From positions 1 to 52,842 of the forward strand of contig JAGLTB010000030.1 in assembly GCA_023270155.1 (NCBI GenBank): DNA of 52,842 nucleotides. Direction: 5' to 3'. A program made the position numbers and the translations under genes. The DNA is from Candidatus Heimdallarchaeota archaeon (lineage in GTDB: Archaea > Asgardarchaeota > Heimdallarchaeia > Heimdallarchaeales > Heimdallarchaeaceae). The notes below the pieces were generated by a model that had not been told where the DNA came from, searched no databases, and saw only the letters and a list, made by a program, of their open reading frames with translations. Below, piece after piece: positions 1 through 52,842 of the stretch; positions within the stretch are counted from its first letter, which is position 1; each line of letters opens with the position of its first letter.

Positions 1-651
1 AAAAGGGAAAAAACGAAAATTAATACTGTTTTGAATGGTGTGGATACTGATATATTCTCTCCAGACATTAAGCCAAATCCACTCTTGAAAGAGGAAGAAG
101 GACCCATAGTTATGACAACAAGACGATTAGTTGTTAAAAACGGTGTGCTGTACTTGGTAAAAGCTTTCAAGAAAGTTGTTGAAAAATATCCAAAAGCAAA
201 ATTGATCATTATTGGGGATGGACCAGAAAAAACTCGAATTTCCAAGGAAATAAACGAGTTGGGAATTGTGAAGAATATTCAGTTTATAGGTATGGTCGCA
301 AACAAAGAAGTACCTACTTATTTAGCATCAGCTGATATTGTAGTTGTTCCAAGCATTGTAGAGGCTTCAAGCATAAGCGTCCTTGAAGCAATGGCCATGA
401 ATAAACCGGTGGTTGCTTCAGATATTCCTGGAATAAGAGAGATAACTAACAATGGTAAAAATTGTGTTTTAGTGCCTGCAAAAAAAACTGATAATATAGC
501 AGATGCAATTCTGAATTTGCTGAGCTCTGAGCAGAAAGCAGAAGAATTAGCCTCATTAGGTTATGTGGAAATTAAACAAAACTATACTTGGGAGAAGAAA
601 GCTAAAGAAATTGAGCAGATATATTATAAGGCATTAGAAGAAAAAAAGTAA
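1..651 (+). CDS. GT4-family glycosyltransferase, C-terminal part (5' end outside window)
   Basis: Frame is open from base 1 (KREKTKINTVLNGVDTDIF); GT-B/GT4 C-terminal motifs VNGVDTDIF, IIGDGPE, VVPSIVEASSISVLEAMAMNKPVVASDIPGIREI. Confidence 0.9.
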   Translation, partial: KREKTKINTVLNGVDTDIFSPDIKPNPLLKEEEGPIVMTTRRLVVKNGVLYLVKAFKKVVEKYPKAKLIIIGDGPEKTRISKEINELGIVKNIQFIGMVANKEVPTYLASADIVVVPSIVEASSISVLEAMAMNKPVVASDIPGIREITNNGKNCVLVPAKKTDNIADAILNLLSSEQKAEELASLGYVEIKQNYTWEKKAKEIEQIYYKALEEKK

Positions 652-667
652 ATCTAAACAAAGAGTA

Positions 668-1576
668 TTGAAATTCATGAACACCGAAACAAATTTTTGT
701 CTTAGGGTCGATGTTGATACATTCGAAGGTTTAAAATTGGGAATCCCTAAAGTGGTTGATTTTGCTTTAAAACTGGAGTGTTCTGTAACAATTTATCTTA
801 GTTTAGGAAAGTATGCCACAGGAAGAAATCTCTTTCGCATTATCAAAAATAAAGAGATAACAGGAAAAAGGATACCATCATGGAAAAGAAACCACCCTAA
901 AAGCATCATTCGAGGTTTGTTGTTACCTCCTAGAGGTATCAGGGATAAGGAAATAAAGAAGCTTCAGGAGTATAACACTGAAAAATTAGTCGAATTTCAT
1001 CCTCATGGTTACAACCACGTGAATTGGTCTAAATCATTTAGTGGATTAAGTTATGAGAAAACAGAAGAAAATGTAAAATTACTTATTGAGGAGTATACAA
1101 AAATCTTTGGTCAGAAACCCATAGCAAATGCAGCACCAAATTTCCAGATAAATAAACATTATTTTCACTTGCTAAAGAAAGAAAAATTTAGTTTTAGTTC
1201 TGACCTATATCATCCCGTACCTGTTAATCTTCAATTTAAATGTAGTGAAAATCAAAAAAAATCCTTCCAAATTCCTCAATTACCTGTGACAGAAACATCT
1301 ATAGAAGAATTCATCCTTCAAGGAAAAACGCCAAACCAAATAAAGAAGGAGTATAAAAAACGATTTGAGGAATGCGTTGATCTAGGAAAAGAATACATCT
1401 GCTTATATGTTCATTCCATATTTGAACCAGTAAAGCTCAATAATCTATTAAAGGAAATTATTGATTTAGTTTTCAAGTTTGATATGCAAACTTTAACTCA
1501 CAGTGAATTTGTTCAAACCCAAACAGATTTTCCTGTTGTTGAATTTGATCAATTATTTGGTGAATTAAAAAAATGA
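668..1576 (+). CDS. Polysaccharide deacetylase-family protein, ArnD-like
   Basis: N-terminal LRVDVDTFEGLKLGIPKVVD resembles ArnD (LRIDVDTFRGTREGVPRL); central EFHPHGYNHVNW and AAPNFQ segments. TTG start at 668 or ATG at 677. Confidence 0.75.
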   Translation: MKFMNTETNFCLRVDVDTFEGLKLGIPKVVDFALKLECSVTIYLSLGKYATGRNLFRIIKNKEITGKRIPSWKRNHPKSIIRGLLLPPRGIRDKEIKKLQEYNTEKLVEFHPHGYNHVNWSKSFSGLSYEKTEENVKLLIEEYTKIFGQKPIANAAPNFQINKHYFHLLKKEKFSFSSDLYHPVPVNLQFKCSENQKKSFQIPQLPVTETSIEEFILQGKTPNQIKKEYKKRFEECVDLGKEYICLYVHSIFEPVKLNNLLKEIIDLVFKFDMQTLTHSEFVQTQTDFPVVEFDQLFGELKK

Positions 1577-2727
1577 AGAAGAGAAGTGTTTGTTTAGTAA
1601 CACAAGAATATTTGAAAGGTGCTACTTGGACTTATTGTTACCATATAGCTAGTGAGTTGAGGAAAGAGCAAGAATGGGAATCTCATATTGTTGCAGCAGA
1701 CAAAAAAGATTCTACAAAACTGAAGTTCGAAAAAGATATTTCCCTTAAACTTGTTCCAACATCTTCATCAAAATTATTTTACTCTCGAAATTTTTGGAGA
1801 AAATCCTCTGTTGAGGTAAACAAAATCAAGCCAGATATTGTTCATGGAAATATGAACCTTCTTTCAACTTTAGGAATAAAAGAAGATTATCCCATTATTG
1901 AGACTGTTCATACAACATTCAGTAGAGAGAGAAGGGGCGCTAAATCTGAACCTTTTCACTCTTTAAGTTGGGTAGAAAAAAGAGTGTTGCTACTGTATCC
2001 TTGGTTAAAGAAAATTGAGAAGAGGTTATTAAATAGAGCAAGACACATTATAGCAGTTAGTGACTCAATAAAAAACGAATTAATAACAAATTATTCTATC
2101 GCTGAAGAAAAAATTACCGTAATTCCCAATGGAGTCGATACAACAACTCATTACAGAACAGAAAAGAGACTTTATACTAAAAAAGAAGATGAAATTATTC
2201 TAGGATTTCTAGGGAGAATGACATCAGGAAAAGGAGCTAAACTTCTTTTTCCAATAATTAAGAAAGTTAAAGAAATCGTCCCTAATGTAAAATTGCTTCT
2301 TGCGGGAGATGATTTAGACACTAGAACTGAAATTCGAAAAATAATAAAAGAACAAAATCTAGAGGAAAATATCATTGATTTTGGATATATTTATGACATT
2401 GAGAAGAAGAACGCTTTCTTAAGTTCTTTAGACGTCTTTCTACTCCCTTCCAGTCATGAGGGTATGAGTTTAACTCTATTGGAAGCACTAGCATGTCAGA
2501 CACCAATTTTATCAACACCACAAGCAGCAACCTTTGATCATAATGATACTATCATTCTTGTACCTAGAGAAATAGATGATATTGCAGAAAAAATTATTGA
2601 ACTGTACCAGAATAAACAAATTTTGGATAAAATAAGAGAAAAATCGCGGAGAATTGCAGAAAAATACTCTTGGGAAGAAACAACGAATCTCACTCAACAA
2701 ATATATGAAAAGGTTCTAACTAGGTAG
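1573..2727 (+). CDS. GT4-family glycosyltransferase
   Basis: VIPNGVDTTTHY, LGFLGRMTSGKGAKLL, LLPSSHEGMSLTLLEALACQTPILSTP; start overlaps the previous stop (ATGA). Confidence 0.9.
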   Translation: MKKRSVCLVTQEYLKGATWTYCYHIASELRKEQEWESHIVAADKKDSTKLKFEKDISLKLVPTSSSKLFYSRNFWRKSSVEVNKIKPDIVHGNMNLLSTLGIKEDYPIIETVHTTFSRERRGAKSEPFHSLSWVEKRVLLLYPWLKKIEKRLLNRARHIIAVSDSIKNELITNYSIAEEKITVIPNGVDTTTHYRTEKRLYTKKEDEIILGFLGRMTSGKGAKLLFPIIKKVKEIVPNVKLLLAGDDLDTRTEIRKIIKEQNLEENIIDFGYIYDIEKKNAFLSSLDVFLLPSSHEGMSLTLLEALACQTPILSTPQAATFDHNDTIILVPREIDDIAEKIIELYQNKQILDKIREKSRRIAEKYSWEETTNLTQQIYEKVLTR

Positions 2728-3783
2728 GTGTTCTTTCTCTAAATTTTCTGATGGCTCTTCTTCCTCGCTTTCTTCTAATTCTGTAACATCCTCCTTGCTT
2801 GCTTCCATTTCTTTGGCTTTCTTCTTTCTGAATGTTCTTCCTTTTTCAGCTAAAGGTAGAATAAAAAGCCAGAAGATTGGAAGCCATATAACTAGAAGGA
2901 CGTATCCCAGAACATTATGAACTGATTCTCCTAAACTGGTTCCTCCATAGTAGAAAGTGAGCATAACTATTGTGATTCTTAGGAAATTCATTAGATAGGT
3001 CCCTAAAATTCCAATTATGGTTACACCAACTGCTTTGTGATTCCAGTGTATCCTTTTTCTTGCTTCAAATAGCATTAGCAGAAAAATGAAAATGAAAATT
3101 GTCATAGAATGTATCCCGCTACATCTCGGATCAATTAAGAGACCAGGGGTTTTACTCGGTTCTCCTAAACCTACAAAAGTATTAATTCGAACCTCGTTCC
3201 ACACTATACTTGTAACATTTAAACCAAAAAAACGGAGAGTATAGGGAACAATTAATCCTGTTAACCTAGTTAACCACTTTGCTATCGACAGTTCAAAGAG
3301 ATAAGTATCAATACCTGAAAAAATTAGAACATAAAAGATAGTTGTTAGAAGTACAACATATAAACCAGGTTTTCTGTACTTTTTGAATAGCTTATCATCC
3401 CAAGTTAAATACAAAACTGCTATGAAAGCTAGAACTAATCCTAGGGGAACAAGATGGTTAATATTAGTATCACGGAACAGTATCTTCACAGTTTCTGCTC
3501 CTCTAGATATCTCGTACATTACGTAAAAATAAACTACAAAAGCTACTAGTATTGATGAGACTACATACCGTAGATATCTATTTTTGAGAAAAGATGTAAG
3601 AGGTGAAAGCTCTTCAGCTAAAGGTTCTAATTTGCTGGAAGTTCTTTGTTTGAAGTTTGAATATCTTAAATTTAATCTGGCTAAGAAGTTTCGTGATTCT
3701 TCAGCTTGAGTAATTTCATCATTCGTAGTCGTAGAGCTCTTCTGAGTAGTTTCGTTTTCTTCACCATCTACCAAATCACTCAC
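2716..3783 (-). CDS. Exosortase/archaeosortase family transmembrane transpeptidase
   Basis: Multiple TM segments with DPRCSGIHSMTIFIFIFLL (Cys), YLMNFLRITIVML (Arg), ESVHNVLGYVLLVIWLPIFWLF (His), the conserved pattern of the family; acidic C-terminal tail. Confidence 0.85.
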   Translation of the reverse strand: MSDLVDGEENETTQKSSTTTNDEITQAEESRNFLARLNLRYSNFKQRTSSKLEPLAEELSPLTSFLKNRYLRYVVSSILVAFVVYFYVMYEISRGAETVKILFRDTNINHLVPLGLVLAFIAVLYLTWDDKLFKKYRKPGLYVVLLTTIFYVLIFSGIDTYLFELSIAKWLTRLTGLIVPYTLRFFGLNVTSIVWNEVRINTFVGLGEPSKTPGLLIDPRCSGIHSMTIFIFIFLLMLFEARKRIHWNHKAVGVTIIGILGTYLMNFLRITIVMLTFYYGGTSLGESVHNVLGYVLLVIWLPIFWLFILPLAEKGRTFRKKKAKEMEASKEDVTELEESEEEEPSENLEKEHLPS

Positions 3784-3872
3784 CTAATTATACTGAATTA
3801 CTCTGAAAGAATTGTTTACTACTAGTTTAATATTCTTCTCTCTCTCCCTTTGTTAAATCTAGCGTTATATCA

Positions 3873-3908
3873 AGTTATCCAGCAAAGTATCTAGCAAGGT
3901 ATCTAGCA
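3873..3908. repeat. Three imperfect 12-bp tandem units (agttatccagca / aagtatctagca / aggtatctagca)
   Basis: Read directly in the intergenic region. Confidence 0.8.
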
Positions 3909-3920
3909 AAGAAATAGATT

Positions 3921-4130
3921 TTAGTCGTCTTCAAAAATCACATTTTTATAAGCAAATTCCATATTAGGAAATCTGAAATCAGTTGATTGTTTCGAAGCAT
4001 AGTGCTCTCTATAAAAATCACGTAGTGCTAATCTTATTGCTTCTGACCTTGAAGCATATTTCCCCTGAAGAACCATTTCATCAAGTATTTCTACAAATTC
4101 ACTTGGAAGTCTAATCGATATTAGATTCAT
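3921..4130 (-). CDS. Ribbon-helix-helix (CopG/NikR-like) DNA-binding protein
   Basis: MNLISIRLPSEFVEILDEMVLQGKYASRSEAIRLALRDFY is a typical RHH fold. Confidence 0.85.
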   Translation of the reverse strand: MNLISIRLPSEFVEILDEMVLQGKYASRSEAIRLALRDFYREHYASKQSTDFRFPNMEFAYKNVIFEDD

Positions 4131-4350
4131 TTGATCACCCCAAATCGCATAATCTATCGCGAATCATTTTCTATTTTGTCGGTTATTACATTTATATATT
4201 TGTAACACAGTCGCATTGAGTCGTATGTGATGTACCCCCATTTAGATATTCTATATAAGGATTACCACAGAAAATTAGCTAATCAAAAATAAGATACAAA
4301 GAGCAATTGAAAAAAACAAGGTTTTCTTATTGAATAAAGCGTTTCGATGA

Positions 4351-4920
4351 TTACAGCATTACATTGCGTTTGCATTCATTACAATGAAGAATTGTACTAG
4401 ATGGAAGTGGTTCATTTGTTTTTCTAAGAATTTCTCCACAGAAGCATGCATATCCTTTCAATTTTGCAGGATTACCAAAAACCAAAGTAAAAGGTTGAAC
4501 ATCCTTAGAGACTAAACTTCCCGCCCCAATCATTGAGTATTCACCTATAGTTACACCACAGATTATTGTAGAATTAGCACCAATTGAGGAACCCTTTTTC
4601 ACTAATGTTTTAATTATCGACCATTCAGGAGATCTCGCTCTCGGTAGAAGATCATTTGTAAAGCAAACATGTGGTCCTACAAAAACATCATCTTCAATTG
4701 TAACTCCTTGATACACAGAAACTAGGTTTTGAATCTTCACATTATCCCCTATTGTAACATTGGTATCAATGAAGACTGATTTACCAAAGTTGCAATAGTT
4801 TCCTATTTTTGCACCAGTTCTTATTTGAACTTGATGCCAGATTTTAGTATCATCACCAATGGTTACATTATCTTCAACAAAAGCGGAGGGATGTACATAA
4901 TAGTTCTTTTCTTCACTCAT
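4351..4920 (-). CDS. Left-handed beta-helix (hexapeptide) acyltransferase, sugar N-acetyltransferase-like (WbpD/WlbB-like), C-terminal zinc-ribbon-like tail
   Basis: Repeated [IV]GDxxxI hexapeptides, VGPHVCFTNDLLPRARSPEW, IGAGSLVSKDVQPFTLVFGNPAKLKGYACFCGEIL...HCNECK. Confidence 0.88.
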   Translation of the reverse strand: MSEEKNYYVHPSAFVEDNVTIGDDTKIWHQVQIRTGAKIGNYCNFGKSVFIDTNVTIGDNVKIQNLVSVYQGVTIEDDVFVGPHVCFTNDLLPRARSPEWSIIKTLVKKGSSIGANSTIICGVTIGEYSMIGAGSLVSKDVQPFTLVFGNPAKLKGYACFCGEILRKTNEPLPSSTILHCNECKRNVML

Positions 4921-5066
4921 AGGATTCAGAAAGAAAGAATAAATAAAAAAGTTTGTTGTATTTTAGACCTCATTAAATATCTAAAATTTTTAATCTTATT
5001 CGAAAAAAAGGTCGATTAACAGTTTTAAGCTTTAAAAAGCGGTCTTCAAGAATATTTCATGAAAGA

Positions 5067-5759
5067 TTATACCAAGAAATAAAACAGAATTGCTAAAATA
5101 CTTGCTATGATTCCTACGATTATTCCAAGCAGTTGAGGTATTTTATGTTCAGCGCTCAAACCTGTTCCTGCGATTACATGAGTATAAAGCGATGTTACTG
5201 GAAGTATGATGAAATTTGCTATTCTATATCCTTGTGATGCATAGTTAAATGCTCCAACAATACTGAAATTTTCTACATTTGTGGGAAAAGCAGTGATTGG
5301 TTGTGCAACAGCTATCAACAACAAAATGAAAGAACCTATAACAGTAGGGATATGGGCTGTACTATATATTGACAATGTTTTAAAATAATCTCCTTTTCCT
5401 CCCAGCATTCTGAGTAGAGGGTATAATAAAGTCCCCCACAGCAGAATTTGAGGTATAGTAGTAACGAGAATCCCCAAATAGAGACTTTCTTTGATTCTCA
5501 TGAAGTCTACTGCTAGATCAGGATTCAATGGTGGTTCAAAATTAATTTTATTGATCAAAATTGCAAAGGTTCCCAATTTTATAGCAACAAGAAGTACTAA
5601 AACCACAATTGGCGTAATTATCATATATATGTTTGACATATTTTGAAAACTGAGCATATCGAGGGTATGGTGTCCAATAATCCTTCTCACTGGAGTTGAA
5701 GAATAAGGATCTTCAATTTCTTCATCTTCATCAATAGGTATATGTTTCATCCTCTTCAT
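5067..5759 (-). CDS. Yip1-domain-like integral membrane protein
   Basis: About 5 TM segments, LGGKGDYFKTLSIYSTAHIPTVIG motif typical of Yip1/YIF1-type proteins. Confidence 0.55.
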   Translation of the reverse strand: MKRMKHIPIDEDEEIEDPYSSTPVRRIIGHHTLDMLSFQNMSNIYMIITPIVVLVLLVAIKLGTFAILINKINFEPPLNPDLAVDFMRIKESLYLGILVTTIPQILLWGTLLYPLLRMLGGKGDYFKTLSIYSTAHIPTVIGSFILLLIAVAQPITAFPTNVENFSIVGAFNYASQGYRIANFIILPVTSLYTHVIAGTGLSAEHKIPQLLGIIVGIIASILAILFYFLV

Positions 5760-5833
5760 CCATTGAAATATTCATGGATTTTAAAACATTCTTTTAAAAC
5801 AGAATTCGTTTCGAAAACTTGGATTTTTGGATT

Positions 5834-6598
5834 TCATTTATTATGGTTTTCTGAGCAAATACTACAAGTTTCATCCCTATCTACTTGGAAAGTATCAAAA
5901 GTATTGTATTGTAAATCTATATACAGCATCTTGTTAACTAACAATTTATCATAATCCTTGAAAACTAGAAATTTAATGGTTTCGTTTGCTTCAACAACTC
6001 CAAAAAGACCTGCTGTTGTTCCCATTATTCCTTCCTCAGATGTCGTAGGATAAGAACCTCGTTCAGGAATCTCTTTGAAAACGCAACGATAACAAGCAGA
6101 AACTTTGGGAATTACAGTAATTATCTGTCCTTCGAATTGATGAACCCCCCCTATTACAAACGGAATTCCTATTTTTACACAGGTGTCATTTACTAAGAAT
6201 TTAGTTTCGAAATTATCACTAGCTTCTATTATAAAATCATATCCGGATAATATGGATTCAATATTCTCCTTATTTAGTGTTAGATTATATTCCTCAATTA
6301 TCACGTCTTGATTCAGTTTATTCATTTTATCTTTAGCTGAAGTAGTTTTGTTCTTACCAACACTTGTTTCATAATGAAGAATTTGTCTATTCAAATTAGA
6401 TAATTCTACTTTATCTTTGTCTACTATTCCAATATATCCAACACCAGCACACACTAGATAATGTAAAACAGCCGAACCTAACCCCCCTAAGCCAATAACT
6501 AATACTCTGCTATTTTTTAGTTTTATTTGCCCCTCTAGACCAAAGTTTGGTATTATTGTTTGTCTATTGTATTTCTCTTCTTCTTTCTCATTAAGCAT
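5834..6598 (-). CDS. E1-like ThiF/MoeB/HesA family adenylyltransferase
   Basis: YNRQTIIPNFGLEGQIKLKNSRVLVIGLGGLGSAVLHYLVCAGVGYIGIVDKDKVELSNLNRQILH; CYRC...CSIC zinc ligands. Confidence 0.92.
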   Translation of the reverse strand: MLNEKEEEKYNRQTIIPNFGLEGQIKLKNSRVLVIGLGGLGSAVLHYLVCAGVGYIGIVDKDKVELSNLNRQILHYETSVGKNKTTSAKDKMNKLNQDVIIEEYNLTLNKENIESILSGYDFIIEASDNFETKFLVNDTCVKIGIPFVIGGVHQFEGQIITVIPKVSACYRCVFKEIPERGSYPTTSEEGIMGTTAGLFGVVEANETIKFLVFKDYDKLLVNKMLYIDLQYNTFDTFQVDRDETCSICSENHNK

Positions 6599-6679
6599 TC
6601 CAATAACCCACTGATTTTATAACAAAATATTAGTTTGCTCTTGATTGTTAAGATTGTATTTATTAGGGATTCTTATATC

Positions 6680-7084
6680 TTAAATGCTTGCAACATACTC
6701 TTTCTCCACTAACTTCCTAAAACTGTCAATTTCCTTTAAAATTATTTTTGCCTCTTTTTCCACAGAATCAGAAAGTTTTCCATGTCCTATTGCTTTCTCA
6801 TAGCATTTATTAAAATAGTTCAACTGAAAGACTATTTGAACAACACGTGCATATTGAAAAACTTGATCTGGATCTGTTACTAAAGCAACTTTCAATGAAA
6901 TCTCATTCTGTTCTTCTGGACTTAAATCTATATTTAGGCCCTCTCTACTACAGATATCAAACAGCTTATTCAGAAAGAATCTTCCCTTCTTTAGAACTCT
7001 TGCTAGTTCTTTAGCGACATCAGCTAATCCAGGAACCTCTTTCTTTATGACTTCGGCACTTTCAATAACACTTTCAAGATGCAT
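6680..7084 (-). CDS. Hypothetical helical protein
   Basis: Uninterrupted ORF in an intergenic-compatible position; no recognised family. Confidence 0.6.
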   Translation of the reverse strand: MHLESVIESAEVIKKEVPGLADVAKELARVLKKGRFFLNKLFDICSREGLNIDLSPEEQNEISLKVALVTDPDQVFQYARVVQIVFQLNYFNKCYEKAIGHGKLSDSVEKEAKIILKEIDSFRKLVEKEYVASI

Positions 7085-7197
7085 GATTACACTCGGTTAT
7101 TTGTTAAAGAAACTTCAGTTCATTTTCTTATAAATTTTGTTAGAGTGACTAGTAAAAAAAGGAACAAAAAATGAAGAAAAGAAAAATAATTGAGAGA

Positions 7198-9294
7198 TTA
7201 AGGTTCCAAAAGCATTCTTAGAGTTACAAGAATCCCATTGATTTCGTTCTTTAATTTTTCAATTGTTTGTTGTCTCTCTCTGAATAGTTTAACATAGGAT
7301 TCTTTAGTCATGCTTTTCTTCTCTCTGTATTCTTGCTGAAGTGCTCTTAGATTTCTTCTCTCTTCTATGAGTTTTCGTTCAGCTATCTCAACTTTCTGAA
7401 CATTTTCTTTGTATCTTCCACCTTGTTGAATAAGATTTTGTTTTGTTTGTTTCAAAGCTTCTTCTTCAGAACGTAAGCGTTTTTGCAATTGTGTTTGAAT
7501 TTCCTTTCCTTGCCTTGCTTTTAGTTTCTTGGAAGCTATTTTTGCTCTAGTTTCACGTAATCTTTCTCTAATTGCCAAAACTTCTTCGTATTGCTTAACA
7601 AATTCTTCAATTTCTTCAACAGGAATGAATTCTTTCTCCTCTTCACCAACAATTTCCTTTGCTGCCTTTGTAGAATATCTGATTCCTAGATAAATAGCGA
7701 AAATTATACCAACTGTTATTATCTGGAAGAAATATGTAATCCAAAGATTTACTCTATTGTAAGTAAAAAGTACTTCAATGGGAGCATTATCACTTCCTGA
7801 AAATACATTCGTAGAAAAGTGAAGAATTCTTTTGAAGCCAAGACTGCTAAAATCAAAATTTCTATCATAACCTAAAGAGAATTCCTGATATGGATCTGGG
7901 CTAAAATAGCTGTAAGAACGGTATACTGCACCTTTAGGTAAGATTATATCTAATTTTAACTCATCCACTGTCCAGTTAATAATAGAGCATGGACTGAGTC
8001 TTAATTTGTAATTGGTAGTTGATTGTTCTTTAGATAAGAATACATCTAACGGAACTTTATATTTAATTGTGAAAGTCAACTCATCCCCTTGGAAGAGAGG
8101 AGAACGTGGGAATATTACCAAACCTTGGAGTCCTGGATAGACACTTTCACGTAAATTATAGGATCCTCTTTCAAAGTATGCGTCTTCATCTAATTGATAC
8201 AACAAATTCAATCCCCCAATTTCATCGTCTAATGCTAGGACTGTTGCATTCGCAGGAAGAACCACAGTAAACGCATTTAAACCGTATAGTTTAGTAAGAA
8301 TCAGAGAAGAATCTTCTGGCCAAGCTGGTCCTAGGAAAACAAGATTTTGTTCTTCAGTTACTATAGCTAGACCATAAGGATCAATTTCTATTGTGCGATG
8401 AACATAGCTTGCTTTGAACAAAATTGTGTTAGTAGCATCTTCTACCGCCTGAGCTGTACTCACAGACGAGACATAAACGTTCATAAGCAAATCATCATCA
8501 TATGATTGACTGTAGTTGAAAGGATGTCTTGTAACATTTGTCCATTCTAATCTATCTTGTTCTGGTAAACTTAGTAAGATGAGATTTTCTGTTGAATTGT
8601 TTGGAGTTATTTGAAACTCTGCATCATCAACAAAAAGGTCATTACCTTGTTTATTCACCACAACCGAGCTATTACTAATGATTGGAATGTTGTTAATGAG
8701 AGGATAAAAGAGTTCAGAGAAATGCAATAGTTGTTCTTTGTCTTTAATAGTATAACTAAAAGGTTGAGCTAATTCTATGTAGACACTAACATAATATGTA
8801 TCACCCATACCAATTGCGTTTCTGTTTTCATGAAATGGAACTAGATAAGTTGTGTAATTTATTAAACTACTAAACGTATAGGTGCGAGTTGCGTTTTTGT
8901 ATACGACATCCTCAAGTGAATTGTTTGCCACACGGAAACTTATGAAAGATATATTTCCTGTATTCAAATTAGGTAATGTATAGTTGAAATATGTTAAATT
9001 GACATTTCCAATAACATTTACTTCAACCGAATCTATGATGGATACGACACCAAAATGCTCAAAGTTAACTGTTCTATTGAATTTAGCAGTTGCATTTAAC
9101 CCATAATCATAATAATCTCCACCAGTATAATTGACGTCTCTAACTTGAACAATGGGATTTTCATTGATGTTCTGTAAGCTGTCATTATGGTTTGATACTT
9201 GGTTTTCTTGACCTACACCAAACATGGGAAATAATGACACACTAATAATAGCAAGTATAGCAAAAGTTAACAGCGTACCCTTAGTAATTTTCAT
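7198..9294 (-). CDS. Ribophorin I-like (OST1) single-pass membrane protein with signal peptide and coiled-coil cytosolic tail
   Basis: ORF extends to 9369, but MKITKGTLLTFAILAIISVSLFPMFG (9294) is a natural signal peptide start. Blocks resemble ribophorin I: HRTIEIDPYGLAIVTEE, FTVVLPANATVLALDDEIG, IFPRSPLFQGDELTFTIKYKVP, VDELKLDIILPKGA, IEVLFTYNRVNLW followed by TM and coiled coil. Confidence 0.85.
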   Translation of the reverse strand: MKITKGTLLTFAILAIISVSLFPMFGVGQENQVSNHNDSLQNINENPIVQVRDVNYTGGDYYDYGLNATAKFNRTVNFEHFGVVSIIDSVEVNVIGNVNLTYFNYTLPNLNTGNISFISFRVANNSLEDVVYKNATRTYTFSSLINYTTYLVPFHENRNAIGMGDTYYVSVYIELAQPFSYTIKDKEQLLHFSELFYPLINNIPIISNSSVVVNKQGNDLFVDDAEFQITPNNSTENLILLSLPEQDRLEWTNVTRHPFNYSQSYDDDLLMNVYVSSVSTAQAVEDATNTILFKASYVHRTIEIDPYGLAIVTEEQNLVFLGPAWPEDSSLILTKLYGLNAFTVVLPANATVLALDDEIGGLNLLYQLDEDAYFERGSYNLRESVYPGLQGLVIFPRSPLFQGDELTFTIKYKVPLDVFLSKEQSTTNYKLRLSPCSIINWTVDELKLDIILPKGAVYRSYSYFSPDPYQEFSLGYDRNFDFSSLGFKRILHFSTNVFSGSDNAPIEVLFTYNRVNLWITYFFQIITVGIIFAIYLGIRYSTKAAKEIVGEEEKEFIPVEEIEEFVKQYEEVLAIRERLRETRAKIASKKLKARQGKEIQTQLQKRLRSEEEALKQTKQNLIQQGGRYKENVQKVEIAERKLIEERRNLRALQQEYREKKSMTKESYVKLFRERQQTIEKLKNEINGILVTLRMLLEP

Positions 9295-9429
9295 TAATAC
9301 TATCCTCTTCTTTTGTATTCTTGTCCGTTTGAGAAGAAACGATTTTAAATATTTTGGCATCATATACATTTCTTGATTTATCCACCTAACAGTCGGAATG
9401 TTTTTGTATTTTTACTCTTTCACCATTTT

Positions 9430-10242
9430 GTGTATTCTAAGAAGGTTTCAGTAGATGAGATGGCAGGTTTGATCGATCATACTAACCTCAAGCCTTTTGC
9501 CACAAGAAAAAAAATCAAAGAATTGTGTGAAGAAGCAGCGGAACACAAGTTCGCTGCTGTTTGTGTTAATACAAGTTATGTTGAACTATGCTCTAAAGTT
9601 CTCAAAAAGACAGATGTGGACGTTGCTGCAGTTATTGGTTTTCCTTTGGGATCCTGCACAACTGAAACTAAAGCATTCGAAACAAAAGAAGCTGTTAACT
9701 CTGGTGCGCAAGAAATAGATATGGTTCTGAACATTGGTACTTTTTACGATGAAGATTATTCTTACATTAAGAATGATATTGAAAAGGTTGTAAAAGCTGC
9801 AGATGGTGCAATTGTAAAAGTTATTTTAGAGACCGGATATCTCATAGACGAACAAATAATAAAAGCATGTCAAATAGTAAAAGAAGCTGAAGCACATTTT
9901 GTGAAAACATCAACAGGTTTTGGTCCTATGGGTGCTTTTATTGATCATGTATCACTTATGCGTCAAACTGTAGGTGATAAATTTGGTTTAAAAGCAGCAG
10001 GGGGGATTAAAGATGCTAAAACCGCTGTTCGAATGGTAAATGCGGGAGCTAATAGGTTAGGAGCGAGTGCAGGAATAGCTATTGTTGAATCCCTACGAAA
10101 AACTATCGATGAAGGAAAATGGTTTGATTCCGAAGGTGATGCAGCAGAGAAAATTTATTCTTGGGGTGCAGCTGATCCAAAAAAACAACCTAAGAACATT
10201 TATGATTTTTATATTCAAAAGAAAGAAAAATTCTTGAAGTAA
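9430..10242 (+). CDS. deoC: Deoxyribose-phosphate aldolase
   Basis: LIDHTNLKPFATRKKI, AAVCVNTSYVELC, DVAAVIGFPLGSCTTETKAFE, VKTSTGFGPMGA, LKAAGGIKDAKTAVRMVNAGANRLGASAG. Likely GTG start at 9430 or ATG at 9460 rather than ORF start 9373. Confidence 0.95.
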   Translation: MYSKKVSVDEMAGLIDHTNLKPFATRKKIKELCEEAAEHKFAAVCVNTSYVELCSKVLKKTDVDVAAVIGFPLGSCTTETKAFETKEAVNSGAQEIDMVLNIGTFYDEDYSYIKNDIEKVVKAADGAIVKVILETGYLIDEQIIKACQIVKEAEAHFVKTSTGFGPMGAFIDHVSLMRQTVGDKFGLKAAGGIKDAKTAVRMVNAGANRLGASAGIAIVESLRKTIDEGKWFDSEGDAAEKIYSWGAADPKKQPKNIYDFYIQKKEKFLK

Positions 10243-10248
10243 TTCTAC

Positions 10249-12915
10249 ATGGAGATTATGATGAAGCGATTCGATGACAGAAAATTGAAACCTAAGCTAA
10301 CCCCTATGATGCAACAGTGGCAAGATATAAAGAAACAACATAAAGAGTATATACTCTTCTTCAGAGCAGGAGATTTTTACGAGTGCTTTAATGAAGATGC
10401 AAAAATCGCTTCAGAAGTTCTAAACATAACATTAACTTCAAGAACATTGGGTGAGAAGAAATTTCCATTAGCTGGTGTTCCCTATCATGCAGTGGATGCT
10501 TATATTGCAAAAATGGTTGAAAATGGCCATAAGGTTGCTATAGTTGAACAGCTGGAAGATCCAAAAGTAGCTAAAAAAGTAGTGAAAAGAGGAGTTGTCC
10601 AGCTTGTAACACGAGGAACAATCACCCTTCCAGAGTCTCTATCAAAGGGACATAATAATTATCTTGCGTCTATTACCAAAATAGAGAATTTGATAGGTTT
10701 AGCTGCTCTTGATTTGTCTACAGGAGAATTTCTAGTAACTGACTTTGAAAGCGACAAAAGTAACAATTCACTTGAATTGGAATTAGCTAGATTGAATCCT
10801 TCAGAAATCTTAGTGGAAGAATCCTTTTGGAAAAAGCTTCAATTCTATTATGATGAGTACAAAAGCACAATAACACATAGAGAGGACTATTATTTTGATA
10901 TAGAACAAGGAAGACAGGATATCTGTAGTCTTCTTAACGTTTTAAGTTTAGAAGGATTCGGGGTTGGGGAATACAATCCATCTATAGGTGCGGCTGGAGC
11001 AATTTTACGGTACATAAAGGAGACACAATTACGGGAACAGTTTCCAAGTATTACTAAAATTAGTAGAATAGAAGGTCAAGAATTTATGTCTCTTGATTCC
11101 AACACAATTAGAAATCTAGAGTTAATAGAAAACCTTCGAGACAGAACAGAGTATGGTACTCTTCGTCAAGTCTTAGATAACACAAATACACCAAACGGTT
11201 CAAGATTACTTACTTCATGGATAGTAAGGCCAAGTCTGAACTTAGAAGTAATAATGTCTAGAATAGATGCAACAGAGATTCTGTTCAACGAGACTATCGC
11301 TCGAGAAGAGATACGAAATATTCTCAGTAAAATGAGCGATATTGAGCGAATAATAGGAAGAATATGTTTAGGAAAGAGTAGACCCAGAGATCTTATAGCT
11401 CTTAAGAACTCATTAGAATTAATACCTGACATCCGTTCATTATTGTCAGATTTCAAATCAAATCTTATCAAAGAAATTAGAAAGAATCTTGATCCTGTCA
11501 AAGAAGTAATTACAATAATCTCATCAGGAATCTCAGATGAAGTACCATCTAGTTTGAAAGATGGTAATGTAATTAGAGATGGACACAATGAAGAACTTGA
11601 TGAATTGAGGAAGATTCAGAGAAGTGGAAAATCGTTTCTCACGTCGTTAGAAGCAAGAGAAAAAGTTAGTACAGGAATTAAAAATCTTAAAGTTCGATTC
11701 AATAAGGTTTTTGGATATTATATTGAAGTGCCAAAAGCATCAACAGATAAGGTACCAACAGAATACGAAAGAAAACAGACATTAGTGAATGCAGAGAGAT
11801 ATATTACTCCAGAATTAAAAGAATATGAAGAGAAAATACTGAATGCAGAGGAGAAAATTTCAGCATTAGAAGAAGAGTTGTTCAATGAGATACTAATCGA
11901 AATCTCTTTGCATGCAACAAAGATTCAACAAGATGCTTATTATTCCGCTGTGCTTGATATCATTTCCACTTTTGCACAAAATGCTGTCTATTATAATTAT
12001 TCCAAACCCGAAATAACAAACGAGAGTTTTATTGAGATTAAGGATGGAAGACATCCAGTTGTAGAAAGACTTCTTACCCATACTTCGTTCATCCCAAATG
12101 ACATTCTACTCAAAAAGGAAGGAGAAAGAATACTAATAATAACTGGTCCTAATATGGGAGGAAAATCGACACTGTTGAGACAAGTTGCGTTAATAATTCT
12201 CATGGCACAAATGGGAAGTTTCATTCCTGCTTCTTTTGCTAAGATAGGTTTGACCGATAGAATATTTACAAGAATTGGGGCTCATGATGTTCTAGTAGAA
12301 CATAGATCCACATTTATGGTTGAGATGTATGAGTGCGCAAACATATTGAATAATGCAACTGAAAGAAGCTTAGTAATTCTTGATGAGGTAGGAAGAGGAA
12401 CTTCCACTTATGATGGTGTTGCAATTGCTTTATCTGTTACAGAATTCTTACACAACAATATTGGTAAAAATGGACCAAGAACACTCTTTGCAACTCATTA
12501 TCATGAATTAATAGAATTAGAGGAAAGATTATCCAATGTTAAAAATTATCATGTATCAGTTAAAAATGTTGATGGGGAGATACATTTTCTCTATAAATTA
12601 AAGGAAGGGGGTATAAGTGAAAGTTTTGGAATTCATGTTGCATCATTAGCAGGATTGCCAAAAGAAGTGATTGATCGTGCAAATGATACATTATCCCAAC
12701 TCCATACACAAGATAGAATGAAAGTTTTACCAGCTTTAGCTGTAAATGAAAAATCTCAAAAGAAACCGAAAGTCAAGGAAATTATTTCAGAACAACTTGA
12801 AATTGTAAGTGAGATATCTGAATTGGATGTTGAAGGGATAGCTCCCATAGAAGCCCTGAACGTTCTAAATAAACTAGTTAGAAGAACTAAAGAGCTTTTA
12901 AAGGATAAAGAATAA
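10249..12915 (+). CDS. mutS: DNA mismatch repair protein MutS (MutS1 type)
   Basis: N-terminal mismatch-binding LFFRAGDFYECF (FYE), Walker A TGPNMGGKSTLLRQ, VILDEVGRGTSTYDGVAIA, LFATHYHEL. Confidence 0.98.
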   Translation: MEIMMKRFDDRKLKPKLTPMMQQWQDIKKQHKEYILFFRAGDFYECFNEDAKIASEVLNITLTSRTLGEKKFPLAGVPYHAVDAYIAKMVENGHKVAIVEQLEDPKVAKKVVKRGVVQLVTRGTITLPESLSKGHNNYLASITKIENLIGLAALDLSTGEFLVTDFESDKSNNSLELELARLNPSEILVEESFWKKLQFYYDEYKSTITHREDYYFDIEQGRQDICSLLNVLSLEGFGVGEYNPSIGAAGAILRYIKETQLREQFPSITKISRIEGQEFMSLDSNTIRNLELIENLRDRTEYGTLRQVLDNTNTPNGSRLLTSWIVRPSLNLEVIMSRIDATEILFNETIAREEIRNILSKMSDIERIIGRICLGKSRPRDLIALKNSLELIPDIRSLLSDFKSNLIKEIRKNLDPVKEVITIISSGISDEVPSSLKDGNVIRDGHNEELDELRKIQRSGKSFLTSLEAREKVSTGIKNLKVRFNKVFGYYIEVPKASTDKVPTEYERKQTLVNAERYITPELKEYEEKILNAEEKISALEEELFNEILIEISLHATKIQQDAYYSAVLDIISTFAQNAVYYNYSKPEITNESFIEIKDGRHPVVERLLTHTSFIPNDILLKKEGERILIITGPNMGGKSTLLRQVALIILMAQMGSFIPASFAKIGLTDRIFTRIGAHDVLVEHRSTFMVEMYECANILNNATERSLVILDEVGRGTSTYDGVAIALSVTEFLHNNIGKNGPRTLFATHYHELIELEERLSNVKNYHVSVKNVDGEIHFLYKLKEGGISESFGIHVASLAGLPKEVIDRANDTLSQLHTQDRMKVLPALAVNEKSQKKPKVKEIISEQLEIVSEISELDVEGIAPIEALNVLNKLVRRTKELLKDKE

Positions 12916-12960
12916 TAGAAAGCAGATGCATTAGTAATAAAATCGCTTGCTTGTGATAAA

Positions 12961-14781
12961 ATGACAACGAAAATAATCAAGCTAGATTCTCTTACAATAA
13001 ATAAAATTGCAGCTGGAGAGGTAATCGAAAGACCATCTTCTGTTGTAAAAGAACTAGTTGAGAATTCAATAGATGCTGACAGTACAGAAATCACCATAAA
13101 CATCCAAGAGGGTGGAAAAAAGCTAATTGAGATTATAGATAACGGAAACGGGATGTCTCATGATGATGCAGTTTTAGCCATTCAAAGATATTCAACAAGC
13201 AAGATAAGAACAGCTGATGATCTTTTTTCTATTTACAGTCTAGGTTTCAGAGGAGAAGCATTAGCTAGTATTGTAAGTGTGGCTCAAGTTGAGATAACAA
13301 CTAAAGCAAACGAGGATGAGTTGGGTACACTTCTTTCAGTTGAAGGGGGAGAAATCAAAATTGACAAGAAGACAACAGCATCAAACGGTACGAGAATTGC
13401 TGTTAGAAACTTGTTCTTCAATGTCCCTGTTAGAAGAAAGTTCCTAAAATCAATTACAACAGAGATTAATCACATTACGGAATTTGCAACCAAACTTGCA
13501 TTAGCGTATCCGAGTATTTCCTTTTCTCTAAATCACAATGGTAGAAGCCTAATCTCTGCACCAAAAGGAGAGCTAATATCTCAAATTGCATCTATTTTTG
13601 GTAATAAAGTTGCTAAAGCATGTATATCAATAGAAAAGAAAGAAAATAATCATTCAATTACAGGATTTATTACGAAACCTGAATTTTCCAGAAAATCCAA
13701 AGATTATATGTATATATTTGTCAATAAGCGACCTATTTTCAACAAATTGATATCAGATGCTATTTTACAAGGGTATGGTACCGCTATTCCTGGTGACAGG
13801 TATCCAATCGTGTTTCTGTTTCTAGATTTGCCAACAGAAGAAGTAGATGTTAACGTTCATCCCACTAAAAAGGAAATACGTTTTAGCGAAGAGCCATTCA
13901 TTTTTAGTCTTGTGGAGTCTTGTGTACAAAAATCATTGATTGATAGTGGATTAAAAATATTTGAGAGAATCAACGATACTAAAATACAACCAACTCTTTT
14001 CAAGGAAATTTCAAAAGAAAGAACAGTTTCAAGTAAACAATTTCCAAAAGTAATCAAGACCAAAGCAACAGTTGAAGATAAAACCTCTATTCGAATGATT
14101 AAAAGACGAGACAAAACAATAGAATATTTTCTTCCAGAAGGAGAAAGGAAAGAAGAAGAAGAATTTCACGTTGAGAAAAAGGCTAGTATCAGAGTTATAG
14201 GTTTAATCAAAAACACCTATATCATAGCTGAAACTGAAGAAGGGTTACTTTTATGTGACCAGCATGCTGCTCATGAGAAAATCAACTATTCAAAATATCT
14301 TAACCAATTAGAAAATAAAAAGATAAGCATTCAAAAATTATTAGCGCCGGTTTCTGTGCGACTTAAACCTTCTGAATTTCAAATGATTGAAGAGATGAAG
14401 ATACAACTGAAATACTACGGTTTTGATGTTGAAATTTTTGGTAAGAATGAGATTCTGATAAGATCTATTCCTTCAATAATGGGTGTAACTATCTCACATG
14501 AAGTTGCGAAAGACATAATAGATATTTTCAAAGAATATAATAAAGAAATTAAAGAAAAACTTGTTCTAGAGGATCTTGGATTCATAAAGGAGATAATATC
14601 TTTATTTGCTTGCAGAAGATCTATAAAAGCAGGTGATAAAATCCCTGTTAGAGAAGCAGAAAAGCTTATCGCTGAACTTCTATCTTTAAAAGAGCCTTTT
14701 ACCTGTCCTCATGGACGACCTACAATTATTATTCTGAACGAGAAGTATATAGAAGAAATCTTTCAAAGGGATTATAGATGA
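12961..14781 (+). CDS. mutL: DNA mismatch repair protein MutL
   Basis: IAAGEVIERPSSVVKELVENSIDA, DNGNGMSHDD, TSKIRTADDLFSIYSLGFRGEALASI, VDVNVHPTKKEIRF, C-terminal DQHAAHE, ACRRSIKAG, CPHGRP. Confidence 0.98.
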   Translation: MTTKIIKLDSLTINKIAAGEVIERPSSVVKELVENSIDADSTEITINIQEGGKKLIEIIDNGNGMSHDDAVLAIQRYSTSKIRTADDLFSIYSLGFRGEALASIVSVAQVEITTKANEDELGTLLSVEGGEIKIDKKTTASNGTRIAVRNLFFNVPVRRKFLKSITTEINHITEFATKLALAYPSISFSLNHNGRSLISAPKGELISQIASIFGNKVAKACISIEKKENNHSITGFITKPEFSRKSKDYMYIFVNKRPIFNKLISDAILQGYGTAIPGDRYPIVFLFLDLPTEEVDVNVHPTKKEIRFSEEPFIFSLVESCVQKSLIDSGLKIFERINDTKIQPTLFKEISKERTVSSKQFPKVIKTKATVEDKTSIRMIKRRDKTIEYFLPEGERKEEEEFHVEKKASIRVIGLIKNTYIIAETEEGLLLCDQHAAHEKINYSKYLNQLENKKISIQKLLAPVSVRLKPSEFQMIEEMKIQLKYYGFDVEIFGKNEILIRSIPSIMGVTISHEVAKDIIDIFKEYNKEIKEKLVLEDLGFIKEIISLFACRRSIKAGDKIPVREAEKLIAELLSLKEPFTCPHGRPTIIILNEKYIEEIFQRDYR

Positions 14782-15110
14782 ATAAAGAAAAAGAAATAGT
14801 AAAAGATGGTAAAAGAAAGAAGAAGAGAAGTCTTCCTCGATTGGATCAAGCTTCCAGTGTTCATTTTATTATGCTTCTTTTAACTGTGATAGTGTATGTA
14901 GTATTCTTATCTGTACAACAGTTTTTGTTTTCTTTTGAGGGTTTAAGAAATAAAATCATAATCATAAATGTACTTCTAGCAGTAGGGTTAGGAATTGAAG
15001 TTGCATATTTTATATGGGAGATTAGAAAAAGACAATCTAAAAATGAAGATTTAACAAAAGAAAATGAAAGTAAAAGATTAAAAAATAACAAGAAGGCTGA
15101 AAATAGTTGA
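14778..15110 (+). CDS. Small membrane protein (two predicted TM segments)
   Basis: ATGA overlap with mutL; two hydrophobic segments flanked by basic residues. Confidence 0.65.
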   Translation: MNKEKEIVKDGKRKKKRSLPRLDQASSVHFIMLLLTVIVYVVFLSVQQFLFSFEGLRNKIIIINVLLAVGLGIEVAYFIWEIRKRQSKNEDLTKENESKRLKNNKKAENS

Positions 15111-15126
15111 ATAGAATTCTTAACAA

Positions 15127-15528
15127 CTATTTCTTTTTTCCATAAAGCTCGCCAATTTGATCTTGAGAAAGCATAATGGGAATTCCCTCTTTTATTTCAT
15201 AAACGTGCTTTTCTTTTTCTTCTGAACAATATAGTTTTCCACTTTGAATTTCTATTTGAAAACAATTCTTACAATCCTTCAGAGTAACGTGTCTTTCGAT
15301 TTCTTCTTTTTGTTTTGTTTCTTCACTTTCATCTTCTAGTAAATTTACTAAAGTGAATTTCTTGAAGTTGCAGTAAAAATTACAGATTACATTGGTAAAC
15401 TTGTTTTCAATTGGGAGGGGGATTTCTTCTTGCTCCATTTCTTCTTCAAGAATCTTCAATTCTAAAGGCCATGACTTATCTAAAGGGCATGCAAGTAAAT
15501 CCATGAGTCTATGTTTCATTTTAATCAC
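15127..15528 (-). CDS. Trm112-family zinc-binding protein (candidate methyltransferase activator)
   Basis: MKHRLMDLLACPLDKSWPLEL at N-terminus; C-terminal GKLYCSEEKEKHVYEIKEGIPIMLSQD. Confidence 0.8.
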   Translation of the reverse strand: MIKMKHRLMDLLACPLDKSWPLELKILEEEMEQEEIPLPIENKFTNVICNFYCNFKKFTLVNLLEDESEETKQKEEIERHVTLKDCKNCFQIEIQSGKLYCSEEKEKHVYEIKEGIPIMLSQDQIGELYGKKK

Positions 15529-15598
15529 ATGATTTAAGAGATATATTCTACAGGAAAGTGATAAATTATAAACTTATTTTTAAATTTCACAAACTTCT

Positions 15599-16333
15599 TT
15601 ATTTCATTAACTCGGTTATTTTTTCGTGATCAAGTCTCTCATATCGATCAATTGAACCAATGTCCTCCCAGAAGCAATCTTCTTGAGTATAAGCCATAAT
15701 GTTTCCCTTTTGGACAAAGTATGGGAAGATATCTTTCGATAAATCTACGCTCTGATTGGGTTCAAAACTCTTAAGATAATCAAAAATACTTGGTTCCAGA
15801 ATACTAATCCCTGTATTTATCAACAGGGGAAGAATGGGTTTTTCTACAAATTTAGTAATGTGATTTTCTTCGTTGGTTTCAGCAGTACCAACCCTAATTT
15901 GCCAACCTTTTGAAAGTAGAATGGTTGCCCATTTCTTATGGTTCTCATGAAAATTTAACATATCTGATAGATTAATATTTGTAATGATATCAGTATAGTA
16001 AATTATCATTCGACGTTTTTTGATGATGTCTTCAGCATTTAGAAGAGCAGTTCCTGTACCCTTTAATCCAGGTTTATCAGGAACATATGTTAGGTTCATA
16101 TCCCACCTTTCACCATCACCAAAATAACCTTGTATCTGTTCTTTCTTATAATTAACCAGAAGAATTAGATCGCTTATGTTATGTTTCTTAAAATGCTTAA
16201 TCACATATTCTAGTAAAGGAATTTGATCTGCACCTATCGGCATCATAACTTTTTGTAAATAATAAGTAAGAGGCCGCATTCTTGTCCCTTCTCCACCACA
16301 GAAAAGAACTCCAACATTGTCTGACATTTTCAA
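15599..16333 (-). CDS. Sugar-1-phosphate nucleotidyltransferase
   Basis: GVLFCGGEGTRMRPLTYYLQKVMMPIG, GTGTALLNAEDII, VEKPILPLLINTGISIL. Confidence 0.92.
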   Translation of the reverse strand: MKMSDNVGVLFCGGEGTRMRPLTYYLQKVMMPIGADQIPLLEYVIKHFKKHNISDLILLVNYKKEQIQGYFGDGERWDMNLTYVPDKPGLKGTGTALLNAEDIIKKRRMIIYYTDIITNINLSDMLNFHENHKKWATILLSKGWQIRVGTAETNEENHITKFVEKPILPLLINTGISILEPSIFDYLKSFEPNQSVDLSKDIFPYFVQKGNIMAYTQEDCFWEDIGSIDRYERLDHEKITELMK

Positions 16334-16405
16334 TTACATATTTCAAAGAGATATTTAATATTTTATGCCATTCATGCTAAAATTGTTCTAAAAATCTCTA
16401 ATTGA

Positions 16406-17116
16406 ATGTTTCAGCTTAAGAAATTCTTATTAACAATAAGAATAAGAGTATTTAACATGGAATCTGTCAAAACTTCAATATTAGATGAAATTACTTACAA
16501 ATTAAAAGAAAACATCGATTCTTCCTATTGGAAAGGCAGAGGAAATAGAGAAAGGTTTAGAGAATCAATAAAAGAACTTGTTACCTCTGGAATCTTATCA
16601 AAAGATGAATACAGCTATTTTATGAAGAATGAAAGAAGAGTCCTTGTTAAAACACATCTAATTCATCTTATTCCAGAATTACAATCTCAAGAAGTGCTAG
16701 AGAATACTCTAAGACATCTCTCTAGTGTTATTTTAGAGAAAAAACACAAAGAAGCAGAAAAAAAACGTGAAGAAACTCAAAGGGATATAATCAATCACAT
16801 TGCTAATCATCTTAATGAAACATTCCACCCAAAAATATCAACCATAGAAGATTCATTTAGTTTGATAGAACTACTTATTGAACAAAGCCAAGATATCGCA
16901 AATGAACTACTGAAAATTTCCAATCAATTGATAGAAATTAGAGATAGTTTTCTAGAAAAGGGACACAGCCCCATGTTACTTCATGAAATTGAAAAATTAT
17001 CAACAAAACTAGTTTTTGCAGCTAAAAGCAATAATCCAGAGGACATCCCTACTAAAGACGATCTTATTGGTTGGATTAAAGAGATTCAGCAGAGCTCAGA
17101 AGCAAGAAATTCTTAG
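16406..17116 (+). CDS. Hypothetical helical/coiled-coil protein; likely start ATG 16457
   Basis: Complete ORF, no recognised family; MESVKTSILDE is a plausible start. Confidence 0.6.
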   Translation: MFQLKKFLLTIRIRVFNMESVKTSILDEITYKLKENIDSSYWKGRGNRERFRESIKELVTSGILSKDEYSYFMKNERRVLVKTHLIHLIPELQSQEVLENTLRHLSSVILEKKHKEAEKKREETQRDIINHIANHLNETFHPKISTIEDSFSLIELLIEQSQDIANELLKISNQLIEIRDSFLEKGHSPMLLHEIEKLSTKLVFAAKSNNPEDIPTKDDLIGWIKEIQQSSEARNS

Positions 17117-17228
17117 AATAAAATTCTGACAAAATCTGATACTTTGTATTATCACATAAGTACCGTAATTATTTTATAATCTATCATTAGTTTATCTGTA
17201 AAATATCATTTCTTGGAGCGTTTTAAAT

Positions 17229-18401
17229 TTGAGTTTACGAAAGATAATTGCGTCGGAATCAGTAACAGAGGGACATCCAGATAAAATATGTGATCAAATA
17301 TCAGATGCGATATTAGATGAGCTTTTGTCTAAAGATCCTAATGCTCATGTAGCTTGTGAATGTTTTGTAACTACTGGTCTAGTGTTGATCGGCGGTGAAA
17401 TCACTACAACTAAACCCATTATCATTGACTATGAAAAAATAGTTCGTGAAACAATAAAAGAAATTGGTTACGATGATTCAAAGATAGGATTTGATTACAG
17501 AGGTTGTGCTATAATTAGCACTATTCATTCTCAATCACCAGACATTGCTCAAGGTGTTAAAAAAGGAGAATTAGAACAACAAGGTGCTGGAGACCAAGGA
17601 ATAATGTATGGTTTTGCAACGGATGAAACTCCAGAATTTATGCCTTTACCAATTGTTCTTGCTCATAAGCTTACTATGAGATTAGCTGAGGTAAGGAAGA
17701 AAGGCATACTACCATTTCTAAGACCAGATGGTAAATCTCTTGTTGCTGTTGAATACAAAGGAGATACTCCCTTTAGAGTAGAAGCGGTAGTCATAGCTGC
17801 TCATCATACTGAAGAAGTCTCAAATGAAGAAATAAATGAAGGAATAAGGAAAGAGGTCATCAAACCAATTATTCCAAGTAATTTCATTGATGAAAACACG
17901 AAGATATTCATTAATAGAACGGGCCGTTTTGTTATTGGAGGACCACATGGAGATTCTGGTTTAACAGGAAGAAAAATTATTGTAGATACTTATGGAGGAG
18001 TTGACAGTCATGGAGGAGGAGCATTTTCTGGTAAAGATCCTTCAAAAGTTGATCGTTCAGCCTCATATGCTGCAAGATATGCAGCAAAAAACATAGTTGC
18101 AGCAGGATTAGCTTCTAAATGTGAAATTCAAGTCTCTTATGCCATAGGAGAACCCATACCCCTAGCTATAAACATTGAATGTTTTGGCTCTGAAAAAGTT
18201 CCAATTAGAGTATTAAGAGATGCTGTGATGAAAGTATTTGATTTTCGTCCTGGGTTTATTATTGATTATTTAAAACTTAAGAGGCCAATTTACAAGAAAA
18301 CTTCTTGTTATGGTCATTTTGGGAGAAATCTTCCGGAATTCACTTGGGAAAAAACTGACAAAATTGAAGAACTACGAAAAACAGTAGAGAAATTAAAATA
18401 G
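17229..18401 (+). CDS. metK: S-adenosylmethionine synthetase, bacterial/eukaryotic-type
   Basis: [98 protein letters not shown] start. Confidence 0.97.
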
Positions 18402-18477
18402 TATATGTAAATGGAATTAAATCTTCTAACGTTTTTCACAAACCTTTTTTTATTACGAATAAACTATTTTTCAAAAT

Positions 18478-19137
18478 ATGAATAAGCAAGAAATGAATGG
18501 CTTGAAAAAAATCATACAGAAAATCTTAGCTGATGAAAAGCCAAAAACTGTAAGAGAGCTTGTAAAGAGGACCATAGATTTAACTGGGAAAAGCAAAGAA
18601 GAAATTTATGGTTCGATTCAAGAAATGGAAAAAACAAAAACCATACGGTTAGGTTCACCAAAAATTGAGAGAATTTTACCAGAAACATTTTCTAGCTTTG
18701 TTTTTAAATTGCACTACTTCTCAATAGAATTTTGGTTAATTGGATTTCTGACTTTGATTTTCTTTCCTATCATTATTCTTATTCCACCAGATTCTCCTAT
18801 TTTATTTTTGAGAGTCATTATGGGTATATTGTTTGGTATTTTTATTCCAGGGTGGGTTGTTACAAATATTTTCTTTCCGAGAATTTATGAAACGATAAGT
18901 CAAATTGAAAGAGTACTAATTAGCTTGGGTATTAACATAGGGATTTCAATCTTTACAGGATTAGCTCTAAATACTATTTGGATTATTGATTCTATACCTT
19001 TTGTTGTTGTAGTTGGTTCTTTAACGATCGTAGCATTGGGAATTTCTACAACTATTAGAGTTTTAGTAGGTTCTAATAGGCATAAAACAATAACCTATTG
19101 GTTCAAATCATTATTCAAAAAAAGTGAAATGAAATGA
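18478..19137 (+). CDS. DUF1616-like N-terminal membrane domain protein
   Basis: N-terminal helical segment, then four TM helices with RVIMGILFGIFIPGWVVTNIFFPR...IERVLISLGINIGISIFTGLALN. Confidence 0.65.
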   Translation: MNKQEMNGLKKIIQKILADEKPKTVRELVKRTIDLTGKSKEEIYGSIQEMEKTKTIRLGSPKIERILPETFSSFVFKLHYFSIEFWLIGFLTLIFFPIIILIPPDSPILFLRVIMGILFGIFIPGWVVTNIFFPRIYETISQIERVLISLGINIGISIFTGLALNTIWIIDSIPFVVVVGSLTIVALGISTTIRVLVGSNRHKTITYWFKSLFKKSEMK

Positions 19138-19670
19138 TAGTAAGAATGCGAAAGTATCTAAATTTTTTAGGATTTATTTTTGTTTTTCTTACTGTCATAA
19201 TATCACAACCCTCTTTTGCACAATTAGAACAAGATGCAGCAAACTCCATTCAAAATGCACAAACGAAGCTTATTGAGGTCATTATTCTTCTAGAAGAAGG
19301 CTCAAAAAAGAAGATAGAAATTGCGGATTTTGTTGTGAAAGCAGATTCTGCTAGAAATCTTATCAAGGAAGCTAGCGATAAATATCAGGAAGAGGATTAT
19401 GAAGAAGCATTACAAAAGGCAAGCGCTGCAACTGAACAGCTTGATAATCTTATAGAAGAAATTACTGATGTGGTAGGTTCAACAAAGCAAAGATCAAGAA
19501 TTCTCTTTTCTCTATTGGGTTCCATATCTGCTTTGTTATCAGTTGCTTTGGTATTTGTATTCTTTAAAAAAATCTATCCTTGGTATAAAATAAAGCAGCT
19601 TGAAGAGTATAGTAAACTCGTTATTGTTTATGAAGAAACTATTGAGGAGGATAAAAATGACAGAGAATAA
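19134..19670 (+). CDS. Signal-peptide protein with helical ectodomain and C-terminal TM
   Basis: MRKYLNFLGFIFVFLTVIISQPSFAQ signal sequence, helical region, TM at ILFSLLGSISALLSVALVFVFF. Confidence 0.65.
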   Translation: MIVRMRKYLNFLGFIFVFLTVIISQPSFAQLEQDAANSIQNAQTKLIEVIILLEEGSKKKIEIADFVVKADSARNLIKEASDKYQEEDYEEALQKASAATEQLDNLIEEITDVVGSTKQRSRILFSLLGSISALLSVALVFVFFKKIYPWYKIKQLEEYSKLVIVYEETIEEDKNDRE

Positions 19671-20277
19671 GAAACCAAAAAATATCTTCCACAATTTAAA
19701 TTTGGAGAAAATGGTTGCGTTCGGTCTTGCAGTTCTTGTAATTTCATCTGTTCTAATTATTGTATTTGTTATTTTCATACCTGCATCAGATGAGCAATTT
19801 TCTGAATTATCATTATACATCTACAGGGAGGATTTGGAGACCTATGTTACATATGGATATCCAGCAGGATTGTATACTGATAGAAATGCTTCTATTTTCT
19901 TTGTTGTCAAAAATTTCGAAAATAAGGTAGTTTACTACCAATTGCAAGTTAAACTTACGCTATTGTCACAGAATCTCAGTACATTTGTTCCTCTTTCATC
20001 ATCATCAAGCTATCAGATGTACCCTAATGATACTTACGAAAAAATACTACCATATGCAACAAAAGCAGAAAAAGAATCACCTAGTCAATTCAGTGATCAC
20101 TATATCTGGGAGCCTACAAACACTACACTTTATTTGAATGAAGACATCTTACTCTTTCTAGGAGGAGATAGAAGCATAAAGATTGTTTTCGAACTCTGGA
20201 AATTTAACACAGATGAAGACACATTTGTTTATTCAGGTGTTTTCACTTTTTTGGAGCTATTCGTGATAGAGGTGTGA
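19657..20277 (+). CDS. Membrane-anchored protein resembling the extracellular C-terminal half of DUF1616 proteins
   Basis: TM VAFGLAVLVISSVLIIVFVIF then FSELSLYIYREDLETYVTYGYPAGLYTDRNASIFFVVKNFENKVVYYQLQVKL. Likely ATG at 19657 with GAGGAGG Shine-Dalgarno, not ORF start 19600. Confidence 0.6.
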   Translation: MTENKKPKNIFHNLNLEKMVAFGLAVLVISSVLIIVFVIFIPASDEQFSELSLYIYREDLETYVTYGYPAGLYTDRNASIFFVVKNFENKVVYYQLQVKLTLLSQNLSTFVPLSSSSSYQMYPNDTYEKILPYATKAEKESPSQFSDHYIWEPTNTTLYLNEDILLFLGGDRSIKIVFELWKFNTDEDTFVYSGVFTFLELFVIEV

Positions 20278-20930
20278 TGTTGTCTTCAAAAATTTTGGTT
20301 CTTTCGGATATTCATAATCAAACAGTAACTCTAAATTCTGTTCTGAAAGAGGTGCAAAAATCTTCTAATCCACCTAATATCTGTTTAATAGCAGGAGACA
20401 TAACTAATTTTGGATCATATGAAGACCTGAATAATGTGTTGAATAGAATAACACAAGATTTTAGATACACTTTCTTTGTTCTTGGTAATTGTGATCCTTA
20501 TTTTGATGCAGAAGATATTTCAACTAGTGCTATTTTTGTTGAATCAAATCCCTGCAAGCTTGATTTTTTTACTATAATTGGATTTGGTAATCATAAACCC
20601 AAAATAAATAATAAAATCTTGAAAAAAAAGGAAAAAATTGGTGAAAAAATATGTTTGCTTACCCATGCTCCACCTTATAAAACAAAAGCAGATATAGTTT
20701 CATTTGACCGTCATGCAGGATCAAAAGAACTGAAAATTGCTATAGAAAAGTTTCAAAATATATTTCTGATTGTTTCTGGGCATATTCATGATTCTCCATC
20801 AATTTCAAGATTAGAAAATTGTACAGTAGTCAATCCAGGACCTATAACAAGAGGAAATTATGCAATTATTACAATAAGAGAAAATTTTAGTGTTGAAGGT
20901 CAAATTCATAATATTCATGAAAGGAGATAA
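20274..20930 (+). CDS. Calcineurin-like metallophosphoesterase
   Basis: ILVLSDIHNQ, IAGDITNFG, VLGNCDP, LLTHAPP, VSGHIHDSPS. Confidence 0.93.
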   Translation: MMLSSKILVLSDIHNQTVTLNSVLKEVQKSSNPPNICLIAGDITNFGSYEDLNNVLNRITQDFRYTFFVLGNCDPYFDAEDISTSAIFVESNPCKLDFFTIIGFGNHKPKINNKILKKKEKIGEKICLLTHAPPYKTKADIVSFDRHAGSKELKIAIEKFQNIFLIVSGHIHDSPSISRLENCTVVNPGPITRGNYAIITIRENFSVEGQIHNIHERR

Positions 20931-20933
20931 CAA

Positions 20934-21599
20934 ATGAAAATTCAAAAGGAGAAACTGAGATATTTTTCAAGTGTTTCTGAATTTAGAGAATTTCTAATAA
21001 AATCTTATCAATTTGTTAGGCAGCAGTTCCTACTCTATAATGAAAAAGAATCACATTCCCTTGGACATACCATAAGGGTTGTAAATTCCTGTATTAGTCT
21101 TGTAAATGAATTAGGTGGAGCTATCGACGTTGTCGTTATAGCAGCACTTTTCCATGATGTTGGAAGACCACTAGAAGATACACTAGGAAAATGCCACGCT
21201 GAAACAAGTGCTGAAACTGCATCTTCTTTCTTGATTCAAAATTCTCTTAATGATATGGTACCGGAAATTAAAGAAATAATTCTTAGTCATAGATATAGCA
21301 AGAAGATAGAACCTACTACAAAAGAAGGTAAAATCCTTAAAGATGCAGATGCGCTTGATGCTTTGGGTGCTATCGGGCTTTACAGAACAATAAGTTATAG
21401 TGTAGAAAATGAATATAATCTAGAGCGAGCATTAGAGCATTTTGAAGAGAAATTATTCAAGCTTCCAAGTTTGATGAGATTTGACTTAACTAGAAAAATA
21501 GCAGAGAAAGAGACGGAAATGCTCAGAGATTTTGTTAAACAAGCTGAAAAGGGAATAAAAAATTCAAACTTTGAAATGATAATTACTAATCTTTCATAG
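20934..21599 (+). CDS. HD-domain phosphohydrolase
   Basis: SHSLGHTIRVVNSC, VVIAALFHDVGRPLEDTLGKCHAETS, LKDADALDALGAIG. Confidence 0.93.
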   Translation: MKIQKEKLRYFSSVSEFREFLIKSYQFVRQQFLLYNEKESHSLGHTIRVVNSCISLVNELGGAIDVVVIAALFHDVGRPLEDTLGKCHAETSAETASSFLIQNSLNDMVPEIKEIILSHRYSKKIEPTTKEGKILKDADALDALGAIGLYRTISYSVENEYNLERALEHFEEKLFKLPSLMRFDLTRKIAEKETEMLRDFVKQAEKGIKNSNFEMIITNLS

Positions 21600-21672
21600 T
21601 TACATATTTAAGTGAAAAAACAGAACTTAAATAAGACTTAAACATTACTTTGTAATTGTTAATTAGAATAAC

Positions 21673-22386
21673 GTGGTGCAAAAAATGGCTTCTCTTGAAT
21701 CAGGCGACATGGTTAAAGTAAACTACATTGGAAGAATGAAGGAAGATAATTCTGTTTTTGATACAACTTATGAGAATACAGCTAAGAAGGAAAACATCTT
21801 TGATGAGAAAATTATCTATCGACCATTTACACTAATTATTGGAAAGAATTGGTTACCACCTGGGCTTGAAAAACAACTAGTTGGATTGAAAGAAGGAGAT
21901 ACAAAAACCTTTGATATTGAAGCTAAAGAAGGCTTTGGATTAAGAGATAGATCAAAAATTAGACTGATACAACGAAGAGAGTTTCAAAGACATCAGATCA
22001 AGCCTAAAGAAGATATGAAGGTTGAGATAGGAGGTCAATCCGGGAGAATTTTAAAGGTTTCAAGCAGCAGAGTAAAAGTTGATTTCAACCACGATTTAGC
22101 AGGACATGACTTAATCTATGACATAGAAATAGTGAAGAAGATTACAGACATTACAGAGCAATTTATCTGCTTACTTGAGAAGAGATTACCAGGTGTTGAT
22201 TTTTCATCTACTAAAATTGAGCTTAAAGACAAGAGTATAATTGTAGAGTTACCTAAGAACACACGTTTTATGGAATATATTCAATTCATAAGAAATGGAG
22301 TAACTAGGGACTTGGGAGAGATTAGTACCAGATACAATAAAGTAACTTTCATTGAACATTATGAAATTGAGAAAAAGAAGAGATAG
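21673..22386 (+). CDS. FKBP-type peptidyl-prolyl isomerase, SlyD-like archaeal form (GTG 21673 or ATG 21685)
   Basis: GDMVKVNYIGRMKEDNSVFDTT, FTLIIGKNWLPPGLEKQLVGLKEGDTKTFDIEAKEGFG, DFNHDLAGHDLIYDIEI. Confidence 0.93.
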   Translation: MVQKMASLESGDMVKVNYIGRMKEDNSVFDTTYENTAKKENIFDEKIIYRPFTLIIGKNWLPPGLEKQLVGLKEGDTKTFDIEAKEGFGLRDRSKIRLIQRREFQRHQIKPKEDMKVEIGGQSGRILKVSSSRVKVDFNHDLAGHDLIYDIEIVKKITDITEQFICLLEKRLPGVDFSSTKIELKDKSIIVELPKNTRFMEYIQFIRNGVTRDLGEISTRYNKVTFIEHYEIEKKKR

Positions 22387-22399
22387 GCTTTTTTTCAAT

Positions 22400-22837
22400 T
22401 TAATTACTTATTTTTTTAGCTTCAACAAGAATTAAATCGTATGTTAAAGGACATTCAATATCTTTAATTATGTTCACTATTTTGACTTTCTCTTGTTTAA
22501 TATAAACTGGAGACATACAATTTTCATAGTACTGACATAGAATTTCGTCGCACATTAGTACTGCTCTGTTGAGAACTATATTTTCCAAGAATTTCTGTTT
22601 TCTTACTGAGATAATATCACTTGCTTCTTCTACATTACATACAATCATTCTTTGATTATCAATCAAGCACATGTGTTCTTTTTCTCTAACCTCGGTTACT
22701 TGATATGAAAAATTCTCTTTTAATACATCAACACAAACTTTCAGAAGAGAGCATTGATTGCAAATTTGAACTTTCCCTAAGTGTGTAAACTGATAACCAA
22801 TTTTCGCTGTGTCTCTCGGTAGTAATGTAACGACCAT
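22400..22837 (-). CDS. UPF0179-family protein
   Basis: TLLPRDTAKIGYQFTH...CNQCSLLKVCV...REKEHMCLIDNQRMIVCNVEEA...CQYYENCMSP...DIECPLTYDLILVEAKK. Confidence 0.8.
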   Translation of the reverse strand: MVVTLLPRDTAKIGYQFTHLGKVQICNQCSLLKVCVDVLKENFSYQVTEVREKEHMCLIDNQRMIVCNVEEASDIISVRKQKFLENIVLNRAVLMCDEILCQYYENCMSPVYIKQEKVKIVNIIKDIECPLTYDLILVEAKKISN

Positions 22838-22887
22838 TTCATGTAGTCTTTTTTGATATTGTTTTTTAATTTTGAGTATGATGATAA

Positions 22888-23958
22888 TTAATCTATAACT
22901 CCAGTTTTTTCTGCTACCCTTACTGCAGCCTCTTGAGTTAAGCCATCTTTACCCAGAATTGTATATCTCTCAGGTCTTATAGTATGTGCAATTGTTAAAG
23001 CTTTTATTATATCGTCGTCTGTGATATTGAGGTCTTTAGCCTTAACAGGTAGGTTCAATTTTAGCAATGTAATTTTGATTTTTTCCCAATTCAGATCATG
23101 AAGATAAGCCATCATTAGAGATCCAAGTGCACATTGTTCTCCGTGCAGTGCTGGTGTTTTTAAAATAGAATCTAGAGCATGGCTAAACATGTGTTCAGAA
23201 CCACTTCCTGGTCTGGAAGATCCCGCAACACACATTGCTAAGGAACTCCCAATTAGCGAGTTCATTACTATTCGACTATAACCTTCTGCTTGGCTTTTAA
23301 TTAGATCAGCATTTTGAACCACTAATTTTACTGTCATTTCCGCAAGAGCAATAGAAGTAGGAGAGATGGGTTCATTTTTTAAACGATGAGCTAATAACCA
23401 ATCTTTCAGAGATGTCTGTTTAGCTAGAATATCTCCGCAACCTGAGGAAGTAAACCTAAAAGGTGAAGCATCTAAAATGCTTATATCAGCTATTACAGCA
23501 ATTGGAGGTCGTGCTTGAATCGAGTGTCTTTCTTCTATTCCCTGTAACGAAGCTCTAGAGCTGGCTATTCCATCATGGCTTGCTATTGTTGGTATAGCTA
23601 TAAACCTCTGGTTAGCTTTGAAAGAAGTTAATTTTGCTACATCGATTGGTTTTCCTCCACCTAAACCAACTACAAAGTCAGTTTTTACCTCATTTAGTAA
23701 GGCAATTTGTTTATCTACTTCTTCTAATGTGCTATCCTCGATTGTAGACAAAATAACTCTGAACTCTCCTTGATCTTCTAAAATTTCCTTTGCAATTTTT
23801 GCATATTTATCTTCAAGAAATTTGTCTGTAATGAGAAGACAATTTTTTTCGAATGATAGCTTATCAATTATTTCAGGTAAACTTTGTATCATGTTTGTTC
23901 CGAGAGACAAAAGCTGTGGCATCTCTACATGCTTGAATTCATTTACTATGCCAGTCAT
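22888..23958 (-). CDS. egsA: sn-glycerol-1-phosphate dehydrogenase
   Basis: VGLGGGKPIDVAKLTSF, AIPTIASHDGIASSRASL, SSGCGDILAKQTSLKDWLLAH, SSRPGSGSEHMFSHALD. Confidence 0.94.
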   Translation of the reverse strand: MTGIVNEFKHVEMPQLLSLGTNMIQSLPEIIDKLSFEKNCLLITDKFLEDKYAKIAKEILEDQGEFRVILSTIEDSTLEEVDKQIALLNEVKTDFVVGLGGGKPIDVAKLTSFKANQRFIAIPTIASHDGIASSRASLQGIEERHSIQARPPIAVIADISILDASPFRFTSSGCGDILAKQTSLKDWLLAHRLKNEPISPTSIALAEMTVKLVVQNADLIKSQAEGYSRIVMNSLIGSSLAMCVAGSSRPGSGSEHMFSHALDSILKTPALHGEQCALGSLMMAYLHDLNWEKIKITLLKLNLPVKAKDLNITDDDIIKALTIAHTIRPERYTILGKDGLTQEAAVRVAEKTGVID

Positions 23959-24087
23959 TATAACAAAAACTTTCGACAGCTTGTATTAAAGTGATTCCTC
24001 CTTTTTTCTTCATAAAGTGTTTTTGTTTAACAATAGAATAGTTTACGATGAACCACAACAATTATTATCTTTTCATATTAAAATTAG

Positions 24088-25059
24088 ATGAGAATGACTT
24101 CTTCTAGCTCCCATAATGATGTTTATGATATCGGTAAACAATTTGGTTACCAAAGATATATGATTAAACGTTATATAGAAATTATAGGAGAGGAAGAAAC
24201 AAAGCAATTATTGTATTTTAACGAATCAGAACCACACAAAGTCATAAGACTCAATTCACTAAGAGCATCAACTTCTCAAACCAAGCAATTACTGGAAAAG
24301 AAGGGAGTTAAACTAGAGGATATTGAGGGATTACCTGAAGGAAAAAGAGTTATAAAATCTTCTGTACCCATTGGAGCTACTCCAGAATACCTAAATGGCT
24401 ACTACATGCTCCAGGGTAAGAACTCAATGTATCCTTCCAGAATTCTGAATCCTAAAGAGGAAGATCTTGTCGGAGATTTTACAGCAGCTCCAGGAGGGAA
24501 AACTACACATCTAGCACAACTTATGCAAAATAAGGGAACTGTTTTAGCTTCTGAGATAAGTTCAAATAGATGTCGAATTTTACGTTCGAATCTTGCACGA
24601 ATGGGAGTAAAAAATACAATTATCATGAATATGGATTCTAGAAATATTTCTTCACTTAACCTAGTATTTGATAAAGTTCTTCTTGATGCTCCTTGTTCAG
24701 GTTCTGGAATCATTATCAAAGATAAATCACGAAAACAATCTAAGAGTATAGATGACATAATGAATTATCATAGCAATCAGGTATCTTTACTCACAGAAGC
24801 AATAAAAACTGTCAAGCTAGGTGGTGAAATAGTTTATTGCACATGCTCGCTTGAACCTGAAGAAAATGAATTAGTTATATCAAAGATGCTGGAACAAGAA
24901 ACTGTGCAACTGATTGAAATGGATTTAGAAGGAGAACCAGGAATAATAGAATTTGAAGAGTATAAGATAAATCCACAAATAACAAAAACAAGAAGACTTT
25001 ATCCACACAAAACAGGTGGTGAAGGATTTTTCATAGCAAAGATGGTGAAAGTGGAATGA
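24088..25059 (+). CDS. NOL1/NOP2/NSUN-family RNA (cytosine-C5) methyltransferase
   Basis: VGDFTAAPGGKTTHLAQLMQNKG, VLLDAPCSGSGIIIKD, IVYCTCSLEPEENELVI, TRRLYPHKTGGEGFFIAKM. Confidence 0.95.
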   Translation: MRMTSSSSHNDVYDIGKQFGYQRYMIKRYIEIIGEEETKQLLYFNESEPHKVIRLNSLRASTSQTKQLLEKKGVKLEDIEGLPEGKRVIKSSVPIGATPEYLNGYYMLQGKNSMYPSRILNPKEEDLVGDFTAAPGGKTTHLAQLMQNKGTVLASEISSNRCRILRSNLARMGVKNTIIMNMDSRNISSLNLVFDKVLLDAPCSGSGIIIKDKSRKQSKSIDDIMNYHSNQVSLLTEAIKTVKLGGEIVYCTCSLEPEENELVISKMLEQETVQLIEMDLEGEPGIIEFEEYKINPQITKTRRLYPHKTGGEGFFIAKMVKVE

Positions 25060-25604
25060 TAGAGAAACAATTAAGTTTTAGAAGAGCATCTCCAGAAGAA
25101 GAAAAAAATGTTTATAGATTTATTGAAAATCAATTTGGTTCTTTGTCACTTAATGCACTCGAAAAACAAATTCTTTGGATTAGAGAAGGAAAGTTGAAAG
25201 AAGTATACGCTGTTCCACAAAAAGTGAGTGAATTACTAGACAAGGTTGAGCATGATGTTTATGCAGCAGGAACACCTTTAGGAACTTTTTCGGATACTGA
25301 ATTTCTACTTGAGATAGAAGGCGCCGCATTAATTTTACCTTTAACAAAAAGAATACTGCATGTCAAAACAAATCAATTTCTTTACGGAAAACCCATTTTT
25401 ATAACCAATATTAAGAACATCGAATCAGATTTCAAAAAAGACGACTTTCTCATAATAACAGGTGAGAACAACCTACATTATGGGATTGGTCGTGCTAAAA
25501 TTGATTCTTCAGAGTTAGATTGTTCTAAACCAAGTTGCGTGTTAATAAGTGAATATAAACGTAAACCGATGGACAGAGGATGGTATCTACGTGAAGAAAA
25601 TTAG
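25056..25604 (+). CDS. NIP7-like PUA-domain RNA-binding protein
   Basis: AAGTPLGTFSDTEFLLEIEGAALILPLTKRILHVKTNQFLYGKPIFITNI resembles NIP7 ([24 protein letters not shown]...FLYGNHVLKS). Confidence 0.75.
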   Translation: MIEKQLSFRRASPEEEKNVYRFIENQFGSLSLNALEKQILWIREGKLKEVYAVPQKVSELLDKVEHDVYAAGTPLGTFSDTEFLLEIEGAALILPLTKRILHVKTNQFLYGKPIFITNIKNIESDFKKDDFLIITGENNLHYGIGRAKIDSSELDCSKPSCVLISEYKRKPMDRGWYLREEN

Positions 25605-25658
25605 GCTGTAGAAACTCTCAAAGTGGGTATTCTTGTTTCTCAGATATTACCAGATAAA

Positions 25659-25682
25659 CAAAAAGTATTTAAATACTGTTTG
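25659..25682. repeat. Inverted repeat CAAAAAGTATTTAAATACTGTTTG (14-bp perfect core AGTATTTAAATACT)
   Basis: Read directly; outer CAAA/TTTG arms pair across one mismatch; lies about 90 bp upstream of the aCPSF1 ORF. Confidence 0.75.
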
Positions 25683-25769
25683 AGGATTTAAATTAGTTTT
25701 AACTCTTATTATTCACAAATATGAGGACTTATTCTTCTATATATTTGTTTTAAGATTAAACATGAAGGG

Positions 25770-27689
25770 TTGGACATCTTGAGCTATAAAGAAGTATTAG
25801 ATCGAACAATAAAAGAAATACATGAAGAACTCCCTAAAAATTCTGAAATATCTAAAATCGAATTTGAAGGACCAGAAGTAGCGGTCTATTCGCGCAATCC
25901 TCGTGTGTTAGTAGATGATGAAACTATTGTAAAAGAACTTGCAAAAAAACTTCGAAAGAGAATTGTTATTCGATCAGATCCTGAGGTAAGATTACCAAAG
26001 GATGAAACAATATTTCTAGTAAACGAGTTAGTAGGTAAAGAAGGAGAAATAACATCTATTGATTTTGATGAGCTAGTCGGGGAAGTGATTATTGAATCAC
26101 TAAAACCCGGAATAATCATAGGCAAGTCAGGTGAGATGTTGCGTTCTATTATTGCAAAAACACTTTGGCGTCCTAGAGTAATGAGAACACCCCCTATTGA
26201 ATCGAGAGTAATTAAAACTATAAGACATCTATATCAAGAGAATTCTAAAAAAAGACAAGAGATACTCAAAGCAATAGGTCAGAGAATACATAGACCTATA
26301 ATATACAGAGATGATACTATTAGAGTTACTGCATTAGGTGGTTTTGCAGAAGTGGGGAGAAGCAGTTCTTTACTTCAAACAGGGGAAAGTAGTATTCTGA
26401 TTGATTGTGGAATCAATGTTGGGAGTAATTCACCAAATAATACTTTTCCGAGATTCGACCTACCAGAGTTTGATGTTGAGAAATTAGATGCGGTTGTAAT
26501 ATCGCATGCACATTTAGATCACTCAGGTTTTGTTCCTTATCTATTCAAATATGGTTACAACGGAGCAGTTTACGCAACAAGACCAACTCGAGATCTAATG
26601 ACTATGCTTCAAATAGATTACTTAGATGTAGCGAAAAAAGAAGGAAAGACATTACCATATGAGAAAAAAGACATTACATCATCAGTTTTGCACACGGTAG
26701 TTTTAGATTATGGTGAAGTGACAGATATTTCGCCAGATATTCGTTTAACCTTTCATAACGCTGGACACATCGTCGGAAGTGCTATACCCCACCTTCATGT
26801 GGGTGAAGGAGTCTACAATTTAGCTTTTGCACAAGATATCAAATTTTCAAAATCTAATTTATTGGATCCTGCTAATGCGAGATTTCCAAGATTAGAGACT
26901 TTATTCATTGAATCAACATATGGGAAACCTCAAGATATACTCCCACCTAGAATAGAATGCGAAAAACAACTTCGAAATATCATTCTAAACACGATAAATA
27001 AGGGGGGAAAAGTACTAATTCCTGTTCTTGCAGTAGGTAGAGCTCAAGAAATCTTAGTTGTGTTAGAAGGTTTAATGAGGAATAATGAAATTCCAAATAT
27101 ACCAATTTACACTGACGGTATGATTCGTGAAGCATCTGCTATCACAACAGCACATCCAGAATTTCTATCAAAATCTGTACGAGAAAGAATCTTCCATGCG
27201 GGTCAAAATCCTTTCCTCGCGGATCAGATAAAACAAGTAGCATCAATGGAAGAAAGAGAATTGATAATGACTGGAGATCCTGCAATAATTGTTGCTACTA
27301 GTGGTATGCTTAGTGGAGGACCCAGTGTAATGTACTTTAAATCATTATGTCAAGATTCCAACAATGCCATGATTTTTGTGAGTTATCAAGGTAAAGGAAC
27401 CCTTGGTAGTAAAATTCAGAAAGGAATTACTGAAATTCAAATGGTTGAAAATGGTAGGACAGTAATGTATCATATTGATATGGCTGTACACAGTATTACT
27501 GGATTCACAGGTCACAGTGATAGAAAGGAGCTTGAGAGCTATATACACAAGGTCACACCAAAACCAGAAAGAATTGTAGTTATTCATGGAGAAGAATCAA
27601 AAGTTTCTAAATTTGCATCTTGGATATACAAAAATACTAAAAGAGAGAGCTTGGCTCCACCTAATGGAACAACAATCCGATTAAGATAA
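25770..27689 (+). CDS. aCPSF1: KH-domain beta-CASP ribonuclease
   Basis: N-terminal KH-like domains (PGIIIGKSGEMLRSI), metallo-beta-lactamase VISHAHLDHSGFVPYL, beta-CASP VLIPVLAVGRAQEILVVLEG, VATSGMLSGGPSVMYFK, TGFTGHSDRKEL, VVIHGEE. Confidence 0.96.
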   Translation: MDILSYKEVLDRTIKEIHEELPKNSEISKIEFEGPEVAVYSRNPRVLVDDETIVKELAKKLRKRIVIRSDPEVRLPKDETIFLVNELVGKEGEITSIDFDELVGEVIIESLKPGIIIGKSGEMLRSIIAKTLWRPRVMRTPPIESRVIKTIRHLYQENSKKRQEILKAIGQRIHRPIIYRDDTIRVTALGGFAEVGRSSSLLQTGESSILIDCGINVGSNSPNNTFPRFDLPEFDVEKLDAVVISHAHLDHSGFVPYLFKYGYNGAVYATRPTRDLMTMLQIDYLDVAKKEGKTLPYEKKDITSSVLHTVVLDYGEVTDISPDIRLTFHNAGHIVGSAIPHLHVGEGVYNLAFAQDIKFSKSNLLDPANARFPRLETLFIESTYGKPQDILPPRIECEKQLRNIILNTINKGGKVLIPVLAVGRAQEILVVLEGLMRNNEIPNIPIYTDGMIREASAITTAHPEFLSKSVRERIFHAGQNPFLADQIKQVASMEERELIMTGDPAIIVATSGMLSGGPSVMYFKSLCQDSNNAMIFVSYQGKGTLGSKIQKGITEIQMVENGRTVMYHIDMAVHSITGFTGHSDRKELESYIHKVTPKPERIVVIHGEESKVSKFASWIYKNTKRESLAPPNGTTIRLR

Positions 27690-27691
27690 CA

Positions 27692-28183
27692 TTAGAGCTG
27701 AAAATTCCATATATTGTCCTTCAGATAATGAAGCATTTTAACAACTTTTCCCTTTTTTGTTTTCTCAAATTCTTGAGCATCTATTAGCGACATTCCTACT
27801 GCAATGATAGTTTCAGCTCTTTCTTCATGTATTGCTACTATTGCATCCTTACGTATTGTTTCATCAAAAAAAACTACTCCTGGAGCCATAACATCTGCTC
27901 CATTTGTAATAAATCTAATAGCACCTACATCTACGACTACTTTTGGAAGTTTCATTGAAGATTCTCGTAAACAATAAATTGATGGAATAAGCAGGTCGTT
28001 GTAAGAAAAAAACCACATTCTATTTTCTTTTAATAGAATTTTACCTTCATCAGATCGTGCTTCTTCCAAGTTATCGGTATTCCGAATGAGATCTACTATT
28101 GATTCTCCATAAATCTCTGATAGCTTCATTTGTAATAATTTCCTATCTTTGTTTGACAGAAATTTTCTTCCTTTAATTTGCAT
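27692..28183 (-). CDS. PUA-domain protein, MCTS1/Tma20-like
   Basis: VVVDVGAIRFITNGADVMAPGVVFFDETIRKDAIVAIHEERAETIIAVGMSLIDAQEFEKTKKGKVVKMLHYLKDNIWNF matches the MCT-1 C-terminal layout. Confidence 0.85.
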   Translation of the reverse strand: MQIKGRKFLSNKDRKLLQMKLSEIYGESIVDLIRNTDNLEEARSDEGKILLKENRMWFFSYNDLLIPSIYCLRESSMKLPKVVVDVGAIRFITNGADVMAPGVVFFDETIRKDAIVAIHEERAETIIAVGMSLIDAQEFEKTKKGKVVKMLHYLKDNIWNFQL

Positions 28184-28211
28184 TCTTTAACCTTCAAAAG
28201 AACTATTGTTT

Positions 28212-28640
28212 TTATTTCAATTTCTCAAGGATGGAAGTATATGACACCTTAATTGCCTCATATCTTTCTTTGGATGACATCCCCAGGAGATACATTTGCT
28301 CTTCATTTTCAAGTCTTCTTGTGAACTCATCCATTAACGATGAGATGAAAGTTTCGATTGAATCTTGGACATTTGAAATTAAATCTACACCAGGCTCTGG
28401 GATAGTATAGATATATTTCAATGTTGGATATGTGTCTGCTTTTCTCTCTATCAACCCTATTTCCAGCATTTGCTTAAGGTGTTTTTCCACTGCAGGTCTA
28501 GATATTTTCAACTCTTTTGTTAGTTCATCAGCAGTTAGCTTTATAGAACTTAAAAGTCCGAGTATTTTTCTTCTTGTTGCATCTCTGAAAATAGAGTAAA
28601 TTGTATCTATAATAGGTAATTCGTCTTCTATATCTGACAT
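28212..28640 (-). CDS. ArsR-like winged-helix transcriptional regulator
   Basis: IFRDATRRKILGLLSSIKLTADELTKELKISRPAVEKHLKQMLEIGLIE. Confidence 0.85.
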   Translation of the reverse strand: MSDIEDELPIIDTIYSIFRDATRRKILGLLSSIKLTADELTKELKISRPAVEKHLKQMLEIGLIERKADTYPTLKYIYTIPEPGVDLISNVQDSIETFISSLMDEFTRRLENEEQMYLLGMSSKERYEAIKVSYTSILEKLK

Positions 28641-28697
28641 CGATATTTGAAGTAAGCCGTTGGTCTATAAATTATTTGTGTCCAGCAATAAAGCAAA

Positions 28698-30215
28698 TTA
28701 AAGATGGTAGAGAGAGGAAAATTTCTTTTCCAAGTATTTCACATGATATTTAGGCGTAAGTTCTTCTCCAGTGATTTCTTTAACCATATCGAGACAATCC
28801 AGGGTTCCACCCCTTTGATGTACATTTGTTTCAAGCCATTGACGAATTGGAGTGAATTTGCCATTTTGTAAAGAAGTTTTCCAATCAGAGAGATCTTTAG
28901 ACATTGTAGCTGTTAATTGAGAAGAAATTAAGTCTCCTATTCCATAACCGAAAAAGTAACCGTAATATTGGCTAAACCAGTGCAAATCTTGCATCACCCC
29001 TAGAGTATCATTTGGAACATCTACCCCCAAGAATTCTTTGTATTTCTCATTCCAAATCTGAGGTAAATCTTTGACTTCGATTTTACCTGCAAACAAATCT
29101 CTTTCTATTTCAAAACGAATTATGACATGCAGGATATAGTTTACTTCATCAGCCTGGATTCTAATGAAACCTGGAGTTACAGCATTAAGAGCAAAGAAGA
29201 ATTCTTCCATTGAAATATCATTAAAAACACCTGCTGTATCCTTTTGAAATAATGGATAGTAATAAGACCAAAATTCTTCTGAGCTAGCGATAACATTTTC
29301 CAAGAACCTAGATTGAGATTCACCAAAACTTGGTGATGACATTCTGTAAATGGGCTGATTAAACCACTCTTCTTTTCCTTGTATACTATGAATGGCGTGA
29401 CCACATTCATGAGCCCCAGCTAGAAAAGCTGATAGAACATTTTTTTCGTGATACTTGACAGTAACTCTAACATCTTTAAAACCACCACCAATGGTTAAAG
29501 GGTGTTCGACTTCAGCAATATTACCAACTGCTTTTTCCGAATAAAAATCATATTCTAAGAATTTAGCAAGTTTCTCTACCATTTGCACTTGATTTGAGCG
29601 AGATACAATTCTGTTAAGGAATGACCTATCAGGTTTTACTTCTGATTCTTCACATTTTTTAATAAAAGGAACTAAAAAGGATTTCACCTCATCAAAAAGC
29701 TTGGTTAAATTTTTGACACCAAATCCCTTATCTCTGCTATCTATTAAAGCATCAAAAGGATCATCCTTGCCTTTCGATTCAGCTAACAGAGTAGTAGATT
29801 TCACATTTAGACTAAATAACTTCTCCAAATCAGGTAAGACCATTTGAAAATCTGATTTTCCTTTAGCTTTTTTCCATATTTCCAAAGTTTTATTTGATTG
29901 AGCAGCAAGTTTTCCAACTAACTCTGGAGGTAGTATCGTTCTCTCATCATAAGTTCTTCTCAGTAACTCAATGTTTCGTTTCTGCAAATCATTAAGTGAT
30001 GAATCTTTATCACATTTTTCAATTAAAACCCCCATTTCCGGGTTTATTATTAAACTATGAACTTTTTGACTAATGTACTGAAATTGCTTTGCTCTATGTT
30101 CTACTGCCGCGGGGGGCATATAGGTGTTCATATCCCAATAAAGAACACCGTTTATAGAACCTAAAAGTTGTATTTCTTGATAATTATCTAATAAAGTATC
30201 ATATTCGCTTTTCAT
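28698..30215 (-). CDS. M32 family metallocarboxypeptidase (carboxypeptidase Taq)
   Basis: GAHECGHAIHSIQG zinc site, MSSPSFGESQSRFLENVIASSEEFW, HQRGGTLDCLDMVKEITGEEL. Confidence 0.94.
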   Translation of the reverse strand: MKSEYDTLLDNYQEIQLLGSINGVLYWDMNTYMPPAAVEHRAKQFQYISQKVHSLIINPEMGVLIEKCDKDSSLNDLQKRNIELLRRTYDERTILPPELVGKLAAQSNKTLEIWKKAKGKSDFQMVLPDLEKLFSLNVKSTTLLAESKGKDDPFDALIDSRDKGFGVKNLTKLFDEVKSFLVPFIKKCEESEVKPDRSFLNRIVSRSNQVQMVEKLAKFLEYDFYSEKAVGNIAEVEHPLTIGGGFKDVRVTVKYHEKNVLSAFLAGAHECGHAIHSIQGKEEWFNQPIYRMSSPSFGESQSRFLENVIASSEEFWSYYYPLFQKDTAGVFNDISMEEFFFALNAVTPGFIRIQADEVNYILHVIIRFEIERDLFAGKIEVKDLPQIWNEKYKEFLGVDVPNDTLGVMQDLHWFSQYYGYFFGYGIGDLISSQLTATMSKDLSDWKTSLQNGKFTPIRQWLETNVHQRGGTLDCLDMVKEITGEELTPKYHVKYLEKKFSSLYHL

Positions 30216-30288
30216 TTATTTTCAGTTTCAGAATACAATCGATATTCAAAAATTTTATCCAAAGAAATAGAAGTAGGGGAAAGTTAAA

Positions 30289-31551
30289 CTATCTTCTGGA
30301 TCCAAGATATATTGCTTTATTACCTAATTGTTCCTCTATACGTAATAATTGATTGTATTTTGCAGTACGTTCCCCTCTTGCAGGAGCTCCTGTTTTTATT
30401 TTTTCAGCTCCAAGAGCTACAGATAAATCAGCGATGAAAGGATCTTCTGTTTCCCCAGATCTGTGAGAAATATTAATACCCCAACGATTCTCACGGGCTA
30501 AATTAGCTGCTTGTATAGACTCAGTTAATGTTCCGATTTGATTTACTTTAAGCAACAGATAGTTTGCTGCTTTCTGATCAATTGCCATCTGTATTCTCTC
30601 ATGATTTGTTACGGTTAAATCATCTGCAACTATAGACATTTTTGGAAGTTTTACAAGTAATTTGGCAAAAGACTCAAAATCATTTTCTTCAAAAGGATCT
30701 TCAATTGTGATTATTGGATATTGTCTAGCTAAATCCACATAATAATCGATAAACTCATCACTTGTAAATTTCTTTCCATCAAACTCATATAATGAGTTTA
30801 CAAAGAATTCTGATGCTGCAGAATCTAAACCAATAGATATTTGTGCCCCAGTTTTATATCCAGCACCTCCTATGGCTTCAACGATCATATCAAGTGCTTC
30901 AGGTGCTGTATCAACTGGACTCCCAAATCCCCCCTCATCCCCGAGATTGATTGATGAAGGTCCAAATGCCTTTAAATTCTCAATTAAAACTTGATAAACT
31001 TCGCAAGATGCTCTCAAAGCATCACTGAATTTTCTGAATCCATGAGGAATAATCATGAATTCTTGGATGTTTAAACTACCTCCAGCATGTCTTCCACCAT
31101 TAATAATATTCAACATAGGAACAGGTAATGTTCTTGCATCCTTGTTCAAATATTTATAAACTGGGAGGTTTAATCCACTCGCAGCTGCTTTACATACTGC
31201 TAAAGAAACACCAAGAATGGCATTTGCTCCTAGCTTGGATTTGTTTTTAGTTCCATCAATTTCGAGCATTATATTATCAATTGCTTCTTGCTCAGTTACT
31301 TCCATTCCAATAACTTTGGGGGCTATCAGCTTGTTTATATTCTCTAAAGCTTTCAAAACTCCCTTTCCATGGAATCTCTTATTGTTGTCTCTTAGTTCGA
31401 TAGCTTCATGTTCTCCTGTAGAAGCACCAGAAGGAACTAAGGCACGACCAAAGCCTTTAGATGTATAAACATCAACTTCAACTGTAGGATTTCCTCTTGA
31501 ATCTATTATCTCACGAGGGATGATTTTAGTAATCTCAACCATAGTAATCAA
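30289..31551 (-). CDS. eno: Enolase
   Basis: PREIIDSRGNPTVEVDVYTSKG, VPSGASTGEHEAIELRD, GDEGGFGSP, IEDPFEENDFESF, LLLKVNQIGTLTES, ISHRSGETEDPFIADL. Confidence 0.98.
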   Translation of the reverse strand: MITMVEITKIIPREIIDSRGNPTVEVDVYTSKGFGRALVPSGASTGEHEAIELRDNNKRFHGKGVLKALENINKLIAPKVIGMEVTEQEAIDNIMLEIDGTKNKSKLGANAILGVSLAVCKAAASGLNLPVYKYLNKDARTLPVPMLNIINGGRHAGGSLNIQEFMIIPHGFRKFSDALRASCEVYQVLIENLKAFGPSSINLGDEGGFGSPVDTAPEALDMIVEAIGGAGYKTGAQISIGLDSAASEFFVNSLYEFDGKKFTSDEFIDYYVDLARQYPIITIEDPFEENDFESFAKLLVKLPKMSIVADDLTVTNHERIQMAIDQKAANYLLLKVNQIGTLTESIQAANLARENRWGINISHRSGETEDPFIADLSVALGAEKIKTGAPARGERTAKYNQLLRIEEQLGNKAIYLGSRR

Positions 31552-31599
31552 AAAGAAAAAGAAAGAACAATTCTTAAGGATTATTCCATGTGTGTATCA

Positions 31600-32595
31600 T
31601 TACTTGAAATGCTCAAAACCTTCATCTGGTAAATTGTACATTGAGAATTTTTTATCAGTAACAATTATTTTTTTGTGATTTTTGTTAAAAGAACCTATCA
31701 TTTTTATAAACAATTTATTCTCCCTTGCTAGTTTGATTAATTTTTCCTTAAATTCTCTAGATACAGAAAAAATAAGTTCAAATTCTTCACCACCACTAAA
31801 TGTAAGATTCAATGGATTCTGTTTTTTCTTATCAATAAAAGATTCTACTTGTGAATCTATTGGAACATTTGTAACATCAATACCCATATTGTTGATGTCT
31901 GATAATTCTTTCAAAGTAACCAACAAACCATCTGAGCTATCCATACATGAACTGACTGGAATTGTTTTAAGTAAATCTAAATATTCTATTTTTGCTTTTG
32001 GTTCAAAAACAGAAGAAAGTACCTTTATTTCTAAATCAGCGGGAATTTTCTGATTCTCTAATAATAGTTTATAACCTAGAGAAGTTAATCCGAACAATCC
32101 TGTAGAAAAAAGCAAGTCCCCATCTTTAGCACCTTTTCTCGGAAGTAGGTGTTCTTTTTCACAAACACCAAATGAAACCACATCCAGAACAATATCAGAA
32201 CTTTCATTCAGGTCTCCACCAAGAAACTTTGCACCATAATAGGAACATTGTTCTTTAACTCCCTTGAGAATACTCTGAGCATTTTCAGTTTTTGTGTCTG
32301 ATTTAAGACCAAGGCTAGCCAAACATCCGTGAGGTTTTGCTCCTTTTGCAATAATATCACTTACAGACATTGTGACAGCTTTTTTGCCTACTTGCTCAAA
32401 AGACATACCAGGCAACACATCGGTTTTAAAAACCAACATATCTACGTTAATAACAATAACCTCTCCAGAAGGTAACAAGACTGCAGAAGCATCCTCATTG
32501 AATTGTAATAAGGATTCATCAACTAAGTCCCTTATTCTTTTAAGAAAAGCTCTTTCACCTATATCTTCCATTTTCTCATTGTTTACCTTTTTCAT
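31600..32595 (-). CDS. thiL: Thiamine-monophosphate kinase-like AIR synthase-fold kinase
   Basis: INVDMLVFKTDVLPGMSFEQVGKKAVTMSVSDIIAKGAKPHGCLASLGL, GGDLNESSDIVLDVVSFG, SSCMDSSDGLLVTLKELS. Confidence 0.85.
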   Translation of the reverse strand: MKKVNNEKMEDIGERAFLKRIRDLVDESLLQFNEDASAVLLPSGEVIVINVDMLVFKTDVLPGMSFEQVGKKAVTMSVSDIIAKGAKPHGCLASLGLKSDTKTENAQSILKGVKEQCSYYGAKFLGGDLNESSDIVLDVVSFGVCEKEHLLPRKGAKDGDLLFSTGLFGLTSLGYKLLLENQKIPADLEIKVLSSVFEPKAKIEYLDLLKTIPVSSCMDSSDGLLVTLKELSDINNMGIDVTNVPIDSQVESFIDKKKQNPLNLTFSGGEEFELIFSVSREFKEKLIKLARENKLFIKMIGSFNKNHKKIIVTDKKFSMYNLPDEGFEHFK

Positions 32596-32693
32596 GTAAC
32601 CAGCTCTTCTTTATCTAATGTTCTCATTTTGTAATTCATAATCATATATAAAATAATTATCTAGATTGATGAAAAGCAAGATAGTATATGCCG

Positions 32694-33527
32694 CTATCCC
32701 CCAAAAAAACTTGAGAGGTAGAAGAAATATACGAACAATCCGATTGGCAAGGCGATAGCTACTATCGCATTTATCCATGCCATCTTACCAACAACTCGTA
32801 ATCCAATTGACATATAGATAATCGCAACAATCCAAAGAAGTAGCATTAAAATCCTGAATATGAACATGATAGTAGAGCCATAAAAACTCTCCATGAATGA
32901 TCTGAAAGCTTCAAAATCTGCAGTCCCTCCAGTACTACCAGGCGAAGGCGTAATGAGTGCCACTAGTATTCCTATGAATTCCCCAATCACTATAGGTGCT
33001 ATCGAATAACCTACTACAGTTCGCAATTGTTTTGTTGATGCCTCCGATCCTAACATGGATGCGAATTTAGCCATTAACCAAGTTCCAATTACGAACAGAA
33101 TCTTGTATATGATCCACACTATGAAAGGCATAAGTAACAGGGTCATGAAAAACAATAATAGACTCACTGGAAAATAAAAACCAAAGGTCTCCTCCCCTGG
33201 ATTTCCTATTTGGATTGAGGAGAATCCTATTCCTGCTTTTATAATGATCATATAGAATCTCAAGGATAGGAAGAGTGAGAATAGTAGAAGTAAGAGATTC
33301 CCTCCTTTTGATTCAGTTGCAAAACCAAACTCTTCACTTGTTGTAAATGGATGACGGAAGAAAGCATAAACTCTAAGAAAGACTTCTTTTAATGAAGGTT
33401 TAAAAGCAAATCTCCTAAGCTCATATTCCAAAAGACCAAATCCACAAAAAGGGCATACTGAGTATTCTAGAGGAACTGTTTCAGTACAACTAGGGCACTT
33501 TTGTGTACTCTCACTCATAGTATTCAT
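32694..33527 (-). CDS. Zinc-ribbon Yip1-domain-like membrane protein
   Basis: CPSCTETVPLEYSVCPFCGFG followed by multiple TM segments and SEASTKQLRTVVGYSIAPIVIGEF. Confidence 0.7.
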   Translation of the reverse strand: MNTMSESTQKCPSCTETVPLEYSVCPFCGFGLLEYELRRFAFKPSLKEVFLRVYAFFRHPFTTSEEFGFATESKGGNLLLLLFSLFLSLRFYMIIIKAGIGFSSIQIGNPGEETFGFYFPVSLLLFFMTLLLMPFIVWIIYKILFVIGTWLMAKFASMLGSEASTKQLRTVVGYSIAPIVIGEFIGILVALITPSPGSTGGTADFEAFRSFMESFYGSTIMFIFRILMLLLWIVAIIYMSIGLRVVGKMAWINAIVAIALPIGLFVYFFYLSSFFGG

Positions 33528-33627
33528 TTCATTATATTCTTTTATATTTAATATTTCTTGTGGCTAGGTCAATGCCAAGAAAATTCAAATAATTCAATCA
33601 AATTCATAATATATGCAATGCAGGAAT

Positions 33628-34395
33628 TTAATTTGATTTTTTCCATGGTTTCCTCTTTAATATTATGATTGCTAAGAAAACCAATACATATGAAAATACG
33701 TAAGTATTCTTTAGGCTATATGTTTTTGAGGGAAAACCAAGTTCTAGAGATGATAACGACAGCGAAATATTAAGTAGATAATTACCAAAGTAAGATTTTG
33801 CACATAGAAGAATCCCAGTTTCCTTATCATAAAAGAATGAAGAATTCTGACCATAATAATCCGTAGTTTTGAATTTGATAATGTCAAAATATCGATATAA
33901 ATCGTTAATCTTATGTTCTAAGTTTGAGCCTTCCTCAATGGTTGTATTTGTATTTTCAACCTGAGTTTTGATTGTTAACCAATCAGAGGAATTGGCAAAA
34001 AAACCACCATTCCAGGGGTAAATACTAAAAGCTAAAGCACTTGCAATATCTATATTTCTTACATCATTGAAGGTATAATTTCCAATTACCAAAGTTCCGT
34101 TAATTCCAATAGTATCTGAGGATGTTATAGTATAATGTATGCTTTCACCTTTGGAGATACTCCAATTTCCGAAATAATATCCAGGTGGCCAAGCTCCGTA
34201 GAAAAGATTTGTACCATTACTTGACTCCAGAACAGTGTAATCAACCCATTCATCGATTTCAATATAAGAAGCAAAACCTGTTTGAAAAATACAAGAAGTA
34301 GATGAAATCACTAACAACAGCAAAAAAAAACCGATTGTAGTAATTTTAGAAATGGATCTCAACTTAGTATCGAAAAGAAAATTTAACCATTTCAA
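33628..34395 (-). CDS. Secreted/membrane-anchored protein of unknown function
   Basis: N-terminal hydrophobic signal, several NxS/T sequons, C-terminal TM and basic tail. Confidence 0.65.
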   Translation of the reverse strand: MKWLNFLFDTKLRSISKITTIGFFLLLLVISSTSCIFQTGFASYIEIDEWVDYTVLESSNGTNLFYGAWPPGYYFGNWSISKGESIHYTITSSDTIGINGTLVIGNYTFNDVRNIDIASALAFSIYPWNGGFFANSSDWLTIKTQVENTNTTIEEGSNLEHKINDLYRYFDIIKFKTTDYYGQNSSFFYDKETGILLCAKSYFGNYLLNISLSLSSLELGFPSKTYSLKNTYVFSYVLVFLAIIILKRKPWKKSN

Positions 34396-34446
34396 ATAAA
34401 CCTTTTTATGATAAAGGGGTGAAGAAAAATGGCGGACCAGGCAGGA

Positions 34447-34477
34447 TTTTCAGTTATTGACCCTCAAGTCAAATATT
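34447..34477 (-). other. Noncanonical 31-nt tRNA intron in the T-loop (position 59/60)
   Basis: BHB: outer GCAGG/CCTGC, central 4-bp TTCA/TGAA, bulges AA|A and AA|T; internal hairpin TTGAC-TTGAGG-GTCAA. Confidence 0.88.
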
Positions 34478-34499
34478 TTTGAACCTGCGACCTCCGACT

Positions 34500-34515
34500 C
34501 TCTTCAGCAATGCTT
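34500..34515 (-). other. Canonical 16-nt tRNA intron (position 37/38)
   Basis: BHB: outer CCGGC/GTCGG, central CTTC/GAAG, bulges GG|A and AG|A, inner AGC-ATT-GCT hairpin. Confidence 0.92.
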
Positions 34516-34639
34516 CCGAAGGCCGGTGCCTTATCCATGCTAGACTACTGGCCCATTTTAGTAATCTCATCTTTCTCCTTATTTATCTCTTTCTGAAATA
34601 ACTAAAAAATAAGAGTTGTAGAAAGAACTTGCAACTTTT

Positions 34640-35839
34640 TTACCTAGGAAGACCGTTTTCCATCCAAGATTTTAGTAATCTTTCAAACTCGCTCTTCTTC
34701 TTAATGGTTTTAGTCTGGTAAGCATATATTTGTGACATTGCTAACCCTCCAAGTTCAATATAAGCTTCATCCATGTCACATATCGCTGCAACTCTTGCTT
34801 TCCAATTCTCATCTGTATCAGCTTGTTCTGCATATGATATGAATAATTTTAGGATTTTTTCGATTTTAGCAGAAACAGCTTTGCCCTCTGAAGTTGGTTT
34901 TTTTGTAACATCCACTTTCTTAGGTTCTTCGACTGGAACAGGTTTAGGTTTGGGTTTTTCTGGTTCAGTTTTTGGTACGGATGCTGGTTCAGAGGTTGGT
35001 ACGGTTTCAGGTGTTGCCTTCTCAATTTCCTCAGGCTCAGCAAAGAGTTTTTCTTTAATTATAGGTTTGGAAGATGTTGGTGTAGATGCAGTTGAGGTGG
35101 ACGGAGTATCAAACTGAATTTGATCAGGAGAAATTGTTTCCGATACTGTTTCTTCTTTAACTTTCACTGGAGTTTCAATTTTGGAAGCGGTTGGTTGAGT
35201 AGATGTTGCTATTAGTTCAGTGGGAACAGTAAAACCAATATCTGTTGGTATCTGTTTACCATCGATTACAGCGAGTAAACCTCTTTCTATGTCCTGTATT
35301 AATGAACGTAAAGAGGGATTTTCTGATCCAACCTTAAGCATTTTATCTTTGAGAGTTTGACTACCAGCAACCATCATGCTGAGTTTCTTTTTTAGTTCTT
35401 GATTTTCAGAAGATAATTTCTCTCCCCCTTCCTCTGCTTCATGTTCAATGTCTCCAATTGAATCCATTAAAGCATGCATTTGTATTTTTAGTTCCTCTCT
35501 TTCTGCATTGAATAAATCTTGCTCTAACTTTGTTTCTTCAATTTCTTTATCTAATTTTGCTTTTTCTTCTTGTAAAGAATCTCTTTCTGATTGTAAATCC
35601 TCAACTACTTTGGAAAGATGATCAAGTTCTGTTGTTAATTCCTGCACTTTATCATCTGATTGAGATTGTTCCATCTTTTCTTGCAACTTCTCAAACATTT
35701 TGATTCGTCGCATTGCTAATTGAGGAGTAATATTCTCTTTTTGCATAAAATTAAGAATATATTCCAAATCATGAGGTTGGATATTATACTTCTTAAACAA
35801 GTCCTCTATTGAGATTTGAGTTTCTGTCATAACCCTCAA
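34640..35839 (-). CDS. Coiled-coil protein with Pro/Glu/Lys/Thr-rich linker and helical C-terminal domain
   Basis: Long heptad-like region, low-complexity TSEPASVPKTEPEKPKPKPVPVEEPKK linker, folded-looking C-terminus. Confidence 0.7.
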   Translation of the reverse strand: MRVMTETQISIEDLFKKYNIQPHDLEYILNFMQKENITPQLAMRRIKMFEKLQEKMEQSQSDDKVQELTTELDHLSKVVEDLQSERDSLQEEKAKLDKEIEETKLEQDLFNAEREELKIQMHALMDSIGDIEHEAEEGGEKLSSENQELKKKLSMMVAGSQTLKDKMLKVGSENPSLRSLIQDIERGLLAVIDGKQIPTDIGFTVPTELIATSTQPTASKIETPVKVKEETVSETISPDQIQFDTPSTSTASTPTSSKPIIKEKLFAEPEEIEKATPETVPTSEPASVPKTEPEKPKPKPVPVEEPKKVDVTKKPTSEGKAVSAKIEKILKLFISYAEQADTDENWKARVAAICDMDEAYIELGGLAMSQIYAYQTKTIKKKSEFERLLKSWMENGLPR

Positions 35840-35942
35840 GTGATATTAAAACTGTTAAGATTTAATAAAGTTTAGTTAATTGAAATTGAAAAGCAAATGT
35901 TTTTTTATTCGGAATACCAATTAACCAAAGTGGTGAATACAT

Positions 35943-36974
35943 TTGGTAGAGCTTAGAGGATTGATGATAAACAGATTAATTGTTTTATTACAGATAATTA
36001 TTTTTCCAACATATTTCTACCTGTGGGCATGGTTGGGACCATACCCCAATAGTTTAGCAGGTTTCTTCTTTTGGAGAGAATCAACTACTAGTCCTTTTGG
36101 AGCAACAGGAGACATGGTTATTCTAAAAATTGTTGCACCACTGATTTTTGCTTTACCGTTTACATTAGCATCTTTAGTAAGAGCTAATAGAATTTCGAAC
36201 TCTTATGAATTAATGTGGAGAGCTTTGGGAAAAGTAAGAATTGATACAAAGATTTTCTACTTTGTAAATGCAATATTTTGTTTGTTTTTCTTTATACTGC
36301 CATTTGGATCACCAATCATTGCTGTTTTTGGAGCATTTTTTGCAGTGAAATTAATTTTATATACGTTTGGTGTCAAGAAGAACATACCAGCTCTTCTTAT
36401 TGTTATTCCTGGCTTATTTTTAGCAGCTATTCCACTAATGGTAACTATTGCATTTTATAGTGAATTCACTTTAGTTATTCAACCCATTTGGGAAACTTGG
36501 GTACAATTTTCACCAGTCTTCTATGGGGTGGTATTATGTCTAGCTTGCGCTATCGCTATAGGTAATTTCTTTATTCTTCTACGAGAAGGAGCATCACAGG
36601 TTTCGTATACAAAAGAAGTTACCGATAGAATAGGATTGATAATTAAAATAGCTTTATTTGGGGGGATATTAGCTCTTTTTGGTACTGTGGATAAATGGGA
36701 ATCAGCAGGTACTACAATGTTCATAATTAACATAATAGCTGTAGTCCTTAGTGGTTTTGAAACTTTCATCAGATGGAGAAAGAAGCTTTCAAAAGAAACA
36801 GGAGGAGGAGGAAGAATTATGGTCCTACTCTTTATTGCAGTTAATTTTGTAGTAAGGTATGTTGCAAAACCAGAAGCAGCAATTACAGCTATTGTAACTG
36901 TGTCAGCTTGCGTGTTCTTTGTTCTCTTTATTCTTGCTTATAGATATGCTACAGATGAAACATTATTTGAATAA
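35943..36974 (+). CDS. Polytopic membrane protein (about 9-10 TM), unknown
   Basis: Repeated hydrophobic segments; TTG start. Confidence 0.7.
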   Translation: MVELRGLMINRLIVLLQIIIFPTYFYLWAWLGPYPNSLAGFFFWRESTTSPFGATGDMVILKIVAPLIFALPFTLASLVRANRISNSYELMWRALGKVRIDTKIFYFVNAIFCLFFFILPFGSPIIAVFGAFFAVKLILYTFGVKKNIPALLIVIPGLFLAAIPLMVTIAFYSEFTLVIQPIWETWVQFSPVFYGVVLCLACAIAIGNFFILLREGASQVSYTKEVTDRIGLIIKIALFGGILALFGTVDKWESAGTTMFIINIIAVVLSGFETFIRWRKKLSKETGGGGRIMVLLFIAVNFVVRYVAKPEAAITAIVTVSACVFFVLFILAYRYATDETLFE

Positions 36975-37077
36975 AAAACGAGACAATTTAAGATAAAAAC
37001 GAAATTAAACATTCGTAACATAATTTTTATAAGCAAACTTTTCAAACCCTAAACAAATTCTCCAATGCTGTAAAGAT

Positions 37078-37725
37078 GTGTTATTAATGAGTGAAGAGCA
37101 ATTCAATCCTGAGATAACAAAAAAGATTGAAGAAAATACAGAAATACTTATACAAAAAATCTTAGCTGAACAAAAGGAAGAGATTGATAAGATTAACAAA
37201 GAGACTAACGAAAAAATCAAGTTAATCGAGGAAGACATCGTTAAAGAAGCTGAGATTGAAGCCGAAACTGAATTCTTGAAAGAGAAAGCTATGCACGATT
37301 TAGATCTTCGTCTAAAAATTACAAAATTCAGAGATGAAATAGTAGACGAATTCGTTCAGAAGGTGAATAAAAAAATAAAATCTCTAATAGAAACTAAAGA
37401 ATATGAAAAAAGTTTGAAAAACTTAATTTCAGAAGCTATCGTTACTCTCAAACAGCAGGAAATAAGCGTTTATTGTCGAAAAGAGGACAAAAGCATTCTA
37501 TCTAAACAGTTTCTAGATTCAATATCGGCTGAAATAAAGAAAGAGCAGAAATTAGACGTTAAAATAAATGTTTCAGAAAGATACATCACAAATATAGGAG
37601 GGGTCATTATGGAAACTAGTGATGGAAAAATCAGTATTAATAACACTTATGAGAAGCGTATAGAAAGGTCATTAGAAGAGCTAAAGAGAGGACTTTCTTT
37701 AATGCTTATTCAAGAAGAAGGTTGA
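37078..37725 (+). CDS. A/V-type ATP synthase subunit E-like protein
   Basis: Long helical N-terminus, then NISEAIVTLKQQEISVYCRKEDKS-type region and TNIGGVIMETSDGKISINNTYEKRIERSLEEL, typical of vATP-synt_E. Confidence 0.85.
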   Translation: MLLMSEEQFNPEITKKIEENTEILIQKILAEQKEEIDKINKETNEKIKLIEEDIVKEAEIEAETEFLKEKAMHDLDLRLKITKFRDEIVDEFVQKVNKKIKSLIETKEYEKSLKNLISEAIVTLKQQEISVYCRKEDKSILSKQFLDSISAEIKKEQKLDVKINVSERYITNIGGVIMETSDGKISINNTYEKRIERSLEELKRGLSLMLIQEEG

Positions 37726-37730
37726 ACAAG

Positions 37731-38363
37731 ATGAGTAAAAATTTTGGTTTGAAAGTAGGTTTGTGTTTAATTATTGCTTTATTTGCTACAACTCCGTTTT
37801 CAAACGTATCCAACGCAATAGTTTCCTTGCCAATTACAGAAAATACATTTTCCCAAACAGGAGAACTTATACAAGCTTTTAATGGTAACATGTCTGATAC
37901 CTCTATCATCAGGGGTGATACAATCTATTTTTATGCTACATTAGCTAATTTAGGTGATCAATCAGTAACAGTGATTTCTCTTAATGCGGAATTTGTGCAT
38001 GCAGAAAATAGTACCCAATTTAATAGAAGGTATACTGTGGAATTTGATAGGGATCACAGATCAATTGGTCCAGAAGACTCATTTACTGCTACTATGGAGG
38101 AAGTAATAACAAATGCAGAAGCAAGTTACTATGTTTCAATATTTTTTGTTGCTGAAAATGTCTATGACGAAAGCAGTGATTTTGGTCCTCCTGCATTAAA
38201 CTATACAGCTGTTGAAGATGTCCTTGTTTCTGTAGTTGATTTGGGGAGTTCTTCTAATGTTATAATAGGTATTGGTATAACTTTCGGTGTAATTGTACTA
38301 ATTGTCATTGGTATAATTGTTTATGGCTGGTTGAAAGAGAAGCTTTCAAAACGAAAATATTAG
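37731..38363 (+). CDS. Signal-peptide, C-terminal TM-anchored surface protein with Ig/CARDB-like ectodomain
   Basis: MSKNFGLKVGLCLIIALFATTPFSNVSNA signal; DTIYFYATLANLGDQSVTVISLNAEF; TM near C-terminus. Likely ATG at 37731. Confidence 0.65.
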   Translation: MSKNFGLKVGLCLIIALFATTPFSNVSNAIVSLPITENTFSQTGELIQAFNGNMSDTSIIRGDTIYFYATLANLGDQSVTVISLNAEFVHAENSTQFNRRYTVEFDRDHRSIGPEDSFTATMEEVITNAEASYYVSIFFVAENVYDESSDFGPPALNYTAVEDVLVSVVDLGSSSNVIIGIGITFGVIVLIVIGIIVYGWLKEKLSKRKY

Positions 38364-38372
38364 AGATTATCT

Positions 38373-38843
38373 TCAAGCTAATTTTACTGACCAGCTTTTT
38401 GGTTGGTAAACTATTCCTTCCTTTTTTAGCTGTAAAAGTATTTTTTCCAATTGTGATCTGGAGATGTTAAAAAATGAGCAATTCCTTAAAATATCATCCA
38501 AAATCTCTGTTTTGCTTTCCTTTAAAACTAGAATCACTGTATCAGAAATTGAAGCAGCAGGCAAATCAAACATTTCAAATTCCTTGTTTTCATGAATTGC
38601 TATAATTTGTGATATATCATTCTCATCCACTTCCGCTAAATCAAAAAATTTCTCTGCAAGTGTTACTGAAAGTTTCTGCCTATTTAGGAATTTTTCACAT
38701 ATTGAAACACGTTTATCATAAATAACTGCTTCACCAATTGTATATGTTATTATTTTTCCACAAGTTTTACAGAAACGAAACATGTACTCTTCTGGAATAT
38801 CATTAATAGTTTCACAACTATCACATCGAAAAACTATTTTCAT
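38373..38843 (-). CDS. Hypothetical zinc-ribbon protein
   Basis: FRCDSCETINDIPEEYMFRFCKTCGKII two CxxC knuckles. Confidence 0.65.
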   Translation of the reverse strand: MKIVFRCDSCETINDIPEEYMFRFCKTCGKIITYTIGEAVIYDKRVSICEKFLNRQKLSVTLAEKFFDLAEVDENDISQIIAIHENKEFEMFDLPAASISDTVILVLKESKTEILDDILRNCSFFNISRSQLEKILLQLKKEGIVYQPKSWSVKLA

Positions 38844-39655
38844 TTCTGCACCATTTTCGTACGTTTTCTAGCAAAAATCAAGAAACCTGTATGCCCTATA
38901 ATTCTTGTTTGAGGTCGAATCGCATTGGTTTTAAGCTGTAACTCCCTTTTAATAGTCTCAAAACATATGATATCTCCAAAATCATATTCTTTGAGTTCAT
39001 GGTAGGTCCTTTCTATTTGATTGTAAGTAGGTATAAAAATAGAAACTGTTCCACTAGAACGTAAAGAACTATAAGCATGAGGGATTATTTCCTCAGGACT
39101 AGCTAAGTCCAAAACTATCGCATCAACATCTTCTTCATCGAATCCTTCAATCGCATCTTGCAGTTTAAGGGTTATAGCATCATTAAGCCCTAATTTTTTT
39201 ATGTTGTTTGTAGATGTTTTGAAAGCTTGTTCTCTATTTTCATAACTGTATATATGACCATTAGGCCTTACATAGCTAGCTAAGATTGAGGTTAAACCCC
39301 CACTTCCTGTACCTGTTTCAATAACTCTTGAACCTGGTTTTATATCTCCATACAGCAAAATTAAACCCGCATCTTTTGGATAAATAATTTGAGAACTATG
39401 AGAAATTTTTGATAAGAAGTCTATTTGTAAAGGCTTGTAAATACTAACAGCAGTAGATTTACTTGTGAAAATACGTATACCATAAGGTTTTCCTATTACT
39501 TCATCAAATTCAATGAAACCTTTGTGGCAATGAAACTGTTTTCCACTTTCAACTTTGGTAACCCATCTTTTGTGTTCATTTAGAACAACTAGTACATAAG
39601 AGCCATCAGAGATAATGTTATCAGTGTTCTTATCAGAGGAAGTCATTTGGTACAT
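38840..39655 (-). CDS. trmI: tRNA (adenine-58-N1)-methyltransferase, TrmI-like
   Basis: IIYPKDAGLILLYGDIKPGSRVIETGTGSGGLTSILASYVRPNGHIYSYENREQAF; VDAIVLDLASPEEIIPHAYSSLRSSGTVSIFIPTYNQ; HTGFLIFARK. Confidence 0.92.
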   Translation of the reverse strand: MYQMTSSDKNTDNIISDGSYVLVVLNEHKRWVTKVESGKQFHCHKGFIEFDEVIGKPYGIRIFTSKSTAVSIYKPLQIDFLSKISHSSQIIYPKDAGLILLYGDIKPGSRVIETGTGSGGLTSILASYVRPNGHIYSYENREQAFKTSTNNIKKLGLNDAITLKLQDAIEGFDEEDVDAIVLDLASPEEIIPHAYSSLRSSGTVSIFIPTYNQIERTYHELKEYDFGDIICFETIKRELQLKTNAIRPQTRIIGHTGFLIFARKRTKMVQK

Positions 39656-39784
39656 TTATAATAGAAAAAAAACAATATAAATTCTATTTGGTATTGCTTT
39701 TTTTGATATTTTCTTTGTATCTATACGTTTTATTAATACCTTCAATTTAACATAATTAATAGTAAAATAAGAAAAAAGGAAAAA

Positions 39785-41110
39785 TTAGAGAAAGCCCTTT
39801 TCTTCTAAAATGTCTTTTAATTTGGGATATCCTATTTCTTCAAGTTCGTACTTAACTCTGGCAATAGGTTTGTTAACGTTCACTAGTCTTGTTATATCTA
39901 TAGGAGTTGCAGAAACAACAACATCACAATCTGTGTTGTTTATCGTATCCTCAAGATCTTTAAGCTGTTGTTCAAAGTAGCCCATTGCCGGCAATAGAGT
40001 ACCAATGTCAGGATAATGATCGAAAGTTTCTTTCATACTTCCAACAAGATAGGGTCGAGGATCAATTAGTTCTTTAGCACCATATCGTCTAGCTGCTACA
40101 ATTCCAGCTCCATATTTCATTCCCCCATGAGTTAATGTTGGACCATCTTCTATAACCAAAACTCGTTTTCCTTTTACTAATTCAGGTTTATCCACGAAAA
40201 TAGGGGAAGAAGCCTCTACAATAATAGCTTCGGGGTTTACTTTTCGTATGTTCTCTTCTAGCTGCATAACATTCTTGTAGTCAGTTGTTGCAATTTTGTT
40301 TACTACTACAACATCTGCTAAATTTAGAGTTGTTTCTCCTGGATGATATCGAAGTTCATGTCCAACACGGTGTGGATCCGCTACAACTATTTGTAAATCA
40401 GGTTTATAGAACGAGAAATCATTATTACCTCCATCCCACAAGATTATATCCGCTTCTTTTTCCGCTTCTCTTAGGATTGCTTCATAATCAACTCCAGAAT
40501 AGATTACCAAACCTCTATCAATATAGGGTTCATATTCTTCTCTTTCTTCAATAGTTGTCTCATGCTTATCTAAATCAGAATAATCAGCGAATCTTTGCAC
40601 AGCTTGCTTTGCCAAATCTCCATAAGGCATGGGATGACGTATTGCTACGACTTTCTTTCCAGCATCATGAAGTAGTTGAACGATTTTTCTTGAGGTTTGA
40701 GATTTACCACTTCCAGTCCTTACGGCACAAACACTAATTAGAGGTTTGATACTCTTAATCATGGTTCCTTTAGTTCCTAGTAGGGAGAAAGCAGGACCAA
40801 GCGCATTAACTAGAGATGCTTTGTGCATCACATATTCATGTGAAACATCTGAATATGAGAAAACGACTTCATCTATATCTAGATCAATAATTAACCGAGA
40901 TAATTCGCTCTCATCATAGATAGGGATGCCTTCTGGATATAAATCTCCTGAGAGCTCAGCAGGATATTTACGATCAACAATATCTGGGATTTGTGTAGCT
41001 GTAAAAGCAACTACTTCATACATTTCATTTGTTCTAAAATAAGTATTGAAATTATGAAAATCCCTTCCAGCTGCACCCATAATTATTATTTTACGTCTCT
41101 TTATTTCCAT
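39785..41110 (-). CDS. Cyclic 2,3-diphosphoglycerate synthetase-like P-loop protein
   Basis: KRRKIIIMGAAGRDFHNFNTYFR, VCAVRTGSGKSQTSRKIVQLL, AIRHPMPYGDL, DIILWDGGNNDFSFYKPDLQIVVADPHR. Confidence 0.88.
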   Translation of the reverse strand: MEIKRRKIIIMGAAGRDFHNFNTYFRTNEMYEVVAFTATQIPDIVDRKYPAELSGDLYPEGIPIYDESELSRLIIDLDIDEVVFSYSDVSHEYVMHKASLVNALGPAFSLLGTKGTMIKSIKPLISVCAVRTGSGKSQTSRKIVQLLHDAGKKVVAIRHPMPYGDLAKQAVQRFADYSDLDKHETTIEEREEYEPYIDRGLVIYSGVDYEAILREAEKEADIILWDGGNNDFSFYKPDLQIVVADPHRVGHELRYHPGETTLNLADVVVVNKIATTDYKNVMQLEENIRKVNPEAIIVEASSPIFVDKPELVKGKRVLVIEDGPTLTHGGMKYGAGIVAARRYGAKELIDPRPYLVGSMKETFDHYPDIGTLLPAMGYFEQQLKDLEDTINNTDCDVVVSATPIDITRLVNVNKPIARVKYELEEIGYPKLKDILEEKGFL

Positions 41111-41197
41111 AATTATCGCCTTAGCTTCTTATGTTTCGAACTACTAGCCTATCTTAAAAAATTTATGTTTACACAGCTAATAAATACAGGAAGATAC

Positions 41198-41440
41198 TTA
41201 GCTTTCCTTTTGTTGTTTTGAAATTTTCTTATTAATTCGCTTCTGAATTAAGAAAATTGAACCAATTGAAACAAAAAGACCCAGAAAAGTTGCAACGATT
41301 AGAGCTATATTCCTAATCTTCTGTGGGGAATTTTGTGAAGAAAACAAAGCAATTATCATCCCCCCTACGCTAAAAAGAAAGGGAGCAGTAAGTGCAAAAG
41401 CAAGCATCTTTTTGGTCACTATTGGATCTTTTTCTTCCAT
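41198..41440 (-). CDS. Small two-TM membrane protein
   Basis: Two hydrophobic helices, basic C-terminus. Confidence 0.55.
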   Translation of the reverse strand: MEEKDPIVTKKMLAFALTAPFLFSVGGMIIALFSSQNSPQKIRNIALIVATFLGLFVSIGSIFLIQKRINKKISKQQKES

Positions 41441-41508
41441 TTCATACTACCTCTCTATTTATTAAATATAGATTTATTGTTAGAACTTTACTATTAAGAT
41501 ATCAGAAT

Positions 41509-42105
41509 TTATCCTCTTGATTTCGAAAAATAATAACAAGCGATTGTTATTACGTGTGAAGCAAGATAGTCTCTCTTTCCTAAACTTATAGGGGATGCAC
41601 CTATATTGAATAATTCCTCTTCTTGTTTCTGTGGAAGGTCGTGTTGACTTCCTAGAACAAAACAAATAGATTTTTCTTTTATTGTTGTATCATCGTATTC
41701 TTCCAATGATTTTCCTTCAGGTGTAAAATAGTAGAATACGCTATTCTTTGCTAGATTTTTCAACAGTTCTTTAAAGAAAATCTTCTCAAATTTCAAACCA
41801 TATTCTTTTGGATTGGAAAGAATAGCAAGAAGTTCTCTTAAGGAATCTAATTCACTTCTAAGTTCATTTCTTATTGATGAAATGGGTATGTAAATAGCTG
41901 ATAATTCATTTGGATTCGAAAGATATAGGATAAGGTGAAAATCCTGGTTTGTTCTTTTTTGCCAGCGGTAAAGATTGAGTAAACAACGTGAAATTACATC
42001 AACTCTTTCTTGACCACCAACAATGGATTTTATTGTTTTTTTAGTCTCAGATCTGATTGTTGAAGAAGGCAAAAGGAAATACAACCTCATTTTTTTCTCT
42101 CTCAC
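41509..42105 (-). CDS. trmY: tRNA (pseudouridine-54-N1)-methyltransferase, TrmY-like SPOUT protein
   Basis: MRLYFLLPSSTIRSE, FVLGSQHDLPQKQEEELFNIGASPISLGKRDYLASHVITIACYYF. Start probably internal ATG (MRLYFLL). Confidence 0.85.
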   Translation of the reverse strand: MREKKMRLYFLLPSSTIRSETKKTIKSIVGGQERVDVISRCLLNLYRWQKRTNQDFHLILYLSNPNELSAIYIPISSIRNELRSELDSLRELLAILSNPKEYGLKFEKIFFKELLKNLAKNSVFYYFTPEGKSLEEYDDTTIKEKSICFVLGSQHDLPQKQEEELFNIGASPISLGKRDYLASHVITIACYYFSKSRG

Positions 42106-42138
42106 ATGAAATAAAGAAAAATATAGAATAGAACTTTA

Positions 42139-42411
42139 TTACCCGCGTCTTTCTTTTTTGGCTCTTATATTAGTCCGTCCTCTATGAATCGAGCATGAAA
42201 TACAATAATAGGCAATTTTTTGCTGACGTGGAATATGAGCTCCTTCTGCCCTTAGTTCCTTTGCAAGTCTATAATCAACTGCACTAGTATAGATAGTATA
42301 TTTCTTAGCTTTATCAGTTGGTACGAGGGCTCCACAACTATGACAGGTTTTCATAGAAGCGCGACCGCGTTTTCCACCTGACCTTCCCCCTGATTTACGT
42401 TTCTTAGGCAT
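42139..42411 (-). CDS. Ribosomal protein eS26
   Basis: MPKKRKSGGRSGGKRGRASMKTCHSCGALVPTDKAKKYTIY...YYCISCSIHRGRTNIRAKKERR; ATG at 42411 is the natural start. Confidence 0.93.
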   Translation of the reverse strand: MPKKRKSGGRSGGKRGRASMKTCHSCGALVPTDKAKKYTIYTSAVDYRLAKELRAEGAHIPRQQKIAYYCISCSIHRGRTNIRAKKERRG

Positions 42412-42501
42412 TATATTGTCACCTTCATGAAAATACATCTATCTCCCAATTTCTAGAGAATGCTTTTAAATTTGTTGAAAAGAGAGCTGTAAAATAAGCT
42501 A

Positions 42502-42882
42502 CTAAGTTTTAGTTTCTTTATCAAAAAGCTTATTGAATGTTTCTTGTATATAATTCTCAGCTTCTTCCATAAGTTTATACCCAAGTTCTGTGATTTCGTA
42601 GTATTTTCTATCTATACGTTCTATTTCGTTTCTCATTTCAATTTTCCTAACTATACCCTCTCTCTCTAGCAAATACAGAATTGTATAGTTTGTGACAATT
42701 GCAGGACTAAAGTTAAATCTATTTTGAATTTCCTGTTTTAATTCATAAGCATATTTGGGTCCCTCTTTCAAAAGTTTCAAAATCCAAATCCACAAGAGAT
42801 CTATCGTTAGATTCTTTTCCAATCTTAAGAAAGCTTTTGAGTTTTTTACTTCTTTTAATAAATCATTCTCAGAAGAAGTCAT
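42502..42882 (-). CDS. PadR-like transcriptional regulator
   Basis: LWIWILKLLKEGPKYAYELKQEIQNRFNFSPAIVTNYTILYLLEREGIVRKIE...KYYEITELGYKLMEEAE. Confidence 0.8.
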   Translation of the reverse strand: MTSSENDLLKEVKNSKAFLRLEKNLTIDLLWIWILKLLKEGPKYAYELKQEIQNRFNFSPAIVTNYTILYLLEREGIVRKIEMRNEIERIDRKYYEITELGYKLMEEAENYIQETFNKLFDKETKT

Positions 42883-42939
42883 CTTTTAATGAAATTCTCC
42901 ACTTGTTTAAAAGATTTAAGTAAAAGGGAAAGCAAAAAA

Positions 42940-43353
42940 CTATTTGAGTGGAACATAAAGTGAAGATCTTGTTGCTCCTATACCAGGTGCACCATGTCGA
43001 ACTATCTTGGTTGATGGTGAAAATTCTCCTAGCAAGTGTCCTATCATCTGAGGTTGAATCTCTACTTCGATGAATTCTTTTCCATTGTAGACAGCTACTA
43101 CTGCTCCAACCATTTCAGGTAGGATTGGCATATCTCTAACATGTGTTCGCACAACACCTTTTTCTCCCCTTTCTTGACCCTCCATTGCTCTTCTAATATC
43201 CTCTAGCAACTTCTTTCTTCTTGGTGTCCAGAATTCTTGACGAGAAAGACTTCTTCTTCTTCTTGAAGGTAGTAAGTCTAATACCTCGTCCATACTCATT
43301 TGTTTCAATTCCTCGAGAGTGTATCCTCTGTATCTAAATTTTCTAGATGACAC
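42940..43353 (-). CDS. rpsS: Ribosomal protein uS19
   Basis: [97 protein letters not shown]. Confidence 0.96.
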
Positions 43354-43430
43354 TGTTTTCTACCGAGCTTATACCGCTTTGTATTCATTTTAAACCTTTT
43401 GATTTTTGTTACTGCAATCCAGCGATTCTT

Positions 43431-44324
43431 CTATGGTTTGAATACTAAAAGCAAGTAATGATCAACGACCCAAGCTAGACCTGAAAGAATCATTGCAAAC
43501 AACATTGGGATGGGTAATCCTGGAAATTTTCCATATTTCAACAACAAATTTTCGGTTACTTTTATACCTGCTATAATCCCTAGAATAGCACTTAAACCTA
43601 TAGCTAAACCAAGTTCTTTTGTTATAAAGGATATAAACGAAGAATAAAAGATGAAATCTCCAACACCAATTGCAATTGATTGAATGGTAAATTCGATTGG
43701 TTGTTGAGAAATAGATAGGTTTGATTTCTGAAAAACTTTGCTTATGGGTCCTTTAAATACCGAATATATATCAAATAATGAAATAATAATAATAAGAGTT
43801 AGAAAAGTTGGAAGAGGTAGAACTAAGCCAAAAATTGTTCCAACAGCAATACCTAATATTGCTATTATTGTGTTCCTAAAATGTAAATTTCCTTTATTTA
43901 ATATGAAACCCAAGAAAACTAAAATCCCAAGTATACATCCTAAAATTGAAAAAATGATTTCAATCCAAGGAAACAGATTAGGTTTGAGTAATTCAAGGAA
44001 ATATCCATGTAACCAGAAGACACTAGTAGCAGAGATAAAGAGACTGATAGCGAATATACTCTTAAGCATTTTTTCTCGATTGTACTTAATTGCAATCATT
44101 ATCAGCATTCCACTAACAATGGCAATTGATGCTAACAAAAAACCTTCAAGAAATTGCGTAGTGGAATTTCCTTCCCCTGGAATGAATATTCCTGTTTCGA
44201 TAGTTATAGTTTGATATACAAATCCAACTAAATAGCTTAGTAAAAGAATGGGAATTAAAATTACAATTGTGGACCTCTTTGTTATAAAAGTAAGAAAAAG
44301 GAAACGATAAGGTGTAGAAGCCAT
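43431..44324 (-). CDS. Presenilin/signal peptide peptidase-like intramembrane aspartyl protease
   Basis: About 9 TM; SLFDIYSVFKGP (YD-type motif, D185), IGVGDFIFYSSF (GxGD, D223), FPGLPIPMLFA (PAL-type motif). Confidence 0.9.
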   Translation of the reverse strand: MASTPYRFLFLTFITKRSTIVILIPILLLSYLVGFVYQTITIETGIFIPGEGNSTTQFLEGFLLASIAIVSGMLIMIAIKYNREKMLKSIFAISLFISATSVFWLHGYFLELLKPNLFPWIEIIFSILGCILGILVFLGFILNKGNLHFRNTIIAILGIAVGTIFGLVLPLPTFLTLIIIISLFDIYSVFKGPISKVFQKSNLSISQQPIEFTIQSIAIGVGDFIFYSSFISFITKELGLAIGLSAILGIIAGIKVTENLLLKYGKFPGLPIPMLFAMILSGLAWVVDHYLLLVFKP

Positions 44325-44383
44325 TTTATCAACTCTGTTTATTCGTCTTGTTTTAGTTCATTTAAATTTTCCATGAATTATGT

Positions 44384-44803
44384 TTATCCAGTATACTCTA
44401 ATTTAATCTTACTTTCACCTTCTATTCGATATTGGTCAACACCAATAGCAGAATATGCCCAAGTTCTAGTATTGAAATCGAAATAATAAAATCCCCAATA
44501 GTTGGGTAGTTGCTCTGAATAACCATTAACACCTCTTATATATGCTCCAAAGGAATAGTTAAGAAGATCCAATTCTGCAATGCTGGTAAAAACCTGAAGA
44601 GCGGTGTGCCCAGTTTGAATGGTAACATTGTATTCTTCCTCTGCTCCTGGTTTAAGAGAACCATAATCAATAATAGCAGTTACAATTACTTCTTCACCAT
44701 TCTGCACATTTGTAGCATACTTCATGTAAAAAGTGATCCCTATTGTTAGCAGTATTAGTGAAGAAATACCCAATATGATTAGTATTAATCTTGTTTTTTT
44801 CAA
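44384..44803 (-). CDS. DUF4430-like exported protein
   Basis: N-terminal TM, TALQVFTSIAELDLLNYSFGAYIRGVNGYSEQLPNYWGFYYFDFNTRTWAYSAIGVDQYRIEGESKIKLEY. Confidence 0.75.
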   Translation of the reverse strand: MKKTRLILIILGISSLILLTIGITFYMKYATNVQNGEEVIVTAIIDYGSLKPGAEEEYNVTIQTGHTALQVFTSIAELDLLNYSFGAYIRGVNGYSEQLPNYWGFYYFDFNTRTWAYSAIGVDQYRIEGESKIKLEYTG

Positions 44804-45453
44804 GTTAAGTCACCAACCTTTGAAGAACCAGTTTTATCCTTAATTTCATCAAGTATGGGGGATATCATCAATAATTTAACCCCCCTATAACGAAAAGCCG
44901 TTTTAATCCAATTAATGATGGGGGTTACCAAACTGAAAAGAATAAAATTCCCAAAGAAATGTAGTAATGTAAAAGGAATACCTAGAATCAAATATGTGAT
45001 TAAAGAGGGGATTGTAATAGCATCTTGAAGCACAAAAATTAAACCACCAATTGTTGTAACTACATCATAAATCAATGCGAAAATCCCTCCAAGAATTCCA
45101 AATTCCCAAAAAGATAGTTTGACAAAAGCTTTTCTTCCAAAACCAGCTAACAATGCAAGACCTATGTAACAGATCAATTTGAATGGTATAACTAACCCAG
45201 CTGTTGCATAGATAGTAGTTACTATGAACTCGTAGATTAAAGCAATTGAAACTGCTGCTAGTACTCCATAATATGTACCAAACAATAAGGAAATTAGAAA
45301 AATAGTAACTGAAATGAACTCTATATTTGGGATTAGAACAACTACAGTTGAAAGAACTATACCAAGAGCAGCAAGTGATGCTGAAACTGATAATCGTAAA
45401 ATTATGGAGATTGTTTTTTTATCATCTTCTCTTGTCTTAGGACTATCCTCCAT
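44800..45453 (-). CDS. ECF transporter S-component-like membrane protein
   Basis: Five to six TM, N-terminal LRLSVSASLAALGIVLS, FGTYYGVLAAVSIALIYEFI; ATGA overlap with the DUF4430 gene. Confidence 0.65.
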   Translation of the reverse strand: MEDSPKTREDDKKTISIILRLSVSASLAALGIVLSTVVVLIPNIEFISVTIFLISLLFGTYYGVLAAVSIALIYEFIVTTIYATAGLVIPFKLICYIGLALLAGFGRKAFVKLSFWEFGILGGIFALIYDVVTTIGGLIFVLQDAITIPSLITYLILGIPFTLLHFFGNFILFSLVTPIINWIKTAFRYRGVKLLMISPILDEIKDKTGSSKVGDLT

Positions 45454-45541
45454 TTCTATACCCTACTTTCTTTTGATTCGTTTGCTTGTAAAGATACTTT
45501 TGATGTAGATAATTAGATTAAGTTAAATTTCTTTCTTTTCA

Positions 45542-46096
45542 ATGATTTTTACTCTCAGATTATATTTTGCGTTGGAGACTAACTCAACCTTTTTTTATCC
45601 AGAACAAAGCTTTCTTCACATGGAAAAGGATTCCTCATCTGATGAAATTGAGCTCTTCAAGGTCATAAAAATAGATGTACTTACTGCAAGTCCAGATATT
45701 TTTTCTTCAGAAGAGGAAACAAACAGAGGTCATTATGCAGAAATCCCTCTTCTCAATTTTGAGTTAGAGAACGGAGAGAATTTTCTTATGGCCAATATAC
45801 CAGTCTCAATTGCGATTGAAATAGCAAGAAAACTAAATGGAGTTGAAAGTGCAGATTCACGCCTCACAAATGCAGAACTTATACCTGAAATCTGCATTGT
45901 TGAGAGAATAATTATAGATTCAATTATTCCTTATTCGAATGCATATCAAGCTACTGTTGAGATAAAGTTAGAAGGATTTTCAGAGGTTCAACACTTTCAA
46001 ATGATACCAAGTCATGCAACTCTTTTAGCCTTAATAGCAAATTCAGAGATCTTAATTTCGAACTCATTAATCAAAGCTACTGAAAATAAAGCATAA
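45542..46096 (+). CDS. Bifunctional nuclease domain (DUF151)-like protein
   Basis: LLNFELENGENFLMANIPVSIAIEIARKLNG and MIPSHATLLALIANSEILIS arrangement. Confidence 0.65.
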   Translation: MIFTLRLYFALETNSTFFYPEQSFLHMEKDSSSDEIELFKVIKIDVLTASPDIFSSEEETNRGHYAEIPLLNFELENGENFLMANIPVSIAIEIARKLNGVESADSRLTNAELIPEICIVERIIIDSIIPYSNAYQATVEIKLEGFSEVQHFQMIPSHATLLALIANSEILISNSLIKATENKA

Positions 46097-46153
46097 AAGT
46101 AATAGTATTATCATTAAAAATAGAATATATCTACACATATTGAGGTTATTACA

Positions 46154-46345
46154 TTGGCACGAAATGAACAAAATCCTGATTTGAACGAGAATGAAAAACC
46201 AATCGAGGAGAAAAAAGTAGAGAATGACGTAAAAAAACAAGAAGAAGAATACAAAGGTCGAGATTGGGGAAAAATGATTCTGGGTGTTGTTTTTATTTTT
46301 CTAGTTGTAGTTGTATGGTATGTAATTGACTTATTTGTACCTTAA
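46154..46345 (+). CDS. Small tail-anchored membrane protein
   Basis: Charged N-terminus, single C-terminal TM (MILGVVFIFLVVVVWYVIDLFVP); TTG start. Confidence 0.55.
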   Translation: MARNEQNPDLNENEKPIEEKKVENDVKKQEEEYKGRDWGKMILGVVFIFLVVVVWYVIDLFVP

Positions 46346-46389
46346 AACCAAATCCATTTAAGTGTTTAAATCAAGAATGGATTGGTTCC

Positions 46390-47142
46390 ATGAAAGATGC
46401 ATTTGTATCAGTTAGTAATCTATCCAAAACTTATGTTTCCAAAGGGGAAACACTGAATGTACTAACTGGTACAAGTTTTGAAATATTGGAAGGGGAATTA
46501 ATTTGCTTGCTTGGTACTTCGGGATCTGGTAAAACAACTACACTAAACATTTTAGCAGGAATCGATAGACCCACATCAGGTGAAATCTGTTATAACGGGC
46601 ACAACATAAATGAATGGTCACTGGATTATCTTTATGATTATAGATTAAAGGAGATAGGATTTATCTTTCAAGAATTCCATTTATTAGAACATCTAACATC
46701 TCTAGAAAATGTTATGGTTCCACTTCTATTAAATGACTGGAAAGAAGAAGATGCAAGGGAGAGAGCATTCAATCTACTAAAGCAGGTAGGTCTAGCCAAT
46801 AAAGCAATGGGCCTTCCAAATGAACTAAGTTCAGGTGAAAAACAGAGAGTGTGTGTAGCAAGAGCTATAGCAAATAATCCCTCACTTCTTATCGCAGATG
46901 AACCCACAGGAACTTTGGATAGTAAAACAGGGGACGATATCATGAGACTGCTGCAAGGTATTTCTAAGAAGAATAAGATGACAATGGTATATACAACCCA
47001 TGACCCCTATCTTACAAAAACAGCATCTAGGATATTTGTGATACAAAAAGGGATGATTGTTGAATCAAATGCTAAGAATCTAGAAGAAGTTGGTTATGGT
47101 AACATAATTTTCGGAAAAAATGATAAAGGAGAAATTTTATGA
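46390..47142 (+). CDS. ABC transporter ATP-binding protein (LolD/MacB type)
   Basis: LLGTSGSGKTTTLNILAGIDRPTSGEI, LSSGEKQRVCVARAIANNPSLLIADEPTGTLDSKTG. Confidence 0.96.
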   Translation: MKDAFVSVSNLSKTYVSKGETLNVLTGTSFEILEGELICLLGTSGSGKTTTLNILAGIDRPTSGEICYNGHNINEWSLDYLYDYRLKEIGFIFQEFHLLEHLTSLENVMVPLLLNDWKEEDARERAFNLLKQVGLANKAMGLPNELSSGEKQRVCVARAIANNPSLLIADEPTGTLDSKTGDDIMRLLQGISKKNKMTMVYTTHDPYLTKTASRIFVIQKGMIVESNAKNLEEVGYGNIIFGKNDKGEIL

Positions 47143-50057
47143 AAGAAGTTAAGAGATTTAATCCTCCGAAGAAGGAACTAGCTTTACATAAAAAGCTCTT
47201 CAATATCCTTTCATTTAATCTCCAACTAATTTTTAAAAATATTAGAAATAGAAAAAGAAGTACTGTTATCATAATACTCGGACTTACATTTTCACTCTCA
47301 ATCTTGTATACAGCTTCGATATGGAGTCTAACCTCGCAGAAAATTATTGCTGATGATTATGTTGAATCATTAGATTATGAAATGTATGTTGAATCATGGC
47401 AAGACGATATAGAGTTATACAATCATATGTATAATTTTACTACTGAAGATCCCTTAGTAGAACAAGTAGACTGGATATATCCAGCAATTGCTTTGTTTAA
47501 TTATGAGGATAAAGAAGACACATATAGATGGTTTCCGGAAGATAATCAAGAAGACATGGATAATCCTCTTTCACTGTCCAATGGATTCGTAATAACAAAT
47601 AGAGCGATGGATAGAATTTCACTGAATTTAGAAATTGAGGGAAACACAAGTTTGCAATCTGGAGAAATTTTGATTAGTTATACTCAAGCAAAACAATTAG
47701 AAGAAATTTTCAATGAGGAGATTACTCCTGGTTATAAAATTAATTTAGCAATATCCAGAAGAATTCCTTATGCTGATAGAGGGGAAACACAATTTCAGCA
47801 TTTTGAGATAGAGGATACAACTTTTGAGAATTATACTGTTGCAGGTATCTACAAATTTGTAGGACACAATACCATAATTGATAGATTAATAGGAGGGGGG
47901 GCAACCGAAAGCGCGGGAACAATCTTTGATTCAATCTTCTTCCCTGCTGATGTTTTAACCTCTTATGATTTCTATAGAATGATTAACTGGGGCGGTATTT
48001 TTCCAAGATTGTTAGTGAAAACAAATGCACAACAATTGAGGGCACAGGGAATTGAAAATATGCCTGATAATCTTTTAGCCTTAAGAGATCGTATACAAGT
48101 TAGTTATTATCATGCTTATTGTTATGTTTTGGATCATGCTCTTTCAGAAATGACAAATGAGTATGCAAGAGCTTTTGGTTCCACAAATCTCTTTGTTCCA
48201 ACTATTACAACAGCAGTTTTTCTGACTTATTTTTCAACACAAATAACCATTAAAAAACGGAGAGAAGAAATAGCTTTTCTTAGGTCAAAGGGTGCCGCAA
48301 GTAGTCAAATTATCGGGATTTTTTTCGGTGAATTCTTCATCATTAGTTTTATTTCATTAATCTTAGGAATTGGCTTAGGAATCTTACTATCTGCACTAAT
48401 TCCTTCCTTTGGGCAAAATCAGTTCTTTAATCGAACTCTCTTTAATCGATACTTCATGGAATTAGAGATATCGCCTTATGATATTGAAATGCTTTCTATT
48501 CTAATCTTAGGCTCATATTTAGCACTTACTCTCCTCAATGTTATTATCTATGTAAGAAAGGATATTCACGAATCAATGCTAGTAACACAGAGGGGACAAG
48601 AAATGTTAGAGATATCTGTGAAAATCATAGCGTTCGTTCTGACAATAGCAGGATTTTTGTTCTTTCTATTATTGGAATACAGAAAGCTAGCAGAAAATAG
48701 TACCACGTTTGGATTATCTTTGATATCAGCAAGTTATAGAGCACTCTATCTTTTCATTGCGGTTGTGTTCTTCTCTTGTTATTTCCTTTCTTTAGGTGTT
48801 AATTTCATCTTGAGAAATATGAAAATCATATATGATCGAATATTCAAAAAAAGTGGATTCTTCATTCATAAAAACATGCTCAGAGCTAGAAAGAGTTTTA
48901 CTGAACTAACATTCTTTATAGTCGTAATTGTTTGTCTTCTTACAACGATTGTAGTTATTCGATCCACGAATATAAATAATAATAATGTTGAAGACGATTA
49001 TAGATACGGAGCAGATCTAAGGATACAATCTCTCATTCCGGTAAACATAACGGAGTTTGAAAATCAAATACAATCGATCGAAGGAGTTCAAAGTGCGTTT
49101 GGTTTTTACTCAGTAAAAGCTTCTGTTAGATTATATGATGTCGAGGTTTTTGGAATTGATCCTTTAAAATTCCTGCAGGTTGGAAGGTGGATTGATTCCA
49201 GTTTTGTGGATATGTCAGCTGAAACAGCTTTAACTCAACTTGCGGGAAATCCTCTTGGAGTAATCATGAGTAATTTTTTAGTAGAGAGATTTCGCAAAAA
49301 TATTGGCGACCCAATAACTGTACAAGATATAAGAGGTGGTACTTACGAAGACCTCATAATAGCAGCAAGTATTAACTCAGCACCAGGATTAGGGGTGGCA
49401 CATGGTTATGACCCAAAAATGAATCGTGAAGTTACTGAATGGGTTCTTGTGAATAAAGAGATTATAAAGTATAGCTTAGGAATTAATAATGGATCACTTT
49501 TCTTAGCAACAACGGAGGAAAATGCTGACATTGAATATATTAGTGAAGAAATTAAGAAAATAAATCCGTTCGCAGTAGTAAATCCTGAAAAGATAAATCC
49601 TGATTATATTGGGTATTTCATCAATGAACATATCCCTCCTGCAAATAATATCTTATTAGTTGGTGCGATTTTTGTGAATATTATTGGTATTGTTTATATT
49701 TTTATTTCCACAGACTTTGTTTTAGAGCAAAGAAGGAAGGAAAATGCAGTTCTACTGGCTTTAGGTGGAAAACAATCAAAAGTTAGGAAGAACATTGTAA
49801 ACGAAATTCTTTCCTTCATGACTACAACTTTTGCTATTGGTATTCCATTGGGTTTTCTTGGTTCAATTGTTACACTGACTTTCATCAAGCCTTTACTTAT
49901 GACAAGGGAAGTAATACCAGTGACCTTACATGTTAGTCCGTTAATTTTTATTATTATGATCATTAGTTTATTTGCTGCTTCACTGATTGGGATTATACCT
50001 ATCATAAGAAAACAAATGAAATACGAGATAGTACATGAACTTCGAGCAGTTGTATGA
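47139..50057 (+). CDS. ABC transporter permease, FtsX/MacB-like, two permease repeats
   Basis: Overlaps the ATPase by ATGA; IKKRREEIAFLRSKGAASSQIIGIFFGEFFIISFISLILGIGLG and LEQRRKENAVLLALGGKQSKVRKNIVNEILS. Confidence 0.92.
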   Translation: MKEVKRFNPPKKELALHKKLFNILSFNLQLIFKNIRNRKRSTVIIILGLTFSLSILYTASIWSLTSQKIIADDYVESLDYEMYVESWQDDIELYNHMYNFTTEDPLVEQVDWIYPAIALFNYEDKEDTYRWFPEDNQEDMDNPLSLSNGFVITNRAMDRISLNLEIEGNTSLQSGEILISYTQAKQLEEIFNEEITPGYKINLAISRRIPYADRGETQFQHFEIEDTTFENYTVAGIYKFVGHNTIIDRLIGGGATESAGTIFDSIFFPADVLTSYDFYRMINWGGIFPRLLVKTNAQQLRAQGIENMPDNLLALRDRIQVSYYHAYCYVLDHALSEMTNEYARAFGSTNLFVPTITTAVFLTYFSTQITIKKRREEIAFLRSKGAASSQIIGIFFGEFFIISFISLILGIGLGILLSALIPSFGQNQFFNRTLFNRYFMELEISPYDIEMLSILILGSYLALTLLNVIIYVRKDIHESMLVTQRGQEMLEISVKIIAFVLTIAGFLFFLLLEYRKLAENSTTFGLSLISASYRALYLFIAVVFFSCYFLSLGVNFILRNMKIIYDRIFKKSGFFIHKNMLRARKSFTELTFFIVVIVCLLTTIVVIRSTNINNNNVEDDYRYGADLRIQSLIPVNITEFENQIQSIEGVQSAFGFYSVKASVRLYDVEVFGIDPLKFLQVGRWIDSSFVDMSAETALTQLAGNPLGVIMSNFLVERFRKNIGDPITVQDIRGGTYEDLIIAASINSAPGLGVAHGYDPKMNREVTEWVLVNKEIIKYSLGINNGSLFLATTEENADIEYISEEIKKINPFAVVNPEKINPDYIGYFINEHIPPANNILLVGAIFVNIIGIVYIFISTDFVLEQRRKENAVLLALGGKQSKVRKNIVNEILSFMTTTFAIGIPLGFLGSIVTLTFIKPLLMTREVIPVTLHVSPLIFIIMIISLFAASLIGIIPIIRKQMKYEIVHELRAVV

Positions 50058-50101
50058 TGTCTAAAGGATTTAGTATCTCTGAATTGCGAACTGGTACGAT
50101 A

Positions 50102-51217
50102 TTAAGCAAGTAATAGTTCTTCCTTTGCTTTTTCCAACACCTGATTAATCATATAATCTTCAGAATCTTTCCAGGATTGATCCATGAACGAGTAATTGTC
50201 TGGATTGAAAAGCTTAGTTACGGTAGTATAGGGGTCCAGAATCATAATTTGTAAATCTGGGAATAAAGACCAGAGTAGGGTGATTAGCTCTATTTTATCT
50301 TTTGGAGGTAGAAGAATTTTCCAGAGAAATCCTGTTTCTGTATCTCGAAAATCTGACTCATATGGAAGATCTAGATTCTGTAGAAGATAGATAATCTTAG
50401 TCATTGCCCTTTGACTGCAAATAGCTTTGAAAACTAATTCATCTTCTAAACCAAAAAACGATCTATCAAAATCAACTAAATAATTCCGGATAACATATTT
50501 ACTAAGGAATCTTTTACGTCTAGATACTGTATATTGTGGAAGGTTTAGCTGTTTTGATAGGAGTACATACTTTTGTGTTGGATTATGTACGAGTTCCTTT
50601 AGTATTAAAAAATCAAGATGCTTCATTTGCCTTATAACATTCTTAGGTTTCTCTCTCGCAATTCGCTGAAAATAATCAAATTGAGGAACATAGTCTACGC
50701 TATCTATGTTTTTCTTCCAGATATCCCATTTGAATAACCACTTCTTGGATATTGGATCCCAATAAGTTAAATCAATACGAGTTTTAATACCCCTTCCTAT
50801 TGTTGTGGAATGAACTATCTCCTCTATAAGATTGCTTTCTTTGAGATAATCCAAGAAGTTCAGAAACTTGTTGATTGAACCTATTGGAACATGAACTTTG
50901 ATGAATATTCCAGTTATCCCCCCAAAGCATCTTTGACGTACGACTAAATATGGATGGTAATCTACTATCCTTTCAACTATCCCATATTTATCAATTGAAT
51001 CTACCCTCAGAATAAAGATATGGCTCTCAAGACCTACAGATTCAGGATGATATTCTGCGTGAAAGCTAGTAATTATATTTTCATCCAATAGTCCTTCAAT
51101 TCTCTTTTTAACTGTAGGCGGGGACAATTTTACCTTTTCTGCAAGTTTGCTGTGGGGTAATATTGGTTCTTGTAGTATGTGCTTCAGGATAAGATATTCC
51201 TCGTTTTTAAGACTCAA
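50102..51217 (-). CDS. Lrp/AsnC-like regulator with two HTH regions
   Basis: LKHILQEPILPHSKLAEKVKLSPPTVKKRIEGLLDENIITSFHA and second LKELVHNPTQKYVLLSKQLNLPQYTVSRRKRFLS. Confidence 0.75.
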   Translation of the reverse strand: MSLKNEEYLILKHILQEPILPHSKLAEKVKLSPPTVKKRIEGLLDENIITSFHAEYHPESVGLESHIFILRVDSIDKYGIVERIVDYHPYLVVRQRCFGGITGIFIKVHVPIGSINKFLNFLDYLKESNLIEEIVHSTTIGRGIKTRIDLTYWDPISKKWLFKWDIWKKNIDSVDYVPQFDYFQRIAREKPKNVIRQMKHLDFLILKELVHNPTQKYVLLSKQLNLPQYTVSRRKRFLSKYVIRNYLVDFDRSFFGLEDELVFKAICSQRAMTKIIYLLQNLDLPYESDFRDTETGFLWKILLPPKDKIELITLLWSLFPDLQIMILDPYTTVTKLFNPDNYSFMDQSWKDSEDYMINQVLEKAKEELLLA

Positions 51218-51282
51218 ATATGTTCATTTATGAGTTCATTTGAGACTTAAAAAATATTTGTGCTAAAATAAAAAGAAAGGGA

Positions 51283-52170
51283 TTATCGGTTTCGTTTTCT
51301 CCTTAAGAAGAAAACTCCACCTAAAATTGCTAATGAAGCTATTGTTGAGATACCCCATGGAAAAGCACTTTCATCTGTAGGTGTTGGAGTAGTTGGCTGG
51401 GTTGGAGGAGGAGGTACATAAAGCGCATATTTAATATCAATATTAAAACTATCTGAAAATCCTTCTAGCCAAGAAATAGATCTGATTTTTAGATTTAGTA
51501 CTTTAAACAAACCTGAAGTCGCATTAAAGGTTAAAGTAATTGTCATGTCGAAGTCAGTTATATTTGTAGGTATGACAAACAAACCACCCATATCACCCAT
51601 ATCTACGCCTGTCAATAATCCGGAAAGAATAGTTGCATTAATTTCATCAGCATGAGAGTAACTATATATTTTGAGAAAACTGGTGTCTAAAGTTGTATTT
51701 ACTTCCATATTGAAATTTGTAGTATAATCACTTATATTTTCTAAAAGATCATCGAATAGAATAAGATTTTCAGTATCATTTACAAAATCACCATAATATT
51801 GAAGATAGTTAGAAATACTACCTATCGTGAGTGGAAGTGCAATTGGAAGTCCAATAGGCAAGACGTAATTTGTTGAGACTACAAGTACGTCTTCAAATAA
51901 TGTCTGATTGCTTTGTGAAAGACCATCTTTATCATATACATCATAATTATAACCATTATCTAACAATTCAGTAAATTCAATTTCCATCGTTGTATTTTCC
52001 TTGAGAAGCAACGAATAATCTTGTCCATAAAAACTCATATTTTTTAATTCAAACTTGTAACGTTCATCAGTTTCTACACCCCAATCAGTAGCTGCTTTGG
52101 TAGGAGTTGTAATGACCAATGAAAAAACAAGTAGTAGAATCCCATAAGAAATTATTAAACCTCTTTTCAT
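51283..52170 (-). CDS. Surface protein with signal peptide and CTERM-like C-terminal sorting signal
   Basis: MKRGLIISYGILLLVFSLVITTPTKA; C-terminus PPPPTQPTTPTPTDESAFPWGISTIASLAILGGVFFLRRKRNR. Confidence 0.75.
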   Translation of the reverse strand: MKRGLIISYGILLLVFSLVITTPTKAATDWGVETDERYKFELKNMSFYGQDYSLLLKENTTMEIEFTELLDNGYNYDVYDKDGLSQSNQTLFEDVLVVSTNYVLPIGLPIALPLTIGSISNYLQYYGDFVNDTENLILFDDLLENISDYTTNFNMEVNTTLDTSFLKIYSYSHADEINATILSGLLTGVDMGDMGGLFVIPTNITDFDMTITLTFNATSGLFKVLNLKIRSISWLEGFSDSFNIDIKYALYVPPPPTQPTTPTPTDESAFPWGISTIASLAILGGVFFLRRKRNR

Positions 52171-52282
52171 TTAATCACCATTTGATTCTTTTAATAAATA
52201 CTAGCTAATTTTCATTTATATACTATTCCTTATTACTTGAAATTTCTAACAAAAACAGACGTCTAGCTTACTAATACACTAT

Positions 52283-52842
52283 TTACAAATGAGATTTGTT
52301 TCGATTTTTTTTAGCAGCTTCTACTACTTTTGCAGCAATTTCTTCGTTTACAGAAAGTAGCTTTTTTATGTCCTCTACTTTTGCTGTTGCAATATTTTCA
52401 ATTATCTTGTATTCTTGTAAAAGAATCTGAACCTTAGCTTTTCCAATTCCCTTAATCGTTTCGAAAATTGTGTCCCTTACTGTTTTTCTTCTGAGTGTTT
52501 TATGATAGCTTATAGCAAACCTATGTGCTTCATCTCTTACATATTGAACTAATCGTAAAATTAGTGAACTTTGTTCAAATATTATAGGTGTATCCAACCA
52601 GTCAACAAAAATCTCTTCATTCTTTTTTGCTATACTAATTGCAGGAATATTGAGATTAAGTTTTTTTAGTACTTCTAGTGCTATATTTAATTGTCCTTTT
52701 CCACCATCAACTATTATGAGATCAGGTGAAGGATCCGTTTTCAGAACATCTGATGTATATCTTCTTGTCATTACTTCTCTCATCATTGCATAATCATCAG
52801 GATCAGTGTAATTTCTCCGAATCCTGAACCGTCTATACAATT
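52283..52842 (-). CDS. uvrC: UvrABC system protein C, C-terminal part (5' end outside window)
   Basis: RRFRIRRNYTDPDDYAMMREVMTRRY, PDLIIVDGGKGQLNIALEVLKKL, VQYVRDEAHRFAISYHKTLRRK, HhH GIGKAKVQILLQEY. Confidence 0.95.
   Translation of the reverse strand, partial: LYRRFRIRRNYTDPDDYAMMREVMTRRYTSDVLKTDPSPDLIIVDGGKGQLNIALEVLKKLNLNIPAISIAKKNEEIFVDWLDTPIIFEQSSLILRLVQYVRDEAHRFAISYHKTLRRKTVRDTIFETIKGIGKAKVQILLQEYKIIENIATAKVEDIKKLLSVNEEIAAKVVEAAKKNRNKSHL

Follow-up and report, generated by a model that had tools for sequence, protein, structure and literature searches.

The gene at positions 7198-9294 (minus strand) of the window, by which we mean the whole 52,842-nt stretch of contig JAGLTB010000030.1 that was analysed, very probably encodes the orthologue in Heimdallarchaeia of ribophorin I (OST1), which is a non-catalytic subunit of the oligosaccharyltransferase, the machinery that adds sugars to proteins crossing a membrane; this reading includes its predicted ribosome-docking mechanism. 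The source organism is a heimdallarchaeon of the same genus as AB_125 (source assembly 82% complete), and the gene is present in 21/21 genomes of that genus. An earlier note, made from the sequence by itself, had read the product as a full-length ribophorin I (OST1)-like protein, a reading borne out here by family, profile and fold. The 698-residue protein presents a signal peptide, two beta-sandwich ectodomains, one transmembrane (TM) helix and a 150-aa cytosolic tail, which are laid out as follows:

7198..9294, minus strand: homologue of OST1 / ribophorin I (Pfam PF04597), 698 aa and a stop codon
9220..9294, minus strand: N-terminal signal peptide, residues 1-25 (hydrophobic segment at residues 10-28)
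8404..9099, minus strand: ectodomain 1, residues 66-297, beta-rich in the AF2 model and aligned to human in the profile search
7753..8403, minus strand: ectodomain 2, residues 298-514, holding most of the Pfam match and the R-IE-GLAIVTEE, DEIG and PRSPLF blocks
7675..7752, minus strand: single TM helix, residues about 515-540 (hydropathy 519-537; model helix 515-547)
7201..7650, minus strand: predicted cytosolic four-helix bundle, residues 549-698

The coordinates and strand given in the earlier note were correct. The longest open reading frame reaches 9369, and the start is placed at the internal ATG at 9294 because this codon opens the signal peptide, has a GAGG upstream and agrees with the start of most relatives; the start region is conserved in A2. 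The signal peptide was called from hydropathy and the model rather than with a dedicated predictor, and the single C-terminal TM helix was recognized in the same way. All the ribophorin I blocks that had been quoted occur in the translation in the order claimed (HRTIEIDPYGLAIVTEE, FTVVLPANATVLALDDEIG, FPRSPLFQGDELTFTIKYKVPL, DELKLDIILPKGA and VLFTYNRVNL), followed by the one TM helix that had been placed between ectodomain and tail, and by a charged tail that extends nine residues past the end quoted for it (NEINGIL-VTLRMLLEP). The ectodomain carries 17 N-X-S/T sequons.

Ribophorin_I was the sole Pfam family found in the protein, with a score of 45.5 bits (E 7.7e-12) over a curated cut-off of 25 bits, the match spanning only the second half of the model (257-435); ectodomain 1 is divergent and was missed by it. 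With the sequence alone, phmmer gave too weak a result against the PDB (human E=0.12), and the profile search decided, with a profile of 59 Asgard homologues matching human RPN1 residues 24-604 at 3.9e-53, yeast Ost1 33-471 at 2.3e-32 and the tail structure 8WHN at 1.1e-43. Together with the presence of the gene throughout the genus, these scores are far beyond chance. When the AlphaFold model of the full protein, built from the 59-homologue alignment (mean pLDDT 81.4), was compared with the PDB using Foldseek, human and yeast OST1 chains took the first eight places (E 1e-29 to 1e-21; TM-score up to 0.75 on target), aligned across both ectodomains and the TM helix. Both the Pfam search and the comparison of a model with OST1/RPN1 had been proposed beforehand as checks. 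Sequence homology to OST1 and a predicted fold for the entire protein are thus what the present analysis establishes.

The two similar luminal beta domains of OST1 are recovered in the model, in the Foldseek matches to OST1 and by hhalign, whose profile-profile comparison aligned ectodomain 1 with ectodomain 2 (probability 98.6, 9% identity), in agreement with the description of the Ost1 luminal domains as "two similar" in a review that also covers the role of OST1 (PMC7226087). Residues D357 and R397 of ectodomain 2 are invariant in the 59 Asgard sequences.

Human RPN1 (PDB 6S7O_E, 8B6L_O) is collinear with the window protein over nearly the whole length, with the same domains in the same order, but identity is only ~15%, the ectodomain 1 region is longer in the window protein, and the human tail has diverged strongly in sequence. 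Yeast Ost1 (PDB 6C26_1) shares the two ectodomains and the TM helix but does not have the cytosolic bundle, since the match stops just after the TM helix and the chain comprises only 476 residues. Closer at hand, the ribophorin of Ca. Heimdallarchaeum endolithica PR6 (CP084167.1; L123), from another genus of the same family, is 45% identical over its whole length. The OST1 of MK-D1 (Ca. Prometheoarchaeum syntrophicum, WP_147663064.1, PDB 8WHN) presents the same signal peptide, ectodomain, TM helix and four-helix bundle, although it belongs to another Asgard lineage.

Modelled alone, the tail is predicted to form a four-helix bundle (AF2 pLDDT 92.1; helices 11-39, 45-74, 78-111 and 116-146), a feature found in human and MK-D1 OST1 and absent in yeast. 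The only PDB match of this fold below 0.001 was 8WHN (TM-score 0.82/0.86, rmsd 2.0 Å), which the tail profile matched at 3.3e-40; 8WHN is the crystal structure of the Lokiarchaeon (MK-D1) OST1 cytosolic tail, which binds ribosomes in pull-down assays (PMC11417166). Where the earlier note spoke of a coiled-coil cytosolic tail, the model gives a four-helix bundle and not an extended coiled coil. The claim that this element is conserved holds across Asgard archaea and is weak towards human. Tails measured about 144-174 aa in the fetched full-length Asgard sequences with a placeable TM helix, the aligned tail was 149 aa in two homologues whose TM helix fell below the hydropathy threshold, and a tail of about 150-165 aa was seen in nearly every full-length homologue examined. 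Against the human tail, the tail-only profile gave E=0.16, and human OST1 came up at E=2 (TMq 0.58) when the fold of the tail alone was searched, neither being significant. The link between archaeal and human tails is therefore drawn from the place and length of the tail in the full-length match, together with the topology comparison in PMC11417166, and not from the tail alone.

This weak likeness, along with a net charge of only +7 in the window tail, could be taken to mean that the protein is a true OST1 homologue whose archaeal tail binds a non-ribosome partner, cytosolic or in the membrane, ribosome binding being a chance property or a later one. We judge this unlikely, because the MK-D1 tail, of the same fold and 22% identical in the tail alignment, pulls down ribosomes (PMC11417166), and because tail length and motif are conserved across Asgard families. 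That the protein is instead an unrelated surface protein joining a generic beta-sandwich, as in the N-domains of M1 aminopeptidases, to a coiled-coil tail is scarcely credible: leukotriene A4 hydrolase (the next-best fold family, TM-score 0.25) and aminopeptidases were also matched by Foldseek at about 3e-07, and tropomyosins were picked by the tail profile at about 1e-5, but OST1 chains lead the aminopeptidase-type matches by at least 14 orders of magnitude across both ectodomains and the TM helix, and the full-length profile reaches human RPN1. The Foldseek ranking and the RPN1 profile match rule out the aminopeptidase-like ectodomain, and the Foldseek and tail-profile searches led us to reject the generic coiled-coil.

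Taking the protein as OST1, its mode of action can be proposed from its homologues. The signal peptide would direct the two beta-sandwich domains to the outside of the cell membrane, beside the catalytic subunit STT3/AglB, where they may hold the chain while it is nascent or newly glycosylated. The one TM helix would pack in the oligosaccharyltransferase complex, and the cytosolic four-helix bundle would dock the ribosome, coupling N-glycosylation to translocation. Membership of the complex, an effect on N-glycosylation and ribosome binding are thus predicted for the window protein from what its homologues do. Among the partners whose search had been suggested, STT3 was found in the same genome (G000:C125, 8.1e-49) and co-occurs with OST1 in the genus (18/21 genomes). 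OST3/6 was matched in part, through TM segments and thioredoxin-like segments. In most of the genus the TM half of the OST3/6 model (181-288) is the only part that matches a protein of 143-147 aa (e.g. G000:C1:10226-10552), and thioredoxin-like halves are matched elsewhere. The Pfam models of OST48, DAD and TRAP-alpha had no match in the genus, and neither did the positive controls, so this result does not speak for absence.

OST1 is widespread in Asgard archaea, with a profile match in 221/228 genomes (216 with E below 1e-15). A scan of GTDB genomes, made with a 12-row family alignment as the 59-row one was too diverse for a pattern-based scan, returned 22 close homologues (45-89% identity), nearly all labelled Heimdallarchaeota; AB_125 (contig G009:C19 of the same-genus genomes) and Ca. 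Heimdallarchaeum endolithica PR6 are among them. The class of the window protein (95/93) and the family groupings come out in the gene tree, which places human and yeast together on one separate long branch whose nearest Asgard group the tree does not resolve. This distribution, and a tree that follows Asgard taxonomy, argue for inheritance within Asgard archaea since their common ancestor rather than import from eukaryotes. A recent transfer or a contaminant from a eukaryote would be in keeping with the lack of full-length homologues outside Asgard archaea and eukaryotes in the sampled genomes, but it is most improbable given the 221 carriers, the tree, and a gene order that is the same in genus members on contigs of up to 345 kb; recent eukaryote-to-Heimdall transfer was rejected on distribution and tree. 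The near-universal occurrence, the kept tail length and the 8WHN match support the earlier suggestion that the whole architecture, tail included, predates eukaryotes. By far the strongest Ribophorin_I match of an Asgard OST1 belongs to L002 (G179, family f27; 4e-41 vs 7.7e-12 for the window protein), which is not obviously eukaryotic contamination because its contig also has the acetyltransferase neighbour described below.

The surroundings of the gene include several functions related to glycans or to the cell surface:

4351..4920, minus strand: left-handed beta-helix acetyltransferase (closest solved relative 3MQG, 6.3e-44), an OST1 neighbour in many Asgard families
2716..3783, minus strand: archaeosortase/exosortase family protein (PF09721 2.8e-13, TIGR04178 4.7e-13), surface-protein context
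1..2727, plus strand: two glycosyltransferases of family GT4, with a deformylase/GH57-like protein, in a glycan context

The acetyltransferase lies near OST1 in families f1, f2, f3, f4, f7, f11, f26 and f27 and in some members of f19. Its relative 3MQG is WlbB, which N-acetylates a nucleotide sugar; the linkage fits a role in glycan synthesis and proves none. At 51283-52170 a secreted protein ends in a TM segment and an RRKRNR tail resembling a sorting signal. At 10249-14781, next to DeoC and OST1, a gene for MutS with all five Pfam domains adjoins a MutL-like gene; this order is maintained throughout the genus, and bacterial-type mismatch repair in Heimdallarchaeia is possible. In most of the genus OST1 also has for neighbours an E1-like protein of the MoeB/UbaA type and a 134-aa protein with no family match (5834-7084 in the window).

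The profile search found no full-length OST1 among 67 sampled non-Asgard archaeal genomes, five of which gave any match at all. In three of these the match was to short stretches of the tail region, and in the other two it covered ectodomain 2, in proteins about 315-362 aa long:

L085, L092 (G249) and L086 (G270): one-ectodomain OST1-like proteins, whose ectodomain and TM helix precede either a PIN domain or a winged helix of DUF7343

These half-size homologues are possibly single-domain relatives of OST1, and their presence outside Asgard archaea, together with the mutual alignment of ectodomains 1 and 2, suggests that OST1 may have arisen through ectodomain duplication. Within Asgard family f28, four OST1 proteins of 983-1047 aa (L074, L075, L078 and L079, one of them cut at the locus end) have a long N-terminal extension. 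An FKBP-type PPIase domain was found in the extension of the two that were scanned (Pfam 3.5e-9 and 2.7e-7), one of which also has a Big_7 Ig domain, and the other two extensions are alike by eye. A tentative scenario, somewhat less likely than not, would be that one archaeal membrane-anchored ectodomain, a form still met outside Asgard archaea in the proteins with PIN or winged-helix tails, was duplicated in tandem in the Asgard stem and its tail swapped for a ribosome-docking four-helix bundle, which animals retained and yeast lost, with one Asgard family later gaining an N-terminal FKBP that would couple proline isomerisation to glycosylation.

As the earlier note stated, Asgard homologues of ribophorin I had already been reported: ribophorin is listed as universal in these archaea (PMC8813620), it is described as reported earlier (PMC10307638), and Asgard ribophorin I with a ribosome-binding tail, together with a crystal structure of that tail and the inference that it predates eukaryotes, is a correct finding already published in 2024 (PMC11417166). 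For the FKBP-OST1 fusions, the one-ectodomain PIN/winged-helix proteins and the acetyltransferase neighbour, no earlier report was found in the searchable literature. Ribophorin has also been suggested to be mammal-specific and late (PMC8993221), which is contradicted by a complete ribophorin I plan that includes the bundle missing from yeast, is common to nearly all Asgard archaea and is confirmed here in a heimdallarchaeal genus. With the one-ectodomain proteins, the FKBP-OST1 fusions and the acetyltransferase neighbour, how OST1 originated becomes a tractable question.

Follow-up and report, generated by a model that had tools for sequence, protein, structure and literature searches.

The minus strand of the analysed window harbours, at positions 34554..34430, what is best read as a spliced tRNA-Arg(UCG) gene whose T-loop intron was gained recently, after the split from a sister genome, and belongs to a family of introns that transposes between the T-loops of different tRNA genes. 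Judged by comparison of sequences, the probability of this combined reading is estimated at roughly 85%. The window, i.e. the whole stretch of DNA that was analysed, is 52,842 nt long and constitutes one contig (C30) of a fragmented MAG of 2.58 Mb (270 contigs, 82% complete). The protein adjoining the tRNA gene has its relatives in Candidatus Heimdallarchaeota MAGs, hence the source is an Asgard archaeon.

The gene spans 125 nt, including two introns and an encoded CCA, and its cloverleaf can be read directly. On the minus strand the layout is GGGCCAG TA GTCTAGCATGGATAAGGC A CCGGC CTTCGG, followed by 16 nt of intron, then A GTCGG AGGTC GCAGG TTCAAA, followed by 31 nt of intron, and finally T CCTGC CTGGTCC G CCA. 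The 5' strand of the acceptor stem (GGGCCAG, 34548..34554, minus strand) forms seven of seven pairs with positions 34440-34434 (CTGGTCC), and the anticodon TCG (34517..34519, minus strand) is read directly from CCGGC-CT-TCG-G, intron, A-GTCGG. Intron 1 (AAGCATTGCTGAAGAG, 34515-34500, minus strand) occupies the canonical position 37/38, and intron 2 (AATATTTGACTTGAGGGTCAATAACTGAAAA, 34477-34447, minus strand) lies in the T-loop at position 59/60. Removal of both leaves a 78-nt tRNA-Arg(TCG) with a full cloverleaf, the T-loop TTCAAAT, G73 and the encoded CCA, in which the acceptor stem (7/7), the T-stem (5/5) and the anticodon stem (5/5) are completely paired. The sequence-only reading of this DNA had proposed a tRNA-Arg(UCG) gene with two bulge-helix-bulge (BHB) introns, one of them in the T-loop; its coordinates proved exact, and the proposal was further borne out by an orthologue in the sister genome.

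In that sister, HMA_bin2.96 (G003), the tRNA-Arg gene is identical base for base, the 16-nt intron included, but it lacks the 31-nt T-loop insert and carries TTCAAATCC at the site which the insert occupies in the present genome (G000). All 94 of the 94 nt outside the insert are the same in the two genes, whereas the collinear flanks share 87-93% identity. The relationship of the two genomes is well defined, the neighbour protein being 93% identical and the clade receiving a support of 100/99 in the tree. While other relatives also have 37/38 introns in their TCG orthologues, a T-loop insert was found in none of the other tRNA-Arg(TCG) orthologues of the genus. The comparative evidence makes it likely that this is a real spliced tRNA-Arg(UCG) gene, and the locus presumably represents the organism's gene for this tRNA, the function of which we infer. 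The T-loop intron would, as part of the reading given above, have entered after the split from G003.

A 4-bp helix flanked by two 3-nt junction bulges is present at both introns. The BHB of the 37/38 intron consists of a CTTC/GAAG helix, GGA and AGA bulges and a perfect inner helix AGC/GCT; that of the T-loop intron is formed by a TTCA/TGAA helix of 4 bp, AAA and AAT bulges and a TTGAC/GTCAA hairpin, with an imperfect inner helix in which one of the first three inner positions is paired. On account of this one-in-three pairing the T-loop intron is classified as a predicted relaxed BHB, and the 37/38 intron as a strict one (hBHBh'). Thus, of the 3-4-3 geometry claimed earlier for both boundaries, the spacing stands at both, but equal strictness does not. 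Because intron 2 begins and finishes in runs of A, the sequence by itself leaves its junction free to shift by as much as 3 nt; the BHB geometry selects the one lying between TTCAAA and T (59/60). An argument from free energy was also considered for the T-loop BHB and dropped, since the fold z-score is only -2.07 and the TTCA/TGAA helix is missing from the minimum free energy structure (-42.2 kcal/mol, the BHB fold as drawn having -34.5 kcal/mol). The strong evidence for the gene is therefore comparative and not thermodynamic. As one precursor can form both BHBs, the two-step splicing order that had been suggested for this transcript is not needed.

Introns of the same kind are found well beyond this locus. 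A pattern search of 60 genomes of the class, filtered for full tRNA context, yielded 52 distinct genes with T-loop introns belonging to many isotypes. A stricter pattern applied to 158 Asgard genomes matched 83 places in 47 genomes, these being pattern matches and not each confirmed as a full cloverleaf, and a control pattern gave no matches in the same 158 genomes. The combination of nt 57 with its partner in the intron was A-U in 46, G-C in five and G-U in one of the genes of the class, A-C being absent. Among the unique matches in the phylum the corresponding counts were 42 A-U, 35 G-C, 4 G-U and no A-C (Fisher p = 8e-19, kinship ignored). The search pattern permitted A-C, so the covariation is a real test; the pattern does presuppose YGAA and a 3-nt 3' bulge, and is thereby blind to T-loop introns of other geometry. 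Judging from these matches, T-loop introns are common and structurally constrained in Asgard archaea. Their distribution is uneven, some Asgard families being without any match in the 158-genome search: the large family f8 had none in any sampled genome, and others, e.g. f20, had several per genome.

Several side observations may be added. The hairpin loop UUGNGG occurs in 9 of the 52 T-loop introns and in none of 24 canonical introns that these genes also carry, which is partly due to shared families. In the present genome, a tRNA-Val(TAC) gene near positions 5595-5692 of contig G000:C114 carries a 37/38 intron and, at roughly 25/26, a second candidate of 31 nt with a TATG/CATA helix and an inner helix of 3 bp. 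In two other genomes (G040:C80 and G037:C78), tRNA genes with an apparent TCA anticodon have a T-loop intron and a further insert close to that anticodon; this automatic assignment is uncertain, with only four of five stem pairs, and the genes may belong to another isotype whose introns were misplaced.

It could be argued that the T-loop insert has disabled the Arg gene and that another tRNA decodes CGA. The local T-loop BHB helix is weak, and with an incomplete genome an intact copy may lie outside the assembly. However, the insert is the only difference from an intact gene in G003 even though the flanks have diverged by ~7-13%, and many single tRNA genes have an insert of this type at precisely this site, its pairing with nt 57 showing compensatory change. 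In addition, a second intact tRNA-Arg(UCG) gene, which the sequence-only reading had named as part of a possible refutation, did not turn up: allowing up to three mismatches in the 5' half, no other TCG gene was found in the 82%-complete assembly. A pseudogene is hence regarded as extremely improbable.

The core of the T-loop intron, TTGACTYGAGGGTCAATAACTGAAAATC, defines a family (A) with four occurrences among 21 genomes of the genus, all in tRNA genes, and a control pattern for this family had no matches in the 21 genomes. Besides tRNA-Arg, the present genome has it in tRNA-Lys(CTT) (G000:C73:26187-26293), and G003 and G013 have it in tRNA-Asn(GTT); the Lys and Arg introns of G000 are two substitutions and one indel apart. 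Only one of 11 tRNA-Lys orthologues, that of G000, has a T-loop intron, the ten from relatives being without, which points to a second gain in the G000 lineage. The G003 tRNA-Lys gene has a 37/38 intron and that of G000 does not, across a collinear stretch of 3 kb. The likely source of the family-A intron is tRNA-Asn. At the end of contig G000:C83, a tRNA-Asn(GTT) gene breaks off within its T-loop (TTCAAATTTATTT), where the G003 orthologue has the family-A intron; a search of the assembly for the missing 3' end of this gene did not find it. In G013, the Asn 5' half is present once more (39-nt match, G013:C288:14801-14839), about 200 bases upstream of a complete two-intron tRNA-Asn gene, with no matching 3' half within the 150 bases read.

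A second family (B, core CAGATGCGTTCTG) is found in tRNA-Phe across the genus, as well as in tRNA-Pro(TGG), tRNA-Tyr(GTA) and tRNA-Thr(TGT), often within one genome. The tRNA-Phe(GAA) gene of G000 (G000:C83:7806-7920) contains a 33-nt T-loop intron of this family, into which the Rfam tRNA model misaligned the gene. When the family-B core was searched for outside T-loops with three mismatches allowed, the best matches (0-1 mismatches) of known context were T-loop introns, and the weaker ones, which were partly inspected, look like chance. Similarity scores between introns of different isotypes reached 20, compared with a maximum of 10.5 in 4000 shuffled pairs. Chance was rejected as the origin of the insert in view of the empty site in G003, the absence of control matches, the covariation at nt 57 and the presence of the same intron in other tRNA genes.

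Similar introns thus reside in different isotypes with unrelated tRNA bodies, and the Arg and Lys gains are limited to G000; such sharing within families A and B bears the marks of intron transposition, as in Thermoproteales. The shared introns might instead be old and vertically inherited, with losses from the majority of genes across most lineages and no recent transposition. The genus-wide presence of family B in tRNA-Phe is plausibly vertical, and the tRNA-Asn of G013 has the family-A intron, whereas that of its sister G017 is without, indicating that losses or separate gains do happen. Vertical descent, however, leaves the near-identical introns in the Arg and Lys genes of one genome unexplained, and the confinement of family A in tRNA-Arg, and likewise in tRNA-Lys, to G000 also speaks against it. 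This explanation is accordingly held to be very improbable.

Under transposition, a family-A copy would have entered the Arg T-loop after the split from G003, and another the tRNA-Lys gene in the lineage of G000, the family being present in tRNA-Asn of relatives. Two candidate routes may be envisaged, one by recombination at the DNA level via the conserved GGTTCAAA..TCC of the T-arm, and the other at the RNA level, by reverse splicing, synthesis of cDNA and recombination. The first would amount to gene conversion between T-arms with no splicing-linked step, a version of the preferred explanation to which we assign about an even chance. Short stretches of T-arm sequence on either side of the intron are identical in donor and recipient, and the DNA level has been favoured for Thermoproteales in a review (PMC4090602). 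When the Arg gene gained its T-loop intron, the 37/38 intron stayed unchanged; this favours local conversion at the DNA level via the T-arm, for a gene replaced by the full-length cDNA of a spliced tRNA would have lost that intron. On the other hand, the recipient did not take over the outer T-stem bases of the donor, which differ from its own, and in tRNA-Lys the gain of the T-loop intron coincides with the absence of the 37/38 intron present in G003, which fits the cDNA of a spliced tRNA, i.e. an RNA intermediate. Arg and Lys are two cases that point different ways, and both routes are kept as candidates. A more far-reaching and rather doubtful proposal is that the T-loop introns of Asgard archaea are minimal mobile elements, their excised RNA being reverse-spliced by EndA and RtcB into other T-loops, copied to DNA and recombined; if so, the tRNA-Lys gene of G000 would be the footprint of such a cDNA.

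The genome encodes two EndA paralogues, one catalytic (alpha) and one degenerate (beta), and RtcB (E = 1.6e-164). The alpha subunit is closest to that of Aeropyrum pernix (3P1Z, E = 3e-36) and has an intact Tyr/His/Lys catalytic triad. Its insertion GVRKPQLGDEFRDP aligns to the crenarchaea-specific loop, with K41 aligned to K44 of A. pernix, and all 20 relatives compared have the lysine of this RKP loop. Aligned to EndA of M. jannaschii, the full-length beta subunit has kept Tyr and Lys and lost the catalytic His. In A. pernix EndA, broad specificity is conferred by the crenarchaea-specific loop and its lysine (PMC6379350). The gene content therefore supports the prediction, already made from the window, of a broad-specificity endonuclease, here of the (alpha-beta)2 type with the crenarchaea-specific loop. 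The likeness to the A. pernix (alpha-beta)2 enzyme (PDB 3P1Z; PMC6379350) extends to two paralogous subunits, the catalytic triad and the loop lysine aligned to K44; the predicted heimdallarchaeal enzyme differs in its full-length beta subunit, which retains Tyr and Lys but not His. Given this gene content and the conservation of the BHBs, both introns would be cleaved by such an EndA and the exons then ligated by RtcB.

The concern that standard tRNA finders could overlook this gene was justified. ARAGORN called no tRNA in the window, Rfam at the gathering threshold had no match there, and a genome-wide search with a tRNA model did not list the tRNA-Arg(TCG) gene either; the tRNAs of the genome were surveyed by tRNA-model and pattern searches. 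The ARAGORN and Rfam misses are to be expected because of the T-loop insert.

The positions published for archaeal tRNA introns include 59/60, and the mechanism by which such introns transpose was called unknown in the same review (PMC4090602). The T-loop intron resembles the non-canonical BHB introns described there in its shortness, 4-bp helix, 3-nt bulges, position 59/60 and the presence of a 37/38 intron in the same gene; the rich sources named are Crenarchaeota and Nanoarchaeota, whereas the present host belongs to the Asgard archaea (Heimdallarchaeota). Intron transposition between tRNA isotypes was reportedly described for Thermoproteales in 2010 (via PMC4033280, PMC4090602), and the similarity of introns in different isotypes and the recent gain are common to both cases; the present one differs in the phylum, in moves from T-loop to T-loop at the same position and in the empty site of a sister genome. 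Meanwhile, abundant non-canonical tRNA introns, several per gene, are reported for the likewise Asgard Atabeyarchaeia and Freyarchaeia (PMC11291895); these are other classes than Heimdallarchaeia, and the consulted passages of that source give abundance and positions with families shared between isotypes unmentioned. The open-access literature searched contained no account of T-loop introns that transpose in Heimdallarchaeia, subscription papers being mostly outside the search. Hence position 59/60 and the transposition in Thermoproteales are already known, and what is added is their occurrence in Asgard archaea, with an unusually clean empty-site pair. The recent gain of the T-loop intron, the movement of its family between tRNA genes and the commonness of such introns in Asgard archaea had all been missed by the sequence-only reading.

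T-loop introns conceal essential tRNA genes of Asgard genomes from common finders, and the tRNA counts and completeness estimates for these genomes are likely too low. The locus and its counterpart in the sister genome represent an orthologous gene pair differing only by a 31-nt intron, in the archaeal group closest to eukaryotes. Such a clean empty-site pair, to which tRNA-Lys of G000 adds a second gain of a family-A intron, makes the question of intron mobility testable.
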